DNA from: Solwaraspora sp. WMMA2056
GTDB taxonomy: Bacteria > Actinomycetota > Actinomycetes > Mycobacteriales > Micromonosporaceae
DNA: 64,000 nucleotides
Assembly (NCBI RefSeq): GCF_030345095.1
Contig: NZ_CP128360.1
Coordinates: 6,820,001-6,884,000, forward strand
Reading direction: 5' to 3'
Shown: one piece after another, positions 1 through 64,000 of the stretch
How the letters are laid out: every line of letters begins with the position of its first letter
How positions within the stretch are numbered: position 1 is the first letter of the stretch
The notes under the pieces: generated by a model
Told to the model about the DNA's origin: nothing
What the model saw: only the letters and a program-made list of their open reading frames with translations
Databases searched by the model: none
Translations under genes and position numbers: made by a program

Positions 1-285
1 CTCCAGGGCTCCTCCCGTCGCTCCGATCGGGTCGACGTCGGTCGCCGGCCAGGGCAGGGCGAGGGCGAGGTGCACGATTCCGGTGATCGGGTACCGCCGG
101 CCGACGGCGAGCAGCGCGTCGAGGTCGGCGACGTCGGCCTGGACGACGTGGATGGGCAGGTCCGCCAGGTGTGGGGGGATTTGGGGGGTGCGGCGCTGGA
201 GCAGGACGCACTCCTCGCCGGCCTCGGCGAGGGCGCGGACGGTGTGGGAGCCGATGAACCCGACCCCTCCGGTAACGATGATCAT
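1..285 (-). CDS. NAD-dependent epimerase/dehydratase, N-terminal part (runs off the left edge)
   Basis: Reading leftward from an ATG at 285 gives 95 open codons to the window edge. The protein opens MIIVTGGVGFIGSHTV, a Rossmann GxxGxxG nucleotide-binding loop typical of extended short-chain dehydrogenases that act on nucleotide sugars or similar substrates. A conserved VVQADVADLDAL stretch follows, where the family usually binds adenine. The substrate cannot be told because the catalytic YxxxK lies beyond the edge. The gene is divergent from the marR gene at 347, and the two share a 62-bp intergenic region with a perfect palindrome. The MarR protein is therefore a likely regulator of this enzyme. 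Confidence 0.85.
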   Translation of the reverse strand, partial: MIIVTGGVGFIGSHTVRALAEAGEECVLLQRRTPQIPPHLADLPIHVVQADVADLDALLAVGRRYPITGIVHLALALPWPATDVDPIGATGGALE

Positions 286-303
286 GACAAGCCTTTCGCA
301 GTA

Positions 304-336
304 AGTCTGATCGTCAGCGGTACTGACGATCAGACT
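304..336. promoter_or_regulatory. 14-bp perfect inverted repeat, probable MarR operator
   Basis: AGTCTGATCGTCAG (304-317) and its exact reverse complement (323-336) are separated by 5 bp. The palindrome fills the middle of the intergenic region between the epimerase (start 285) and marR (start 347). It ends 10 bp before the marR ATG, so a bound dimer would cover both core promoters. MarR proteins typically bind such palindromes in divergent promoters; binding here is inferred from position and symmetry. Confidence 0.75.
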
Positions 337-346
337 ATGCCCTAAG

Positions 347-793
347 ATGGGAGCCGTGTCCACCGAGCCGAGCGCCACCGCTGACCCGCACGAGGTCCTG
401 GGGTACCTCCTCAAGCACGCGGCCCTGAAGCTCACCGCGTTGACCGACGCAGCGCTCGAGCCACTGGGGATCGACAGCAAGGACTTCGGAGCGCTCCGGG
501 TCCTGGCCCACCGGGAACCGACCTCGCAGCTGCAGGTGGCGCAGACCCTCGGTATCGACCGCACCACGATGGTCGCCTTGCTGGATGTACTTGAGCGCAA
601 GGGCATCATCACGCGACGACCGGACCCCACGGACCGGCGCAGGAACGTCGTTGAGCTCACCGAACAGGGGTTGCAGACCTACGACGCGGCACAGGTGGCG
701 TACGGGAAGGCCGAGAGCGCGTTCCTGGCCGGGATCAGTCCGAGTGCGACAAGTCAGCTTCGCCGGACACTGCGGACCCTCGTGGAGAACTGA
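347..793 (+). CDS. MarR-family transcriptional regulator
   Basis: 148 aa, normal for MarR. The winged-helix core spans about residues 45-115: a recognition-helix region LQVAQTLGIDRTTMVALLDVLE followed by the wing with the family signature RRPDPTDRRRNVVELT. Flanking helices form the usual dimer interface. No Shine-Dalgarno sequence precedes the ATG at 347, which lies where transcription could begin, so leaderless translation is possible; a GTG at 356 is the alternative start. The gene faces the epimerase across the 304-336 palindrome and probably represses both. Its last 59 bp overlap the 3' end of the convergent coaD gene. Confidence 0.88.
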   Translation: MGAVSTEPSATADPHEVLGYLLKHAALKLTALTDAALEPLGIDSKDFGALRVLAHREPTSQLQVAQTLGIDRTTMVALLDVLERKGIITRRPDPTDRRRNVVELTEQGLQTYDAAQVAYGKAESAFLAGISPSATSQLRRTLRTLVEN

Positions 794-1244
794 CCCGACC
801 CCCAGCGTCGTACGACGCACGGGCCGACTTCGCCGCATGCTGTGCTCGTGCGACGGTGGACGAGATGGCGGCCAGCTGCGGACGGGTCGGCAACCAGACG
901 GTCCGGACACCGAGCCGCTCGTTCATCGCGGCGAGCTGGTGCTCGTAGTGGACGTCTGCAGCCGTACGCACGCCACGGACGATGACCGTGGCACCACGGC
1001 GCAGGCAGTAGGTGGCGGTCAGGCCGGCCCACGCGTCGACCTCGACGTTGCCCCAGTCCGCCGGGAGGGCGTCGCGCACGCGTACCGCCCTGGCCGTGGC
1101 CTCGGCGGTCGGTTGCTTGTCGGCGTTCACCGCCAGCAGCACGATGATCCGGTCGAACATCACCCGGGCACGGGCCACCAGGTCGCCGTGCCCCGGGGTG
1201 AACGGGTCGAACGTACCGGGATAGACCGCCAACGAACCGCGCAC
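735..1244 (-). CDS. coaD: Phosphopantetheine adenylyltransferase (CoaD-type nucleotidyltransferase)
   Basis: 169 aa, the usual size. Family knowledge: CoaD transfers AMP from ATP to 4'-phosphopantetheine in coenzyme A synthesis. Visible signatures are the N-terminal YPGTFDPFTPGHGDLV (the T/HxGH nucleotide-binding motif), RGVRTAADVHYEHQLAAMN in mid-protein, and ISSTVAR near the C-terminus. The C-terminus carries a short Ser/Gly-rich tail that overlaps marR on the other strand. It starts 5 bp after the stop of the HD-domain gene, so the two are probably co-transcribed. This is an unusual partner for the housekeeping coaD, so it could be a paralogue with a related substrate. Confidence 0.82.
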   Translation of the reverse strand: MRGSLAVYPGTFDPFTPGHGDLVARARVMFDRIIVLLAVNADKQPTAEATARAVRVRDALPADWGNVEVDAWAGLTATYCLRRGATVIVRGVRTAADVHYEHQLAAMNERLGVRTVWLPTRPQLAAISSTVARAQHAAKSARASYDAGGRVSSPRGSAVSGEADLSHSD

Positions 1245-1249
1245 CGACG

Positions 1250-1843
1250 TCAGCCGTCCGTGATGGGATAGCTGTTCTGGAAGGCGAGCCGCTGGTCAGC
1301 GTCCGCCGCGATGCCGTCAAGGTGATCGTCGAGGTTGACGAAGGCCTGCCAGGGTTCCTGCCCGGAGGCGGCAGCGAGACGGTCGACGACGAGTTGTTCG
1401 AGGTCGACGACCCGTTTGGCTTTCCAGATCTTGTCGGCGAGGCTGACGAGCAGGTCTTCGCACTCGATGCCGGGCGACTGCCAACTGGCGTGCGTCGCGG
1501 CGAAGCGCGCCAGGTACGGGCCGATGCCGGCGTCGAGCAGGATCTGTTGACCGGCCGGCTCGTGCCGCGAACCCGGCCCGGACAACTCCGCCACGTGAAC
1601 GGTCTTGCCGATGTCGTGGGTGGCAGCGCCGAAGAGTACGGCGTCGCGATCGACGGCCAGGGCCGGGTAGTGGACGGCCAGCCAGCCCGTGAGCTGGGCG
1701 GCGACGTCGTGTACGGCGCGCAGATGCGCGGCCAGCCGCGGCGGCGCGTCGAGCCTGAGCAGAAGGTCACCGACCGGAGCCGGCAGCGGCCGCAGCGGCC
1801 GCAGCGGCGGATCATCCAGGGCATGGCGCAGCGTCAACGGCAT
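1250..1843 (-). CDS. HD-domain phosphohydrolase-like protein
   Basis: 197 aa from the ATG at 1843 (MPLTLRHALDDPPL); an open extension reaches 1897 but has no better start. The HD metal site is visible as AVHDVAAQL, then THDIGKTVHVAEL, then a later LADKIWKAKR where the second aspartate is expected. HD proteins hydrolyse phosphate esters of nucleotides or similar substrates; nothing here fixes the substrate. It is upstream of and nearly abutting coaD, implying one operon and perhaps a shared nucleotide substrate. Confidence 0.72.
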   Translation of the reverse strand: MPLTLRHALDDPPLRPLRPLPAPVGDLLLRLDAPPRLAAHLRAVHDVAAQLTGWLAVHYPALAVDRDAVLFGAATHDIGKTVHVAELSGPGSRHEPAGQQILLDAGIGPYLARFAATHASWQSPGIECEDLLVSLADKIWKAKRVVDLEQLVVDRLAAASGQEPWQAFVNLDDHLDGIAADADQRLAFQNSYPITDG

Positions 1844-2260
1844 ATCTGCTCCATGGCGCTCGGCTGTTGGGTCCCGGCGAACAATCGTAGGGCGCAATCA
1901 ACTGACCACGTGCCGCCGGTAGCGCGCAGCCCGCTGATCGGTCCGCCAGCACCAGGGGCGTTCGGGCAGTTCGACCTTGCGTCGTACGTTGGCCGGGCAT
2001 CTGGTGTCCGAGGGGTACCGGACAACCTGGACCGATCGGGTGGTCCTGATCCCTGAGGGTGAAACCGGCTGACCGCGTGGATGCCCGCAAACCTGCGCCT
2101 GACCTGGGCGGAGGTCGCGGAGCCGGAAACGATCGAGGCCCAACTCTGTCCGGAGCGTGCACCCGCCGCTCAACGTTCGCGGAGTCGACCCCGGGCACCT
2201 CCAGGCGGCTGTGGTCGCAGCCCGGAGCTCGTACAACTCCAGCAGCCGCTTCGGATGCTC
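1844..2260. other. Non-coding gap upstream of the HD-domain gene
   Basis: I see no supported gene in this stretch of about 420 bp. Open frames here lack family signatures and start signals. It must hold the promoter of the leftward HD/coaD pair near 1850-1900. Confidence 0.5.
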
Positions 2261-2323
2261 CGTCGAGGTGACGCCTACGCACGTCAAAATTGCCCCGTGA
2301 GGTGTCCGAGCGTCACCTCGATG
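2261..2323. repeat. 63-bp hairpin repeat, copy 1
   Basis: A 63-bp unit running from CGTCGAGGTG to CACCTCGATG, with a second copy of the same length at 5350-5412. Its outer arms CGAGGTGACGC and GCGTCACCTCG are exact reverse complements. In copy 2 the arms have changed together to CGAGGTGAGG and CCTCACCTCG, so base pairing is kept. The central ACGCACGTCAAAAT is identical in both. It overlaps the stop codon (2313-2315) of the leftward XRE-ImmA gene. Confidence 0.75.
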
Positions 2324-3440
2324 CACGTCGGCCGTCAGCCGCGCTTCGATGGGCATCTGATGCGGGGGTGGGCAGATCGTCGAGGGTCACGGTGCCGTGC
2401 AGCAGCTCGACGACCCGGTCGGCGCTGATCACGCCCCGCCGGTAGGCGCGCATCGCCGCCTGCGCGTACGCCGGGGCGAGCGCCGGAGACCGAAGCTCCT
2501 GCGCGAACCGCGCGCCACGTACCTCGATGTAGTCGCCGACGGTCGGCCGCTGCACCTGCAACAGGTCGCGCTCGGCCCGGGAGATCAGCTCCAAGGTGTA
2601 CGCGTGGGAAACAACCGCCGACCAGTTCACCCGATACTCGGCCGACAGGACGAACAGTCGTTGACGGGGGTAGTCCCACTCGCCCGAAAGCTCGGCCCAG
2701 CGGGCAATGACCGACGGCCCGGGCATCAGGAAGTGGATCGCGAAGGCGTCGATCAACGCTTCCCGCTCGGACCGGCCGGAGCCGCCACTGACGTCCGCCG
2801 CGTACTCGTCGGCGAGCAGGTGGTGACCGAGCTCGTGCGCGAGATTCACCCGCCGCTGACCGGCGATCGCGGCACCGTTGACCAGCGCCACGCCCACTTG
2901 ACCGGTCCGCAGATAGCCGCCGTCGATCACCCCCGGACCCAGGTCGAGCGAGAACGCGAGCAGGCCCAGCCGTTCGACCATCGCCTGCAGGTCGACCAAG
3001 GGGCCGTCTCCGCAGCCGAGCAGGGCGCGCGCTTCGGCCGCGCCGGCTTCCGCTTCGGCGAGTGTGGTGACGCCCGATTGCAGGCCTGTGGCCGCCAGCG
3101 TCAGTGCTCCGACGTCGGACAGCAGCTCGACGTCGCGGCTGACCTGGTCCAGCGCGTCTTCCAGTCGCTGCACGTCATGGTCGGCCGAGATCCCGGCCCG
3201 CCTGCTGGCGAGGGTCTCCGCCGGGACGGTGAGAAACCACTCGACGGTACGGCCGAGCAGCTCGGCGATCCGCGACAGCTCAAGCGCGTCCAGTTGACGC
3301 TGGCCGAGCTCGACACGGGTCAACGCCGAGCGGTGGATGCCGAGTCGTTCGGACAGCTCACGCTGGCTGAACCCGGCCAGCTCGCGGGCGGCGGCCACCC
3401 GGCCACCCACCTCCACCCAGCTTCGCAACGGCGCACGCAT
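2313..3440 (-). CDS. XRE-family regulator fused to ImmA/IrrE metallopeptidase
   Basis: 375 aa from the ATG at 3440 (a GTG one codon earlier is the alternative). Residues about 12-70 form an XRE helix-turn-helix (AGFSQRELSERLGIHRSALT). The C-terminal half is an ImmA/IrrE zinc peptidase domain with the HEXXH motif HELGH near residue 203. Family knowledge: such fusions sense stress or phage signals and cleave or derepress a partner repressor or antitoxin. A perfect 7-bp palindrome (3464-3480) lies just upstream and is a likely autoregulatory site. The gene faces hicAB. A decayed second copy of its 3' part lies at 6136-6460. Confidence 0.85.
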   Translation of the reverse strand: MRAPLRSWVEVGGRVAAARELAGFSQRELSERLGIHRSALTRVELGQRQLDALELSRIAELLGRTVEWFLTVPAETLASRRAGISADHDVQRLEDALDQVSRDVELLSDVGALTLAATGLQSGVTTLAEAEAGAAEARALLGCGDGPLVDLQAMVERLGLLAFSLDLGPGVIDGGYLRTGQVGVALVNGAAIAGQRRVNLAHELGHHLLADEYAADVSGGSGRSEREALIDAFAIHFLMPGPSVIARWAELSGEWDYPRQRLFVLSAEYRVNWSAVVSHAYTLELISRAERDLLQVQRPTVGDYIEVRGARFAQELRSPALAPAYAQAAMRAYRRGVISADRVVELLHGTVTLDDLPTPASDAHRSAADGRRASR

Positions 3441-3463
3441 CACAGCCCCAATCTTGCCTCGCC

Positions 3464-3480
3464 GGTGTGAAAATCACACC
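3464..3480. promoter_or_regulatory. Palindrome upstream of the XRE-ImmA gene
   Basis: GGTGTGA and TCACACC are perfect inverted arms around AAA, ending 24 bp before the start of the XRE gene. Size and place suit an XRE-dimer operator for autoregulation. Binding is inferred. Confidence 0.55.
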
Positions 3481-3541
3481 GCTGAAGGATAGATCGGCAA
3501 GATCTAGTGCGCCTTCCATGCCCCGACAGGTTGCAGCTGTA

Positions 3542-3557
3542 GTACCACCGGCGGTAC
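3542..3557. promoter_or_regulatory. Possible hicAB operator
   Basis: GTACC and GGTAC are inverted arms around 6 bp, ending 10 bp before the hicA ATG. HicB proteins with a ribbon-helix-helix domain often autoregulate from such short palindromes. This is inferred from position. Confidence 0.4.
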
Positions 3558-3566
3558 CATCAAGCC

Positions 3567-3812
3567 ATGCCGTCCGTAGAGAAGCTCGTCGAAGCGATGC
3601 GAAGAAGCCAGCAGAACATCGCCTACAACGACCTCTACCGGGTGTGCGAGCACTACTTCGGGAAGCCGCGACAAGACAGCAGCTCCCATGCGGTGTTCAA
3701 GATGCCCTGGCCAGGCGACCCTCGAGTCAATATCCAAAACGACAAAGGCAAGGCCAAGGCGTATCAGGCGCGGCAGGTGCTCAAGGCGATCGAGAAGAAG
3801 GAGGTGCTGTGA
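3567..3812 (+). CDS. hicA: HicA-type toxin (mRNA interferase-like)
   Basis: 81 aa, toxin-sized. The fold resembles a small dsRNA-binding-like domain; the conserved catalytic-histidine segment is seen as SSSHAVFKMPWPG, followed by VNIQN and KAYQARQVLKAIE, matching the HicA layout. Family knowledge: HicA cleaves mRNA and is held inactive by HicB. The stop TGA (3810-3812) overlaps the ATG of the next gene (3812), the usual translational coupling of toxin-antitoxin pairs. Toxin-first order is normal for hicAB. Confidence 0.82.
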   Translation: MPSVEKLVEAMRRSQQNIAYNDLYRVCEHYFGKPRQDSSSHAVFKMPWPGDPRVNIQNDKGKAKAYQARQVLKAIEKKEVL

Positions 3813-4156
3813 TGCAGTCCGCTGACCGGCCCGAGGTGTCTCACTTCACCTACCGCGTCACGTGGTCGGCCGAGGACGGCGAGTTTCTCGCTACCTGCGC
3901 CGAGTTCCCATCCCTCTCGTGGCTGGCATCCACCCAGATCAAGGCTCTCCAGGGAATCCAGGATCTACTGCGTGAAGTGCTCGCCGACATGGAGGAGCAG
4001 GGCGAGCAGGTGCCGCAGCCGTTCGCTGACCGCAGCTACTCAGGCAAGTTCAACCTCCGCGTCGGAGAGAGCCTGCACCGCGAACTGGCTATCCGCGCCG
4101 CTGAGGATGGCATGAGCCTCAACCAGTACGTCTTGCGAAAGCTCAACGCTGCCTGA
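3812..4156 (+). CDS. hicB: HicB-type antitoxin
   Basis: 114 aa. The N-terminal half is the HicB partial-RNase-H-like fold (YRVTWSAEDGEFLATCAEFP, then a helix ALQGIQDLLREVLADM). The C-terminal half is a ribbon-helix-helix DNA-binding domain (GKFNLRVGESLHRELAIRA, then GMSLNQYVLRKL). It neutralises HicA and probably represses the operon. Start codon and hicA stop overlap as TGATG, so expression is coupled. Confidence 0.85.
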   Translation: MQSADRPEVSHFTYRVTWSAEDGEFLATCAEFPSLSWLASTQIKALQGIQDLLREVLADMEEQGEQVPQPFADRSYSGKFNLRVGESLHRELAIRAAEDGMSLNQYVLRKLNAA

Positions 4157-4234
4157 ACATAGAGCTACCGGCGACCAAGCCCCGCGAGATGGTCCGGCCA
4201 GAGAACCCTGTCGCGCCGCGTTACGGCGAGGGCG

Positions 4235-4783
4235 ATGATCGGGTCCATGACCAGCTTCCCGGCGCAGGCGCGCCGCGTACGCGACAGCACGCTTGCGCCA
4301 CAACGCAGGCTGTCCGCGTTGCGGGAGTGCACCCAGCACTGCGCGCCGTACGGATTCCGCGCCACCTGGCACCACCTGGTCGTCTCCGCGCGCATCCCGC
4401 GCCGGCCGGTCGACGACCCCGGCGCGCTGGTCCGCGCCGTCGACGAACTACAGCGGGTGCGCGACGTGGTCCTGCCCCGCGGAGCCGAGTACGCCGGCCA
4501 GCGCCGTCAGGAGAAGTTGGCTGGCCGGCGGTGCGTACGGACTTCGCCGCCCTGGAACTCGTGGGGCTGGTCGGACATCGCCTACTGCCCCGACCCGGAA
4601 CACCACCCGACAGCACCACTGGAGACGGTCGTCCGGGCGGTCCTCGACCGCCAAGCAGCCGGCGTCAACGCCGATACGCACTGCCTAGCGTGCGGCAAGG
4701 AACGGCGCCAACCCGGCCGCGCCTGCCCGACCTGCGGCGTCCATCCAGCCGGTCGCGCCGGACGCTGGTATGACGGTGGCTGA
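4235..4783 (+). CDS. Hypothetical protein with C-terminal zinc ribbon
   Basis: 182 aa, family not recognised. The last 45 residues hold two CxxC pairs (CLACGKERRQ, then CPTCGVHPAGR), a zinc-ribbon arrangement seen in nucleic-acid-binding proteins of actinomycete mobile elements. The rest is Arg-rich with no catalytic motif I can name. It overlaps the next gene by 14 bp (ATG at 4770), so both are probably one transcriptional unit. The start may also be the in-frame ATG at 4247. Reality is supported by the cysteine pairs and the overlap; the function is unknown. Confidence 0.6.
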   Translation: MIGSMTSFPAQARRVRDSTLAPQRRLSALRECTQHCAPYGFRATWHHLVVSARIPRRPVDDPGALVRAVDELQRVRDVVLPRGAEYAGQRRQEKLAGRRCVRTSPPWNSWGWSDIAYCPDPEHHPTAPLETVVRAVLDRQAAGVNADTHCLACGKERRQPGRACPTCGVHPAGRAGRWYDGG

Positions 4784-5270
4784 CATCGACGAGCTGCTGC
4801 CACCCTCGCGTTCGCCTCGGGACTACCTGGATCTCGTCGCCGATCCTCGGGTCGACCAGGCGGTGTTGCACACCCTGGCAGCCAGCCCGTACTCGTTCGT
4901 GCGCCAAGCGGTCGCCGACCATCCGCTCGCCGACGCACGAACCCTGTCCACTCTGCCGACAGACGACCTCGACCGGTGGGATCGCAACCGCCTGGTCGCC
5001 ACAATCGCGCGGCACCCGAACGCCGACCGGGCGGTGCTGCTCGGCGTACTGGCTGAGACGTTGATGATGCTACGGCTGCCTGACGTCAGGCCGTATGCCT
5101 GTGCCCTCGCCCTCGCGGAGCGTCCCGAGCTTGAGCCTTTCGAGGTGTCAGCCCTCAACGATCAGCCTGGCGCCTCCCGTTGGATGCGCCGCGGTGTGCG
5201 TCGTCGTCTGGCCATGCGTCCACCAGCCCACCGGTCGTTGTCGTCACCGGACTACGCCGATCGATCGTGA
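4770..5270 (+). CDS. Hypothetical protein with helical repeat-like composition
   Basis: 166 aa, not recognised. It contains phrases such as RVDQAVLHTLAASPYSFVRQAVADHP and RLVATIARHPNADRAVLLGVLAE, which recur about every 45 residues and look like two-helix HEAT or leucine-rich-repeat-variant units (a helix, then V/IA-x-HP, then a helix). Such repeats bind proteins. The start overlaps the zinc-ribbon gene. A copy of the 63-bp hairpin repeat lies 79 bp downstream of its stop. Confidence 0.6.
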   Translation: MTVADIDELLPPSRSPRDYLDLVADPRVDQAVLHTLAASPYSFVRQAVADHPLADARTLSTLPTDDLDRWDRNRLVATIARHPNADRAVLLGVLAETLMMLRLPDVRPYACALALAERPELEPFEVSALNDQPGASRWMRRGVRRRLAMRPPAHRSLSSPDYADRS

Positions 5271-5349
5271 TCTGGCTCCTGCCTACTGCGCCGCGCGTGC
5301 TCACGTGCCGGCGGGTGGCCGGGCTGGCTGGTCTGGCATCCAAATGTGT

Positions 5350-5412
5350 CGTCGAGGTGAGGTTGACGCACGTCAAAATCGCGAGGTGAGGTATCTGAGC
5401 CTCACCTCGATG
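5350..5412. repeat. 63-bp hairpin repeat, copy 2
   Basis: Same length and orientation as 2261-2323, with roughly four in five bases identical. Here the arms are CGAGGTGAGG and CCTCACCTCG, and an extra inner GAGGTGAGG offers an alternative shorter hairpin with the same 3' arm. The differences between copies fall in compensating pairs, which suggests that structure rather than sequence is kept. Confidence 0.75.
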
Positions 5413-5509
5413 AAGTCCCCGCCGCCTCAACACCCGTGTCCGCCGCCCGCAGTACGGGCGACGAGCTCTGTCGTCACTTATTCGGGCGATCCCATGACGT
5501 CCGCTTCTC

Positions 5510-6061
5510 TCAGCACTCGTCGTCGTACTCGCTCTCGGGCCGCAACGCCAGCAGGAAGGACACGAAGTCTGGGGCGAGCACGGTCACCTGGTAGTCCCAC
5601 TCTTGATCTACATGGACCACCTGCGGCTCGCCGTCCGGGCCGCAGTCCCGGTAGTCGAACGCGATCATGTCGTGCCCAGCAGAGGGGCAGGTCGCGAAGT
5701 ACACGCCGATCGGCGGATAGGCCCATTCCTCGATCCAGAACCAGCTGCCGGCTTCACCTGCCAGCGAGTATCGCTTCTTCCTCCCGATCCCCATGATGCT
5801 GTCTACGGCGACGTGATCCTGCGCCCATGTGGTCCGGCTCGGCGCAGGGCAGCACGGGTCACGCGGTATCCCGCCGTTGTGCGACCTCATCAGCGTCAGG
5901 TACGACGTCGGCAGACGGAAGCCCAGTTCGGCCTGCACCGATGCGATCAGAGCGTCCGACGGCGGCGCGTCGACGTAGGTGTCAAGCGCGTACTCGCTGT
6001 CGTCCCAGAACGAGGCCACAGCAAGGCCAGGATAGGCGTGCTGGACGAATTCATGGAGCAT
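5510..6061 (-). CDS. SMI1/KNR4 (SUKH) family protein, probable immunity protein
   Basis: 183 aa from the ATG at 6061, preceded by an AAGGAG ribosome site. SUKH signatures are visible: ELGFRLPTSYLTLMRSHNGG, a central Trp-rich stretch, and GHDMIAFDYRDCG then PQVVHVDQEW near the C-terminus. Family knowledge: bacterial SUKH proteins are immunity proteins against nuclease and other polymorphic toxins. No cognate toxin is adjacent, so it may be an orphan immunity gene kept against neighbours' toxins. Confidence 0.8.
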   Translation of the reverse strand: MLHEFVQHAYPGLAVASFWDDSEYALDTYVDAPPSDALIASVQAELGFRLPTSYLTLMRSHNGGIPRDPCCPAPSRTTWAQDHVAVDSIMGIGRKKRYSLAGEAGSWFWIEEWAYPPIGVYFATCPSAGHDMIAFDYRDCGPDGEPQVVHVDQEWDYQVTVLAPDFVSFLLALRPESEYDDEC

Positions 6062-6135
6062 AGTGCTCCTTGCGACCGGTGACGATTGCCGTGCTGTACC
6101 TGTCAGCTGGCCATCATGGGCTGCTGGATCGCAGC

Positions 6136-6460
6136 GACGCTTCGATGGGCATCGGGTGCGGGGAGGGCAGGTCGTCGAGGGTCACGGTCCGGTGCAGCAG
6201 CTCGACGACCCGGTCCGCGCTGATCACGCCGCGCCGGTAGGCGCGCATCGCCGCCTGCGTGTACGCCGGGGCGAGCGCCGACGGCTGAAGCTCCTGCACG
6301 AACCGCACGCCACGGACCTCAAGGTAGTCGCCGGCCGTCGGCCGCTGCACCTGCAGCAGGTCGAACTCGGCCCGGTAGATCAGCTCCAAGGTGTACGCGT
6401 GGGAACGGCCGCCGACCAGCTCACGCGGTATTCGGCGGCCAGGATCGACTGGATCGAGGC
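6136..6460 (-). pseudogene. Decayed 3' fragment of an XRE-ImmA/IrrE gene
   Basis: The leftward frame reads SHAYTLELIYRAEFDLLQVQ, then AAMRAYRRGVISADRVVELL, nearly the same as the last 95 residues of the gene at 2313-3440 (which reads SHAYTLELISRAERDLLQVQ). No HTH or HEXXH region is present. It abuts the 3' end of the 6481-8229 gene at its upstream edge. This is a truncated duplicate, not a working gene. Confidence 0.8.
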
Positions 6461-6480
6461 CTACTCCACATCGCAAGCCG

Positions 6481-8229
6481 TCAGATCGGGCCAGTCGCCT
6501 CCATAGACGCCGTGCCGCCACTCTCGCCTTTCCGACTCGCCTCGCCGGGGGCGTGGTGCCGCCGTTGAAGCTCATCGCGTTCAATGTCCGGGATCGTCAT
6601 CGACTCCGCGAGCACGGCGGCGAGCATGTCGACCTGGGTGCTGTCGATGTCGGCGTGGAAGAACCACCGGATGTTCTCATCGCGGGTGATGAGGTCGACC
6701 GCCAAGCGCCCACTCTTGTCCTGCAGCGTCGGTACTCGGACATATCGCACCCGGTCCACCGGGACGTCCTCACGGATCTCGCCTTGCTCGAGGAACGCGT
6801 TCGTCATGGCCGTGATGATGCGACGATCCGTGACGGCGACCAGTGTCTTTGCCGCCGCCTTGTCCCTCGCTGCCGCAAACCTGTCCTTTGCCCCGCTGAA
6901 GATCGCCGAGATCGAGCCGAGACCGTCGAGCTGGTCGGAAAGGCCGAGGACACGTAGGGTCTCATCGTCCTCCAGGAACCACCGCAGAATGCGGAGGTAC
7001 GGCTCGATATCTAGCGATTTCGGTGCGCAGACGACGCCCGGAGCCTCAAGCGGAGGGGCTGGCGGATGCAGAGCATCGGCAAGCGGCTCGATCGCCTTGA
7101 GAAGGCGGGCGGAGGTCTGGCGGGCTGCGATCGAGTCCTTCCGTTTCCCCGGTAGCGGCAGCGTGTCGCGGCCGGGGAGCTCGGCGAGGATTCGTAGCTC
7201 CCGCGTCAGCGAGTCGATGAGTCTCGTCGTCTCGGCGAGAGCGGAGTCAAGCTCCGTACGGGTGTCGCGGACGATGACGTCGACGAGCCGCGCCTCGTCA
7301 GCGTCATCGCGGCCGGCTGCCCTCGCCTTCCCCACACGTAGCGCCTGATACCCGGTCCACGCCTTGACGGAGGACAGGAGGGCATAGGCGTCGAAGACGA
7401 TCGCCTCCGCGTTTGTCTGGAGATACTCACGGCCGCGACGTACCTCGGTCCGAGCGATCTGCGCCACGTGGCCGCGGACATGCCCTCGGTACAGTTCAAG
7501 CTGCTTGCGCAGTGAGGCTTCGCTGCCCGCGACGCTGTCCCACAAGGACGGTGGGACCGATTCGATCTCTCGTGCGTGGTCAACTGCGCGTTCGACGGTG
7601 GCGACGAGCCCGGTCAGCTCGGCCCACTGCTCGTTGCGAATGGCGGTGAGCACCTGACTTGTCAGCGCGATGTTGGTCCTGACTAGGCCCGTGATCTCGC
7701 TCAGCTGCATCTGAAGGGCGACCATGGCCAGCGCTGGCCCGACCGCCGCCGCGATCTGCGCCGCGCTCGCCGCAGTCACGGGGATGAAGCGGGCCTGAGC
7801 AACGATGCGACCAGGGGTCATCACCGCTCCGAGGTTCGCGCCATCCTTGACGGCAAGTGTCGCGCCGGCCCTCAGTAATCCCTGGGTCTCGCCGCTGATC
7901 CGGTAGAGCCCCTGTGCGCTGGCGAATGCGTTCCTGAGGTTTCCGGCCACGGTCGCTGTGCTTCCGATCGAGGCCAGGACGGTCGAGATCTGCTCACGGT
8001 CGGCGGCCGGCACAAGGCCAAAGTCGATCAGGGCGGGCCTGAGCTCCGCCGGGACCTCACCGAAGACCACAGCAGCTCCGGGGAACACCTCAGCCAGGAC
8101 CATCGGTGTCGTCGTTGAGTCGATGTCCGTGTCGGCTGTCGGATCGTCCACCGCAGGTGAGTCGACGGAGCTGCTCCCGGCGCCGTGCTCGGGCTCGGCG
8201 GTCTCCATCGAGTCCGATAGGTCCTGCAT
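6481..8229 (-). CDS. Large unrecognised protein with a C-terminal PH-like domain
   Basis: 582 aa from the ATG at 8229, chosen because GGAGGAG lies just upstream; an extension to 8262 is open but has no such site. An acidic, Ser/Thr-rich N-terminus (about 40 aa) is followed by a long, mostly helical region with heptad-like spacing (ELYRGHVRGHVAQIARTEVR). The last ~110 residues read as a compact beta domain (TLVAVTDRRIITAMTNAFLE, then VDRVRYVRVPTL and DENIRWFFHADI), resembling bacterial PH or short-PH domains. No catalytic motif or clear membrane helix was seen beyond an Ala-rich hydrophobic stretch near residue 150. Function unknown. Confidence 0.65.
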   Translation of the reverse strand: MQDLSDSMETAEPEHGAGSSSVDSPAVDDPTADTDIDSTTTPMVLAEVFPGAAVVFGEVPAELRPALIDFGLVPAADREQISTVLASIGSTATVAGNLRNAFASAQGLYRISGETQGLLRAGATLAVKDGANLGAVMTPGRIVAQARFIPVTAASAAQIAAAVGPALAMVALQMQLSEITGLVRTNIALTSQVLTAIRNEQWAELTGLVATVERAVDHAREIESVPPSLWDSVAGSEASLRKQLELYRGHVRGHVAQIARTEVRRGREYLQTNAEAIVFDAYALLSSVKAWTGYQALRVGKARAAGRDDADEARLVDVIVRDTRTELDSALAETTRLIDSLTRELRILAELPGRDTLPLPGKRKDSIAARQTSARLLKAIEPLADALHPPAPPLEAPGVVCAPKSLDIEPYLRILRWFLEDDETLRVLGLSDQLDGLGSISAIFSGAKDRFAAARDKAAAKTLVAVTDRRIITAMTNAFLEQGEIREDVPVDRVRYVRVPTLQDKSGRLAVDLITRDENIRWFFHADIDSTQVDMLAAVLAESMTIPDIERDELQRRHHAPGEASRKGESGGTASMEATGPI

Positions 8230-8610
8230 GTGATCTCCTCCGGCAAGGGCGTGCACTGGCAAGCCGCCGTCGGCGTTCGGAGCCGAAGCGAAGGTTCGAC
8301 GCCTGCGAGTGCAGTGAAAACCTGCATCCGGTCGCTGCGCGAAACGTCAAAATTCAACCGCGCCGCGACGGGAGCGCGACGCTGGCCACTGTAGCCCTGC
8401 CGACCACACCACGCCATCCCGCATTCCGTCCGGAAGTCGACTTGCACGATTCCACAAAAACACCCAGAACTCCGCTGAACGGGCGCAGATGAGAAGCGCC
8501 TGGTTGTGCCATCCATCACCGCCGGCTACGTACTCCTGCGCAACTCGGCTCAGGATAGGAGCGGCACTCCGTCAAGGAGCTCGGTTGCTGATGGTCGCGA
8601 TACTCGCGTC
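8230..8610. other. Divergent intergenic region
   Basis: Between the leftward 582-aa gene and the rightward Clp-N gene. I see no gene with family support; it should carry both promoters. An open frame extends the Clp-N gene upstream to a GTG at 8506, which could be its true start. Confidence 0.45.
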
Positions 8611-9798
8611 ATGGACGCGGTAGGCGTACGGCCGGGTGGCAGCCTGGTGGGGACTCTGGCCAGCGCCTACCGGCGGACGGTGCGCGACGGGCACCTGGTG
8701 GTGAGCTCAGCCCAGGTGCTACGCCGAGGCGTGATTCGAGTTCCTGAGCTGGACGGCTTCCCACCGCCGTGGTCACGGGCCTGGCGGCAGGGGCCGGAGC
8801 CAGTCGACGACGAGCCGCCACCGCATCGGTCGCGCCTGTTCCCCGAGTTCGATCAGCAGGTGGAGCTGTTCGCCGAGGGTGCGCTGCGGGAGGCGACCCA
8901 CAACGGCGGTCCCGGCGAGGCCGTGTTCTCCGGGCTGGTCCGGCACGCCGTCTACGAAGCTGTTCACGAGGCGAGCCGCCTCCACGGGGCGCCCGCTGGA
9001 GTCCGCCACCTACTGGCGGCGATGTACGCCGTGCCAGGTAATGCTGCCGCCCGGCTCGCCGAGCAGATGTGGGTGCCCGGCCACGGGGATGATCGTCTGT
9101 TGAGCCGCCAGTTACCCCGGTACCGCGCTGGCGACCCTCCACCGAACTGGGCTCCGGAGATGCTCAAGGTGATGGGCGTCCTCCCGACGACGATTCCGGT
9201 CGTGCCGCAGACCCTCTGGAAGGCCGTCGTGACTACCGGCGGATACTTCCTGCTGCGTCGCCCGTTCCATCGGCACGGCACCCGCTACGGACATGTCATT
9301 CCGATCATCGTGGAGCGGGATGCCGCCCTACAGGCAATCCGGCTCGGCCGCACGCGCACCGGCACCGTCGAGGTGTTGTTGAGCATCCTGGACCTGCACG
9401 AGCAGCTACACGCTGCCGGCGTGGACCTGCCGGAGCCGGTCGCCCAGCACAACACCGCCGGTCAGATCCTGCGTACGCAGGGAGTCACCTTGCTCGCCGC
9501 GACCGTCGCCGCTGCCCGCTCGCCGGACACGCCGCAGGTCGGTGCCGATCCGACTGCGGTGCGGTCGCCGTCCCGACTCAGGGCCAGTCGACCCGCACCA
9601 CCGCTGGATCCCGATGCCGAATCCGCACTCGGTGCGGCGAGCATGGCCGCGAGGGAGTCCGGTCACCCGTTCGCCGGCACGACACACCTGTTGGCGGGCA
9701 TCCTGCGGGACCGCGACGGCCCAGCCGCTCGACTACTGCGCGGCCTCGGTGCCGACCCCGAGGCCATCCTCGGGCAGACCTCCGTACGGCCAGATTGA
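8611..9798 (+). CDS. Stand-alone Clp N-terminal (Clp repeat) domain protein
   Basis: 395 aa from the ATG at 8611. The last ~70 residues match a Clp-N repeat (SALGAASMAARESGHPFAGT, then HLLAGILRDRDGPAARLLR). An earlier segment (FSGLVRHAVYEAVHEASRLH, then GVRHLLAAMYAVPGNAAARL) looks like a second, diverged Clp-N unit, and a third candidate lies around AALQAIRLGRTRTGTVEVLL. There is no AAA+ ATPase module, so it is not a ClpC/ClpB chaperone. Family knowledge: stand-alone Clp-N proteins bind substrates or adaptors for ClpCP. It could recruit proteins for turnover. Confidence 0.72.
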   Translation: MDAVGVRPGGSLVGTLASAYRRTVRDGHLVVSSAQVLRRGVIRVPELDGFPPPWSRAWRQGPEPVDDEPPPHRSRLFPEFDQQVELFAEGALREATHNGGPGEAVFSGLVRHAVYEAVHEASRLHGAPAGVRHLLAAMYAVPGNAAARLAEQMWVPGHGDDRLLSRQLPRYRAGDPPPNWAPEMLKVMGVLPTTIPVVPQTLWKAVVTTGGYFLLRRPFHRHGTRYGHVIPIIVERDAALQAIRLGRTRTGTVEVLLSILDLHEQLHAAGVDLPEPVAQHNTAGQILRTQGVTLLAATVAAARSPDTPQVGADPTAVRSPSRLRASRPAPPLDPDAESALGAASMAARESGHPFAGTTHLLAGILRDRDGPAARLLRGLGADPEAILGQTSVRPD

Positions 9799-9894
9799 CG
9801 AACCGCGCGGCACACCGCTCCCGTGGCGGATGCGAGGGCTACCCGTTCTCCTGGCTGAGCTGGAGACAGGAACCGGTTCCGGAGACAGCCAGGG

Positions 9895-9965
9895 TCACAG
9901 AAGCCTGACGCCGGCTCTCGTGATGCGGGCCACGAGCACGTTGTGACCTTGAGGGGCCTCGCGTT
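9895..9965 (-). pseudogene. Severed C-terminal end of the small gene split by the IS3 element
   Basis: Leftward from the IS edge the frame reads EAPQGHNVLVARITRAGVRLL followed by TGA at 9895-9897. This plausibly completes the open frame that enters the other side of the IS3 element at 11234-11524. The assignment is by position and protein-like composition; a clean target duplication was not found. Confidence 0.4.
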
Positions 9966-9992
9966 TTCCGGACAGTGGTTCGGCCGGTTCTT

Positions 9993-10877
9993 TCACGCCG
10001 CGATTTGAAGGTTCTCGAACTCTGCGTGGACTTCCCGGGGAGGTCGGTAGCCCACCGCTGAATGCAGACGCTGACGATTGTACCAGAATTCGATGTAGGC
10101 AGTAACGTCCCGGCGTGCCGCCTCACGAGTGGGATACTTCACACGCGACACGCGTTCGTTCTTCAGCGCACCGAAGAACGATTCCGCCATCGCATTGTCG
10201 AAACAAGTTCCGGTCCGGCCAGCAGATCGCCGCAACCTCAGATCCCGCAGCGTTCTGCCGTAGTCGTCCGACATGTAGTTGCTGCCCCGGTCCGAATGAA
10301 AGATGGCGTTCTTCCTGAGTTCGCGATTCCGGGCGGCGTTACGGATGGCGCGGGATATCAACGGCGTCTGGTAGTGGTCGTCCATCGCGTATCCGATGAC
10401 TTCCTTCGTGCAGCAGTCGATGACGGTCGCCAGATACAGCCACCCCTCGCCGGTCGGGATGTACGTGATGTCGCCGACGAGCTTCTCGCCAGGCGCGTCG
10501 GCGGTGAACTCCCGGCCGACGAGGTCAGGCACCGTGCCGGACGACGACTGGGTGAGACCCCACCGCCTCGGGCGGGGCTGGCACGGCACGAGCCCGAGCT
10601 CGCGCATCAGCTGGCGGACGAGTTCCGGCCCGGCGGACACGCCCTGGCGCCGCAGTTGCGCGTGGACACGTCGATGCCCGTAGGTGCCGTCGGACGCGGC
10701 GAACACCTCCTCGATGGCCGATCGAAGGTGGGCGCGGCGGGTGGCGGTCGCGGAGTCGGGGCGGGTTCGCCATTCGTAGTATCCGGACCTGGACACGCCG
10801 AGTTGTTCGCACATGAAGTCGACGGGGTAGGCGTACTTCGCGGTGTCGAGTCGCATCGTCTCGATGAACTCGTACAA
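9993..10877 (-). CDS. IS3 transposase OrfB (DDE integrase core)
   Basis: 294 aa in its own frame. DDE catalytic residues are visible in GDITYIPTGEGW, then HSDRGSNYMSDD, then AESFFGALKNER with the terminal FWYNRQRLHSAVGYRPP motif typical of IS3. The N-terminal HTH_21-like segment GTYGHRRVHAQLRR is present. It is normally made as an OrfAB fusion by frameshifting at 10915-10921. Its frame stays open upstream of 10877 up to the slippery site, as required. Confidence 0.92.
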   Translation of the reverse strand: MYEFIETMRLDTAKYAYPVDFMCEQLGVSRSGYYEWRTRPDSATATRRAHLRSAIEEVFAASDGTYGHRRVHAQLRRQGVSAGPELVRQLMRELGLVPCQPRPRRWGLTQSSSGTVPDLVGREFTADAPGEKLVGDITYIPTGEGWLYLATVIDCCTKEVIGYAMDDHYQTPLISRAIRNAARNRELRKNAIFHSDRGSNYMSDDYGRTLRDLRLRRSAGRTGTCFDNAMAESFFGALKNERVSRVKYPTREAARRDVTAYIEFWYNRQRLHSAVGYRPPREVHAEFENLQIAA

Positions 10878-10882
10878 GCTCG

Positions 10883-11176
10883 TTACCGAGGGTCCTTCGC
10901 GAAGTACGCCGCGGCTTTTTTCAGGAAGCTGTTCTCCATTTCGAGTTCCCGGTTGCGACGTTCGAGTTCCTTCAGTCGAGCGCGCTCGTCGACGCCGATC
11001 GGTGGGCTGTCCTGGGCGCCGCTGTTTTCCCGCCGGTACTGGCGGACCCAGGAACGGAGCGTCTCCGGGTGAACGTCGATCTCCCGGGCAACCTGCGACA
11101 CTGGCTTGTTCGACTGTAGAACGAGTTGCACTGCTTCTTCACGGAACTCTGGGGTGTATGAGCTTATGCGTGCCAT
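10883..11176 (-). CDS. IS3 transposase OrfA (HTH and leucine zipper)
   Basis: 97 aa. The N-terminal helix-turn-helix (FREEAVQLVLQSNKPVSQVA, then HPETLRSWVRQYR) binds the IS ends. A leucine zipper (ARLKELERRNRELEMENSFL) follows. The zipper ends in KKAAAYFAKDPR, where the AAAAAAG run lies. Confidence 0.92.
   Translation of the reverse strand: MARISSYTPEFREEAVQLVLQSNKPVSQVAREIDVHPETLRSWVRQYRRENSGAQDSPPIGVDERARLKELERRNRELEMENSFLKKAAAYFAKDPR
10915..10921 (-). other. Programmed -1 frameshift site
   Basis: The coding strand reads AAAAAAG with orfA codons AAA AAA GCC. Slipping back one base gives AAA AGC and enters the orfB frame, which is open through SRGVLREGPSVTSLYEF into OrfB. This matches the A6G site of many IS3 elements. 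Confidence 0.78.
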
Positions 11177-11233
11177 CGCGCTTCTTCCCTCGACTTTCCT
11201 TACAGGGTAACCTTATTGGCTCCCTGTCCGGAA

Positions 11234-11524
11234 TCCTCGGGGCACCTCACCTCCGTCGTCGCGCCATACTTCAGCGCGCCCACTCTCGTGCAGGAGTTCG
11301 TCGCCTGCTACAGGGGTGCCGTGATCCCATTCGGCTGGCCAGCCGTCAAATCGGCGCACCTCGACGAGACCTCGGGCCACCAACGAGACCAGGCCCGGCC
11401 CGAGGAATCCAGCCAACCAGATCGCTGACTCGGCCTCGTCCCAACCGAGCTCCCACAGGGGAAGCGGCGAATCCTCCAAGGGGCAGAGGACCAGTTCCTC
11501 TGCCCGGTCCAGACCTTCATCCAC
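11234..11524 (-). pseudogene. Small hypothetical gene truncated by the IS3 element
   Basis: From a GTG at 11524 the frame reads VDEGLDRAEELVLCPLEDS, then AESAIWLAGFLGPGLVSLVA, then FDGWPAEWDHG, about 97 residues of native protein before the IS end; the frame then stops 20 bp inside the IS. It is a soluble, acidic protein I do not recognise by name. The missing C-terminus is probably the frame at 9895-9965. Confidence 0.55.
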
Positions 11525-11978
11525 GGCCGTCGGGGACCTCCTCGGTGCGGTCCGGCGCTCCGCGCGCCTGAGCTGGATCAGCCGCGAACCGCTCAGATTG
11601 GCGGGCGGCTCTGCCACTGTCGGAACCTGAATCATCAGGTTCGCCACCCAACTCACCCGTACAGGCTTCACGATCTCGCGACGCCGGACCACCGATTTCG
11701 TTACGCAGCAACTCTTCGACGCGTTCGGATATGTCGTCACGCCCGCTCCGACCGGCCGCACGTGCAGTAAGCGTTCGCTGGCCGGTCGGGCCGGAATCGG
11801 CCGAGGGGCGCGCCGCCTCACGGACGTCGGCGACGGTCAGGTCCGGCGAATCCTCCACGATGCCAGCCTCGCTCATCTCGTCAGCGACCATTCCTCCGTC
11901 ATGGCAGCACCGTATCCAGCCGACCGGCAGCTCTACGGATCGACGGCACCCTGCGGCGGGCAGCAGTACGCTGCTCGG
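11525..11978. other. Gap with no supported gene
   Basis: About 450 bp. Open frames exist on both strands but carry no recognisable domain or start signal. It may be degraded coding sequence: the leftward frame runs on upstream of 11524 without a stop for ~100 codons. Confidence 0.4.
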
Positions 11979-12427
11979 GTGGCCGTACGAGTGGATGCTC
12001 GGATCGCCGCCGTGATCCTGGTCGATCCGGCAGGTCGGTTGTTGTTGCAGCTCCGTGACCGGCAACACCCGCGTCGACCCGTACCGCTGGTGTCTGCCGG
12101 GCGGGAACGTCGATCCGGGCGAGGATCCACTGACTGCCGCTCACCGAGAGTTGCTGGAGGAGACCGGCCTCACGGAGCCGGAGCTGCGCCTGTTCTGGCA
12201 GGGACTCGCCCCATCGGCGAAGTTCCCCGGCGCGGTCGGCGAGTTCTCGATCTTCTACGCGCCGACCGACGCCACGGACGAGGATGTGGTGTGCGGGGAG
12301 GGTGCCGCGATGCGGTTCGTGGCCGGCACCGTCCGTGCGCACTCTGGAGTTCGGACGGGCGTACGGCGAAATCGTCCCGCGCTTCCTGGACTCCCCGCTG
12401 TACCGCGAGCTGATCACCGCCGGTTGA
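11979..12427 (+). pseudogene. Nudix hydrolase gene with two frameshifts
   Basis: From a GTG at 11979 the first frame gives VAVRVDARIAAVILVDPAGR, then LLLQLRD. At about 12058 the homologous reading moves to a second frame, RVDPYRWCLPGGNVDPGED and RELLEETGL, a complete Nudix box (Gx5Ex7REUxEExGU). At about 12340 it moves to a third frame, LEFGRAYGEIVPRFLDSPLY, ending at TGA 12427. Joined, the three give a normal ~148-aa Nudix protein. Two indels disable it unless they are sequencing errors. Confidence 0.72.
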
Positions 12428-12465
12428 CCCGATGGCGGGCGGCCGGGTGGATCGCTGCCCCGGCT

Positions 12466-12618
12466 GGGCTCCGTTCGTCAGGAGGCGCGCGTGGATGCCC
12501 GGCACCGCGAGCAGATCGTCGATCGCCGCATAGAACCCCTCGAAGCTATCGATCCGGTCGAACTTCCCCAGGTATCGGCGAAACGCCTGGCTAAACGTGC
12601 TCGGGATAGCTTGCCGGT
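12466..12618 (-). pseudogene. Short protein-like remnant
   Basis: The leftward frame contains STFSQAFRRYLGKFDRIDSF, then EGFYAAIDDLLAVPGIHARL, which looks like real protein but has no start and continues into the Nudix remnant on the other strand. Probably the tail of a lost gene. Family unknown. Confidence 0.3.
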
Positions 12619-13119
12619 TCAGGCCACCGTGACATAAAGGCCAGTCGAGAGCCAGCCGAGAACGGCCACACCGTACAGCAGCCGGAGAGCCTCGGTTTTT
12701 GTCCACGCCAGGCCGAAACGACGCGGTGGCGGAATCCGGCCGTGCGGAAGCACGCTGGGGGCCGAGCCGGCCTCGATCTGGCGCAGTCCGTAATAGTCTT
12801 GTTCCAGGAAGGCCGCCCATTGTCGGAAGTGCCGACAGTTCTCCATGTTCTTGCGTTCCCACCGGTAGATCGCGAAGGTAACGAGTGCCGCGAAAAGACT
12901 CAGAAGCACAACCGCAACTTGAGGAACCGCCGTCGCGGGCGAGCGCATCAGCAGGACGATCCCGATTCCGGTCACTAACGGAATCGCCGTCATGAGCTTG
13001 AGGCTGATCTCGTCAGTCGCTCTCGTGTGAGCACACAACTCCTGGTAGACGATATTCAGATCGCCTTGGCCGAGCGGGAACGGCTGACCCGGTGTCACCT
13101 CGTGATTGTCTTCCATCAT
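12619..13119 (-). CDS. Small membrane protein, unrecognised
   Basis: 166 aa, start ATG at 13119 with GGAG close upstream. A helical N-terminus (IVYQELCAHTRATDEISLKL) is followed by two membrane segments (MTAIPLVTGIGIVLLM and VAVVLLSLFAALVTFAIY). A charged loop WERKNMENCRHFRQW comes next, and a third membrane segment sits at the C-terminus (LLYGVAVLGWLSTGLYV). The helix plus paired membrane segments recall small effector-like membrane proteins of conflict systems, but I cannot assign a family. Confidence 0.62.
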   Translation of the reverse strand: MMEDNHEVTPGQPFPLGQGDLNIVYQELCAHTRATDEISLKLMTAIPLVTGIGIVLLMRSPATAVPQVAVVLLSLFAALVTFAIYRWERKNMENCRHFRQWAAFLEQDYYGLRQIEAGSAPSVLPHGRIPPPRRFGLAWTKTEALRLLYGVAVLGWLSTGLYVTVA

Positions 13120-13301
13120 TGCTCCGATCCAGTGACCAGGTTGGACCTCTCAACACCCGGATCATCACACCAAGCGACAAACACCCTGGTAGCAGGCCTC
13201 GGCACATGATCAACTTACGACGATACCTTCTTGCACGTCTATCGTACGATGCGCACATGGCTGTTGATCACAAACCGTGACCGGCGCCGCAGAGCACAGA
13301 A

Positions 13302-13613
13302 GCCAGTACAGTCGAGCTGGAGAACGCCCGCGTCGGCTATCAAGCAGCGGTTTCTTTGATGGCAGTTGAGGGCAACCTGGTGTGGGCACGTTACGGGCTG
13401 ATGGCCCTCGCGCATACGATCATCCTGACGGCAATCGGGCTGACATCCGGCGCACAGCAGCCAACGAGAACCATCACTTTGGTCGGCCTCTCGCTGGTCG
13501 GACTCACGCTGTGTGTCGTCTGGTGGCTGGTCAACGACATCGGCTTTCGCTAATTCTTCTACTGGCTGTTCGCGGCACGCAAGCTAGAGGAGCGCCATTT
13601 AGGTCCCTTGCGC
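13302..13613 (+). pseudogene. Broken small membrane protein gene
   Basis: The frame reads VELENARVGYQAAVSLMAVE, then two membrane segments (ALAHTIILTAIGL and LVGLSLVGLTLCVVWWLV), then a TAA at about 13551, and continues in the same frame FFYWLFAARKLEERHLGPL before running into GPP34-like relic sequence. No good start precedes VELENAR; a TTG-ATG pair at 13356 is the first usable. The internal stop and fused tail indicate a dead gene. Confidence 0.5.
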
Positions 13614-14050
13614 ACCCTCAGCAGAGGCATTCCCCTGCCCGGTCACCAGACACAACCCGCCCAGCCGCGCCTCAAAGGCAGGCAACGGCTCACCGCGCTG
13701 TAGGCGTACGGTCAGCCGGGCCAGGCCCAGGCGGCCCGGTTCATGTCCGCCGGCACATGGACCACGGCGGTGGTCAGCAGCCGGCGGCGTACCATCCGCG
13801 GCCGGACCACCCCCGCCGCCGCCAAACGGTGCGCGACCTGGCCGTGAGCCCGCGGCGCCAACAATGCCAACCACGTTCCTACCCGCCGGCGTAGCGGCTC
13901 CGCCTCCAGCCAGCGCAGGATCCAGCCGCCGAGCGCGTCCACCGGCACATGACCATCAGCTCCGCGAGGGCCGGCTCGCACGGCCACGGCCGGCGGCAGG
14001 CCCGACACCGCCACGAAGTTGTCGCCAGGATGCAGCTCCGCTGCCGCGCG
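13614..14050 (-). pseudogene. Relic of a GPP34 gene and its upstream neighbour
   Basis: Leftward, with frame changes, it matches the middle of the GPP34 gene at 27055-27798 (VPVDALGGWILRWL, GTWLALLAPRAHGQVA, LTVRLQRGEPLPAFEARLGG). It then matches WRCRACRRPW of the upstream zinc-finger gene at 27795-28052, with the sequence between them deleted. It is a truncated, diverged second copy of that locus. Confidence 0.7.
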
Positions 14051-14286
14051 CGCACCAGGTGAATCAGGATGGGTCGGTGCACCTCCAGACGGAGTCCGGT
14101 TCTTGACAGTCAGCCGCCCAAGTGCTCCGCCAGGGTGCGATTCGAGCCTCTGAGCTGGGCTGCAACTGGACTGGCCCACAGCAGCTATCTGATCGAGGAC
14201 GCGCGATCATCCGTTCGTACAACTGATAGTCATTTCGGTTAGCCGTAACGTAGTGGCCCACGGCCCCCCAGACAAGGAGGACTGCG

Positions 14287-15090
14287 ATGGCGCGCTGGCG
14301 ACCGGCAGCCGTGCTGGCACTGCTGAGCGTGCTGGCCGTAGTCGGCGGTTGCGTGGACGAAAATGAACCACCTCCACCGCGACACCAGCTCGATGTCGTC
14401 GTCAACATCTTCCCAATTCACTGGTTGGCCGAGCAGATCGGCGGCGATGTCGTCTCCGTACAGTCGATTGAGGCAGAGCCGCACGAGCACGGCGACGAAG
14501 CCGACCACGAGACCCAACTGTCCGAGCCAGACAAGGAGCTGATCCGGCAGGCTGACGCAAACCTATTCGCTGGCAACATGTCCTCTGACCTGCGCAAGAC
14601 GCTCACTGACTGGCAACAAAAGAACCCAGAAGCGCGCCTCTACGATATCTCCGAGCTCAAAAAGCTCGACCTGAAACCAGGCCCACCTGAGCTGGCGGAA
14701 GACCTGGTCGCCGACGGCTTGGACCCGCATTTCTGGATGGATCCCCTGCGGATGACACACGCCGCACAATGGGTGAATAACCAACTCCTCTCCGCAGTTT
14801 CCCTGGATGAAGCACTCAAGACATCCGCGCCGGAGTACAGGGAGGAGATGCAGGGTCGGCTCGAAGACGTCAAAGAAACGCTCGAGAAGCTGCACGACGA
14901 GCTCGACGACCCGATCTTGAAAGGGTGCAGCGGCCGGTCCATCGTGCCTGAGCACCCGGCGTTCATGTACCTGGCCGAGCAGTACGACCTGCATCAGTTC
15001 GCCGTATCGAGTCTGTGGAGCAAGGACCTAACCCCCCAGGTACGCAGCCAACGGGAGAAGGATCTCGAGGAACTCTTCCGGTCCGACCCG
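14287..15090 (+). pseudogene. Metal-binding (ZnuA/TroA-like) lipoprotein, 5' part, split by ISAs1
   Basis: 268 codons. A lipoprotein signal peptide ends in the lipobox LAVVGGC. The body resembles periplasmic zinc/manganese-binding proteins: VVVNIFPIHWLAEQIGGDVV, an acidic-His loop PHEHGDEADHE, DPHFWMDPLRMTHAA, and SIVPEHPAFMYLAEQYDL. The frame runs into ISAs1 at 15091 and ends there artificially. The remainder is intact at 18772-19002 in the same phase: removing the IS and one copy of its 10-bp duplication restores a 344-aa protein. It was probably the substrate-binding subunit of a metal ABC importer, but no permease or ATPase gene is nearby. Confidence 0.85.
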
Positions 15091-15095
15091 CAGGG

Positions 15096-15872
15096 CTATT
15101 GCGTTGTCGGGTAACTGCTGGTCACGGCGGTGATCAGGTCGTGTGATCGGCGGTTGGCTTGGCGGGTTGCCCGGGCGATGTTGGTCGCCCCGGTGGTGCG
15201 GTGCCAGCCGATCGCGGTGTTACGCAACGTGGCGAGAACGGCGGGTCCGGTGCCGGTCCGGGCCTGGTGAAGGTCTTCACGGAACGTCACGTCGCGTACG
15301 TGATGGACCTTGTTCTCGATGTACCAGTGTCGACGTATCCAGCTCTGCAGATCGCGGGGCAGGGCTTCGCCGGCGGGCAGCGACACGGTCAGATAGGCCG
15401 TCTCCCGGCTGGTTCTACCAGCGACGATGCGAGTCCGGGTGATGCACACGGCTTGCTGGGCGTACGGGAAGGCGATACCACCGGGGGTCGCGACGGTGAC
15501 GGCCTTCACGGTGCGGGTCTCCCGGCGGCCGTGACCACGGTCGCGAGTCCGGTCACCCACCGGGACCCGTGCCCAGGGCAGTCCTTTCAGTTGCTTGAAC
15601 AGGGTCGGCTGGTTGGCCTTCACCTGCACGAGCAGGTGTGCTCCACGGGCGGTGACCTCGTCGGCGTGACGGGTCTGGGTGTGCAGGGCGTCGGCGATGA
15701 ACAGCACCCCGGTCAGGGAGCCGAGTACCTGTTCGACGGCGTCGAGCAGCGGCGCGAACGATGTGATCTCGTTGCTCTTCGTGTCCACGGTGACCTGGGC
15801 GATCACGATCCCGGTGGTGGTGTCCAGGGCGGACAGCAGATGCACCGTGCGGCCGTCGCCGGTGCGGGAGCC
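15096..15872 (-). pseudogene. ISAs1 transposase, 3' exon
   Basis: The C-terminal 258 codons of the transposase, starting with GSRTGDGRTVHLLSALDTTT and including the catalytic-region phrases ADALHTQTRHADEV and VRDVTFREDLHQARTGTGPA. Apparently identical to the same part of the intact copy at 35621-36832. It would be rejoined to 18178-18612 only if the intron splices. Confidence 0.92.
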
Positions 15873-15913
15873 GTCGGGTAGCCCCGGCGCATTGCTGCGC
15901 CGGGGCCCCCTCA

Positions 15914-15947
15914 GAACCGGACGTGCGACTTCCACCGCATCCGGCTC
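15914..15947 (-). ncRNA. Group II intron domain V
   Basis: A 34-nt hairpin beginning GAGCCGGATGCG and ending CGCACGTCCGGTTC, with the AGC catalytic triad, a GGAA-type tetraloop segment and the expected 2-nt bulge region. The stop codon of the intron-encoded protein (15946-15948) overlaps its first two bases. Confidence 0.92.
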
Positions 15948-17520
15948 AAGCAAGTCCCGTGGGCGGTCGCAGGGTGTAAGGCGCGGGGCCTGGTGCTGCG
16001 GGTGTGTCCGGTGGCAGTCGGCGTCGTCGTCGCTGTCGCCAGTAGTAGGTCAGGGCCGGGTCGTCCGGAGACGCGTCGGCGTTGACCATCTGGTGTCGGC
16101 GGATGGGCGTCCAGGACAAGCGGGTCAGGCAGGCGCCGGTGTCCCGGTCACCGAAGAGCCATCGGTCTTGCCTGGTCGGGTGAAACCGCCCGAAGTAGCG
16201 GTTCACGATCCATCGGTAGGACTTCGTCTCGTGCCGGTGTCGGGCCCACTTGAGCATCGTCCAGACGAGCGTGGAGTCGATGTCGTTGAAGACCTTCTTG
16301 GACACGACCGTGCGGTAGTACGCGGCCCAGCCCCGCAGGATCGGGTTGAGTCTGCTGATCACGGCGATCGCGTTCGCGCCGTAGAGGTTGCGGACCTCGG
16401 TCCGCAGCCGGGCGCGGAACCGCTTGACGGCCGCTTTCGACGGTGTGATCAGCAGTTTCCCGGGATTGCGGTAGTGGCGGACGGTGAAGCCGAGGAAGTC
16501 GAACCCGTCGGACAAGTGCACGATGCGTGTCTTGTCCTCGTTGAACGTCAGTCCTCGCGGCGCCAGCCACTGGACGAGGCGTTGCTTGACCTGTTCGGCC
16601 TGCTCCCGGGTGGAACAGAGCGCGACCAGGTCGTCGGCGTATCTGACCACGACCGGGGTTCCGGGCACCGACCAGCCCCGATGCGACGGGGTGGTCTGCT
16701 GCCGGGCCCCGGCTGCTGTCTCGATCCCATGCAGGGCGATGTTCATCAGCAGCGGGCTGATCACTCCGCCCTGCGGGGTGCCCTCCTCGGTCGGGGCGTA
16801 CTGCCGGTTCTCGACCACACCCACTTTGAGCCACCGGGCGACGGGTTCCCTGGCGGGGAATCCGTGCAGGTGGCCCAGGAGCCGGTCATGGTCGATCCGG
16901 TCGAACGCCGCTGTCAGGTCCGCGTCGAGGATCCATGCCCGCTTCGGGTTCTTGCCCTTGCAGACGGCGAAAATCGCCTCGACCGCGTCATGACACCCCC
17001 GGCCGGGTCGGAAGCCGTAGCTCCTCGACTCGAACCGGGCCTCCCATTCGGGCTCCAGCGCGTTGAGCACCACGGCTTGCGCTGCCCGGTCGGCGATCAC
17101 GGGGATGCCGAGCGGACGCCGTTTGCCGTTGGCCTTCGGGATGTAGATCCGGCGGACGGGCCGGGCCATCGGCCGACACCCGCGCTGCTGCACCCAGCGG
17201 GCGAGATCCACCCGCTCGGGACCGGTCAGCGCGGTCCGGCCGTCGACCCCTGCCGTCGCTCGTCCCTGGTTGACCTGCGCGACCCGGCGCGCACTGAGTA
17301 ACGCGTTTGCCCGGGACCGCAGCATCAACCGTTGCAGACTACGCACCTTGCGGTGCGCTCCTGCCTGCGACGCCGTGAAGATCCGCTGGCGCAGCCGCCG
17401 TACTTCCTCCTCCGCCTGGGTCCAGTTCACCTGGTCCCAGTCGTCGGGAAAGCCCTGCGCTCCGTTCACCGCCGAAACGGCGGCGTCCAACGTCCCCGCA
17501 GGCGCTGACGTCATGCCCAT
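15946..17520 (-). CDS. ltrA: Group II intron reverse transcriptase/maturase
   Basis: 524 aa from the ATG at 17520, chosen because GGAG lies 6 nt upstream; the frame is open further but that part is domain I-III RNA. Reverse-transcriptase blocks are clear: RRIYIPKANGKRRPLGIPV, YGFRPGRGCHDA, ILDADLTAAFDRIDH, GTPQGGVISPLL, and the active site VVRYADDLV. The maturase (X) region follows (GFDFLGFTVR, LRGWAAYYRTVV). The C-terminus ends in an Arg-rich then Pro-rich tail with no CxxC/HNH endonuclease motifs, so the En domain usual in many relatives is missing. It helps splicing and retrotransposition of the intron. Confidence 0.93.
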   Translation of the reverse strand: MGMTSAPAGTLDAAVSAVNGAQGFPDDWDQVNWTQAEEEVRRLRQRIFTASQAGAHRKVRSLQRLMLRSRANALLSARRVAQVNQGRATAGVDGRTALTGPERVDLARWVQQRGCRPMARPVRRIYIPKANGKRRPLGIPVIADRAAQAVVLNALEPEWEARFESRSYGFRPGRGCHDAVEAIFAVCKGKNPKRAWILDADLTAAFDRIDHDRLLGHLHGFPAREPVARWLKVGVVENRQYAPTEEGTPQGGVISPLLMNIALHGIETAAGARQQTTPSHRGWSVPGTPVVVRYADDLVALCSTREQAEQVKQRLVQWLAPRGLTFNEDKTRIVHLSDGFDFLGFTVRHYRNPGKLLITPSKAAVKRFRARLRTEVRNLYGANAIAVISRLNPILRGWAAYYRTVVSKKVFNDIDSTLVWTMLKWARHRHETKSYRWIVNRYFGRFHPTRQDRWLFGDRDTGACLTRLSWTPIRRHQMVNADASPDDPALTYYWRQRRRRRLPPDTPAAPGPAPYTLRPPTGLA

Positions 17521-18177
17521 CACCATCTCCACAGACTCACCTGACCCGCGTGGGCTCCCTCTCGGGCCGGGCACCACCGCGCCAACGACGCGGCGCTGCC
17601 CGTATCCGGTCGGTTCGACACCACACGGCCAGGAGGCGGCCGCACCTGTGATGCCCTTCCCGTCGCCTTTCGGCATCCCGGCCTTCGCTTCTCGGGTCAT
17701 CCTGTTCCCGGCCAGGACTTCCGCCTTCCTCACGGTCGGCCTACCAGCCGCTGAAGCTGGACCTGGACGGGGTTTCCACGTTCCGCATGCATGAGACACG
17801 CACGGATAGGGCGCCCTCTGTACCCCGGGGACGATGGTGCTCCCCCAGCAGCGTTGCGTTCCACCGCCGGCATCCGCCGCTTCGCAGCGGCCAGTCCCTG
17901 ATCTCGGCCCGGTCCCGCTTCCCTCCACCCGGACCTTCAAGATGACGAGGCATCAACCAAGGGTTCACTCACGTTCGCCCGCCCGTACTTCTCCTCACCC
18001 GTAGCCCTCGGAAGGAACGAGGACCCTTCGGCTTGAACCCTGGGCTCCGCACCCCGCAGTCACCCGCGACGCACGCCAGGGAGGAGACCGGCCACCGAGC
18101 ACGGACCGGGGATCACGTCACCACGAGGGCACCTCCTCCGCCGTGATCCACTCAACACATGCGACCTCGTGTCGCAC

Positions 18178-18612
18178 ACGCAACGACTTGCCGTCGATGG
18201 CGATCACCGTGCGGTACCGCCTCGGGGTGGTCACCTGGGCGGGAGTGCGGGCACTCAGCCAGCCGGCGAGGACGGTGCCGAGCAGCGTGTCGTCGAGGCG
18301 GGTCAGCAGCCGCCAGACGGTGCTGCCGACCGGCACCCCCGCGGTGAAACCGAGCCGCCGCTGTGCTTGTGTGTCCAGGTCGTGCAGCCAGTCGGTGATC
18401 GCGGCGAACGATGACGCCCCGGCCATGACGGCACAGACCGCCACCGCCAGCAGCGGGGTCAGCGGGTACCGCACGCCTCGTGGGTCGCGTGGATCGGGAA
18501 CAGCGGTCAGCGCGTGTAGTAGACCGCTGCGTTCACCGTCGGTGACTGGCACTGCCTCCGCGATCGAGGCGGGTGCCGCTACGGCCAGTGCGGGAGTGAG
18601 GGATGATGCCAT
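18178..18612 (-). pseudogene. ISAs1 transposase, 5' exon
   Basis: N-terminal 145 codons (MASSLTPALAVAAPASIAEA onward) ending at VIAIDGKSLR, the first conserved catalytic-Asp block. The intron begins immediately after this block, so without splicing the product loses nearly the whole DDE domain. Unspliced reading adds about 20 intron-encoded residues and stops. Confidence 0.92.
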
Positions 18613-18771
18613 CGGCGGGTGGGGTCTTTCTCGGAGTCATGAAGCGTCGCAACTCCATGATCACCGATGCGGCCTCACCCGCTTCTCGCGACTCCGTAGA
18701 GGCCGAACTGCTCACGAAATACCTGGTCAGCGGCCTGCCGGCCGACTACGCAATCACCCTGGTCCGACCCG

Positions 18772-19002
18772 AAGCCTGCGTTCTTCTACACCATCGACAA
18801 GGATCTCAGCGACAAGGACCGCAACGAGTTGTCCAGACTCGCCAGCGAGTATGGCGAGACACCCGGCTTCCTCGATTCACTGGAAGAGAGACCCGCGCTC
18901 ACCGATCCAGACGGCAAGAAGATCGATGACTATCCTGAGGCCATGCGGGCGAACGCGCGCAACATCGCGACCGAGTTTCGATGCGGCTATGCAGGGAGTT
19001 GA
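18772..19002 (+). pseudogene. Metal-binding lipoprotein, 3' part
   Basis: 76 codons plus TGA, in phase with 14287-15090 once the ISAs1 element and one target duplication are removed: FRSDP then KPAFFYTIDKDLSDKDRNEL, and EYGETPGFLDSLEERPALTD. It has no start of its own. The next gene begins 3 bp after its stop, so the split gene headed an operon with the membrane gene at 19006. Confidence 0.85.
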
Positions 19003-19005
19003 GCG

Positions 19006-19330
19006 ATGTCCGTTGTCGTCACCTCGGTGATCGGAGTTGTCGCGGTCGCACTGATCCTCGTGGCCGTCATCCCCTGGTACACACAGCAACGGCTCCGGGG
19101 CGCGGACGACAAAGCCTACGAACGGTTCACAGCCGCCACCGAACTCCGACGCGTCGTGGTCGAGGCGACCGTCGCGGTGCTGCTGCTCGTCGGCGCGGTC
19201 ACGGCGATCAACGAGTACCGCGCGACCAAGGCCCGTCAGGACAGCGAACGGTTCGCGCAAGTCATCGAGCTGCTGGGATCGCCAGACGCGCCCACCCAGA
19301 TCGGCGCCGTCTACGGCATGGAAGGTGTCG
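19006..19330 (+). pseudogene. Membrane-anchored protein, N-terminal part, cut by IS701
   Basis: About 108 codons from ATG 19006. Two membrane segments (VVVTSVIGVVAVALILVAVI and VVVEATVAVLLLVGAVTAI) flank a loop. ATKARQDSERFAQVIELLGS and GAVYGMEGVA follow, a layout I know from actinobacterial pentapeptide-repeat proteins, where the short repeat of alleles and pentapeptides comes next. It is cut at the CTAG at 19331. A matching C-terminal part with pentapeptide repeats lies at 26560-26862. Confidence 0.65.
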
Positions 19331-19334
19331 CTAG

Positions 19335-20845
19335 TACGGCAGCCGCCATTAGGGCTGTGACCAGGTAGGACGCGTTGGCAGGGTGGTGCAACGTAGACGC
19401 AGCCGCCTGTTGATCATGTGTTTGTGAGGACTACAAGATCGAAGGCGGCTGCTGCTGCCAGGGTAGCGGCCGACCGCGCTGAGCGCGCACGGGCCGAGCT
19501 GTTGGAGCGAACGCGGTCCTGTTTCGTCCAAGTGCGGACGTGGCTGCACGCGGGCCGGTACGTGTCGGCGCTGGTCAGCAGGATGCCGAAACGCAACGGG
19601 TGGACCATCGCCGAGCATGTCGGGGATGCCACGCCGGACCGGACCCAGCGGTTGTTGAACAGGGCGGTGTGGGACACCGAGGGTATGGCGAGCCAGGTAC
19701 GGCGGTACGCGGCGGCCGGGTTGGACACCGCTGCCGGCCGTCGGCGGCGGCGTGGGCTGGCGGTCGGGGCGTTGGACGAGACCGGGCACCCGAAGCAGGG
19801 CACGGCGACGGCCGGGGTGAAACGGCAGTACATGGGCTGCGCCGGTCGGGTCGCCAACGGCATCAACACGGTCCACCTGGCCTATGTGCGGGAACGGACC
19901 GGGCACGCCCTGGTCGCAGCCCGGCGGTGGATCCCCGCCGAGCAGATCACCGACCCGGACACCGCCGCGCGGACAGGGCTGCCGACGGACACGCAGTTCC
20001 GCACGAAGGGCCAACTCGCGATCGACCTGTGCACCCACGCCTACGCCGACGAGCTGACCTTCGACGTGATCTGCGGTGACGAGGTGTACGGCGGCTGCAC
20101 CGAACTGAGGGAGTTCCTCGAAGCCCGTGGGCAGGCGTACGTGCTGCGGGTCGCCTCGACGTGCGTGATCCAGACGCCGTCCGGTGACAGGCTGACCTGC
20201 GCGCAAGCCGTTACGGAACTCGCCGGCAGGCGCGGTCGTGGCTGGCAGGTCCGCTCGGCCGGTGCCGGGTCGAAGGGACACCGCTGGTACGCGTGGGCAT
20301 GGATCGCCACCGCCTCACCCCGCCACCACCTCCTCGTGCGCCGTCACCTGGCCACCGGCGAACTGGCGTTCCACTACTGCTTCGTGCCCGAGGGGCAACC
20401 GGTGGTCGTGTCGCGGCTGGTCCGCGCCGCCGGGCTGCGGTGGCCGGTCGAGGAATGCTTCGAGTTCGGCAAGGACCACTTCGGCCTGGACCAGTGCCAG
20501 GCCCGCCTCCACGACGCGATCGCCCGGCACACCGTACTGGTCATGGCCGCTCTCGCCGTCTGCGCGGTCACCGCCGCGCGGTTACGCCACCGCACCGACA
20601 GCCAGGCACCCCCACCGGCCACACCCGACCAGCCGCCACCGGCCGAGCCCGGACTGATCCCACTGACCGTGCCCGAGATCGGACGGCTTCTCGCCGACGT
20701 CCTCCACCACCCACAACCACCCGACCACGCCCTCAACTGGCTGACCTGGCGACGACGACACCAGGCCCGCGCCCGCTGGTTCCACCAACGCACCCGCCTC
20801 AACCGCGAATACGCCCTGGTCAACTAGCAAATGGCGGCTGCCGTA
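19335..20845 (+). mobile_element. IS701-family element A
   Basis: 1511 bp with 16-bp perfect terminal repeats TACGGCAGCCGCCATT. It is flanked by CTAG on both sides (19331-19334 and 20846-20849), the 4-bp target. The right CTAG is also the left flank of element B. Confidence 0.93.
19418..20827 (+). CDS. IS701-family transposase (element A)
   Basis: 469 aa, start GTG 19418. A DDE_5-type transposase: first Asp in LAVGALDETGHPKQG, QYMGCAGRVANGINTVHLAY, second Asp in DVICGDEVYGG, then WYAWAWIATASPRHHLLVRR and the Glu in RWPVEECFEFGKDHFGLDQ. Length is normal. It appears intact. Confidence 0.93.
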   Translation: MFVRTTRSKAAAAARVAADRAERARAELLERTRSCFVQVRTWLHAGRYVSALVSRMPKRNGWTIAEHVGDATPDRTQRLLNRAVWDTEGMASQVRRYAAAGLDTAAGRRRRRGLAVGALDETGHPKQGTATAGVKRQYMGCAGRVANGINTVHLAYVRERTGHALVAARRWIPAEQITDPDTAARTGLPTDTQFRTKGQLAIDLCTHAYADELTFDVICGDEVYGGCTELREFLEARGQAYVLRVASTCVIQTPSGDRLTCAQAVTELAGRRGRGWQVRSAGAGSKGHRWYAWAWIATASPRHHLLVRRHLATGELAFHYCFVPEGQPVVVSRLVRAAGLRWPVEECFEFGKDHFGLDQCQARLHDAIARHTVLVMAALAVCAVTAARLRHRTDSQAPPPATPDQPPPAEPGLIPLTVPEIGRLLADVLHHPQPPDHALNWLTWRRRHQARARWFHQRTRLNREYALVN

Positions 20846-20849
20846 CTAG

Positions 20850-22405
20850 TAGTACTTTGTTAGGTCGGTACCAGTTGGTGGCAGAGGGGGCAGAACCCGA
20901 GCCAGGTCGCGAGTAGGTACTGCAGTCCGCGTAGGACGGTGTACAGGCTCAGGTCCGCCCCGCCGCTTTTGGGCGGGCTGTCCGTAGTCGGGTGAGGAAC
21001 AGTTGGGCGGCCGTGGCGAGAGTGACGTGGCGGTGCCAGCCGATCCAGGAGCGGCCCTCGAAGTGGTCAAGGCCGAGGGCGGTCTTGAGTTCGCGGTAGT
21101 CGTGCTCGACGCGCCAGCGGCTCTTGGCCAGGCGGACCAGGTCGGCGAGTGGTGTGTCGGTGGGCAGGTCGGACAGCCAGTAGTCGCTGGGTTCGTCGTG
21201 GCCGGGAGGCCATTGCACGAGCAGCCAGCATTCGGGCAGGACGCCGTCATCGCCGCACTGTGATCCGCGTCGGATCACCCGGCCGGCGGGACGCACCCGT
21301 ACTGCGAGGAAGTGCCCGGACAGCTCGCCGGCGGGCCGGTCCGGGCTGCGGTCACGGGTGGGTTGCCGGGGACGCCAGCGCACCAGACGCGCGGCGTCGG
21401 CGCCGTGAGCGAGGGCCAGGTCTTTCAGGCTGCGGGCCGGCTGGGGGTAGCGCGGTCCGGGGTGCTTACCGACACCGGCGTAGGGCACCGGCACGGGGTG
21501 GGCGTCGCCGGGTTGCGCGGTCGTGGACGAGGTGGTCGCCACGATGTAGGCGATACCGCGTTCGGTCAGGCCCTGACGGAACTCGGCGACCTGGCCGTAG
21601 CCGGCGTCGGCGGTCAGCAGCGGCGGACGCAGCCCCCACTCGGCCAGCTCGTCGAGCATCTCCAGGGCCATCATCCACTTCGGCCGGTACCGCTCGGTGT
21701 CGGGGACCTTCGATGCCGCCCGGCGTCTGCGGATCTGATCGATCTGCTCGGCGGGCGGCAGCCGCACCCGTGCGTGTGGCTTCTTCGCCCCGGCCTGGTC
21801 GAGGGTGACCGGTTGCTGGCGCAGCCTGCGGGCGTGCGTGTTCTCGGGCTTGCCGTCCGGGCCTGGCACGCAGGTCTCGTCCCAGGACTCCGGCACGAAC
21901 AGTCGCCAGTTCAGCACCGCCGACGCCGTGTCGGTCGCGGCGTGGACGCTCACGGCGATCTGGCAGTTGGCGACCTTGCCGAGGGTGCCGGAGTACTGCC
22001 GGGCCACACACGCCGAGGCCCTACCGTCCATCGGGAATCCGGTGTCGTCGACCACCCACACCCGCGGTTCGACCAGGTCGACCGCGGCCGTGGCCGTCCG
22101 CCGCCGCACGCCGGCGACGTCCCAGGTGGACGAGGTCAGGAACTGCTGCAACTGCTGGTGGTCGACCCCGAGCCGCTGCGCCATGGGCTGCATCGACTTG
22201 CGCCGGCCGTCCAGCATCAGCCCACGCAGATACCGCAGACCGGTCGCCCGCTGGTCCGACCGTCGCATTCCCGAGAACACCCCGGCCGCGAAGTCCTCCA
22301 ACTGCGCCCGTACCCGAACCAGATCCAGCTCATCCACGCACCGCAGCCAAACACCGCCGAGATGCCCGCACAAGCGACACGCCACAACGACCTAACAAAG
22401 TACTA
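20850..22405 (-). mobile_element. IS701-family element B
   Basis: 1556 bp with 18-bp perfect terminal repeats TAGTACTTTGTTAGGTCG, flanked by CTAG (20846-20849 and 22406-22409) shared with elements A and C. Its gene faces opposite to A and C. Confidence 0.93.
20949..22385 (-). CDS. IS701-family transposase (element B)
   Basis: 478 aa as written; a GTG inside (VDELDLVRVRAQLEDF) may be the real start. DDE_5 signatures: RVWVVDDTGFPMDGRAS, ARQYSGTLGKVANCQIAV, LLTADAGYGQVAEF, and the Glu-bearing SRWRVEHDYRELKTALGLDH. Apparently intact and clearly different in sequence from the transposases of A, C and D. Confidence 0.92.
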   Translation of the reverse strand: MACRLCGHLGGVWLRCVDELDLVRVRAQLEDFAAGVFSGMRRSDQRATGLRYLRGLMLDGRRKSMQPMAQRLGVDHQQLQQFLTSSTWDVAGVRRRTATAAVDLVEPRVWVVDDTGFPMDGRASACVARQYSGTLGKVANCQIAVSVHAATDTASAVLNWRLFVPESWDETCVPGPDGKPENTHARRLRQQPVTLDQAGAKKPHARVRLPPAEQIDQIRRRRAASKVPDTERYRPKWMMALEMLDELAEWGLRPPLLTADAGYGQVAEFRQGLTERGIAYIVATTSSTTAQPGDAHPVPVPYAGVGKHPGPRYPQPARSLKDLALAHGADAARLVRWRPRQPTRDRSPDRPAGELSGHFLAVRVRPAGRVIRRGSQCGDDGVLPECWLLVQWPPGHDEPSDYWLSDLPTDTPLADLVRLAKSRWRVEHDYRELKTALGLDHFEGRSWIGWHRHVTLATAAQLFLTRLRTARPKAAGRT

Positions 22406-22409
22406 CTAG

Positions 22410-23894
22410 TAGGGCAGCCGTACTTCGTAACCTGACCGGTGCGGTGGGGTATGGACGGACAGGATGTGCGGCGACGGAGACGGCCACCGCATGATCGTCC
22501 GGTGTTGTGTGGACAACGAAGGATCACGAGGTGGCCGCAGCGGCCATGGTAGAGGCCGGTCGTGTCGAGGAGAACCTCGCCACGCTGATGGGAGACCTCG
22601 GCGCGTGTTTCGCCCGGGTCGAACCACTACGGCAGGCCGGCAAGTACGTCCGTGGCCTGATCGCCGACCTGCCACGCAAGAACTGCTGGACCCTCGCCGA
22701 ACACGCCGGGGACACCACCCCCGACCGGATGCAACGACTCCTCGAACGCGCGGTCTGGGACACCGACAAGGCGATGGGCGTGGTCCGTGACTTCGCCGTG
22801 GCACGCCTGGCCGACCCGGACGGCGACAACACGCTGATCTTCGACGAGAGCGGCGTGGAGAAGACCGGCACCGGCACGTGCGGCGTGACCCGCCAGTACG
22901 TGGGCTGCGCGGGAAAGGTCACCAACGCCGTCAACCTGGTCAACGCCACCTACGCCACCCGCGCCGGCCACGCCCTGGTCGGCTCCCGCCTGTGGATCCC
23001 CGCCGCCCACCTCGACGACGACGCCCGCCGCGCCGCCACCGGCGTCCCCGCCGACACCGAGTTCGCGACCAAACCCCGACTCGCCACCGACCTGCTCACC
23101 GAGACACTCGACGCCGGCGTACCCGTGCGGTGGTGCACCGCCGACGCCGTCTACGGCCGGGACCGGCGACTACGCGACACCTGCGAGACCCGGGGAATCG
23201 GCTACAGCCTCGGCGTGCCGTGCTCGTTCCGGATCACCCTGCCCGGCTGGAAGACGAAGATCCGCGCCGACACCGCTGCCACCACCCTGACCACCGACAC
23301 CGCCTGGCAGACCATGTCCTGCGGGGCGGGTTCCAAAGGCGACCGCTGGTACGCGTGGGCGTGGATCGCCACCGCCAGCCCCCGCCACTACCTGCTCGTA
23401 CGCCGGAGCCTGGCTGACCCCGACGACCTGGCCTACTTCTACTGCTGGATACCGGAGCGCCTTCCGGCGACCCTGACCGCGTTGGTGAGGGTGACCGGCC
23501 GGCGGTGGACGATCGAGGAGGACCACGGCTTCGGCAAGGACCACTTCGGGTTCGACCAGTTCCAGAACCGCCTCCACACCCCGATCATGCGGCACATAGT
23601 GCTGGTCATGGCCGCGCTCGCCGTCTGCGCGGTCACCGCCGCCGACGCCGCGGCCGGGACCACGCCACCACCCCGACCCACCCACCCCAGCGAACCACCA
23701 CCGGCCGACCTCGGACTCGCCCGGCTGACCGTGGTCGAGATCAAACGGCTGTACAACCTCGCGACCAGAGCCTGGCACAGCCTCGAACACCATCTCCGCT
23801 GGTCCTGGTGGCGCCGCCGCCATCAAGCCCGCGCCCGCTGGTACCACTACCGATCCAGACTCACATGATCAAGTCACGAAGTACGGCTGCCCTA
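22410..23894 (+). mobile_element. IS701-family element C
   Basis: 1485 bp with 19-bp perfect terminal repeats TAGGGCAGCCGTACTTCGT, flanked by CTAG (22406-22409 and 23895-23898). Its right end is fused to an NRPS adenylation-domain fragment. Confidence 0.93.
22507..23868 (+). CDS. IS701-family transposase (element C)
   Basis: 453 aa. DDE_5 motifs: TLIFDESGVEKTGTGTCGV, RQYVGCAGKVTNAVNLVNAT, RWCTADAVYGRDRRL and RWTIEEDHGFGKDHFGFDQF. Related to element A's transposase (shared WYAWAWIATASPRHYLLVRR). Apparently intact. Confidence 0.93.
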   Translation: MWTTKDHEVAAAAMVEAGRVEENLATLMGDLGACFARVEPLRQAGKYVRGLIADLPRKNCWTLAEHAGDTTPDRMQRLLERAVWDTDKAMGVVRDFAVARLADPDGDNTLIFDESGVEKTGTGTCGVTRQYVGCAGKVTNAVNLVNATYATRAGHALVGSRLWIPAAHLDDDARRAATGVPADTEFATKPRLATDLLTETLDAGVPVRWCTADAVYGRDRRLRDTCETRGIGYSLGVPCSFRITLPGWKTKIRADTAATTLTTDTAWQTMSCGAGSKGDRWYAWAWIATASPRHYLLVRRSLADPDDLAYFYCWIPERLPATLTALVRVTGRRWTIEEDHGFGKDHFGFDQFQNRLHTPIMRHIVLVMAALAVCAVTAADAAAGTTPPPRPTHPSEPPPADLGLARLTVVEIKRLYNLATRAWHSLEHHLRWSWWRRRHQARARWYHYRSRLT

Positions 23895-23898
23895 CTAG

Positions 23899-25193
23899 TG
23901 TACACCTCGGGGACCACAGGAACACCGAAAGGCGTGGGGGTCTCATATCGAAATGTCGCCGGGCTGATCGCCGCTCTTGGGAGCCTGATTCCGGCTGAAG
24001 GTAGGGAGGGTGGTAACGTTATGGCTCCGGCATTCGACGGGTGGCTATGGTCGACCCTCATACCTTTGGCCCATGGTCGGGGAGTGGCACTCGCCGACCC
24101 ACGCGACGGATTGAACAGTCTCTTTGGAGGTACTGTCGATATCGTTACCGCGACGCCGTCACTGCTGGCGGCGCACGAGCCGCCTGCTAAGAGCGCCGGG
24201 CTGCGGACGGTCGTATCCGCAGGTGAAGCGTGCCCTCCCGCCGTCGCGCAGCGGTGGTCCGATGGCCGCCGTTTCATCAACGCATACGGTCCTACTGAGA
24301 CGACGATTTGCGCGACGTGGGCCGACACTGAAGCGGGTGACGACCCGGAGACGATCGGTCGACCTTTGCCAAACTATCGCCTTCAAGTGCTCAACAGCGA
24401 TCTCCAACCGGTTCCGAATGGATCCGTTGGCGAGCTGTTCATTTCGGGTGTCGGCGTTGGCCGAGGCTACCGAAATCAGCCGGGCCAGACAGCTTCCCGG
24501 TTCCTGCCCGATCCGACTCGAGCCGGAAGCCGGATGTATCGCACAGGTGATTTGGTGCGGACCCGGCCGGACGGGGCGTTGGAATTCGTTGGGCGTGCCG
24601 ATCAGCAGATCAAGATCCGCGGCTACCGAGTAGAACCTGCGGGCGTCGAGGCCATCGCCCGAGCCGTGCCCGGGATCCGAACTGCGGTCGCGTTCGGCAT
24701 TCCGGATTCCGGAGGAACTTCCCTCGGACTGGCCGTGGTCCCCGACCAGTCGGTGGAGGACTCGATCGAGGGACAGGTACTCACCAAGTTGCAGGCCGCT
24801 CTCCCCGACTACATGATCCCGACGCGAACGATCGTTCTGCGCGAACTGCCGCTCACGGTTGCCGGTAAGGTGGATGACGCGAAGCTGGCTCAGCTTGGCA
24901 GTCAAGCCGATCAGCGGACAACGGACGGAACAGTCCCCTCCTCCCCCAACGAGCTCCTGATCTCCCAGATCTGGTCCGAGGCCCTCGAGAAGCCAGTGGA
25001 AACCATCGAGGCAAACTTCTTCGAGCTCGGAGGCCACTCGTTGATCGCTGCCCGGGTCGTTGCTAGGCTTCGTTCCGCCACCGGAGTGAAGGTCACCATG
25101 CGTCAGCTCTTCGCGGCGCCGACCGTCCAGTCCCTAGCGACGACATTGGATCGGCTAGCCGGCGAACAAGCGCCTACAGTGTTGCGGCGCTAG
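23899..25193 (+). pseudogene. NRPS fragment: adenylation domain (from motif A3) plus carrier protein
   Basis: About 430 codons with no start of their own; upstream modules are lost at the IS701 C junction. Adenylation motifs are visible: A3 VYTSGTTGTPKGV, A5 NAYGPTETTICATW, A7 MYRTGDLVRTRPDG, A8 GRADQQIKIRGYRVEP, A10 LPLTVAGKVDDAKL. The carrier motif FFELGGHSLIAARVV follows, with the phosphopantetheine serine. No condensation or thioesterase domain follows. Hand alignment to GrsA gives pocket residues D-G-W-T-V-A-A-I-C, close to the Phe code D-A-W-T-I-A-A-I-C, suggesting an aromatic amino acid. The MFS gene starts 3 bp after its stop. Confidence 0.88.
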
Positions 25194-25196
25194 GAC

Positions 25197-26528
25197 TTGA
25201 CGACAAGCCGGCACTCCGGTACTTCGGGACGAAGTCGGGAGGCTATCATCGACACACGGCAGAACGTCAATCCAATCACCCCTGAGAAAGAAGGTCCGTC
25301 AGGCACAGGCGGTTCGGAGCGACGTCGCCTACCTAGATCGTATCTGATATGGCTTGCCGGGATCCTCGCCTCACTCGTCGGGAACTCCTTGTTCTACTTC
25401 GCGCTCGGTTGGTCGGCGAGCGCGTACGGGGGAGCAGTCGCGGGCCTCGTTCTCACAACGATTACGCTACCTCGGGTGCTGTTGCTCCTGTTCGGTGGAG
25501 CGGTCGGCGATCGGATGAGTGCACGACGGGTTCTCATCCTTGGCGACGCAACGATGCTGGTGCTCTCCGTCGTCCTGGCCGCAACGGCTTTCCACCTCGG
25601 AACACCGCCGTGGTTGCTTATCGTTGCCGGCACCTTTGTCGGGATCGTCGATGCCTTCTACCTTCCTGCGTCCGGTTCGATGCCTCGCCGTCTGGTAGAC
25701 AAGAACCAACTCGCTCAAGCCCTGGCGCTCCGCAAGGTAGGCGGTCAGCTGGTCGCGTTGGGTGGCGGCCCCCTTGGCGGAATCTTGGTCGGGTTGGCCG
25801 GGCTGGCCGGTGCCGCTTTGGTCAATGCGGTGACGTTCGCGGTAGTGCTGGTCGTGCTGATCACTATTCGGCCGCAGTCGGATAGGACCGAGGTTGGGTC
25901 GAGTAGAGGGTTGTTGGAGGATGCCTTCGACGGAGTCCGAGTCGGCTTTCGCGACCCCCTTTTGCGGCCCGCATTGCTCCTGACCGGAGCGGCCGCAGGA
26001 TTCCTTCTACCCGTATTGCCCCTGCTCGTCCCGTTGCTGGCGCGTCAGGAGCATTGGGGAGTGGCAGTCGCCGGCCTAATACTGGGCTCCCAGAGTATCG
26101 GTATGGTCGCTGTCACTTTGGCCGTCGTCCGCCGCGGCTCGCTCGGTCGTCCCGGCCTGCTCTCTACGTGGGGTCTCATCACCGCCTGTGTCGGAGTTCT
26201 GGGGCTGGCGGTGGCTCCCAGCGCCGCGGTCGCTATCGGCGCAGGACTGGTCATGGGGGTCGGGAACGGCATGTTCGTCTCGCATATCACTCCGCTCATC
26301 TTGGCCGAAACACCGGACACCCATCTATCCCGGATACAAGCCCTGTTGACCCTGCTTCAAGCGCTTGCTCTGCTCGTCATGAACAACGTACTGGGCAACA
26401 TTGCCTCGCACTGGAGTGTGACAGCTGCGGTTGTGATCTGTGCTCTTGCGGGCATGGGTACCGGCCTACTCGGCCTCGTCTCCGCGCCGCTTCGCACTGC
26501 CCGCGCCGACTCTACAGACTCGGCGTGA
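25197..26528 (+). CDS. MFS transporter (siderophore/peptide exporter type)
   Basis: 443 aa, start TTG 25197, 3 bp after the NRPS stop. About 45 polar residues precede 10-12 membrane segments, beginning YLIWLAGILASLVGNSLFYF. A DR-rich loop GGAVGDRMSARRVLI between segments 2 and 3 matches the MFS motif A. The overall pattern resembles MFS_3 drug or siderophore exporters such as EntS. Its coupling to an NRPS fragment suggests it once exported the peptide. Intact by sequence, but likely without its substrate pathway and native promoter. Confidence 0.85.
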   Translation: MTTSRHSGTSGRSREAIIDTRQNVNPITPEKEGPSGTGGSERRRLPRSYLIWLAGILASLVGNSLFYFALGWSASAYGGAVAGLVLTTITLPRVLLLLFGGAVGDRMSARRVLILGDATMLVLSVVLAATAFHLGTPPWLLIVAGTFVGIVDAFYLPASGSMPRRLVDKNQLAQALALRKVGGQLVALGGGPLGGILVGLAGLAGAALVNAVTFAVVLVVLITIRPQSDRTEVGSSRGLLEDAFDGVRVGFRDPLLRPALLLTGAAAGFLLPVLPLLVPLLARQEHWGVAVAGLILGSQSIGMVAVTLAVVRRGSLGRPGLLSTWGLITACVGVLGLAVAPSAAVAIGAGLVMGVGNGMFVSHITPLILAETPDTHLSRIQALLTLLQALALLVMNNVLGNIASHWSVTAAVVICALAGMGTGLLGLVSAPLRTARADSTDSA

Positions 26529-26559
26529 CACTGCCTACGGCGGATCAGTACCGGCCACG

Positions 26560-26862
26560 CCACCGAGGAGCGATCCGGCGGACGTCGTTGTCGACCCGGT
26601 CGTGCAGGCGGCGATTCGAGTCCTCGGCAGGGTTCCCTATCGCGAAGACCGCCGGCTGGATCTGAGCCGCTCCAATCTGCGCGGCATCGACCTGCTCGGC
26701 GGCGACTTCCGTAACACATCCTTCGACGAATCCAACTTGTTTCAGATCAATGCGTCCGGAGCGGATCTACGCGGGGCGAGCTTCAACGGTGCGGTCAGCG
26801 GCCGAGAGCTCTGCGACGCCCGCCTGGGTGACAACCGAGGACTGCCCGCCGATGACTGCTGA
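26560..26862 (+). pseudogene. Pentapeptide-repeat protein, C-terminal part
   Basis: The frame reads VVDPVVQAAIRVLGRVPYRE, then pentapeptide-type repeats A(D/N)LRG in LDLSRSNLRGIDLLGGDFRN and ASGADLRGASFNGA, ending at TGA 26862. No start belongs to it; the open frame upstream is out-of-frame MFS sequence. It fits as the missing half of the membrane protein beginning at 19006, with roughly 25 linker residues lost. Confidence 0.6.
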
Positions 26863-27054
26863 AGTGAGCGGTATCAAAAGCCCGTTTGCTGAAGGTGCCT
26901 AACCGCCTTCGCCAGGGTGCCGGCCGTTCGGAACGTATATAGCCGTTCCCCCGGTCGGTCAGGTAGACGACCTGCCGGACTCAGGTGTCTCGCGCGCCGC
27001 AGCGGCGAGCCGGCCCTCAACCGGATCGGCAACTCAGCCGACCGCCGTTCTGTG

Positions 27055-27798
27055 TCAACCCGGCTCACCGCAGTGGCGGCGGTGGGCGGCGCCGTCGAGG
27101 CGGTGGCGGGCGATGGTGAACAGTTCGGCGATCTCGGCCGGCAACCGGGCTGCGGTCTCCCGGTGCAGATGCCGGCGGGCCGCCGCCGGCAGGCCGGTGA
27201 GCACGAAGTCGTCCAGCCCGGTCACCAGACACAACCCGCCCAGCCGCGCCTCAAACGCCGGCAACGGTTCGCCGCGCTGTAGGCGTACGGTCAGACGGGC
27301 CCAGGCCCAGGCGGCCCGGTTCATGTCGGTCGGCACCTGGACCACGGCGGTGGTCAGCAGCCGGCGGCGTACCGTCCGGGGCCGGACCACGCCCGCCGCG
27401 GTCAGCCGCCGCGCGACCTGGCCGTGGGCCCGCGGCGCCAGCAACGCCAACCACGTTCCTACCCGCCGGTGTCGCGGCTCCGCCGCCAGCCAGCGCAGGA
27501 TCCAGCCGCCGAGCGCGTCCACCGGTACGTGCCGCGCGGCCAGCCACAACCGGCCGTCGTGCACCCGCAGCGCGCCCGCGTCGACCAGGTCGGCCAGCAG
27601 GGCGGCGGCCAGACCGTACCCGACCGGCCCGGCCGGCAGACGCGGCCGACCCGTCACATCATCGGCCGCCAACAGGAAGAACTCGTCCGCCAGCAGCGGC
27701 GACCGGCCCCGTACCGCCGCAGCCGGCACCGGCACCCCACCACCGGAAGCGACAGCGGCCGTGGCGGCGGTGGTGGCCTGGGTGCGGTAGACCGTCAT
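27055..27798 (-). CDS. GPP34 (GOLPH3-like) family protein
   Basis: 247 aa from the ATG at 27798, which overlaps the stop of the upstream gene as ATGA. The family opening is LLADEFFLLAADDVTGRPRL, then GYGLAAALLADLVDAGALRV. Mid-protein phrases GTWLALLAPRAHGQVARRLT and RRRLLTTAVVQVP follow, and the C-terminus is rich in His and Arg. Family knowledge: GPP34 proteins bind phosphoinositide-like lipids in eukaryotes; in actinomycetes they are numerous and uncharacterised. It is last in a coupled four-gene set. A relic copy lies at 13614-14050. Confidence 0.82.
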   Translation of the reverse strand: MTVYRTQATTAATAAVASGGGVPVPAAAVRGRSPLLADEFFLLAADDVTGRPRLPAGPVGYGLAAALLADLVDAGALRVHDGRLWLAARHVPVDALGGWILRWLAAEPRHRRVGTWLALLAPRAHGQVARRLTAAGVVRPRTVRRRLLTTAVVQVPTDMNRAAWAWARLTVRLQRGEPLPAFEARLGGLCLVTGLDDFVLTGLPAAARRHLHRETAARLPAEIAELFTIARHRLDGAAHRRHCGEPG

Positions 27799-28052
27799 GC
27801 CGGCTCCCGCCGCCGCGCCCACGCGATGAACCGCGCGTACGTCTGTGCCGGCGTCAGGCCGGGCAGGTCACGGGCGGCTTCGGCGGCGAGCACGGCGACG
27901 TACATGCAGCGGCCGATCCGGTCGAAGCTCGCCATCAGCTCCGCGCGGGCCGGCTCGCACGGCCACGGCCGGCGGCAGGCCCGGCACCGCCACGACGGAC
28001 GCGCCGCCACATGCCCGACCCGGCCGACCACGGCCACCACCCGCGCGGTCAC
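27795..28052 (-). CDS. Small zinc-finger-like hypothetical protein
   Basis: 85 aa from the GTG at 28052, chosen because it overlaps the upstream TGA as GTGA and gives a compact protein. Residues 25-38 read WRCRACRRPWPCEP (three cysteines, putative metal site). A helical C-terminus follows (LMASFDRIGRCMYVAVLAAE, then LTPAQTYARFIAWARR). I know this type only as a hypothetical of actinomycete mobile regions. It is translationally coupled on both sides. Confidence 0.65.
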   Translation of the reverse strand: MTARVVAVVGRVGHVAARPSWRCRACRRPWPCEPARAELMASFDRIGRCMYVAVLAAEAARDLPGLTPAQTYARFIAWARRREPA

Positions 28053-28306
28053 CGCCCGGCCCGCCGCCGGGACCGGCCGGGCCACACCCAGGTCCGCCGC
28101 AGGGTCACGGTCCGCGCCGGCTGCGGCGCCCACCGACGCCCGGCCGCCTCGACCTGCGCGGGCAGCAGCCCGCCGGTCGGACACGCCGGGCAGGTCAGGG
28201 TACGGCCACAGCCGGGACACCAGCGGTGCCGATGCCGACACAAACTGAACCCGACCACCGCGCCGACCAGCACCGCGATCGCGGCGGCGAGCACCACATC
28301 CAGCAT
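28049..28306 (-). CDS. Small membrane-anchored zinc-ribbon protein
   Basis: 85 aa from the ATG at 28306, preceded by a GGGAGAGGGG ribosome site. One N-terminal membrane helix (LDVVLAAAIAVLVGAVVGFS) is followed by CRHRHRWCPGCGRTLTCPAC, a Cys4-type ribbon, and an Arg-rich tail. Probably held at the membrane with its metal-binding tail in the cytoplasm. Function unknown. Confidence 0.68.
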   Translation of the reverse strand: MLDVVLAAAIAVLVGAVVGFSLCRHRHRWCPGCGRTLTCPACPTGGLLPAQVEAAGRRWAPQPARTVTLRRTWVWPGRSRRRAGR

Positions 28307-28370
28307 CAACGTACCCCTCTCCCTGTGTCGTCCACTGTGTTCACCGGCTGGCGGGTCCGGGTCGACCGGA

Positions 28371-28784
28371 TCAGGCCGGCATCCCGGCCTGGAACTGCCG
28401 CGACTGCCAGTCCCGCAACGCCTGCTTGATCCGCACGTTCTCGTCCCGGGTGACCGCCAACTCGGCCCGCACCGCCGCCAACTCGTCGGCGACCAGGTGC
28501 AGGAAGGCGCGTACCTCGGTCGGGTCGCAACCGCGCCGGGTGCGGACCGCGAACCGCCGGTCGCGGACCAGCCCAGGGCTGATCGACGGCCGCACCACAC
28601 TGGCGCCGTAGTAGAGGTGGGTGGCGGCGTTGGCGCCGTGCCGGGCCGGCGGACGCGACCCACCGCCGACAGCAGCGGCGGGAGGCCGGGTGGCCGGGCG
28701 GGTCTGGTTGGCGAGGCTGGCGAGCAGCCGGGCCTGCCGCCGGGAGCGCCGAGGGAACAGGACACGGTCGAGGAGTCTGCGCAC
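28371..28784 (-). CDS. DivIVA-domain-like protein
   Basis: About 137 aa from a GTG at 28784; the frame is open further (an ATG lies near 28955), so the start is uncertain. The C-terminal 75 residues carry RDRRFAVRTRRGCDPTEVRA, then FLHLVADELAAVRAELAVTR, matching the DivIVA N-terminal fold (membrane-curvature binding, then coiled coil). DivIVA-like proteins mark poles in actinomycetes, but this short version is typical of accessory regions. It leads the leftward operon. Confidence 0.65.
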   Translation of the reverse strand: MRRLLDRVLFPRRSRRQARLLASLANQTRPATRPPAAAVGGGSRPPARHGANAATHLYYGASVVRPSISPGLVRDRRFAVRTRRGCDPTEVRAFLHLVADELAAVRAELAVTRDENVRIKQALRDWQSRQFQAGMPA

Positions 28785-29259
28785 GGGTGGGACCGCCCTT
28801 TCGAAGGTCACGGGATCGCCGCTACATCGCGGTTCGGTGGGGAAGGTGGGATGGGCGGCCCGACCCCGAACGGGGGCGCGGAGGTCGGGCCGCCCGCCCT
28901 GCGCACGCAGCCACAAACGGCGGTACGCCCACAGGGCCGCTGGTACGGGCATCCGGCGGCTCAGTTCGCCGCACGCCGAAGATCGGGGTTCACTTCTGGG
29001 TTGTGTGCAGTGGCCGGCGGTGCCGCGTGCACCGGCTCGGCCGGGGCGTCGATGGGGATCGCCGAGGTAGCGCCGATCGTCGAAGGAGCAGCTGAGCGCT
29101 GCTCCACGGGATCGACGCCACCCCGGCGGGTCTCCCGCAGTGCCTAGCTGGGGGGAACTGTCGCCCACTTTACCGACGTTGTCGGTAAAGTCAACGATGC
29201 ACTTGAAGTGACCTCGTGATCTGTGATCGAATGTGCGGGCCTAGCTGGGGGATTTCCAC
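28785..29259. promoter_or_regulatory. Divergent control region of the GntR gene and DivIVA-like operon
   Basis: It holds a 13-bp perfect hairpin (GGGCGGCCCGACC at 28853-28865 and its inverse at 28883-28895), probably in the leader of the leftward operon. A GCCTAGCTGGGG box occurs twice (29142 and 29239), and the GntR-type palindrome lies at 29167-29191. The second box is placed to serve as ribosome site or proximal element for the GntR gene. Confidence 0.5.
29167..29191. promoter_or_regulatory. 11-bp perfect inverted repeat, probable GntR operator
   Basis: ACTTTACCGAC and GTCGGTAAAGT flank GTT. It lies 68 bp upstream of the GntR ATG. GntR regulators of actinomycete mobile elements bind such sites between divergent genes; binding here is inferred. 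Confidence 0.7.
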
Positions 29260-29502
29260 ATGCCCGCACGTCAGTTCGAGCCGCACTACCGCCGCATCAT
29301 CGCCGACATCCGGCAGCGCATCGCCTCTGGCGAGTGGCCGCCGGGACACCGACTGCCGTCAACCCGCGAGCTGGCCGACTTGTACGAGGTCAGGAGCCAG
29401 TCGACCGTCCGTCAGGCCATCACGATCCTGATCGAGACCGGCGAGCTGTACGGCCACCAAGGACTCGGTGTCTTCGTGCCGAAGGAGACGTCGGACCGGT
29501 AG
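29260..29502 (+). CDS. GntR-family regulator (DNA-binding domain only)
   Basis: 80 aa. A complete winged helix: YRRIIADIRQRIASGEWPPG, LPSTRELADLYEVRSQSTVR, QAITILIETGELYGHQGLGV. No effector domain. Short GntR proteins of this kind (KorSA-like) repress transfer or excision genes in actinomycete integrative elements. It faces the DivIVA-like operon across a palindrome. Confidence 0.85.
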   Translation: MPARQFEPHYRRIIADIRQRIASGEWPPGHRLPSTRELADLYEVRSQSTVRQAITILIETGELYGHQGLGVFVPKETSDR

Positions 29503-29775
29503 GTCGGCACCGTGCCCGCCTGCCGCGCCGTCTCGCTCCGGCACGACCGGGTCCTGGTCGTCGGGCATCCGGGGCGACACGCACCGCATCCAGCATCACA
29601 ACCCCTTTCCGGGTACGTCCACTGTGTTGGCCGGTGGGCCTGGGCTTCTTCGCGGGGCCTGCCGCCGCCGGTCACGGGGGCTTCCGGCGGCGGCAGGCCG
29701 CGTCAGGGTCCGGCAACTTCAGCGGTACGGCTTCTGTGCCAAACCCCGCACACACCGTGGCCGATGACTGACCGA
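29503..29775. other. Non-coding stretch with a 16-bp hairpin
   Basis: GGCCTGCCGCCGCCGG (29656-29671) and its exact inverse (29684-29699) form a very strong stem, a plausible terminator for the GntR gene. The stretch around 29595-29640 resembles the leader at about 28300-28350. No gene seen. Confidence 0.55.
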
Positions 29776-30028
29776 CTGCGGTAGGCGTCCCGCCCGGGAC
29801 GGGGCGACGCTCCCGCGCCACTGGAAGGGATGCTTCCCGTTGCGGGAACCATCCCCTGCTTCCCCTCTTGACATCCGTCGTTGACGTATTCCCCGGCAGG
29901 GGCAGGAATTGCTCGACGCAGATGGTTGAAGGCGGCATTCACCGGGTGGGATACTGTCCAAAATCGATTACCGCCACAGGAAGTTCGCGTCATCCCGTAT
30001 CAGTTGAGCGCCACACTTCGGGGGTGTC
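29776..30028 (+). promoter_or_regulatory. Shared promoter module, copy 1
   Basis: About 250 bp, nearly the same as 31374-31626 and the IS-split 35413-35471/36838-37014. It contains an imperfect hairpin (GGGATGCTTCCCG against CGGGAACCATCCC), TTGACA/TTGACG boxes, and a likely promoter TTGAAG-18 bp-GATACT ending at 29955. It leads into the HTH gene. Confidence 0.72.
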
Positions 30029-30388
30029 ATGCAGAACCATCCGCTCACCGAACCACGCGAACGCCTGGGCCTGACCCGCCGGCAACTCGCCGACGCCGCC
30101 AACAAGATCCTCTACCCCGATCCCGGACAGGCAGCCCACAGCGCTTTCACCGCCAACTACCTGGGCAAACTCGAAAACTCAAGATCCGCTACCTCTCGCC
30201 GAGGACTACCGCACCGCCCTGCGCATCGCCCTCAACGCCGACACCGACGACGAATTCGGATTCCGGCCAACACACAAGCTGAAGGGCCGCACCCACCCTC
30301 ATTCGAAGGGTCTACCCCAATCGGCGGGACATGGAATCGGCCGGCTGGCGTAGTCCCAAAAACGGCATACAACCCAGGCCGATGCTAG
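30029..30388 (+). pseudogene. HTH module gene, copy 1, frameshifted
   Basis: From the ATG at 30029 the first 50 residues match copy 3 (MQNHPLTEPRERLGLTRRQL, then AHSAFTANYLGKLEN). A one-base loss near 30177 and a two-base gain near 30193 break the frame. Out-of-frame similarity to copy 3 continues to about 30440 (EHGEAGELDTNR-like sequence). A dead XRE-type regulator. Confidence 0.8.
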
Positions 30389-30526
30389 AGCACGGCGAGG
30401 CCGGAGAACTGGACACGAACCGTTGCCACCTGGGACGATCACAGCCTACTGCGAGGGCATGAACAGGTGCCCCGACTGGGTAAACTCGATATAGAAACCA
30501 GCTTCAACAACTAGAGTGGAGAATCT

Positions 30527-31227
30527 GTGAGCCTGGCGGATAGCACCTTCGGGTTACTACTCAGACACATGACACCCTTGGTAATGGCCCCGCCAGGCCC
30601 ACTCCCACCCGCAGGTCCACAGTTGCGCGGGGTTGTGCGATCCAGCTCCGATCGAGCACGCGTATTCTACTGCAAAGACGCAGAAATGGCCGACGGATTC
30701 GGATTTGAATTTGACCTTTCACGCGATGGAGGCAGCTTAGATGTCGACGCGGCAGTCGACTGGATACGAGTGAAGGTTGCGGCCGACGAACTGCCTCAAC
30801 TAGCAGAGAGTTTCTCAGGTATTCGCGATAGTCATGGCAATTTGGTCGTTGCCGCCAGCGACTTAGGTTTTGAGGCCACCAATAGCGGCGCGTGGTTCGA
30901 TCAAATCTATTCAGCATTCTCAGCATCTTTGTACACGGTGGCGGCTTCCCGTGGTTCGAGGACGTATACTCGTGTGCTGGATTTCTGCTCACCAAAGATC
31001 AGAGGTGCCGCTTCTACATCAAACCCAAGGAAGATAAGGATACCTATGGGCTTGATGTTCCACTTCTATCGGAGTCAAGTGGGCTCGTCAGACCAGGGAT
31101 GGGAGGCAGCTTTCCGCAAGAACTAGCGTCCATCATCCAGTCACGGCACATAGTGACACAGCCTACGATCAACTCGCCCGATGAATACGCCTCAGTAGTC
31201 TTTGACTTGACCGACTGGTTCTCATAA
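30527..31227 (+). pseudogene. Unrecognised low-GC gene with one frameshift
   Basis: Start GTG 30527 with GGAG 7 nt upstream. Frame one gives FGFEFDLSRDGGSLDVDAAV, then ASDLGFEATNSGAWFDQIYS. At about 30930 the protein-like reading moves to another frame, GGGFPWFEDVYSCAGFLLTK, then RCRFYIKPKEDKDTYGLDVP, ending DLTDWFS at TAA 31227. Joined it would be ~233 aa. Base composition is clearly lower in GC than its neighbours, a sign of transfer. No family recognised. Confidence 0.55.
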
Positions 31228-31229
31228 AT

Positions 31230-31343
31230 ACCGCGGTGTTGCCGGCGACGTACGCTCCGGAGTGCGACGAGTACCGCCTCAAACAGGCCTACCAACAAGG
31301 GCGGCAGCCAGACCCGCACCCGGCCGCGCCGAACGCGTACGCG
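31230..31343 (+). pseudogene. C-terminal scrap of an unknown gene
   Basis: The frame reads PATYAPECDEYRLKQAYQQG, then RQPDPHPAAPNAYAR and a stop. It has the look of a real protein tail from an actinomycete mobile element, but the body is absent. Confidence 0.35.
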
Positions 31344-31373
31344 CGGTGATCGGCAGTCGGCCGCAGGCCGCAG

Positions 31374-31626
31374 GCGGTAAGCGTCCCGCCCGGGACGGGG
31401 CGACGCTCCCGCCCCACTGGAAGGGATGCTTCCCGTTGCGGGAACCATCCCCTGCCTCCCCTCTTGACATTTACGTGTTGACGTATTCCCTGGCAGGGTC
31501 AGGAATTGCTCGACGCAGATGGTTGAAGGCGGCATTCACCAGGTGGGATACTGTCCAAAGTCGATTACCGCCACAGGCAGTTCGCGGCATCACGCATCAG
31601 ATCGTGCGCCACACTTCGGGGGTGTC
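31374..31626 (+). promoter_or_regulatory. Shared promoter module, copy 2
   Basis: Same order of elements as copy 1: hairpin with GGGATGCTTCCCG, CCCTGCCTCC tract, TTGACA and TTGACG, and promoter TTGAAG (31523-31528)-18 bp-GATACT (31547-31552). It drives the HTH-TPR/2H phosphoesterase operon. Confidence 0.72.
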
Positions 31627-32959
31627 ATGCAGAACCATCCGCTCACCGCAGCACGCGAACGCCTGGGCCTGACCCGCCGGCAACTCGCCGACCAGGTCAA
31701 CAAGATCCTCTACCCCGACCCCGGACAAGCAGCCCACAGCGCCTTCACCGCCAACTACCTGGGCAAACTCGAAAAAGGGCAAGATCCGCTACCCCGCCGA
31801 GGACTACCGCACCGCTCTGCGCATCGCCCTCAACGCCGACACCGACGACGAACTCGGATTCCGCAACCCTCGTACGGTAGTACGGCAGGATGTTGCTGCT
31901 GTTGTCGAATCGGAGACCAGCGCCGTCTCCGGCAACAGAAGGGTTGTGCCCGCTGCCCGAAGCGTAGGTTCCGAAGGGCTGGTCGAGCAGCCCTCGGTCA
32001 TCCTGGCCCGGATTCGCGAGAACAACGACGCGAGCGTCAGCCACGCTCTGCTGGACACTCTGGATCTCTACGTTTCGGATGTCGTCGCACGCTACGAGGA
32101 GGAAGGGCCACTCACGCTCGCCGCCGACGTGGTGCGGCAACGACGCTGGGTGCAGAGCCTCATCCCGCTGCGGATGCAGCCTCGGTGCGGCGCACGGCTA
32201 CTCGCCATCGCCGGACAGCTCTCCGGGCTGCTCAGCTACATGTCGGTCAATCTCGGCCGATTCAGCTCGGCGCGGGCCTACGGGATCGAGGCGTTCCAGC
32301 TCGCCGACTACGCGGAGGACCGGGAGCTGAAGTCATGGGTACGGGGCACGCAGAGCTTCGCCGAGTTCTACGACGGGCAGTACCGCAAGGCGCTCGCCTA
32401 CGCCGTGGACGGCCGCCGGTTCGCCAGCCGCGGACCACAGGCGGTGCGCCTCGCCGTCAACGGCGAGGCACGCGCGCACGCGAAGCTCGGCCAGACGCAG
32501 GAGGCAGAACAGGCGATCGGCACCGCCTACGAGGTGCTCTCGGACCTGTCACCCGAGCCCGGCATGAGTTCGTGTGTCTCGTTCGGCCTCTACAGCGAGG
32601 CACGGGTGGCGTCGAACGCCGCCACGGCGTTCCTCGCTCTGGGACGCACCGAGCAGGTTCTCGACCTGGCTGGCCGCGCGGTCACGATCGTCGACGCGTC
32701 CCCTTCCGTGTGGAGCCAGGCCCTGGTACGGCTGGACCTGGCGACCGCGCTGGCAGGCGGGGACCGACCCGATGTCGAGCAGGCCGCCGACGTCGCCCGC
32801 CAAGCCATGCGAGCCTGCCAGGACAACCAGGTCGAGTCGATACGTCAGCGGACCCGCGACCTCGCCACGATGGTCAGGGAGAAGTTCGACGATCCTTGCG
32901 CCGAGTCGTTCGTCGACGAGGTCTACACGTGGCTCGGCGAAGGCCGAGGTAACCGATGA
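31627..32959 (+). pseudogene. HTH-TPR regulator, copy 2, with one-base frameshift
   Basis: ATG 31627. The N-terminal ~50 residues are the module HTH (ARERLGLTRRQLADQVNKIL). At 31771-31780 the run GAAAAAGGGC has one base more than copy 3 (GAAAACGGC), shifting the frame. From there the second frame reads KIRYPAEDYRTALRIALNAD and continues with TPR-like helices (LLAIAGQLSGLLSYMSVNLG, SSARAYGIEAFQLADYAEDR, ARVASNAATAFLALGRTEQV) to 32959, 443 aa if joined. The stop overlaps the 2H phosphoesterase start. The C-terminal part could be made alone from an internal start (e.g. 31946). Confidence 0.78.
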
Positions 32960-33651
32960 CGGCCCAGCCCGAAGCGCCGGCCCACGGCCGCGAACGGCCC
33001 TGGGCCGACCAGGAGTGGACCCGGTTCCAGCAGGTTCAACGGATGGTCAACCACTGGGGCCGCCCGGGGTGGACGCCTGGCCGGCGCTCCTACCACTGGA
33101 TGGTGATGCTCGGCCACGTCCCAGCCCTTACCGCCATGGCGACCCACTGCCAGGATCAGCTGCGCCATCTGCCCCACCTCGACCTGGTCCCGACGGCCAG
33201 CCTGCACATCACCATGCAGCGACTCGCCTTCACCGACGAAGTCTCACCAGACGTGGCCACGGCAGTGGTCAACGACGTACGCAGACGTTGCGCCGGACTC
33301 CCCGCCATCCCGATCGAGATCGGCCCGCTCGCCGGCTCGCCAGGAGCAGTCCGCTTCAGTGTCGGTCCGCCTGGACCGGTCAGCAGGCTCCGTGACCTCA
33401 TCCGCGAGTCCATCGCCGAGGTACGCGGACCGACCGCCCTACCCGAACGGGCAAGCCGATTCGTCCCGCACGTCAGCATCGCCTACCACAACACCACCGC
33501 CGACGCTCAGCCGCTCATCCAGAGGGTAGCCAGCCTTCGGCACCTCCGACCGGTCACGGCGGTCGTCCAATCCGTTGACCTGGTCGAGCTACGCCGCCAG
33601 AGCCATCAGTACATCGCATCGAGGCACGCCAGAGTCTCTTTGATCAGCTGA
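32956..33651 (+). CDS. 2'-5' RNA ligase-like (2H phosphoesterase) protein
   Basis: 231 aa; ATG 32956 overlaps the preceding stop. The two H-x-T/S motifs of the 2H family are visible as TASLHITMQRLAF and RFVPHVSIAYHNTT. Such enzymes act on cyclic phosphates or 2'-5' linkages in RNA or nucleotides. It lies between an HTH-TPR regulator and the remains of a kinase gene, each joined by overlapping stop/start codons, so it was one polycistron. Confidence 0.82.
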   Translation: MTAQPEAPAHGRERPWADQEWTRFQQVQRMVNHWGRPGWTPGRRSYHWMVMLGHVPALTAMATHCQDQLRHLPHLDLVPTASLHITMQRLAFTDEVSPDVATAVVNDVRRRCAGLPAIPIEIGPLAGSPGAVRFSVGPPGPVSRLRDLIRESIAEVRGPTALPERASRFVPHVSIAYHNTTADAQPLIQRVASLRHLRPVTAVVQSVDLVELRRQSHQYIASRHARVSLIS

Positions 33652-33745
33652 TGACCGGACCGACCGGACGGTTCACCGAGCAGGCGATGACAAGGCGATG
33701 CACCAGATGCCGCCCAACGCCCGCTTGGCAACCTGGCACCGCCGC
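33651..33745 (+). pseudogene. Relic of an APH-type kinase gene start
   Basis: ATG 33651 overlaps the 2H stop. The next 45 bp match the start of the kinase at 38412 (RFTEQAM), then only scraps such as LATW remain. It shows that copy 2 of the cassette once also carried the kinase. Confidence 0.7.
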
Positions 33746-33894
33746 AGTCCGCAGAGCCTACCTGCATGTGTCACATTTGCGACACGGACGGACGGAAGAT
33801 GGGCCACCGCAGGACTACCGCGCGAACAGGAGCATGTGGAATATTTTGATCCGCACCAGAGGGTCTCCTGCAAATAAAGATGAGGAGAAGATAC

Positions 33895-34974
33895 ATGACA
33901 ACACCGGTCAACGGTAGTGGCAACGAAGGGCGAGGATTGCTAAACCTGACCGTGGAGTTGTCGTCCCCACAGGCATTTTCAGGGACACCATTCGCGATAT
34001 ATCTTCATGTCACGAACCCGTTTGATCGGCCGATCTGGATCCAGCAAGTCACAACGCACCTACCCTCGGCGGTCCACGCCGTTGCCGACCAGTTCAAGGG
34101 CGAAGCGAAACCGAGTAGCGCCGAAGACCCAGCGGCCTCAGGCTATCTGGCTGAGAGCCTTAACCGGCTGTCCGCCCTCCAGCGACGCCTCGCCGATCTC
34201 GTTGCCCAACCTTCCACGCCTGCAAGGCTGGAAGAGGAGCAACGGCTACGAGCTGCGGCTACCGAGCTGCACAGCCAAGTGCAAGGTATACGCGAATGGA
34301 CGGCGGTGCGGCATGGGTATGACCTCATCAGCGTTAGCGAGGACAGCCAGGTTCATATCGAGGACGCTCGGCTGGGACGTGCGGCGATGTACGTCAGCGG
34401 CAATGGCCAGTTGCACATCGAGCGGATAGGAGGGCCACGTGACCGAGATGTCCTGCTGTCCGCCCCCGTTCCCGCCAGTCTTGCTCTACAGGCGGGAAGC
34501 GACAGGGTGTGGACCCTTACTTTAACCACACGCAAAACAGCATTTTTCGTTCCCGCCGCCTACCGGTTGAATATCACCGTTCTATACTCCTTCGATCCGC
34601 CGCCCCTAGACGGCAAGCAGGAAGGTCAAGCGGTACATTCGAATACTGCAACTACGGAGGTGACTATCCGTTGTGCACTTTGGGCAGTCATAGCCGGATC
34701 GACCACTGGGGGAATACTCGGCGCCACTGCCCGATTCCTGCAGCAGGGAGGACCACAGCAGGTCGCGAGCGGCCCGACGTCCGCAGTCGGTCCGATACTT
34801 CTCGCTGTTATTCTTAGCATCGCCGCATCGATCTTCGCCGCGCGCCGAACCGAGACGCCTTCCTTTATCTCCGTAGAGGATTTCTGGGGCGGCGCCCTAG
34901 TGGGGTTTTTGGTCGGCTACTCTGGCACCGCCGCCTTTGAAAGCCTAACCGGCATGCATGTTGACAGCGCTTGA
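33895..34974 (+). CDS. Unrecognised membrane-anchored protein
   Basis: 359 aa from the ATG at 33895, preceded by GAGGAGAAG. The first ~250 residues are polar and rich in beta-like stretches (LNLTVELSSPQAFSGTPFAI, SDRVWTLTLTTRKTAFFVPA), with a short helical stretch near residues 80-130 (LSALQRRLADLVAQ). The C-terminus has three membrane helices (LWAVIAGSTTGGILGATARF, VGPILLAVILSIAASIFAAR, FWGGALVGFLVGYSGTAAFE). No signal peptide. GC is lower than the core. Function unknown. Confidence 0.65.
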   Translation: MTTPVNGSGNEGRGLLNLTVELSSPQAFSGTPFAIYLHVTNPFDRPIWIQQVTTHLPSAVHAVADQFKGEAKPSSAEDPAASGYLAESLNRLSALQRRLADLVAQPSTPARLEEEQRLRAAATELHSQVQGIREWTAVRHGYDLISVSEDSQVHIEDARLGRAAMYVSGNGQLHIERIGGPRDRDVLLSAPVPASLALQAGSDRVWTLTLTTRKTAFFVPAAYRLNITVLYSFDPPPLDGKQEGQAVHSNTATTEVTIRCALWAVIAGSTTGGILGATARFLQQGGPQQVASGPTSAVGPILLAVILSIAASIFAARRTETPSFISVEDFWGGALVGFLVGYSGTAAFESLTGMHVDSA

Positions 34975-35064
34975 GTGAGGGTCCACGGTAGCCACCAATT
35001 ATGGGGCCAGAGGTGTGTGGCGCCTTGGTGGTACCAATCACTTTCAACCGTTTACCTGCCCAGA

Positions 35065-35342
35065 TCAGAGGCGGTGCCAGAGTTGGAAGGTGGGGCCGAC
35101 CGCCGGCAGGCCAGGTCCGTCAGCGGCAGGGCGTAGCGGCGTCCGGCGGGGCCACCAGGCCGGTCAGGCGCACCGAAGCACCCGACGCCCGCCGTGCCGC
35201 GTCCTCCGCCACCGTCCGGATCCGCGCCGAATCATGCGAGCCGAGCAGCTGCCACGAATGCACCAACGACCGCCACGACACCAACGCCCCGAACGCACGC
35301 ATCGTCGCCAACGCCGCCGACCCGAACCGGGCCGGCACACCC
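35065..35342 (-). pseudogene. Decayed, internally deleted relic of the GH13 gene 3' end
   Basis: It begins at the TGA complement (35065-35067), exactly where the GH13 genes at 42848 and 46846 end. It matches their last segments (ARRASGASVRLTGLVAPP) and, after an internal deletion of ~300 bp, an upstream block (SAALATMRAFGALVSWRSLV, HSWQLLGSHDSARIRTV). Roughly 85 percent identical by eye. Confidence 0.8.
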
Positions 35343-35471
35343 CGTTGACCGGTAGGGCGGCTTCCGCAGAGCCTGCCGCCGGCGGTCATGGGAGGCATCC
35401 GGCGGCGGCTGGCGACGCTCCCGCACCACTGGAAGGGATGCTTCCCGTTACGGCAACCACCCCCTGCCTCC
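35343..35471 (+). promoter_or_regulatory. Shared promoter module, copy 3, upstream part (cut by ISAs1)
   Basis: It carries a diverged GCCTGCCGCCGGCGG hairpin like that at 29656, then the GGAAGGGATGCTTCCCGTTA hairpin arm, ending in CCCTGCCTCC, one copy of the ISAs1 target duplication. The rest of the module continues at 36838. Confidence 0.65.
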
Positions 35472-36837
35472 CAGGGTGATTGCGTAGTCGGCCGGTAGGC
35501 CGCTGACCAGGTATTTCGTGAGCAGTTCGGCCTCTACGGAGTCGCGAGAAGCGGGTGAGGCCGCATCGGTGATCATGGAGTTGCGACGCTTCATGACTCC
35601 GAGAAAGACCCCACCCGCCGATGGCATCATCCCTCACTCCCGCACTGGCCGTAGCGGCACCCGCCTCGATCGCGGAGGCAGTGCCAGTCACCGACGGTGA
35701 ACGCAGCGGTCTACTACACGCGCTGACCGCTGTTCCCGATCCACGCGACCCACGAGGCGTGCGGTACCCGCTGACCCCGCTGCTGGCGGTGGCGGTCTGT
35801 GCCGTCATGGCCGGGGCGTCATCGTTCGCCGCGATCACCGACTGGCTGCACGACCTGGACACACAAGCACAGCGGCGGCTCGGTTTCACCGCGGGGGTGC
35901 CGGTCGGCAGCACCGTCTGGCGGCTGCTGACCCGCCTCGACGACACGCTGCTCGGCACCGTCCTCGCCGGCTGGCTGAGTGCCCGCACTCCCGCCCAGGT
36001 GACCACCCCGAGGCGGTACCGCACGGTGATCGCCATCGACGGCAAGTCGTTGCGTGGCTCCCGCACCGGCGACGGCCGCACGGTGCATCTGCTGTCCGCC
36101 CTGGACACCACCACCGGGATCGTGATCGCCCAGGTCACCGTGGACACGAAGAGCAACGAGATCACATCGTTCGCGCCGCTGCTCGACGCCGTCGAACAGG
36201 TACTCGGCTCCCTGACCGGGGTGCTGTTCATCGCCGACGCCCTGCACACCCAGACCCGTCACGCCGACGAGGTCACCGCCCGTGGAGCACACCTGCTCGT
36301 GCAGGTGAAGGCCAACCAGCCGACCCTGTTCAAGCAACTGAAAGGACTGCCCTGGGCACGGGTCCCGGTGGGTGACCGGACTCGCGACCGTGGTCACGGC
36401 CGCCGGGAGACCCGCACCGTGAAGGCCGTCACCGTCGCGACCCCCGGTGGTATCGCCTTCCCGTACGCCCAGCAAGCCGTGTGCATCACCCGGACTCGCA
36501 TCGTCGCTGGTAGAACCAGCCGGGAGACGGCCTATCTGACCGTGTCGCTGCCCGCCGGCGAAGCCCTGCCCCGCGATCTGCAGAGCTGGATACGTCGACA
36601 CTGGTACATCGAGAACAAGGTCCATCACGTACGCGACGTGACGTTCCGTGAAGACCTTCACCAGGCCCGGACCGGCACCGGACCCGCCGTTCTCGCCACG
36701 TTGCGTAACACCGCGATCGGCTGGCACCGCACCACCGGGGCGACCAACATCGCCCGGGCAACCCGCCAAGCCAACCGCCGATCACACGACCTGATCACCG
36801 CCGTGACCAGCAGTTACCCGACAACGCAATAGCCCTG
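35472..36837 (+). mobile_element. ISAs1-family element, copy 2 (intron-free)
   Basis: 1366 bp with ends CAGGGTGATTGCGTAGTCGG and, inverted, CAGGGCTATTGCGTTGTCGG (17 of 20 match). Flanked by a perfect 10-bp target duplication CCCTGCCTCC (35462-35471 and 36838-36847). It lies inside the promoter module of the intact HTH-TPR gene. Confidence 0.95.
35621..36832 (+). CDS. ISAs1-family transposase
   Basis: 403 aa, intact. N-terminal DDE_Tnp_1-associated domain (LHALTAVPDPRDPRGVRYPL, then GASSFAAITDWLHDL); catalytic blocks VIAIDGKSLRGSRTGDGR, GVLFIADALHTQTRHADEV, and the C-terminal HWYIENKVHHVRDVTFREDL. This is the transposase whose other copy is interrupted by the group II intron. It ends 5 bp before the IS terminus. 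Confidence 0.95.
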   Translation: MASSLTPALAVAAPASIAEAVPVTDGERSGLLHALTAVPDPRDPRGVRYPLTPLLAVAVCAVMAGASSFAAITDWLHDLDTQAQRRLGFTAGVPVGSTVWRLLTRLDDTLLGTVLAGWLSARTPAQVTTPRRYRTVIAIDGKSLRGSRTGDGRTVHLLSALDTTTGIVIAQVTVDTKSNEITSFAPLLDAVEQVLGSLTGVLFIADALHTQTRHADEVTARGAHLLVQVKANQPTLFKQLKGLPWARVPVGDRTRDRGHGRRETRTVKAVTVATPGGIAFPYAQQAVCITRTRIVAGRTSRETAYLTVSLPAGEALPRDLQSWIRRHWYIENKVHHVRDVTFREDLHQARTGTGPAVLATLRNTAIGWHRTTGATNIARATRQANRRSHDLITAVTSSYPTTQ

Positions 36838-37014
36838 CCCTGCCTCCCCTCTTGACATTTACGTGTTGACGTATTCCCTGGCAGGGTCAGGAATTGCTCG
36901 ACGCAGATGGTTGAAGGCGGCATTCACCAGGTGGGATACTGTCCAAAGTCGATTACCGCCACAGGCAGTTCGCGGCATCACGCATCAGATCGTGCGCCAC
37001 ACTTCGGGGGTGTC
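36838..37014 (+). promoter_or_regulatory. Shared promoter module, copy 3, downstream part
   Basis: It starts with the second CCCTGCCTCC, then TTGACA/TTGACG boxes and the promoter TTGAAG (36911-36916)-18 bp-GATACT (36935-36940). Nearly identical to 31450-31626. The core promoter is therefore still attached to the gene despite the IS insertion. Confidence 0.72.
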
Positions 37015-38412
37015 ATGCAGAACCATCCGCTCACCGCAGCACGCGAACGCCTGGGCCTGACCCGCCGGCAACTCGCCGACGCCGTCAACAAGATCCTCTA
37101 CCCCGACCCCGGACAAGCAGCCCACAGCGCCTTCACCGCCAACTACCTGGGCAAACTCGAAAACGGCAAGATCCGCTACCCCGCCGAGGACTACCGCACC
37201 GCCCTCCGCATCGTCCTCAACGCCGACACCGACGACGAACTCGGATTCCGGCCAGCACGCGAACTGAGGACCACAGTCGCCCTGGTCCGAAGGGTCTACT
37301 CCCGATCGGCGAGACATGAGAGTGACCCAGCCGGCGTACTCCCAGGGAACGACATGCGACCCGGGCAGATGCCAGAACACGGCGAGGCCGGAGAGCCGGA
37401 CACGAACCGTCGCTCCCTGCTCCAGGGAATCGCGGCGGTCGCTGCCTCGGCCGGCCTGCTCGGCGGCTCCGCCGACGACGGCTCGCGTCGGGTGGGCCAC
37501 AGCGACATCGACCGGCTTGACGCCGTGATCTCCCTCTACCGATCTATCGACTACGAACGCGGCGGAGGCGCGCTCTACCGCGACGTCGCACACCTGGCCG
37601 ACTCCGCGTCAGCCATGCTGGACCAGCCCTACCCCTCATCAGTGGGCTCTCGGTTGCTGCGGTCGGTCGCGTCAGTCCGACAACTGGCGGGTTGGACCGC
37701 GTTCGACGCCTGCCGACATCTCGATGCACAGAGGCACTTCCTCCTGGCCGAGCGGATGGCGGTCGCCGCGAACGACGTACTGCTCACAGCGCGGGTGCGC
37801 TACTGCCAGGCCCGCCAGTTCCAGCACCTGCGCCACAACAAAGATGCGCTGGAGACGCTTCGCCTGGCCCGCGACGAGGTAGGTCGACGGGTCACCCCGG
37901 CTGTCAGCGCGATGCTCCACGGAGCCGAGGCCGCCTCCCTGGCCGCTCTCGGCGACGGGCCGTCGGCAACACGCGCCCTCGGGTCGGCCACAGACGAGTT
38001 CGACCGCATCAACCCGGACAACGAACCAGACTGGATGCGCTTCTACGACCGCGGCGAACTCCTCGCCCAGTACGGGCGGGTCTACCGCGACCTCGCCCGC
38101 AAGGACAACAGCGACCGGTACGGCGAGGCCGCCACCCGTACCGTCGCGCAAGCCATCGAGACCTTCGGTTCCCAGAACGTCCGCAGCAGCGCGCTCAACG
38201 GCGTCAGCCTGTGCAGCTCACTGTTCCTAGCGGACGAGCCCGAGCAGGCGGTCACCGTCGGCGCCTGCGTGATCGAACAAGCCCGGCAGCTCAGCTCGCC
38301 CCGCATCCTGGACCGCATCCACAACCTGCGACGGGATCTCAAGCGCCACGAGCACATGTCCACCGTCGCCGACTTCTCCCGCACCGTAGCTGCGGTAGGC
38401 GTAGGCAGCTGA
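37015..38412 (+). CDS. HTH-TPR regulator, copy 3 (intact)
   Basis: 465 aa from ATG 37015. The N-terminus is an XRE-like HTH (ARERLGLTRRQLADAVNKIL, then FTANYLGKLENGKIRYPAED). A Pro-rich linker and a possible Tat-like RRSLLQGIAAVAASAGLLGG stretch follow, then TPR-like helices (DACRHLDAQRHFLLAERMAV, LTARVRYCQARQFQHLRHNK, GAEAASLAALGDGPSATRAL). Many actinobacterial regulators share this plan. The stop overlaps the kinase ATG (TGATG), so both are translated together. The only unbroken copy of three. Confidence 0.83.
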   Translation: MQNHPLTAARERLGLTRRQLADAVNKILYPDPGQAAHSAFTANYLGKLENGKIRYPAEDYRTALRIVLNADTDDELGFRPARELRTTVALVRRVYSRSARHESDPAGVLPGNDMRPGQMPEHGEAGEPDTNRRSLLQGIAAVAASAGLLGGSADDGSRRVGHSDIDRLDAVISLYRSIDYERGGGALYRDVAHLADSASAMLDQPYPSSVGSRLLRSVASVRQLAGWTAFDACRHLDAQRHFLLAERMAVAANDVLLTARVRYCQARQFQHLRHNKDALETLRLARDEVGRRVTPAVSAMLHGAEAASLAALGDGPSATRALGSATDEFDRINPDNEPDWMRFYDRGELLAQYGRVYRDLARKDNSDRYGEAATRTVAQAIETFGSQNVRSSALNGVSLCSSLFLADEPEQAVTVGACVIEQARQLSSPRILDRIHNLRRDLKRHEHMSTVADFSRTVAAVGVGS

Positions 38413-39329
38413 TGACCGGATCGGTCGGACGGTTCACCGAGCAGGCGATGGCAGCGGCATTGCACGAGATCGCCGCCCGACTCGGCGTCGCCGCCGGCGA
38501 CGCCCAACTGCTACGGCTGACCAACAACGCCGTGTACGCGCTCCCCTCAGCCGGCCTCGTCATCCGCATCACCCGATCCCACGCCCTGCACGACCGGGCG
38601 CTGAAGGTCGCCCGCCTGGCAACCTGGTTCGAAGCAGTCAACGCCCCGACCATCCGCCTCGCCCCCAACATCGAGCAACCGGTACGGGCCGACGGCCTCT
38701 CCGCCACGGTGTGGCGGCTCGTCGCTCCCACGCCACGACCGCCGACCGTCGAGGAACTCGGTCAGGTACTCCGCGAGTTCCACGCCCTGGGCCTGCCGCC
38801 GTTCCCGCTGCCCGAGTGGGACCCGGTCGGCGACGTCCGCACCCGTCTCACCGACGCGGAAGCACTGGACGCGGCCGACCGAGACTTCCTGCTGGACTGG
38901 TGCGATCGGCTCGCACCACGCATCGCGGACCTGAACGCCCAGGCCCGCGGCCTGGTCCACGCCGACGCACACGTCGGCAACCTGCTCCGCGAAGCCGACG
39001 GCCGCGTAGTCCTCTGCGACTTCGACCCGACCTGCATCGGCCCGTGGCAGGTCGACCTGGCCGCCGTCGCCGTAGGCGAGATCCACTTCGGCCGGGCCAG
39101 CGCACACCAAGCCCTCACTTCAACGTACGGCTACGACGTCACCACCGACCCAGCCTGGCCGACCCTCCGCGAAGCCCGCGAACTCAAGATGATCGCCGCC
39201 GCCGTACCCCTACTCGCCAGCACCCCCGGCGTCGCCGATGAGTTCGCCGTCCGCCTGGCCTCCGTCCGCAACAAAGACCACACCGTACGCTGGACCCCCT
39301 TCGTAGACCTCACCAGTCGAACCGACTAG
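38412..39329 (+). CDS. Aminoglycoside-phosphotransferase-like (APH) kinase
   Basis: 305 aa. The protein-kinase-like APH fold: N-lobe GLVIRITRSHALHDRALKVA, catalytic loop GLVHADAHVGNLL (HxDxxxxN) and metal-binding VVLCDFDPTCIGPWQVDL. Such enzymes phosphorylate small molecules including antibiotics; the substrate is unknown and resistance should not be assumed. It is coupled to the HTH-TPR regulator, and a relic of the same gene follows copy 2, so regulator and kinase were an inherited pair. Confidence 0.82.
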   Translation: MTGSVGRFTEQAMAAALHEIAARLGVAAGDAQLLRLTNNAVYALPSAGLVIRITRSHALHDRALKVARLATWFEAVNAPTIRLAPNIEQPVRADGLSATVWRLVAPTPRPPTVEELGQVLREFHALGLPPFPLPEWDPVGDVRTRLTDAEALDAADRDFLLDWCDRLAPRIADLNAQARGLVHADAHVGNLLREADGRVVLCDFDPTCIGPWQVDLAAVAVGEIHFGRASAHQALTSTYGYDVTTDPAWPTLREARELKMIAAAVPLLASTPGVADEFAVRLASVRNKDHTVRWTPFVDLTSRTD

Positions 39330-39769
39330 GTCTCGCCAAGGTCCAAATCGAAGAGACCGACCATAGAAGTCCTGACAGGACAGCCCGGCTGCGGCACCCG
39401 GGCCCGGCAAGCCGGTCTGTAACTGCCTCCCTACAGCCTCACAACCGCCCCGTCACGCCTTCCACCCAGCGATACCACCACCAGGATCGCGCTTGCTGGT
39501 TACACCAACGCACTCGACTCAACTGCGGTTACCCCTGGTCAGCTGGCAAATTGCGGCCAGCGCACTAGTCACGATAGGATCGGTATCACATGTTCCAAAC
39601 ACGGTCAAGACTATCCAATACTCGAACAAACTTTAGCAGTTACTCAGTCCACAGCGAACATTCCGAGTATTTACAAATAGTCATGATCGACTCGCGCAAC
39701 GCCTTGAAGCACGCCACACACCCCAGGTACGGTCGACGAATCGAGGCAACATGAAGGAGTGGTGAGGTC
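39330..39769. other. Intergenic stretch with an IS701 scrap
   Basis: Apart from the relic at 39440-39563 there is AT-richer sequence with no gene. The promoter of the secreted-protein genes should lie near 39640-39750; an AAGGAG ribosome-site sequence stands at about 39753. Confidence 0.5.
39440..39563 (+). mobile_element. Relic of an IS701-type right end
   Basis: With gaps it matches the last ~130 bp of element A: CTGGTTACACCAACGCACTC corresponds to CTGGTTCCACCAACGCACCC, then GGCAAATTGCGGCCAGCGCA corresponds to AGCAAATGGCGGCTGCCGTA. It is followed by CTAG (39564-39567), the family's target. Confidence 0.65.
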
Positions 39770-40206
39770 TTGCACGCAGTCATCAGAGTAGCCCGAAGCA
39801 TTATTCTCCTAGCGCACTAACAAGCATCTGCCTATCATTCTCAACAGCAGCTACAGCGAGCCCAGCGGATCACAGAGCGATCACACCATCCTTCATCGAG
39901 TCGGTTGATCCGGCCGAACAACCACTCAACTTCGAGAACAACGATGAGATGTCAGTTGCGTGGGATGCAGTGTATGACAAATATCTGACTGCAGGCATGT
40001 GGGCCGCAGCAGCCGTCTCCCAGGCGGCGTTTACCGCATATTGCATTTCGGCGGTTCCATCTCCGCTTCAGCCAGCCTGCCACCTGATTGCCAACAGCGG
40101 GTTGCTCTCCCAATTCCAGAGCATGGGTCCGCCAAACGGCCGCTGTCTCAAGATTGCACCAAGACTAGGACTGCCTCCCTACCAACTCAGCTACATAAGC
40201 TGCTAA
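39770..40206 (+). pseudogene. Small secreted protein gene, frameshifted in the signal peptide
   Basis: From a TTG at 39770 (AAGGAG upstream) the start of a signal peptide reads MHAVIRVARSIILLAH and hits a stop. One frame over it continues LTSICLSFSTAATASPADHR, a natural signal-peptide end, and the mature protein SVAWDAVYDKYLTAGMWAAA, then AYCISAVPSPLQPACHLIAN, with four cysteines, to 40206. Low GC. An intact shorter reading could start at ATG 39949 but would lack secretion. Family unknown. Confidence 0.5.
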
Positions 40207-40233
40207 TCGATCACCATCGAACCAGGAGGCTTC

Positions 40234-40860
40234 ATGATACGAGGGATGCAACGACTAGCGGTTTCGGCCGCCGGAGTAGCGCTAACACTTGCCTTCGGAC
40301 TGATCAATCCAAGCTCGGCCCAAGCCACACCGGAGCAACCGGCGGTAATTACAAACCCGAGCCTTCAGGCGGCAGCCGAAGCCTTCGCAGAAGCAACAAG
40401 TCGACTAACACCAAGCATTGTGCGAGCCGACGATGGAACGCTTGAGCTAGAAACTACCGCGGCCGACTCGGGAATCAACCCGGAGACGTTCGATCAGGTC
40501 GTAGCAAGCTTGGACGAACTTAACCAAGCCGTCCTTCGCGGAGAACTTCTGACAAACGAACAGTTGCAAGTTTTTCCAGCAAATCCATCCATCTTTCACA
40601 ACGGAGTAATCTACTACTGGTGGGGAATGGAGGTTCACTTCACCGCAACCACAACCAGCAAAATAACGAATGCAATGAATGCGGGCGCCGGATTCTCCGC
40701 GATAGTAGCAATTGTCCTCCCTGTAGTTGGAACAATCGCGGCCACCGTTGTTGCAGGCCTTTTTGTCATTGGGGCTAGTGCTCTGGGCTTTTGCTCGAAT
40801 AGCAACGGCGTCATCGTAAGCCATCCGTATGTTGGCCCAGTTTGGTGCAGCGGACACTAG
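40234..40860 (+). CDS. Secreted protein with hydrophobic C-terminal domain, unknown
   Basis: 208 aa, ATG preceded by AGGAGG. A signal peptide (AAGVALTLAFGLINPSSAQA) is followed by a helical linker. A conserved-looking YYWWGMEVHFTATTTSKI, a hydrophobic hairpin (GFSAIVAIVLPVVGTIAATV, VAGLFVIGASALGFCS) and a tail VSHPYVGPVWCSGH come next. I know proteins with this YWWG...hairpin...PW plan only as actinobacterial hypotheticals. A helical hairpin after secretion is also seen in pore-forming bacteriocins, but that is speculation. Confidence 0.7.
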   Translation: MIRGMQRLAVSAAGVALTLAFGLINPSSAQATPEQPAVITNPSLQAAAEAFAEATSRLTPSIVRADDGTLELETTAADSGINPETFDQVVASLDELNQAVLRGELLTNEQLQVFPANPSIFHNGVIYYWWGMEVHFTATTTSKITNAMNAGAGFSAIVAIVLPVVGTIAATVVAGLFVIGASALGFCSNSNGVIVSHPYVGPVWCSGH

Positions 40861-41180
40861 CTGCAGAAAGAACTCAAGAGCAAGCCAAACTGGCTCGCCG
40901 AAGCCCACTGGGTTACGGCGAGCCAAGTGGCATTCATTCAACACAACAGCAACTACTAACCCAAGGACAAGAATTGTTGCGAGCCACACGGTACATCTGC
41001 ACTCTACTGGCAGTGATCTTCACATCACTAAGCATAATATCGTTTTTTGTCAATTTTAGTGAGATAGAGAGCAAAACATCTGCGCTCGGAGTTCTCGGGT
41101 TTGCGTTTGGCATGATCGCTGTCGTCATCAAGCTGAAGGCAAACCAGAACAAAGGCGTCATGAACCCCAAAGAAGATTGA
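40842..41180 (+). CDS. Small membrane protein, unknown
   Basis: 112 aa from a TTG-GTG pair at 40842, overlapping the secreted-protein stop by 19 bp. A polar N-terminus rich in Gln is followed by two membrane helices (YICTLLAVIFTSLSIISFFV and ALGVLGFAFGMIAVVIKLKA). Overlap with the secreted protein suggests co-expression; it could be its partner or immunity protein, though no family supports that. Confidence 0.55.
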   Translation: MVQRTLAAERTQEQAKLARRSPLGYGEPSGIHSTQQQLLTQGQELLRATRYICTLLAVIFTSLSIISFFVNFSEIESKTSALGVLGFAFGMIAVVIKLKANQNKGVMNPKED

Positions 41181-41386
41181 GCTATTACACCAGCCACCAG
41201 GAGAACCAACCCTTATCAGGTCGTGACATCGCGTCGATTTTAGGTCCAACCGGGCACGGGTTCGACTTCCGCGCATAGACGAGCGAGAACGCGCCTGGAT
41301 CAGGTCGCGGTCGACAATGTCGCAGCCGAGGTGTCGATTCGTTTTTCCGGAATCACCATCAGCGGATGGGTTCGATGGGCAACTAG

Positions 41387-42817
41387 TACTCCAGCCGGGG
41401 ATCGTGATCATGGCTCGGTGAGTGCTTGTCGGGCGTAGTGGCTGGTTCTGGCTCGCGCCTGGTGGCGGCGTCGGCGTATGGACCAGAGCAGCGGGTCGCG
41501 GTGGCGGCGGGTGGGTTCGATGATCAGGACGTTGAACAGGTGACGTAGTTCGTTGACGGTCAGTGCGATCAACCCGGCCGGGTCGGGGCGGCTGCGGCGT
41601 GTGGTCGCGGCGGCGAGGAAGGCGTGGGCGAGGATCGCCAGGGTCGTCCAGCGGTGCCAGGATGTCCAGCGGCGGTGTTGGTGCTGGTCCAGGCCGAGGC
41701 CGGTCTTCGCGGCCTGGAACGATTCTTCGATCTTCCAGCGGCGGCCGGCGACGGCGACGAGGCTGCGGAGCGGGACGGTGTGGGGTGCCCAGCAGCGGTA
41801 GAAGGCCAGCTCGCCGGTTCTGCGGTTGCGGCGGATCAGCAGCCAGTGGCGCCCGCTGTGGGTGTCGGCGGCGTGTGGCAGTGCGATGAATGCCCAGTCG
41901 TACCAGCGGTGGCCTTTCACGCCCCTGCCCGCAGAGATCCGATGCCAGGCGGTAGTGGGAAGGCCGGCGGCGAGGGCGTCGACGCGGTGGACGCCAACAT
42001 TGGTGGTCACCTGGTGGGAGCAGGCCACGGCCAGGACGTAGCCCAGTCGCAGCTGACGGAGTTCGGCTGCCAGGCGCGGATCGCCGCCGTAGACCTCGTC
42101 GCCGGCCACCCACTGACACGGCAGTCCGGCGGTGACCGCCGCGGTGATCATCCGCGACGCCAGTTGCGGCTTCGTGGCGAACCGGACCTGCTCGGGGACG
42201 CCAGCCTCGGCGCGGCGGCCAGGGTCGTCGCACCAGGACGTCGGCAGGTAGAGCGCGGTGTCGAGCATCGCGTGAACGTCGTCGGTGGCGTAGACGAGGT
42301 GCACGGCGACCTGACAGTTCTCGATCTTCCCGGCCGTGCCGGAGTACTGCCGCTGCACGCCGACGGTGTGCCGGCCCTTCTTCAGGTCCCCCGTCTCGTC
42401 GATGACCAGCACCGCCTCGGTGTCACCGAGGTGGTGGCCCACGAACTCGCGGACATCGGCGCGGACGGCGGCGTCGTCCCAGCGCACCCGGGTCAGCAGA
42501 TCCTGCATCCCGTCCGGGCTGGTGTCCCCGGCATGCTCCGCGATCGTCCAACAGTTCTTCGACGGTATCGGCGCCAGCAGGCCCCGGACGAAGTCACGCA
42601 CCCGGCGGCGCGGCTCCGGCCTGCGGAAACGACGCCCGATCATCACCATCAGGTCGTCGAACAACACCTGCCACAGGCGGGCGTCTACCCTGTATCCCGC
42701 AGCCACCGCCGCGTCATGGTCAGTCCACACAACCGCCCATGATCGACGGTGGCTGCACCCGTTCCCGCACCGCACCAGACCGCAGCTCAGCCAAGGTCAA
42801 CATCCCCGGCTGGAGTA
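41387..42817 (-). mobile_element. IS701-family element D
   Basis: 1431 bp with 16-bp perfect terminal repeats TACTCCAGCCGGGGAT, flanked by CTAG (41383-41386 and 42818-42821). Same target as elements A-C but a different sequence. Confidence 0.93.
41408..42775 (-). CDS. IS701-family transposase (element D)
   Basis: 455 aa, intact. DDE_5 motifs: AVLVIDETGDLKKGRHTVGV, QRQYSGTAGKIENCQVAVHL, QWVAGDEVYGGDPRL, HRWYDWAFIALPHAADTHSG and RRWKIEESFQAAKTGLGLDQ. Confidence 0.93.
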   Translation of the reverse strand: MRCGNGCSHRRSWAVVWTDHDAAVAAGYRVDARLWQVLFDDLMVMIGRRFRRPEPRRRVRDFVRGLLAPIPSKNCWTIAEHAGDTSPDGMQDLLTRVRWDDAAVRADVREFVGHHLGDTEAVLVIDETGDLKKGRHTVGVQRQYSGTAGKIENCQVAVHLVYATDDVHAMLDTALYLPTSWCDDPGRRAEAGVPEQVRFATKPQLASRMITAAVTAGLPCQWVAGDEVYGGDPRLAAELRQLRLGYVLAVACSHQVTTNVGVHRVDALAAGLPTTAWHRISAGRGVKGHRWYDWAFIALPHAADTHSGRHWLLIRRNRRTGELAFYRCWAPHTVPLRSLVAVAGRRWKIEESFQAAKTGLGLDQHQHRRWTSWHRWTTLAILAHAFLAAATTRRSRPDPAGLIALTVNELRHLFNVLIIEPTRRHRDPLLWSIRRRRHQARARTSHYARQALTEP

Positions 42818-42847
42818 CTAGTGGCGTTCACCGGGCAGGGCGCAGCG

Positions 42848-43798
42848 TCAGGGGAGGCGCCAGAGTTGGAAGGTGGGGCCGGCGGCGGGCAGGGTCAGGG
42901 TGCCGTCGGCGGCCGGGCGCAGCGGTGGTGCGCCGCCGTACAGGTTGACCAGGGCCGGAGCAGCAGCGGACGGCGGGGCCACCAGACCGGACAGGCGCAC
43001 CGGAGCACCCGACGCCCGCCGGGCCAACGCCAACACCGACCCGGACGGCGACTCCCGCAGATAGACCAGGGCGTCGTCATCGACGTACACCCACCGCAGC
43101 CCGCCGTGCCGCAGCTCCGGCACCTCCCGACGCAACGCCACCAACGCCCGGTACACCCCGAACGTCGCCCCATCCCACGAGCCCGGCCGGTCCCACGGCA
43201 TCGGCGTCCGCGAACCCTCCCCGTTCTCCCCCCGCAACCCCAACTCATCCCCGGCGAACACCATCGGCGTCCCCGGCAGCGTGAACTGCAACCCGGCCGC
43301 CACCTCCTGCCGCGCCGCGTCCCCGACCACCGTGCGGATCCGGGCCGAATCATGCGAGCCGAGCAGCTGCCACGAATGCACCAACGACCGCCACGACACC
43401 AACGCCCCGAAGGCGCGCATCGTCGCCAACGCCGCCGACCCGGACCGGGCCGGCACCCCACCCGGTACGCCGAGGAAGTCCGGCAAATCCTGCGTCGGTG
43501 ACCGCAGCCAGCTCCACACCGGCCGGGTGAACCCGGCGTAGTTCATCGTGCCGTGCCAACCATCGGCGTCCAGGTCACGGGTGAAGTCGTGCCCGTGCTC
43601 GGCGACGATCAGCCCGTCCGACCGCGTCTCGACGACCGCCCGGCGCAGCAACGCTGCCACCTCCAGGGTGAGCGCGTCGGCACCGCGCCGGCCGGTCATG
43701 TTGGCCACGTCGATCCGCCAACCGTCCAACCCGTACGGCGGCAGCAGCCACCGCCGCGCCACCGACGATGACCCGTCGACGAAGCGTCTCCGCAGCTC
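42848..43798 (-). pseudogene. 951-bp near-identical duplicate of the GH13 gene 3' end
   Basis: It matches 46846-47796 base for base except for scattered changes, from the stop codon up to CGCAGCTC, then diverges abruptly. It encodes the C-terminal ~315 residues, including the catalytic DGWRIDVANMTG, LIVAEHGHDF and LLGSHDSARI, but no N-terminal domain, half the barrel missing and no start. Not functional. The sequence between the two copies is a 3.05-kb block. Confidence 0.9.
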
Positions 43799-44057
43799 AG
43801 CACAGAAGAAGTGCCGAGAAGTCTGGGTTCGAAACTAAATACAACTCTTACCCCGATATATACGTAAAGTCCCGTCTGCGGATCATTCGAGCAGCCCGGG
43901 ATGCCTGCGGGGAGGCATCAGGGCCGTGCCTGACCTCGCAGGTGGCAAGGTCCGACATTCGCAGCCTTCACTGGTCTGCTCTTGAGCTGTAGCATCGATT
44001 GTCACCTGTGGACTTGGTCCACCCCTGCGGCGAATGCGCCCTGGCGAGAGGAACCCT
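43799..44057. other. Non-coding upstream region of the protease gene
   Basis: AT-richer sequence with no gene; it should hold the protease promoter. GAGAGG lies 6 nt before the TTG at 44058. Confidence 0.45.
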
Positions 44058-45380
44058 TTGAACCCCTCCAACCACACAGGAAACCACGACCGCCGAAGAA
44101 GCTACAGCCGAGGCGCTGTCGCTTTTGCAGCGCTACTTGCGCTCCTACTGGCCGCCGCCCCAGCCAACGCGGGTGACGAGAAACAGGAAGACTCCGTTTC
44201 GCCAGACGCACAATCAACCGAGAACCTAGACCCAGAAACACTCGATATAATGCTTCGCCAGAACGCGCTGCAGCCGGCGGTATCCGAGCTGTACGAAGCC
44301 CATTTAGCGGAGCCGGCCGCTGGGTTTACGTCGATCTCCTTCGAAGGTGACGGGTTAGCCCTTTACTACAGCGGAACACCGACGGCTCGCATGGAGGGCG
44401 CGATCGCCTCGGCCCGTCGTCTTGGTCCCGTCGAAATCAAGTCTGCTCCCTACTCGTTGGCCGAAATGGAGGCCGACGCAGCAGCTATCAGCGACGCCAA
44501 CGCCAGAGCAGGCGGCAATTTGCAGTCAGTAGGGATGCGGTATGACGGTACGGGACTGGACGTTGAGCGCCTTCCAGTTGATGCGGAGCGGCGGATTTTG
44601 CGCACGACAAATCAATCTACGTTGACAGATATATCCACAATCCTCAGCGGGCTTTCCCTGTCAGTTCCCGTGACCGTCAGCACCGCTACTGAGGAGGTTA
44701 ATATCCTCGCCAGCAGAGTGGCGGATACCTCACCCTGGAACGGTGGCGGACGCTGGGAGTCCTAGCGGGGCAGCGACCATCGGATGAGTTGCACCACCGG
44801 ATTCGGGATCAACGCATACTCCCGCACCTGGATACTAACCTCCGCCCATTGCGCAACAGCCCCGGACGTTGCCTACCAGGGCGTTTTTGCGGGCGGTTCG
44901 GGCACGACCTTCAACCTGATGGGTGGCGTAACGGGAGAGTCCTGGGAGTATGACTTGATCCTCATCGACACGCCTGGCTTCTATCGAATGTTCGACGGAG
45001 GTCCGACGACGAGCAACTACAAGACCGTCAACGGGTGGGGCTACCATGCAGCCAACGAACTGGTATGCCAGTCGGGTGCCGCCAGTGGTGTTATATGCGA
45101 TCTGCGCACTGGCAGCAGTACGAATATTGTCGTGAGCTGTTCCAGTCCGGATTCCGACGGCGACTGCGGCTATACAATCAGGGGCCTGATCCGCACTACA
45201 CAGACGTCTGGAAATACCGCAGCACGTGCCGGCGACAGTGGCGGACCGGTCTTTACTCTTATCGGCAGCACCGGCGTGCGAGCGAAGGGAGTAGTGTCTG
45301 CCGGTGGCGGCTCCACCATGTATTTCCAGGACTGGGCCGACGTTATCCGCCTGTACAATGGATACCCGCGAACTCCGTAA
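44058..45380 (+). pseudogene. Secreted trypsin-like serine protease with in-frame stop
   Basis: Start TTG 44058 (ATG 44034 also possible). Signal peptide GAVAFAALLALLLAAAPANA, then a ~200-residue pro-region ending SPWNGGGRWES. An in-frame TAG at 44763-44765 interrupts; the same frame resumes RGSDHRMSCTTGFGINAYSR. The catalytic triad is intact: WILTSAHCAT (His), YDLILIDTPG (Asp), ARAGDSGGPVFTL (Ser). Without readthrough only the pro-region is secreted; a start at ATG 44784 would give a leaderless catalytic domain. Confidence 0.8.
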
Positions 45381-45418
45381 CGCTTGGCGGGGAACCCTGA
45401 TGATGTAGCCGTATCTAT

Positions 45419-45455
45419 CATGGCCCGGTACCCCTGAGCGGGGTACCGGGCCATG
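45419..45455. terminator. Bidirectional terminator hairpin
   Basis: CATGGCCCGGTACCCC and its perfect inverse flank TGAGC, between the convergent protease and membrane-protein genes. Confidence 0.8.
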
Positions 45456-45458
45456 ACC

Positions 45459-46445
45459 TTAACTGCCGATTCGCTCCTTAGCGCGAATGACGAAAATCCC
45501 GGCTGCGAGCACTGTCGCGGCAACGGCTGCGGCCACCACGAGTGCCGCTGCAGGGGAACCAGTCAGAGCAGCCTGAGGCATCACGGTTGATAACGCATTG
45601 TCATAGCCAAGCAGCAGCGCTGTCGCTAGCAGCACCACGACGGTTGCCAGCAATACTAGGGCCCTGCCGCGTTGGACCACCGGCAACGTCAGCACTGTGA
45701 CTACGCTGAGCAGCAAGATCATCGATGCAGTGCCGATTGCGAGGTTTACCTCCAACTGAGTCCCGACCTCCACAAAGGCTCCGGACTGTCTCGCCAGGAT
45801 AGGCTCCAACGTGGCGCTCAGTGCAGTGCAGACCCCCGCAACGGCCGCTGCTATCCAGGTCCGAGCCGAAAGCCGATCTTGCTCCGTTCCCTGCAGAAAC
45901 GAACCAGCCAGCAGGACGGCGACCACAGCGGCGAGAAGCAACTGCCACCCGGCTCCAGACGGGTCACCGACACCGATGACCAGCATCGCGAGCTCGGCCA
46001 CGACTGCCATACCCGCCACTGCCGCAGCGACAGATCGCTTTCCTACGGCCAGAGCTACAACTATCAGCAACCATCCGGCTAGTCGCGCCCAGCCAACGGT
46101 GCCGATGACGGTGATTGGAGCCTGTTCAGCAAACCGCCAAGACCAGACGCCCCCTTCAACGGCAGGGCGAGCCTGACGAGCTAGCACCAGAACTGCAGCG
46201 AGCGTACCGACGGCTGCCGCTGCAGGGAGCCATGCACCCGCGCCGGTCGCGGTGCGAACGGCCCCCATCCGCCGCATGATCGCAGCCTGTACCACATCGA
46301 CCACCTCTCCGAGCCGAGGGCGGGACTGCCCGGGTTCGGCACCGTCCATCAAAACGCCAAGGATCTCTGCACCGTACTGCTCACGAAATTCAGGCGGGTA
46401 CCACTGCAGCAGCCGCTGGTAGCGGCGCTCTAACGCCCGGCTCAC
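45459..46445 (-). CDS. Multi-pass membrane protein partnered with PadR
   Basis: 328 aa, GTG start overlapping the PadR stop (GTGA). The N-terminus RRYQRLLQWYPPEFREQYGA is typical of actinobacterial proteins encoded beside PadR regulators. It is followed by about 8-9 hydrophobic helices (LPAAAAVGTLAAVLVLA, LLLAAVVAVLLAGSFL, ALVLLATVVVLLATALLLG and others). Its role is unknown; such pairs often respond to membrane or antibiotic stress. Confidence 0.75.
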   Translation of the reverse strand: MSRALERRYQRLLQWYPPEFREQYGAEILGVLMDGAEPGQSRPRLGEVVDVVQAAIMRRMGAVRTATGAGAWLPAAAAVGTLAAVLVLARQARPAVEGGVWSWRFAEQAPITVIGTVGWARLAGWLLIVVALAVGKRSVAAAVAGMAVVAELAMLVIGVGDPSGAGWQLLLAAVVAVLLAGSFLQGTEQDRLSARTWIAAAVAGVCTALSATLEPILARQSGAFVEVGTQLEVNLAIGTASMILLLSVVTVLTLPVVQRGRALVLLATVVVLLATALLLGYDNALSTVMPQAALTGSPAAALVVAAAVAATVLAAGIFVIRAKERIGS

Positions 46446-46792
46446 GCTAACGATCCAGCGACGCCCGGAGCAGCAGGTCGAGGGCGCGCCTGCAGTCGCG
46501 TGGTCGCAGTTCGAGCTTGTCGTTGCATGCGTTCGGACTCTTCAGCAAGCCGTTGGGCGCCAGCACCGCTGAGCCGGTAGTAGCGGCGCAGCCGCGAGTT
46601 GACCACTTCCTCAGCAGCTACCTCCACCAACCCTTCCGCGCGTAGCCGGTCAAGGATCGCGTACAACGAGCCCGCCTTCAGGTGCACTAGGTCGCCAGAG
46701 ATCTGGCGCACCTCTTCGATCAGCGCGTAGCCGTACAGCTGCCGGTCCGCCAGCGCGGTCATCACCAGGAACGCCGGTTCGCCGATTTTCAT
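46442..46792 (-). CDS. PadR-family transcriptional regulator
   Basis: 116 aa. PadR winged helix: FLVMTALADRQLYGYALIEE, then LKAGSLYAILDRLRAEGLVE and RRYYRLSGAGAQRLAEESER. The usual first gene of a PadR/membrane-protein pair; it overlaps the next gene. A near-perfect palindrome (46802-46822) 10 bp upstream is the probable autoregulatory site. Confidence 0.9.
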   Translation of the reverse strand: MKIGEPAFLVMTALADRQLYGYALIEEVRQISGDLVHLKAGSLYAILDRLRAEGLVEVAAEEVVNSRLRRYYRLSGAGAQRLAEESERMQRQARTATTRLQARPRPAAPGVAGSLA

Positions 46793-46801
46793 GCGTTGAG
46801 C

Positions 46802-46822
46802 ATATACATCTCAGATGAATAT
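46802..46822. promoter_or_regulatory. Probable PadR operator
   Basis: ATATACATCT and AGATGAATAT are inverted arms around C with one mismatch. The ACAT/ATGA half-sites in an AT-rich palindrome are of the type PadR proteins bind. Placed just upstream of padR. Confidence 0.68.
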
Positions 46823-46845
46823 ACAAGGATCTCGGAGTCCACGGG

Positions 46846-48693
46846 TCAGGGGAGGTGCCAGAGTTGGAAGGTGGGGCCGGCGGCGGGCAGGGTCAGGGTG
46901 CCGTCGGCGGCCGGGCGTAGCGGTGGTGCGCCGCCGTACAGGTTGACCAGGTCCGGAGCGGCAGCGGACGGCGGGGCCACCAGACCGGACAACCGCACCG
47001 GAGCACCCGACGCCCGCCGGGCCAACGCCAACACCGACCCGGACGGCGACTCCCGCAGATAGACCAGGGCGTCGTCATCGACGTACACCCACCGCAGCCC
47101 GCCGTGCCGCAGCTCCGGCACCTCCCGACGCAACGCCACCAACGCCCGGTACACCCCGAACGTCGCCCCATCCCACGAGCCCGGCCGGTCCCACGGCATC
47201 GGCGTCCGCGAACCCTCCCCGTTCTCCCCCCGCAACCCCAACTCATCCCCGGCGAACACCATCGGCGTCCCCGGCAGCGTGAACTGCAACCCGGCCGCCA
47301 CCTCCTGCCGCGCCGCGTCCCCGACCACCGTGCGGATCCGGGCCGAATCATGCGAGCCGAGCAGCTGCCACGAATGCACCAACGACCGCCACGACACCAA
47401 CGCCCCGAAGGCGCGCATCGTCGCCAACGCCGCCGACCCGGACCGGGCCGGCACCCCACCCGGTACGCCGAGGAAGTCCGGCAAATCCTGCGTCGGTGAC
47501 CGCAGCCAGCTCCACACCGGCCGGGTGAACCCGGCGTAGTTCATCGTGCCGTGCCAACCATCGGCGTCCAGGTCACGGGTGAAGTCGTGCCCGTGCTCGG
47601 CGACGATCAGCCCGTCCGACCGCGTCTCGACGACCGCCCGGCGCAGCAACGCTGCCACCTCCAGGGTGAGCGCGTCGGCACCGCGCCGGCCGGTCATGTT
47701 GGCCACGTCGATCCGCCAACCGTCCAACCCGTACGGCGGCAGCAGCCACCGCCGCGCCACCGACGATGACCCGTCGACGAAGCGTCTCCGCAGCTCGGCG
47801 CTGCCCCAGTTGAGTTTCGGCAGCGACTTCACGCCCAGCCACGACTCATAATCACCGTTGTCGCCGAAGTAGTACAGCTCCCGCTCCGCCGAGGTTACGT
47901 CCGACACGGCGGCGGTGAACCACGGGTGGGCGTCGCCGGTGTGGTTGCTGGTGATGTCGCCGAGCAGCCGCCAGCCGCGAGCGTGCACCGCCGCCGACAG
48001 CCGTGCCAGTGCCTCGTCCCCGCCGAGCAGCGGGTCGACGTGGTCGAACGCGGCGGCGTCGTACCGGTGGTTGGACCGGGCCGGGAAGATCGGCGTCAGG
48101 TAGACGGTGTTGACGCCGAGCCGCTCCAGGTGGTCGAGCCGCTCCCGGATGCCGTCCAGGTCACCGCCGTAGAACTGGGCCGGCGTTTCCGGCCCGCGCC
48201 CGACGACCGGGGTGTCCCAGTCGCATCGGATCGCCCACTCCGGCAGCTCCCGCCCGTCAGCGGCAGCCGACCGGGCGAACCGGTCCGGGAAGATCTGGTA
48301 GATCACCGCGTCGGCGGCCCAGGCCGGCGGCGCATCGTGGGTGACGAGCCGGAAGTCGGTGGCGTCCGGCACGTCGTGGTCGACCTCGCCGACCCCGGTC
48401 AACCAGCGCCGCCCACCCCCGGCCAGCAGGAAACGGTACGGCGTGACCGGGTTACGGGCCTCCACCTCGCCCCGCCACCACACGTCCCCATTCGAGTCTT
48501 GCCGGTCGACCACCGCCTCGGTGAAGCGCGGCTCACCGTCGGCTGTGGAGCGTACCCACAGATTGTCGACCGGCCGCGCACCCGCCGGCACCCGGACGAA
48601 GACCGACACCCGATCACCCAGGTTTACCCCGGCGGCGGCACCCGGCGCATACAACGACGATCCGTCGTGATGCGCCTCGAACAGCTGACCCAC
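46846..48693 (-). CDS. GH13 alpha-glycosidase (cyclomaltodextrinase/neopullulanase type)
   Basis: 615 aa, start GTG 48693. An N-terminal beta domain of ~120 residues (CBM34-like) precedes the barrel: VIYQIFPDRFARS, GVNTVYLTPIFP, LLGDITSNHTGDAHPWF, then the catalytic nucleophile in DGWRIDVANMTG, acid/base Glu in LIVAEHGHDF, and LLGSHDSARIRT. Family knowledge: such enzymes cut alpha-glucans or cyclodextrins to maltose/glucose in the cytoplasm. It starts 3 bp after malG's stop, so it processes imported maltodextrins. Its 3' end recurs twice in the island. Confidence 0.9.
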   Translation of the reverse strand: MGQLFEAHHDGSSLYAPGAAAGVNLGDRVSVFVRVPAGARPVDNLWVRSTADGEPRFTEAVVDRQDSNGDVWWRGEVEARNPVTPYRFLLAGGGRRWLTGVGEVDHDVPDATDFRLVTHDAPPAWAADAVIYQIFPDRFARSAAADGRELPEWAIRCDWDTPVVGRGPETPAQFYGGDLDGIRERLDHLERLGVNTVYLTPIFPARSNHRYDAAAFDHVDPLLGGDEALARLSAAVHARGWRLLGDITSNHTGDAHPWFTAAVSDVTSAERELYYFGDNGDYESWLGVKSLPKLNWGSAELRRRFVDGSSSVARRWLLPPYGLDGWRIDVANMTGRRGADALTLEVAALLRRAVVETRSDGLIVAEHGHDFTRDLDADGWHGTMNYAGFTRPVWSWLRSPTQDLPDFLGVPGGVPARSGSAALATMRAFGALVSWRSLVHSWQLLGSHDSARIRTVVGDAARQEVAAGLQFTLPGTPMVFAGDELGLRGENGEGSRTPMPWDRPGSWDGATFGVYRALVALRREVPELRHGGLRWVYVDDDALVYLRESPSGSVLALARRASGAPVRLSGLVAPPSAAAPDLVNLYGGAPPLRPAADGTLTLPAAGPTFQLWHLP

Positions 48694-48696
48694 AAG

Positions 48697-49557
48697 CTAA
48701 CCCTTCACAGACCCGGAGGTGAGACCGGAAACGATGTAGCGGCTGAGCAGCTGAAACACCAGCACCGTCGGGATCGCCGTCAGCAGGGTGCCGGCGGCGA
48801 AGATCCCGAAGTTGTTGTTCCGCTCCCCCGCCACCAGGCCGTACATGCCGACCGCCAGCGTCTTCGCCTCCGGGTTGGTGAGGAAGACGTTGGCGATCAG
48901 GAACTCGTTGATGGTGTTGATGAACGCCAGCAGCCCGGTGACCGCCAGGATCGGCGCCACCAGCGGCAGCATGATCCGGAAGAACACCTGGGCGTGCGAC
49001 GCCCCGTCCATGGTGGCCGACTCGTCCAACTCCCTCGGCAGCGTGTCGAAGAAGCCTTTCATCAGCCAGGTGTTCACCCCGAGCGCGCCGCCGAGGTAGA
49101 GCAGCATCAGCCCCCACGGGGTGTTGAACCCGATCGTCGGCCACAGGTCGGTGATCGTCGAGAAGATCAGGAAGATCGCGACGATCGCCAGGAACTGCGG
49201 AAACATCTGGATCAGCAGCAGCGACAGCAGACCGACGCGGCGGCCCCGGAACCGCATCCGGGAGAAGGCGTACGCCGCCAGCGACGACAGGAACACCGAC
49301 GCGAACGACGCCAGCCCGGCGATCAGCAGCGAGTTGCCGAACCAGCGGCCGAACGACGTGTCGGCGAACAGCCGGCGGAAGTTGTTGCCTGACGCCCCGG
49401 TCGGGAACAGGTCGGTCGACGACAGGGTGCCCAGCGGGTTCACCGCCGCCGACAGCACGAACACGATCGGGAACAGCGAGAACGCCACGGCCAGCAGCGC
49501 CACCAGGTGCCGCCAGCCGACCCGACCCAGCCAACGGGTCAGCGAGCGCTGCTTCAT
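48697..49557 (-). CDS. malG: Maltose/maltodextrin ABC transporter permease MalG
   Basis: 286 aa, six membrane helices beginning HLVALLAVAFSLFPIVFVLS. The EAA loop contacting the ATPase is LDESATMDGASHAQVFFRIM. The start overlaps malF's stop (ATGA). Typical ending GLTSGSVKG. Confidence 0.92.
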   Translation of the reverse strand: MKQRSLTRWLGRVGWRHLVALLAVAFSLFPIVFVLSAAVNPLGTLSSTDLFPTGASGNNFRRLFADTSFGRWFGNSLLIAGLASFASVFLSSLAAYAFSRMRFRGRRVGLLSLLLIQMFPQFLAIVAIFLIFSTITDLWPTIGFNTPWGLMLLYLGGALGVNTWLMKGFFDTLPRELDESATMDGASHAQVFFRIMLPLVAPILAVTGLLAFINTINEFLIANVFLTNPEAKTLAVGMYGLVAGERNNNFGIFAAGTLLTAIPTVLVFQLLSRYIVSGLTSGSVKG

Positions 49558-51095
49558 CCGTACACCTCTTCCTGTTGCCGGGTGCGCCGGAAGCTGACCG
49601 CGGAGATCACCGCGACGAGCGTGAAAATGAAGATCGAGATGGCGGCGGCGAAGCCGTACTGCGCGCCGGCCGCGCCGAACGCCAACCGGTACGTGTAGGT
49701 GATCAGCAGGTCCGTCGCGCCGACGCTCGGGTTGTCCGCCGGGAACGGCCCACCCTCGGTCGTCAGATAGATCGCGTTGAAGTTGTTGAAGTTGAACGCG
49801 AACGAGGCGATCAGCAGCGGCGTCAACGCCACCAGCAGCAGCGGCAACGTCACCCGGCGGAACGCCTGCCACGGGTTCGCGCCGTCGATCGAGCTGGCCT
49901 CGGTCAGCTCCTTCGGGATGGCCTGCAACGCGCCGGTGGCGACCAGGAACATGTACGGATACCCGAGCCACAGCTGTACGCCGATCACCGCCAGCCGGGC
50001 CGACCAGTCCTGCCCGAACCAGTCCACAGTCAACCCGAAGAACTGGTTGATCAGCCCGAAGTCGGTGTTGAACATGTCCCGCCAGACCAGCAGCATCGCG
50101 AACGACGGCATCGCGTACGGCAGGATCAGCAGCACCCGGTAGAGGTTGCGCCCCCGCACCCGGTCGGAGTGCAGCGCCAGGGCGCAGAGCAGCCCTAGGA
50201 CGAACGTGCCGCCGGTGGAGCCGATCGCGAAGGCGAAGTTCCAGACCAGGGTGCCGAGGAACGGCCCGGAGATGCTGCGGTCGGTCAGGACGCGGGTGAA
50301 GTTGTCCAGGCCGACGCCGACCCGCCAACCTTGCAGCAGCCGGTCGCCGTCGGCGGAGACGAACGAGCCGGCGTCGTCGTCGGCCGTCCACACCGTGCCC
50401 GTCACGGTGTCGGTCACACAATCACAATCATCGTCGTACGCCCGGACCGCGACCCCTTCGTACGCCCTCGACAGCCCGATGGAGCGGATCGCCCCGTCGT
50501 CGGTCGGCACCGCCAGGTCGGTGATCTCCTGACTGCGGGCGCTGGCCTGACCGGCGTTGAGCAGCGTGAACCCGTCGGCCGCCGTCACCTTGCCGGCGTC
50601 GGTGACGGTGACGTCGCCGGCCGGCAGCTCGGTCAACCCGGACTCGTCACCGGCGTAGACGACCCCGTCGGCCGGGTCGACGACCAGCAGCACCAGGTCA
50701 CCGGTGGCGGCGTCGCCGACCGTGGCGACAGTCATCGCGTACTCGATGGATCCTGGCACCTGGACCACCGACGTGGCCTGGATGGCCGCGATCGCCTCAG
50801 TCTTGCTGCCCCGGTGTCCGTCGCCGAAGTTGGTGAACGCGGTGGAGGCGGTGTAGAGCACCGGGAAAATCTGGAAGGCGATCAGGAACAGGGTGCCGGG
50901 GATCAGGTACTTCGCCGGCACGTGTCGCCGACCCAGGTAGAGGTAGCCGATGCCGGCGGTCGTGACGACCAGGATGCCCAGCCCGACCCACGCCTCGGCG
51001 GCGATCAGCGGGAACGCCGCCCAGATCGCGATCGCCGCGACCAGGCCGAGCAGCAGCGCCTTGGCCAGCAGACCGCCGGCTCCGGTGGTTCGCAT
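49554..51095 (-). CDS. malF: Maltose/maltodextrin ABC transporter permease MalF
   Basis: 513 aa. Two to three membrane helices at the N-terminus, then a long extracytoplasmic domain (about residues 85-260, with YDDDCDCVTDTVTG) as in enteric MalF, then the permease core with EAA loop LTEASSIDGANPWQAFRRVT. Start and malE stop overlap by one base. No MalK-like ATPase gene lies in the locus; in streptomycetes a shared MsiK serves this role. Confidence 0.92.
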   Translation of the reverse strand: MRTTGAGGLLAKALLLGLVAAIAIWAAFPLIAAEAWVGLGILVVTTAGIGYLYLGRRHVPAKYLIPGTLFLIAFQIFPVLYTASTAFTNFGDGHRGSKTEAIAAIQATSVVQVPGSIEYAMTVATVGDAATGDLVLLVVDPADGVVYAGDESGLTELPAGDVTVTDAGKVTAADGFTLLNAGQASARSQEITDLAVPTDDGAIRSIGLSRAYEGVAVRAYDDDCDCVTDTVTGTVWTADDDAGSFVSADGDRLLQGWRVGVGLDNFTRVLTDRSISGPFLGTLVWNFAFAIGSTGGTFVLGLLCALALHSDRVRGRNLYRVLLILPYAMPSFAMLLVWRDMFNTDFGLINQFFGLTVDWFGQDWSARLAVIGVQLWLGYPYMFLVATGALQAIPKELTEASSIDGANPWQAFRRVTLPLLLVALTPLLIASFAFNFNNFNAIYLTTEGGPFPADNPSVGATDLLITYTYRLAFGAAGAQYGFAAAISIFIFTLVAVISAVSFRRTRQQEEVYG

Positions 51096-52351
51096 TACTT
51101 GATCTGTTCGGCGATCGTCTGACCGGCGGCGGTCATCGTGCTCGCCACGTCGGCACCGCCGACGATCGCGGCCTCGGCCTTGCCGAACGGGTCCCAGATG
51201 GCGGCCATCTCGGGGATCGCCGGCAGCACCGCGCCGCCCTGCCCGGCCTGCTGGAACTTCGCCAGGTCCGGGTCGGCCCCGGCGACCTGGTCGAGGGCGG
51301 CGGTCAGCGCCGGCGGGCGCGGCTCGGCCTCGTAGAGGGCGACGGCCAGGTCGGTCTGGGTGGTGTAGTTGGCGACGAACTCCTGCGCCAGCGCCTTGTT
51401 GGTGCCCTTCGCGGCGACGTAGAAGGTCTGCACGCCGACGAACGGCTGCGCTTCGGCCCCACCGGCGAAGCCGGGGACCGGGCTGATGTCGTACGCGATG
51501 TCAGCGCCCTTGGCGTCGGTGATCGCCCACGGCCCGGAGACCAGGAAGGCGCATTTGCCGCTGGTGAAGGTGGCGATCGAGTTCTCCGGGGTGATGGAGC
51601 GCTTCAGCGCGCCTTTGCCCTTCTCGCCCAGCGTGGCGATCTTCTCGAACGCGGCGATCGACTCCGGGGTGCCGACGCCGAGCTGCGTCGGGTCGTAGTC
51701 GCCTTCGGCGGTGGTGCCGAACAGGCTGCCGCCGGCCGAGGTGTAGAGCGGGTACAGGTGGTAGGCGTCGCCGTTCTGGCCGACCTGCAGGCAGAGGATC
51801 TCCGAGACCTTGCCGTCGGCCTTGAGCCGCTCGCCGGTGGCGACCAGGTCTTCGATGGTGGCGGGGGCGTCGGGGGCGAGCGCGGTGTTGCGGATCAGGG
51901 CGACGTTCTCCATCGCGTACGGGACGCCGTAGACCTGGCCGTTGAAGGTGACCGCCTGGATGGCGACCTCGGCGAAGCCGGCGGTCTGGTCGCCGGTGAG
52001 CTGGACCGGCTCGATGGCGCCGTTCTGCACCAGGTTGCCGATCCAGTCGTGCGCGCCGACCATCACGTCCGGGCCGCTGCCCTGCTGCGAGGCGGTGACG
52101 AAGGTAGTCTGCTGGTCCTTGCTGATGGCCTGGACCTCGACGGTGACGCCGTTGTCGGCGCCGAACTTCTCGGCGAACGGGGCGAGGGCGGCGCTGCGCT
52201 TGTCGTCGGCCCAGATGACCAGGGTGCCGCCGGCGGCGGCGTCGGGGCTGTCGGTGGTGGCGGGTTCGCCGTCGCTGCTGCCGCAGCCGGCGGCGGCCAG
52301 CGCGAGCACGGCGGCCAGCCCGGCGGCCACCGACGTGGTACGGACGCGCAT
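51095..52351 (-). CDS. malE: Maltose/maltodextrin-binding lipoprotein MalE
   Basis: 418 aa. Lipoprotein signal ending LALAAAGC. Solute-binding protein family 1 features: GTLVIWADDKRSAALAPFAE, VYGVPYAMENVALIRNT, GKCAFLVSGPWAITD and the C-terminal YEAEPRPPALTAAL. It binds maltodextrins outside the membrane and feeds MalFG. First gene of the malEFG-GH13 operon, divergent from the LacI regulator. Confidence 0.92.
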   Translation of the reverse strand: MRVRTTSVAAGLAAVLALAAAGCGSSDGEPATTDSPDAAAGGTLVIWADDKRSAALAPFAEKFGADNGVTVEVQAISKDQQTTFVTASQQGSGPDVMVGAHDWIGNLVQNGAIEPVQLTGDQTAGFAEVAIQAVTFNGQVYGVPYAMENVALIRNTALAPDAPATIEDLVATGERLKADGKVSEILCLQVGQNGDAYHLYPLYTSAGGSLFGTTAEGDYDPTQLGVGTPESIAAFEKIATLGEKGKGALKRSITPENSIATFTSGKCAFLVSGPWAITDAKGADIAYDISPVPGFAGGAEAQPFVGVQTFYVAAKGTNKALAQEFVANYTTQTDLAVALYEAEPRPPALTAALDQVAGADPDLAKFQQAGQGGAVLPAIPEMAAIWDPFGKAEAAIVGGADVASTMTAAGQTIAEQIK

Positions 52352-52431
52352 CGGGACTCCTGTCCTGGAAGTTATTGCAGTACGGTGCCGCGATCACGGC
52401 ACTGGTTTCGTCGTGTGTTGCCGGGACGTTA

Positions 52432-52484
52432 GCAAGACGTTGCAGGCAATGGAAGAGCTTGCAGGGACCGTCGCAAGAACTTGC
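52432..52484. promoter_or_regulatory. Two GCAA-N4-TTGC operator sites in the malE/lacI divergent region
   Basis: GCAAGACGTTGC (52432-52443) and GCAAGAACTTGC (52473-52484) share the same palindromic plan 41 bp apart (four helical turns). Such sites suit a LacI-family MalR dimer or looped tetramer, controlling both malE and the regulator. Confidence 0.7.
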
Positions 52485-52505
52485 CGGTGCGCTACCGTGG
52501 AGGCC

Positions 52506-53567
52506 ATGCGCGCACGACTGTCCGACATCGCCCGCCAGGCCGAAGTCAGCGAGGCCACGGTGTCCCGGGTGCTCAACGACCGCCCCGGGGTGGCTGCGGA
52601 GACCCGCCAGGCGGTGCTGACCGCGCTCGACGTCCTCGGCTACGAACGCCCGGCCCGGCTGCGCAAACGCAGCGCCGGCCTGGTCGGCCTGGTGGTGCCG
52701 GAGCTGGACAACCCGATCTTCCCGGCGTTCGCGCAGACCATCGAGTCCGCGCTGGCCCAGTCCGGCTACACCCCGGTGCTCTGCACCCAGACCCCCGGCG
52801 GGGTCACCGAGGACGAGTACGTGGAGATGCTGCTGGACCGCCAGGTCGCCGGCATCGTCTTCGTCTCCGGCCTGCACGCCGACACCGCCGCCGACCACGA
52901 GCGCTACCGCAAACTGATCGCCCGGCCGCTGCCGATCGTGCTGATCAACGGGTACGCCGAGGGCATCGAGGCCCCCTTCGTCTCCTGCGACGACCGGGAA
53001 GCCGGTGAGCTGGCCGTGGCCCACCTGGTCTCGCTCGGCCACCGGCGGATCGGGCTGATCACCGGGCCGGACCGGTTCCTGCCGGTGCAGCGCAAGGTCG
53101 CCGGGTTCCGGGCGGCGATGCACCGGCTGGTCGGTGCGACCGACGCCGAGATCGACGAGCTGATCGCATTGTCACTGTTCGGTGTGGAGGGTGGCAAGGC
53201 GGCGGCGAACCGGCTGCTGGACAAGGGCGTCACCGGCATCGCCTGCGGCTCCGACCTGATGGCGCTCGGCGCGATCCGGGCCGCCCGGCAGCGTGGCCTG
53301 TCGGTGCCGGGTGACGTGTCGGTGGTCGGCTACGACGACTCGCCGCTGATGGCGTTCACCGATCCGCCGCTGACCACGCTGCGCCAGCCGGTGATCGCGA
53401 TGGCGGTGGCGGCGGTAAGGGCCCTGGTCGACGAGATCAACGGGCACGCCGCCCCCAACTCGGAGTACGTGTTCCGCCCCGAACTGGTCTCCCGAGGCTC
53501 CACCGGCATCGCCCCCCAGGTCACCCACCTCGCCGCCGCCGCGCTCACCGCCCCCGCCACCCCCTGA
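52506..53567 (+). CDS. malR: LacI-family regulator (MalR type)
   Basis: 353 aa. N-terminal LacI HTH (RLSDIARQAEVSEATVSRVL) with the hinge helix, then a periplasmic-binding-like sugar domain (LVGLVVPELDNPIFPAFAQT, GHRRIGLITGPDR, GDVSVVGYDDSPLMAFTDPP). By position it represses malEFG-GH13 and probably the downstream alpha-glucosidase until maltose or maltodextrin binds. Confidence 0.9.
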   Translation: MRARLSDIARQAEVSEATVSRVLNDRPGVAAETRQAVLTALDVLGYERPARLRKRSAGLVGLVVPELDNPIFPAFAQTIESALAQSGYTPVLCTQTPGGVTEDEYVEMLLDRQVAGIVFVSGLHADTAADHERYRKLIARPLPIVLINGYAEGIEAPFVSCDDREAGELAVAHLVSLGHRRIGLITGPDRFLPVQRKVAGFRAAMHRLVGATDAEIDELIALSLFGVEGGKAAANRLLDKGVTGIACGSDLMALGAIRAARQRGLSVPGDVSVVGYDDSPLMAFTDPPLTTLRQPVIAMAVAAVRALVDEINGHAAPNSEYVFRPELVSRGSTGIAPQVTHLAAAALTAPATP

Positions 53568-53575
53568 CCCACCGC

Positions 53576-53657
53576 CCATGATCGCGACGATCTTGCAGTT
53601 ATCGAGAAGATATGTCCACTTTGTCTCACGATAAGTGCAAGATCGCGGTGATCATGG
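53576..53657. repeat. 82-bp palindromic intergenic repeat
   Basis: Outer arms of ~29 bp beginning CCATGATCGCGACGATCTTGC, the other inverted as CCATGATCACCGCGATCTTGC, with three or four mismatches, around a ~24-bp centre. No gene. It looks like a REP/MITE-type element of the kind common between genes in these genomes; it could also end transcription of malR. Confidence 0.7.
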
Positions 53658-53691
53658 AGGGGTGGACGGGGCGGGATGAGGGGGTGAGCTT

Positions 53692-53708
53692 CCTTGCGCA
53701 AGGGTTGC
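53692..53708. promoter_or_regulatory. Probable MalR operator upstream of the alpha-glucosidase
   Basis: CCTTGCGCAAGG (perfect palindrome, 53692-53703) runs into GCAAGGGTTGC (53698-53708), which shares the GCAA...TTGC half-sites of the malE region. It lies 145 bp before the alpha-glucosidase. Confidence 0.55.
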
Positions 53709-53737
53709 TTGACTCTTGCAGGAGCGGGCAGGCATCC

Positions 53738-53828
53738 TCGATAGCGAGCCCAGCACCCGCAGCACGCTGACTCGATAGCGAGCCCAGCACTGCTCCGCTC
53801 CACGCTGACTCAACGGCGAGGCCAGCAC
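53738..53828. repeat. Short tandem repeat
   Basis: TCGATAGCGAGCCCAGCAC followed by CACGCTGAC occurs twice (34- and 38-bp spacing) and a third, diverged start TCAACGGCGAGGCCAGCAC follows. About 2.5 units in the leader of the alpha-glucosidase gene. Confidence 0.65.
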
Positions 53829-53852
53829 GCACACCGACAGGACGGGGACCCC

Positions 53853-55541
53853 GTGACGATCGATCCTGCCCAGGCCAACCCGCGCACCGCCAGGGACGAC
53901 TGGTGGCGGACCGCCGCCGTCTACCAGGTGTACGTACGCAGCTTCGCCGACTCCGACGGCGACGGCATCGGTGACCTGCAGGGCATCCGCAGCCGCCTGC
54001 CGTACCTGCGGGAGCTTGGCGTCGACGCGCTCTGGCTGACGCCGTTCTACCGCTCCCCGATGGTCGACGGCGGCTACGACGTCGCCGACTACCGCCAAGT
54101 GGACCCGATGTTCGGCGACCTCACCGACTTCGACGAGATGATCACCGACGCGCACGCGCTCGGCCTGCGGATCATCGTCGACATCGTGCCGAACCACACG
54201 TCCGACGTACACCCGTGGTTCGTCGCGGCGCTCGCCGCCGCGCCCGGATCGGCGGAGCGCGACCGGTACATGTTCCGCGACGGCCGCGGCGCCAACGGCG
54301 ACGAGCCGCCGAACGACTGGGAGTCGATCTTCGGCGGGCCGGCCTGGACCCGGCTGCCCGACGGCCAGTGGTACCTGCACCTGTTCGACCCGGCGCAACC
54401 CGACCTCAACTGGCGCCACCCCGAGGTCCGCGCCGAGTTCGAGCAGATCCTGCGCTTCTGGCTCGATCGCGGCGTCGACGGGTTCCGGATCGACGTCGCC
54501 CACGGGATGATCAAGGCCGACGGGCTGCCGGACATCGGCTGGACCTCGGCCACCACCGGCCGCCGGCAGATCGAACTGCTCGGCAAGGGCCGGCTGCCGT
54601 ACTTCGACCAGGACGAGGTGCACGACATCTACCGCGCCTGGCGGCCGATCCTGGACAGCTACCCCGGCGGACGGATGGCCGTCGCCGAAGCGTGGGCGGA
54701 GACCCCGCAGCGGCTGGCCCGCTACATCGGCCCCGACGAGCTGCACCAGGCGTTCAACTTCGACTTCCTCGACGCCACCTGGTCGGCCGACTCGTTCCAC
54801 AAGGTGATCGACACCGCGCTCGCCGAGGCGTCGATCGTCGGCGCGCCGACCACCTGGGTGCTGTCCAACCACGACAAGCAGCGGCACGTCACCCGGTACG
54901 GCGACGGTGAGGTCGGGCTGCGCCGGGCCCGCGCCGCCGCGCTGCTGATGTTCGCCCTGCCCGGCAGCACCTACCTCTATCAGGGTGAGGAGTTGGGCCT
55001 GCCGGAGGTTCTCGACCTGCCCGACCACCTGCGCCAGGACCCGGCGTTCAGCCGTACCGGGCGCAGCCGCGACGGCTGCCGGGTGCCGCTGCCGTGGAGC
55101 GGCGACACCCCGCCGTACGGCTTCGGGCCGGCCGGCTCGGTCGAATCCTGGCTGCCGGCCCCGGCCGGCTGGGCGCCGCTGACCGCGCAGGCCCAGGCCG
55201 GCGACCCGGACTCGACGCTGGAGCTGTACCGGCGGGCCCTCGCCATCCGGGCCGAGCACCCGGCGCTGCGCGACGCCCCGGCCGGCGACGGCACCGGGCT
55301 GACCTGGCTGGAGACCGAGCCGGGCGTGCTGGCGTTCCAACGCGGTGACGACGCCAGGTCCGCCGACGGCGGTCCGGGCGACGATGCGGCCGGGCTGGTC
55401 TGTGTGGTCAACCTCAGCGGTGCCCCGGTCTCGGTCCCCGGGTACGGCGCGGTGCTGCTCGCCAGCGCACCGGTGTCGACCGGGCCGGACGGGGTGCCGG
55501 TACTGCCGATCGATGCCGCCGCCTGGTTCTCGCCGCGCTGA
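53853..55541 (+). CDS. aglA: GH13 alpha-glucosidase
   Basis: 562 aa, GTG start. Alpha-amylase barrel motifs: AVYQVYVRSFADSDGDGIGD, DALWLTPFYRSPMVDGGYDV, IIVDIVPNHTSDVHPWF, nucleophile GVDGFRIDVAHGM, acid/base MAVAEAWAE, and VLSNHDKQRHVTRYG. The QGEELGLPEV motif typical of oligo-1,6/alpha-glucosidases is present. It splits glucose from maltodextrins taken up by MalEFG. No signal peptide, so cytoplasmic. Confidence 0.92.
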   Translation: MTIDPAQANPRTARDDWWRTAAVYQVYVRSFADSDGDGIGDLQGIRSRLPYLRELGVDALWLTPFYRSPMVDGGYDVADYRQVDPMFGDLTDFDEMITDAHALGLRIIVDIVPNHTSDVHPWFVAALAAAPGSAERDRYMFRDGRGANGDEPPNDWESIFGGPAWTRLPDGQWYLHLFDPAQPDLNWRHPEVRAEFEQILRFWLDRGVDGFRIDVAHGMIKADGLPDIGWTSATTGRRQIELLGKGRLPYFDQDEVHDIYRAWRPILDSYPGGRMAVAEAWAETPQRLARYIGPDELHQAFNFDFLDATWSADSFHKVIDTALAEASIVGAPTTWVLSNHDKQRHVTRYGDGEVGLRRARAAALLMFALPGSTYLYQGEELGLPEVLDLPDHLRQDPAFSRTGRSRDGCRVPLPWSGDTPPYGFGPAGSVESWLPAPAGWAPLTAQAQAGDPDSTLELYRRALAIRAEHPALRDAPAGDGTGLTWLETEPGVLAFQRGDDARSADGGPGDDAAGLVCVVNLSGAPVSVPGYGAVLLASAPVSTGPDGVPVLPIDAAAWFSPR

Positions 55542-55665
55542 ACACGGTTTAGCGCACCGGGAACCGGGTAAGCATCGAGTAGAACCTGGTCGTTCGTCGA
55601 GCTGGTATCGCCGCCGGGCGACTGGGCAGTGGAACCCCTTGTGGTGGGGGGCGAAGGTGGTGACT

Positions 55666-55699
55666 GATGCCCCGGGGCGGGAAACGGCCCCGGGGCATC
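55666..55699. terminator. Terminator hairpin between convergent genes
   Basis: GATGCCCCGGGGC and its perfect inverse around 8 bp, between the alpha-glucosidase and yihY, suited to stop both. Confidence 0.8.
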
Positions 55700-55761
55700 A
55701 CCGTGTCCGGGCCCGACGCGGGTACGGCACGCGCAGGTGACCGCGGCACGGTCACCGCAGC

Positions 55762-57153
55762 TCAGTTCAGGTTGGTCAGGATGCCGGCGATGCGGGCCAT
55801 GCCGGCCCGTACGTCGTCGGGTGACGGCGGCGGCGAGGGCTCCACGTGCCGTTCCTCCGGCTCGGCGTCGGCGCCACCGACCAGGTCTTCGAGGTCGTCG
55901 TACTCGCCGGCCTCTTCCTGACCGGCCGCCTGGGTGGCGGCGATCTCGGCCCGGATCTCCTCGACGGTGACCAGGGTCAGCAGCGGTTCGACGACGGCCA
56001 TCAGCTCCTCGTCGGCCACCACGGTCTCGGCCAGCGCGAGGGCGTGTGCCCGCTCGTAGGGTCCGCACACCACCGGCTCCCAGTCGCCGTCCTGCTCGCC
56101 CAGCGGGCCGAACGTGATGATCCACGGCATCGTGTGCGCCGGCGAGTCGTCCGGCAGTTCCAGCGTGACTAGTGCACCCACGCGACCGATCATCGTGGCC
56201 CGCCGCGTACCGCCGGTGGTTTTCGGGTTATTTACCACTTTTGGCGCGACCGCTTCTGGCTCGGCGGCGGCCACGCTGCGGTCCGGGGCGGCGGCGTCGA
56301 CGACCCGGCCGTGTCGGCTGGTCGCGGCGAGCGCCGCGCCGAACAGCAGCAGCTGGTTCAGCAGGTAGAGGTAGATCAACAGACCGACGGCGCCGGCTAC
56401 CACCGTGTACGCGGGGTTTCGCTCGAACCGGACCACGTAGAACCGGCCCACCGTGTTGAGCACGGTGATGCCCAGCGCCACCCCGATGATCGGGACGACC
56501 AGCCGTCGGGGCGCCAGCCGCAGCCGCGGCACCACGACCAGCAGGGCGGCAGCCAGCACCATGTTGATCACGACGGCGAGCAGCGTGCTGGAGACGGTGG
56601 TGGCGACCGAGTGCTCGCCGAGGATCCAGCGCAGCAGCGAACGCAGCGCGTCGATCGCCCCGACCGAGACACCGAGCAGCAGGAACACCCCGACCAGCAC
56701 GACCAGGTCGACCACCTGCCGTACGCCGATGTAACCCGGCTGCTGGTCGAGGCGGTGGATCAGCCGCTGCGACGAGCGGATCGCCTCGACCCAGCCGATG
56801 CCGGTGAGCCCGAGCAGCACCAGGCCGACGACGCCGACCCGGCCACTGTTCTGCTGAATCTGCGTCAGGTCGAGGAACGGCAGGTTCTGCAGCAGGAAGT
56901 CGGCCACCGCCGCGGCCACCTCGGCGTTGCCCTCCACGATCGCGCCGAACGCCCAGTAGGCGACCAGACCGAGGGCGAACACGGCGAAGAAGCCGTAGTA
57001 GGCGATGGCCGCCGCCAGCCGCCCGGCGAGCACCTCGTTGTACCGTTCGCCGGCCCGCCACACGTGGTCGACGCGGGCGGACCGGGCCCGGACCCGGTCG
57101 ATGCCACGGGTGGCGGCGGCCTCGGCCCGCTCGATGAGGTTCACGCCCGTCAT
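55762..57153 (-). CDS. YihY/BrkB-family membrane protein with long C-terminal extension
   Basis: 463 aa. About 300 residues with six membrane helices and the family opening LAAAIAYYGFFAVFALGLVA. The rest, from about residue 320, is a soluble tail with a compact region TMIGRVGALVTLELPDDSPA, then a helical, acidic C-terminus (DDLEDLVGGADAEPEERHVE). The YihY core lacks such a tail in most relatives. Function of the family is uncertain. Confidence 0.85.
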   Translation of the reverse strand: MTGVNLIERAEAAATRGIDRVRARSARVDHVWRAGERYNEVLAGRLAAAIAYYGFFAVFALGLVAYWAFGAIVEGNAEVAAAVADFLLQNLPFLDLTQIQQNSGRVGVVGLVLLGLTGIGWVEAIRSSQRLIHRLDQQPGYIGVRQVVDLVVLVGVFLLLGVSVGAIDALRSLLRWILGEHSVATTVSSTLLAVVINMVLAAALLVVVPRLRLAPRRLVVPIIGVALGITVLNTVGRFYVVRFERNPAYTVVAGAVGLLIYLYLLNQLLLFGAALAATSRHGRVVDAAAPDRSVAAAEPEAVAPKVVNNPKTTGGTRRATMIGRVGALVTLELPDDSPAHTMPWIITFGPLGEQDGDWEPVVCGPYERAHALALAETVVADEELMAVVEPLLTLVTVEEIRAEIAATQAAGQEEAGEYDDLEDLVGGADAEPEERHVEPSPPPSPDDVRAGMARIAGILTNLN

Positions 57154-57222
57154 CCTGGCCTATCGCGGGCCCGGTGCGCCGTCAGGCGCGGTCAGCCGGC
57201 CGCAAAGGCCCGTCAGGCGCGG

Positions 57223-57771
57223 TCAGCCGCCGAGGGCGAAGTCGCGGCGCGGCTGCCAGCGGCCTTCGCCGCTGTGCGAGAAGAGGGTGAACCCTTCGAC
57301 GTCGAACTGCGCCTCGAACCCGGCGAGGTCGTCGTAGACCTTGTCGAGGGCCTCGGCCGGCACGTTCTGCGCGACGGTGACGTGCGGGTGGTACGGGAAC
57401 GGGCTGTTGCGGACCAACTCGTCGACCGAGCCGATCTCGGCGGCGATCAGCTCGCATTCGCTGATCCCGGCGGCGACGGCGACGAAGACGACGTCGGTGA
57501 TCGGCCGGAACGTGCCGGTGCCGCGCAGATGCAGCGGGTACGGCGGGTGGGCCGCCGCCACCGCCGCGAGGTGCGCCTCGACCTGCGCGAGCTGCTGTTC
57601 GACGATGTCGGTCGGGCCGAGCAGGGTGATGTGCGCCGGCACGTACTCGGCCGCCGGGTCCCCGGCCTCGGCACGCCGCCGGGTGAGCAGCTCACCCCAG
57701 GGCTGCGGGATGTCGATCGCGACCCCGATCCGCAGCTGCCCCGGCGCCGGCGGCGCACCGATCGCCGTCAC
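57223..57771 (-). CDS. 2'-5' RNA ligase-like (2H phosphoesterase) protein
   Basis: 182 aa. The two 2H motifs are AEYVPAHITLLGP and FPYHPHVTVAQNV. Family knowledge: RNA cyclic phosphodiesterase/ligase activity. It starts 2 bp after the trpS stop, so the two are co-transcribed. It is different in sequence from the cassette protein at 32956. Confidence 0.88.
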   Translation of the reverse strand: MTAIGAPPAPGQLRIGVAIDIPQPWGELLTRRRAEAGDPAAEYVPAHITLLGPTDIVEQQLAQVEAHLAAVAAAHPPYPLHLRGTGTFRPITDVVFVAVAAGISECELIAAEIGSVDELVRNSPFPYHPHVTVAQNVPAEALDKVYDDLAGFEAQFDVEGFTLFSHSGEGRWQPRRDFALGG

Positions 57772-57773
57772 GT

Positions 57774-59970
<2,197 letters not shown>

Positions 59971-59974
<4 letters not shown>

Positions 59975-61158
59975 CGGTCGCCCGCCGCGCCACCGACGGC
60001 TTCACCCGGCGGTACGGCGGCCCACCGGCCGGGGTCTGGGCCGCCCCGGGCCGGGTCAACCTGATCGGCGAACACACCGACTACAACGACGGCTTCGTGC
60101 TGCCGTTCGCCCTGCCGCACCGCACCGTCGTCGCGGCGAGCCTGGCGGAGCAGGCCGAGCCGGCAGAGCAGACGGACCAGGGCTGGACGGTCTGGTCGGA
60201 GCAGTCCGACGAGCAGATCGTGATCAGTGCCGCCGACGCCGACCGGCCCGGCGCCGTCGACGGCTGGGGCGGCTACGTCGCCGGAGTGATCTGGGCGCTG
60301 CGCGAGGCCGGGTACGCCGTACCGGCCGCCCGGCTGGCGATCGCCTCCGACGTACCGCTGGGTGCCGGCCTGTCCTCGTCGGCCGCGCTGGAATCGGCGG
60401 TGCTGACCGCCCTGGCCGACCTCGGCGGTGTCGGCACCGACCGGCTGCCGGTCGAGAAACGGCCGGCGCTGGCCCAGCGGGCGGAGAACGTCTACGCCGG
60501 GGTGCCCTGCGGGATCATGGACCAGTCGGCGTCGATCCGCTGCCGGGCCGGGCACGCCCTGTTCCTGGACTGCCGGTCCCTCGACGTGGAACAGATCCCG
60601 TTCGACCTGGCCGCCGCCGGGCTGGCCATCCTGGTCGTCGACACCCAGGCCCCGCACCGGCACGTCTCCGGCGAGTACGCCGCCCGCCGGGCCGCCTGCG
60701 AGCAGGCTGCCACGGTGCTCGGCGTACCGGCGTTGCGCGACGTCGGCGTCGACGCGCTGCCGGCGGCGCTGGACCGGCTGCCCGACGACACGGTCCGCCG
60801 CCGGGTACGGCACGTGGTGACCGAGAACCAGCGGGTGCTCGACACCGTCGCGTTGCTGCACTCCGGGCGGGTCCGGGAGATCGGGCCGCTGCTGACCGCC
60901 TCGCACGCCTCGATGCGCGACGACTTCGAGATCACCGTGCCGGAGGTGGACGTCGCGGTGACCGCGGCGCTGGCCGCCGGGGCGTACGGGGCCCGGATGA
61001 CCGGCGGCGGGTTCGGCGGCTGCGTGTTGGCGCTGGTCGATGCCGACGCCGCCGGGCCGGTGGCAGCCGCCGTCACGGCGGCGTACGCCGACAACGGTTT
61101 CGCCACACCGGTCAGCTTCACCGCCCTGCCCTGTGCCGGAGCCGAACGGATCCACTAA
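59971..61158 (+). CDS. galK: Galactokinase
   Basis: 395 aa. GHMP-kinase motifs: APGRVNLIGEHTDYNDGFVL, DVPLGAGLSSSAALESAVLT (ATP loop), CGIMDQSASIRC and GARMTGGGFGGCVLALVD. Phosphorylates galactose; forms an operon with galE. Confidence 0.94.
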
Positions 61159-61201
61159 CCTCGCCGCAACACAGTAGACCGGCGACGGTGGAGGTTGCCC
61201 C

Positions 61202-61753
61202 GTGGTGCAGCAGTTGACCGACCGGCTGTCCGGGGACACCCCGTTCCTGGTCCGGATCGACGGGTCGAGGTTCCTGGCCACCGCCGGCGCGCTGGCCGGC
61301 GTCGGCTGGCTGCTGGCCGGCGGCCTCCTCGGCGGGGTCGGCTACCTGGTCGCCCGGGAGGCGCAGGTGGGCCGGGCGTTCACCGCCGCGCTGGTCGGCG
61401 TACCGGTGCTGCTGCTCGGCGCGGTGCTGGCCGTGACGGTGGCGTTGTGGCACGGGCGGTTCACCGGCCGGGGCCCGGTGCTGGCCGCCGACCGGACCGG
61501 GGTGTGGGTGGCCAACGGCAGTTTCCGGGTGAACCCGGTCTGGTTGCCATGGGACGCGGTGTCGGCGGTGCTGGTCCGGCGTACCTGGTGTGAGGATCTG
61601 ATCTGCATCGACGCGCAGACCCCGCATCCGGCGGTCCCGCCGGGTGCCCGGTTGATGGTGCCGACGATGCTGCTGGACCGGCGCAGCGCCGACATCGTGG
61701 CGGTGCTCAGCGCGCTGGCCGGCGGCCGCGCACCGGTCTACGGCCGCTGGTGA
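61202..61753 (+). CDS. Membrane protein with PH-like C-terminus
   Basis: 183 aa, GTG start. Two membrane helices (ATAGALAGVGWLLAGGLLGG and FTAALVGVPVLLLGAVLAVT) precede a ~90-residue beta-rich tail (GPVLAADRTGVWVANGSFRV, then WLPWDAVSAVLVRRTW) of bacterial-PH type. 43 bp after galK, same strand. Function unknown. Confidence 0.75.
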   Translation: MVQQLTDRLSGDTPFLVRIDGSRFLATAGALAGVGWLLAGGLLGGVGYLVAREAQVGRAFTAALVGVPVLLLGAVLAVTVALWHGRFTGRGPVLAADRTGVWVANGSFRVNPVWLPWDAVSAVLVRRTWCEDLICIDAQTPHPAVPPGARLMVPTMLLDRRSADIVAVLSALAGGRAPVYGRW

Positions 61754-61764
61754 GTCCAAGGGCC

Positions 61765-61799
61765 GGGTCGGGCCCGCCCGGTGACGGCGGGCCCGGCCC
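61765..61799. terminator. Terminator hairpin between convergent genes
   Basis: GGGTCGGGCCCGCC and GGCGGGCCCGGCCC are inverted arms (one mismatch) around 7 bp, between the membrane-protein gene and cysN. Confidence 0.75.
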
Positions 61800-61811
61800 G
61801 GGGTGCCCTGG

Positions 61812-63101
61812 TCAGCCGGCTTCGATGATCATGCCGGCGGCGGCGGTCCGGTTGGTCGACTCGTCGACCAGAATGAACCCGCCGGTGGTGCGGTTGCGCC
61901 GGTACTCGTCGGTCAGCAGCGGCACCGTGGTGCGGAACGTGACCCGGCCGATGTCGTTGAGGCCGAGCTGGCCGGCCGTCTCGTCGCGGTGCAGACTGTT
62001 GACGTCCAGCCGGTACTGCACGCCACGGACCACGGCGCGGGCGCTGCGGGTGGTGTGCTTGATCGCGTACTTCGCACCGACCTGCAGCGGCCGTGACTCG
62101 TCCATCCAGCAGATCATCGCCTCGATGTCCTGGGCCGGGGTGGGCGCGTTGTGCGGCCGGCAGATCAGGTCGCCACGGGAGATGTCCAGTTCGTCGGTGA
62201 GGCGTACGGTCACCGACATCGGCGGGAACGCCTCGTCGACCGGTCCGTCGGCGGTCTCGATGCTGGCGATGGTGCTGGTCAACCCGGACGGCAGCACCAT
62301 GATCTCGTCGCCCGGCTTGAGCACCCCGGAGGCGACCTGCCCGGCGTAGCCCCGGTAGTCGGTGACGACCGTCGACTGTGGCCGGATCACGTACTGCACC
62401 GGGAACCGGACGTCGACCAGGTTGCGGTCCGAGGCGATGTGCACGTGCTCCAGGTGGTGCAGCAGCGACGGGCCTTCGTACCAGGGGGTCTTCTCCGACC
62501 GGGTGGCGATGTTGTCGCCGTGCAGCGCGGAGATCGGGATGACCGACAGGTCCGGCGCCTCCAGCTTGGCGGCGAACGTGGTGAACTCGTCGGCGATCGA
62601 CTCGAACACCGACTGGTCCCAGTCGACCAGGTCCATCTTGTTGACGCAGAGCACCAGGTGCGGCACCCGCAGCAGCGAGCAGAGGAACGCGTGCCGGCGG
62701 GACTGCTCGACCAGACCCTTACGGGCGTCGACCAGGATCAGCGCCAGGTCGGCGGTGGAGGCACCGGTGACCATGTTGCGGGTGTACTGGATGTGCCCGG
62801 GGGTGTCGGCGATGATGAACTTGCGCCGGGGGGTGGCGAAGTAGCGGTACGCCACGTCGATGGTGATGCCCTGCTCCCGCTCGGCCCGCAGGCCGTCGGT
62901 GAGCAGCGCCAGGTTGGTGTACTCGTCACCCCGGGCCGCGCTGACCGCCTCGACCGCTTCCAGCTGGTCGGTGAAGAGCGACTTGGTGTCGTAGAGCAGC
63001 CGGCCGATCAGGGTCGACTTGCCGTCGTCGACGCTGCCGGCGGTGGCGAACCGCAGCAGGTCCATGGCCCGGGTGGTGGGGGCGTCAGCCGTCACCGTCA
63101 T
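61812..63101 (-). CDS. cysN: Sulfate adenylyltransferase subunit 1 (GTPase)
   Basis: 429 aa. Translation-factor-type GTPase: G1 FATAGSVDDGKSTLIGRLLY, switch REQGITIDVAYRYF, G3 IIADTPGHIQYTRNM, G4 VNKMDLVDWDQS. It drives APS formation by CysD. No CysC (APS kinase) domain is fused. Its ATG overlaps the cysD stop by one base (TGATG). Confidence 0.95.
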   Translation of the reverse strand: MTVTADAPTTRAMDLLRFATAGSVDDGKSTLIGRLLYDTKSLFTDQLEAVEAVSAARGDEYTNLALLTDGLRAEREQGITIDVAYRYFATPRRKFIIADTPGHIQYTRNMVTGASTADLALILVDARKGLVEQSRRHAFLCSLLRVPHLVLCVNKMDLVDWDQSVFESIADEFTTFAAKLEAPDLSVIPISALHGDNIATRSEKTPWYEGPSLLHHLEHVHIASDRNLVDVRFPVQYVIRPQSTVVTDYRGYAGQVASGVLKPGDEIMVLPSGLTSTIASIETADGPVDEAFPPMSVTVRLTDELDISRGDLICRPHNAPTPAQDIEAMICWMDESRPLQVGAKYAIKHTTRSARAVVRGVQYRLDVNSLHRDETAGQLGLNDIGRVTFRTTVPLLTDEYRRNRTTGGFILVDESTNRTAAAGMIIEAG

Positions 63102-64000
63102 CAGAAGTAGCCCTCCCGCTTGCGGTCCTCCATGGCGGCCTCGCTGACCCGGTCGTCGCCACGGGTCGCCCCGCGCTCGGTGATCCGGGTGGCGGCGACC
63201 TCGTCGATCACCTTGTCGACGGTGTCCGCCGGGGAGCGCACCGCCGCCGTGCAGGAGGCGTCACCCACCGTACGGTAGCGGACCTGTTCGATGAACGGGG
63301 TCTCGCCGGAGCGGGGCTGGATGAACTCGTTGACGGCGTACAGCATGCCGTCGCGTTCGATCACCTCGCGCTCGTGGGCGAAGTAGATCGACGGCAGCTC
63401 GATCTGCTCGCGGGCGATGTAGTGCCAGACGTCCAGCTCGGTCCAGTTCGACAGCGGGAAGACCCGGATCGACTCGCCCGGGTGGTGCCGGCCGTTGTAC
63501 AGCGACCACAGCTCCGGCCGCTGGTTCTTCGGGTCCCACTGGCCGAACTCGTCGCGGAACGAGAAGACCCGCTCCTTGGCCCGCGCCTTCTCCTCGTCGC
63601 GGCGGGCCCCGCCGAACAGGGCGTCGAACCGGTACTTCTCGACCGCCGCCAGCAGCACCGGCGTCTGGATGCGGTTACGCATCCCGTCGGGCGACTCGCG
63701 GACCAGGCCGGACTCGAGCGCCTCCGGCACGCTGGCCACGAGCAGCTGCAGGCCGAGCTCGTCGACCCGGCGGTCCCGGTAGTCGAGCACCTCGGCGAAG
63801 TTGTGCCCGGTGTCGACGTGCATCACCGGGAACGGGATCCGGGCCGGAGCGAACGCCTTCTGCGCCAGGCGCAGCATCACGATCGAATCCTTGCCGCCGG
63901 AGAAGAGCAGCACCGGGCGCTCCAGTTCGGCGACGACCTCGCGCATGACGAAGATGCTCTCCGACTCCAGCGCGTCGAGGTGGGAGACACGGTACGCGGC
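63101..64000 (-). CDS. cysD: Sulfate adenylyltransferase subunit 2 (runs off the right edge)
   Basis: 300 codons, still open at 64000. The N-terminal family phrase YRVSHLDALESESIFVMREV is present just inside the edge, so only the first few residues are missing. PP-loop VLLFSGGKDSIVMLRLAQKA and FDALFGGARRDEEKARAKER bind ATP; the C-terminus GYF is typical. It makes APS from sulfate and ATP together with CysN. Confidence 0.95.
   Translation of the reverse strand, partial: AAYRVSHLDALESESIFVMREVVAELERPVLLFSGGKDSIVMLRLAQKAFAPARIPFPVMHVDTGHNFAEVLDYRDRRVDELGLQLLVASVPEALESGLVRESPDGMRNRIQTPVLLAAVEKYRFDALFGGARRDEEKARAKERVFSFRDEFGQWDPKNQRPELWSLYNGRHHPGESIRVFPLSNWTELDVWHYIAREQIELPSIYFAHEREVIERDGMLYAVNEFIQPRSGETPFIEQVRYRTVGDASCTAAVRSPADTVDKVIDEVAATRITERGATRGDDRVSEAAMEDRKREGYF

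Follow-up and report, generated by a model that had tools for sequence, protein, structure and literature searches.

The insertion sequence ISRm2011-2 is an IS630-type element. Its transposase gene houses, in Sinorhizobium meliloti, the intron RmInt1, which is assigned to class D (PMC4238363), carries in-frame stops and is described as making the mobility of its host IS dependent on splicing (PMC4238363, PMC8914252). The TeI introns of Thermosynechococcus elongatus are reported as IIB introns with EBS1, EBS2 and EBS3, whose families of EBS sequences match the clades; some of them have as their target a conserved site within an IS or another intron (PMC2882425). A further association, that of a group I intron with an IS, is known as IStron (PMC4227781).

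The locus reported here features a group II intron that interrupts an ISAs1 transposase gene. It is found in the window, a stretch of 64,000 nucleotides from Solwaraspora sp. WMMA2056 (NZ_CP128360.1, positions 6,820,001 to 6,884,000, forward strand), and its features are listed in Table 1. The host genome is a single contig of 7.01 Mb, where genome searches found two copies of this ISAs1, both in the window, and one full copy of the intron.

Table 1. Features of the occupied and the intron-free ISAs1 elements (window positions)
Feature	Position	Strand	Remarks
ZnuA-like gene disrupted by ISAs1	14287..15090	+	profile match ends at 188/263
Target site duplication, low-coordinate side	15081..15090	.	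GTCCGACCCG; read in sequence
Intron-bearing ISAs1	15091..18761	-	3671 bp; NCBIfam NF033564 on both exons; ends CAGGGTGATTGCG / CAGGGCTATTGCG
Transposase ORF, 3' exon	15096..15872	-	258 codons + stop, begins GSRTG..; DDE_Tnp_1, transpos_ISAs1
IBS3 (first base of 3' exon)	15872	-	covariation
Group II intron	15873..18177	-	2305 bp; GTGCGACACGAGG...CTACCCGAC
Domains V and VI	15873..15949	-	Rfam RF00029, 58.9 bits (gathering score 40)
Intron-encoded RT/maturase	15946..17514	-	RVT_N, RVT_1, GIIM; putative ATG start at 17514
Intron 5' 640 nt, region of domains I-III	17538..18177	-	RNAalifold; individual domain borders not drawn
EBS3	17820	-	intron 358; pairs 1/1 with IBS3; covariation 0.91 observed vs 0.30 expected
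EBS1	17854..17859	-	intron 319-324, ACGCAA; pairs 6/6 with IBS1; covariation
EBS2	17938..17942	-	intron 236-240; pairs 4/5 with IBS2; covariation
Transposase ORF, 5' exon	18178..18612	-	145 codons, last ..IAIDGKSLR; Pfam DDE_Tnp_1_assoc
IBS1 (TTGCGT)	18178..18183	-	covariation
IBS2	18186..18190	-	covariation
Target site duplication, high-coordinate side	18762..18771	.	GTCCGACCCG; read in sequence
Intron-free ISAs1	35472..36837	+	1366 bp; intact 403-aa ORF 35621-36829
Target duplications of the free copy	35462-35471 and 36838-36847		CCCTGCCTCC; perfect
Empty homing site, free copy	36043..36056	+	junction 36055/36056; identical to occupied site

Inverted repeats and a 10-bp target duplication, typical of ISAs1, are present at the element. 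The occupied and the empty copy differ by one base, located outside the ORF. As the sequence-only reading had it, both pairs of target duplications are perfect (GTCCGACCCG and CCCTGCCTCC), sizes agree (1366 + 2305 = 3671), and coordinates and junctions, compared with the intron-free copy, are right to the base: the 5' exon ends in AAGTCGTTGCGT, the intron starts with GTGCGACACGAGG and ends with CTACCCGAC, the 3' exon starts with GGCTCC, and the free copy reads AAGTCGTTGCGTGGCTCC across the junction. The ends of the intron, GTGCG...GAC, fit the group II consensus (5' GUGYG, 3' AY) at the exact exon junctions. With the NCBIfam model transpos_ISAs1 (NF033564), whose cut-off is 70, the 3' exon reaches 147.6 bits and the 5' exon by itself 45.7, below that threshold. 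The insertion falls, as claimed, directly after the IAIDGKSLR block, splitting the transposase in phase 0 (IAIDGKSLR/GS). When the frame of the 5' exon is read on into the intron, 19 codons are found until the first stop, and five stops in total: because of these in-frame stops the transposase needs splicing, a dependence that the same reading had proposed. By analogy with the RmInt1 precedent, the intron may also silence the IS.

Every sequence-based test run fits a group II intron: splice sites, RT/maturase, domains V and VI, fold and EBS-IBS pairings. The fold of domains V and VI, evaluated on 62 rows, contains 30 pairs, 16 of which are changed on both sides, with 97.0% of cells paired. For the 5' 640 nt, RNAalifold predicts from 66 introns a structure of 172 pairs, with 94.9% of cells paired; 134 pairs are changed on both sides, against 31, 38 and 40 in three column-shuffled controls. 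The earlier proposal was to be given up if the interruption did not splice and lacked domains I-VI on folding; folding gives no such refutation, and both of these regions do fold with covariation. The intron is probably self-splicing.

The RT/maturase ORF inside the intron is uninterrupted, and scores 337 bits with TIGR04416 (cut-off 300); searches were run with 15946-17499, or with a longer open frame up to 17940, as the query. The closest solved RT structure is 6me0, which we take to be the TeI4 protein of T. elongatus, with 332.8 bits, the next one scoring 129.4. 6me0 is matched to residue 485 of 562, and the window RT stops about 20 residues past the last common block. A C-terminal zinc-finger or HNH-like part, present in most relatives, is absent from it, according to a motif check on 93 RT rows: 47 show CxxC..H..C in the C-terminal part, and 21 of the remaining 46 finish, by eye, in an HNH-like LVH..CHxQ tail.

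The EBS and IBS elements were located by exon-intron covariation in 65 introns. The top 13 of 26,640 exon-by-intron cells are distributed among EBS1 (six), EBS2 (five), EBS3 (one) and one additional contact; pairing of introns with their own exons has a mean of 9.0 out of 11, G-U counted, versus 4.6 out of 11 in mismatched intron-exon combinations. By the predicted EBS1-IBS1, EBS2-IBS2 and EBS3-IBS3 pairings, the intron is IIB-type in exon recognition. For the related intron of Micromonospora sonchi, EBS1 pairs at 5 of 6 positions only. Selection of the target for its DNA conservation was considered and dropped as unsupported for ISAs1: the 15-nt target comes 582nd among 1195 alignment windows, at a mean pairwise identity of 0.80 vs 0.78 overall, in 18 ISAs1 rows that include one element twice (L047 and L146).

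The preferred reading, with a probability of about 0.86, is that a mobile group II intron entered the ISAs1 transposase gene at IAIDGKSLR/G, splices with the help of its maturase and retrohomes via EBS-IBS pairing. The maturase would assist intron splicing and so give back an intact transposase mRNA. Once excised, the intron, in a particle with its RT, would use EBS-IBS pairing to find the sense strand of unoccupied ISAs1 copies and reverse-splice into it, and the RT would then copy the intron. Nascent DNA at the replication fork would probably serve as the primer, as it does for RmInt1, because the RT is devoid of the C-terminal part which, in relatives, holds the nuclease. An unspliced, or poorly spliced, intron would leave the IS without transposase, and little IS movement would be expected.

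The empty ISAs1 copy, with its identical target about 17 kb from the occupied one, is uninvaded: this suits the idea of a recent arrival, no longer splicing or moving, in a dead IS copy, as does the poor splicing known for RmInt1, where less than 1% of exons are reported to be correctly spliced (PMC4238363). Such an explanation is nevertheless unlikely, in view of the uninterrupted RT ORF, of the presence of D5-D6 and of the EBS pairings, and of exons that, inside the ORF, match the free copy exactly. Fork orientation, too, was evaluated as the reason for the empty copy. dnaA is located at 1.036 Mb; on the assumption of a circular chromosome whose terminus lies opposite, the sense strand of the occupied copy runs with the fork (lagging-strand template), while that of the empty copy does not, and sampled GC skew agrees weakly with this assignment. 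RmInt1 is reported to prefer the lagging-strand template (PMC8914252). Relatives were placed by dnaA, the dnaA-less G001 contig and all draft-contig loci being excluded. Among introns lacking the C-terminal domain, three out of four run with the fork (window, L075 and L076, not L042), and among the others five out of nine (L034, L035, L064, L077 and L119, not L037, L044, L057 and L065); no clear bias is seen among the placed introns, and this explanation was discarded.

It is very unlikely that the intron has been selected as an adaptive brake or switch that limits transposition of the IS. The transposase frame is indeed shut 19 codons into the intron, and Chillon et al. propose the same role for RmInt1 (PMC4238363), but the data fit simple parasitism equally, selection for silencing is not separable from it, and two IS copies in the genome are too few to judge.

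An ISAs1 relative is present in 136 of 354 family genomes. The exact junction pattern gave four matches, two of which (L127, L130) are chance ones, having neither an ISAs1 nor an RT match; it is genuine in two genomes, the host's own and that of M. sonchi (G246), so that the search for the same intron in the ISAs1 copies of related genomes, suggested along with the sequence-only reading, found one case besides its own. In another ISAs1 (L147) the interrupting insert has a reading frame that is IS110-like, the family being assigned by eye. M. sonchi has this intron in a diverged ISAs1, between the same two codons: 2171 of 2305 intron positions are identical (94.2%), compared with 305 of 435 (70.1%) in the 5' exon and 606 of 777 (78.0%) in the 3' exon. 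Since the intron is so much more alike than the exons, at the same codon boundary, it has moved between IS lineages. That it is a passenger, which entered ISAs1 once and later travelled solely by whole-IS DNA transposition or horizontal transfer, is highly improbable: the composite, with perfect target duplications and the intron inside, may well have moved as a unit, and the genome holds one full intron copy, but joint descent should not give such identities. The "recent moves" read from the duplications are reasonable for the IS copies, with their one difference; as to the intron, comparison with M. sonchi reveals between-lineage movement.

Among 83 introns with readable flank, 38 adjoin a transposase or TnpB gene, from 12 families; all 38 are in sense orientation, 14 being representatives, sense by construction, and the other 24 not. 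In 41 of the 83, no match to a transposase, TnpB or RT is found alongside. RT clades mostly keep to one site, site-faithful clades spanning many actinobacterial genera, and the relatives for the most part look like specialists, every one for a single position in a single type of gene. A tendency of insertion towards catalytic motifs is suggestive only. The points counted against the mobile-intron reading are the empty identical site, the IBS2 pairing at 4/5, a pattern found in 2 of 354 genomes and the lack of a clear fork bias, along with a target not unusually conserved, the 5/6 pairing of EBS1 in M. sonchi and the 41 introns just mentioned.

A broader picture may be drawn tentatively, at somewhat less than even odds. 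A large actinobacterial clade of IIB introns would consist of site-faithful lineages, with EBS guides fixed on one gene-family site, mostly in mobile genes and often by catalytic codons (in ISAs1 following the first Asp; in IS630 immediately ahead of the catalytic Glu), another lineage homing into the catalytic hairpin, D5, of these introns: an intein-like active-site homing, by RNA-guided retroelements parasitising transposons. The clade pattern makes it testable whether transposon-parasitising introns settle on catalytic codons, like inteins, and whether nuclease-domain loss accompanies IS hosts. A comparative set of 65 introns is available in which EBS guides covary with their IBS targets, and the occupied and the empty ISAs1 copy, lying in the same genome, are a clean natural pair for measuring intron control of the host IS.

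RmInt1, of class D and in an IS630-type element, contrasts with the window intron, which resides in ISAs1 and has an RT nearest, among solved structures, to TeI4. Both are group IIB-like introns with in-frame stops and an RT devoid of the En domain, and both occupy the transposase gene of an IS (PMC4238363, PMC8914252). IStrons share the joining of an intron ribozyme to an IS (PMC4227781). There, a group I ribozyme is moved by the IS, while in the window a group II intron, with its own RT, interrupts the transposase. The TeI introns are similarly IIB, with EBS1-3, and TeI4, presumably 6me0, is the nearest solved RT; the TeI4 RT has a C-terminal part, which the window RT does not. TeI families are described within one genome (PMC2882425), whereas site-faithful clades extend here across many actinobacterial genera. 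The arrangement is a known one, of which this locus is a well-formed example, RmInt1 in ISRm2011-2 and the Thermosynechococcus introns being the closest precedents.

Apart from an insert of 2305 bp, the two ISAs1 copies of the window differ at a single base, which lies outside the ORF. The sequence of both copies bears out all coordinates proposed by the sequence-only reading, including perfect 10-bp target duplications at each copy and an insert which splits the transposase right after IAIDGKSLR, at a phase 0 boundary (IAIDGKSLR-GS). The free copy encodes an intact transposase of 403 aa; in the occupied one, the frame of the 5' exon, continued into the insert, meets a stop after 19 codons. 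No further copy of this ISAs1 at the DNA level, and no second full copy of the intron, was found in the host genome (7,010,427 bp, one contig), where partial, weaker intron matches are present at 478 kb and 3.17 Mb. A ZnuA-like gene is broken by the occupied copy; other ZnuA matches lie at 3.03 Mb, 2.40 Mb and 5.45 Mb (partial).

Coordinates of the features, in the window and in compared loci (L-numbers)
Feature	Sequence	Position	Strand
ISAs1, occupied copy	window	15091-18761	-
Intron	window	15873-18177	-
Domain V (D5) region	window	15873-15949	-
Intron 234	window	17944	-
Exon -14	window	18191	-
ZnuA-like gene, broken	window	14287-15090 and downstream of 18771	
ISAs1, free copy	window	35472-36837	+
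ISAs1 with unrelated intron	L141 (genome G294)	2762-5170	
Domain V insert	L042	3858-6281	
Domain V insert	L048	about 4600 onward	
Domain V insert	L051	about 3180 onward	
Two intron 5' ends	L034 (genome G005)	2224-2470 and 3423-5966	

The 3' end of the insert matches Rfam RF00029 (58.9 bits), and its ORF, which contains RVT_N, RVT_1 and GIIM domains, scores above the TIGR04416 cut-off (337 vs 300 bits). Pairing between intron guide sequences (EBS) and exons was evaluated on 93 loci including the window, composed of genus relatives and the best 80 of 293 relatives from a wider contig collection; for 70 of them the 5' end could be placed together with 20 nt or more of exon. The first 680 nt of 65 introns with distinct exons were aligned, and 30 exon positions were compared with all columns, the 26,640 resulting cells being ranked by excess of Watson-Crick pairing over expectation. 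The top 13 cells (excess between about 0.61 and 0.30, the 99.9th percentile of the full set being 0.234) correspond to EBS1 (intron 319-324 with 5' exon -1 to -6), EBS2 (intron 236-240 with exon -9 to -13), EBS3 (intron 358 with 3' exon +1) and one more cell, intron 234 with exon -14; the cell ranked 14th also reaches about 0.30, but is part of no run. The window itself pairs at 6 of 6, 4 of 5 and 1 of 1 positions, respectively. RNAalifold folding of the 5' 640 nt (66 rows) predicted 172 pairs, of which 134 showed changes on both sides; the corresponding counts in three column-shuffled controls were 31, 38 and 40, and for D5-D6 (62 rows) the figure was 16 of 30. The outcome which the sequence-only reading held would speak against it, absence of splicing and of domains I-VI on folding, is thus not borne out by the folds. 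Judged from its sequence, the interruption of the window ISAs1 is a group II intron.

Exon -14 and intron 234 (covariation 0.89 observed, 0.33 expected) fall outside the normal antiparallel EBS2 register, and may contribute an additional contact at the EBS2 loop base.

An intron identical to that of the window at 2171 of 2305 nt occupies the same boundary (DGKTLR-GA) in Micromonospora sonchi (L047), where the flanking exons are identical at 305 of 435 positions on one side and 606 of 777 on the other. Exon -6 (T to C) and intron 324 (A to G) both differ between the two loci, with pairing kept, while the pairing at exon -4 is broken in M. sonchi. These comparisons indicate that the intron moved between ISAs1 lineages. 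ISAs1 relatives (E-value no higher than 1e-30, with up to five matches counted in each genome) are found in 136 of 354 genomes of the family; the exact junction pattern, whose variants would escape the search, is found in 4 of the 354 and is real in 2, so that the intron looks rare relative to its target. A copy 87% identical, with no recognisable 5' end and interrupted in D5, is present in Kineosporia babensis (L048). In genome G294, ISAs1 is interrupted elsewhere, inside the Gln codon of KGNQPT, by a different, unrelated group II intron, with an Rfam match and an RT featuring an HNH-like end; on this sequence evidence, therefore, at least two kinds of intron have hit ISAs1.

Flanking sequence was readable on one or both sides in 83 of the 93 loci, and hosts were called when a transposase or TnpB representative, named by NCBIfam, matched the flank within 90 nt of the junction. 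This was the case for 38 introns: IS630 (11), IS1380 (6), IS701 (4), IS5 (3), ISAs1, IS1634, IS4, IS110, IS21 and TnpB (2 each), IS1182 and Tn3-like (1 each); IS701, IS5, IS21, IS1182, Tn3 and the TnpB of L115, being part proteins or distant, score below the curated NCBIfam cut-off. All 38 introns are in sense orientation; 14 are the representatives themselves, chosen in sense frames, and free evidence comes from the other 24 (24 of 24). Another group II RT is the host in four loci (L086, L093, L113, L117). For 41 of the 83, flanks matched neither the transposase/TnpB representatives nor a group II RT: by eye, three of them (L043, L079, L101) resemble transposase sites, L087 lies beside a DDE_5 frame, and NCBIfam names hemC for L041 and a methyltransferase for L067. 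A Pfam tally of 113 flank pieces (25 of 41 families shown) agrees in kind with these assignments, and includes a WbqC-like piece, by eye L119.

The intron at L041 (G001:C1, near 2.50 Mb) ends against the hemC (hydroxymethylbilane synthase) frame; the host cell would depend on splicing, provided that it has no other copy of hemC. Nine Streptomyces introns (L066, L068, L069, L081-L084, L088, L104) share a target, with the 5' exon ending in CTCAGT (CTTAGT in L066, CTCGGT in L104) and C as first 3' exon base. L034 contains two 5' ends of clade introns, separated by about 1.2 kb; similarity to the first breaks off after about 250 nt.

In a maximum-likelihood tree built from 91 RT rows, the introns cluster by insertion site: 13 site groups, defined by us from junction motifs, require 14 changes (least 12; shuffled labels 37.7), although 37 rows fall outside all groups and near-copies inflate the clustering. 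The IS1380-upstream group accounts for three changes, as does the RT group, and the IS1634 pair does not resolve as a single branch. In 7 of 12 host families (ISAs1, IS630, IS701, IS4, IS5, IS110, IS21) the junction is, by eye, no more than about seven codons away from what we take to be a catalytic Asp or Glu, which is only suggestive of a tendency to insert near catalytic motifs; DNA conservation of the ISAs1 target is not unusual.

Clade introns of three different hosts carry, at one same point of domain V, immediately after CACGTCCGGT, an insert starting with GTGCGCCGTGAGGCGC; this site is empty in the window intron. The L042 insert is itself a group II intron, which encodes an HNH-bearing RT of its own and has an Rfam match for D5-D6; the remainder of the outer intron follows it. 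The inserts of L048 and L051 were read at their start only. The catalytic hairpin appears to be the homing site of a twintron lineage.

The window RT, uninterrupted and with a YADD motif, stops about 20 residues past the last block common with the solved RT structure 6me0; most relatives feature roughly 60-80 extra C-terminal residues with CxxC or HNH-like motifs. This part is absent from the window RT and from L047, L048 and L049, the four rows judged in a five-row RT clade (support 100/100; fifth row L050), and also from L042 and four IS701 rows (L063, L075, L076, L100). En-lacking RTs are placed outside the B/CL/ML lineage by Toro and Martinez-Abarca (PMC3552965), so a CL-like window RT would probably have lost the domain. 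By analogy with RmInt1 (PMC8914252), the intron would prime at replication forks; the orientation of the introns relative to forks shows no clear bias.

Among open-licence papers, titles and abstract openings revealed none treating the window intron or the clade pattern. In Thermosynechococcus elongatus, Mohr et al. describe intron families which differ by EBS and match clades, some with a conserved insertion site, either in an IS or in another intron (PMC2882425). RmInt1 in ISRm2011-2 of Sinorhizobium meliloti is a direct precedent for the window arrangement, and an intron limiting its own IS has already been put forward there (PMC4238363). The kind of arrangement is therefore known, and the window provides an unusually clean comparative demonstration of it.
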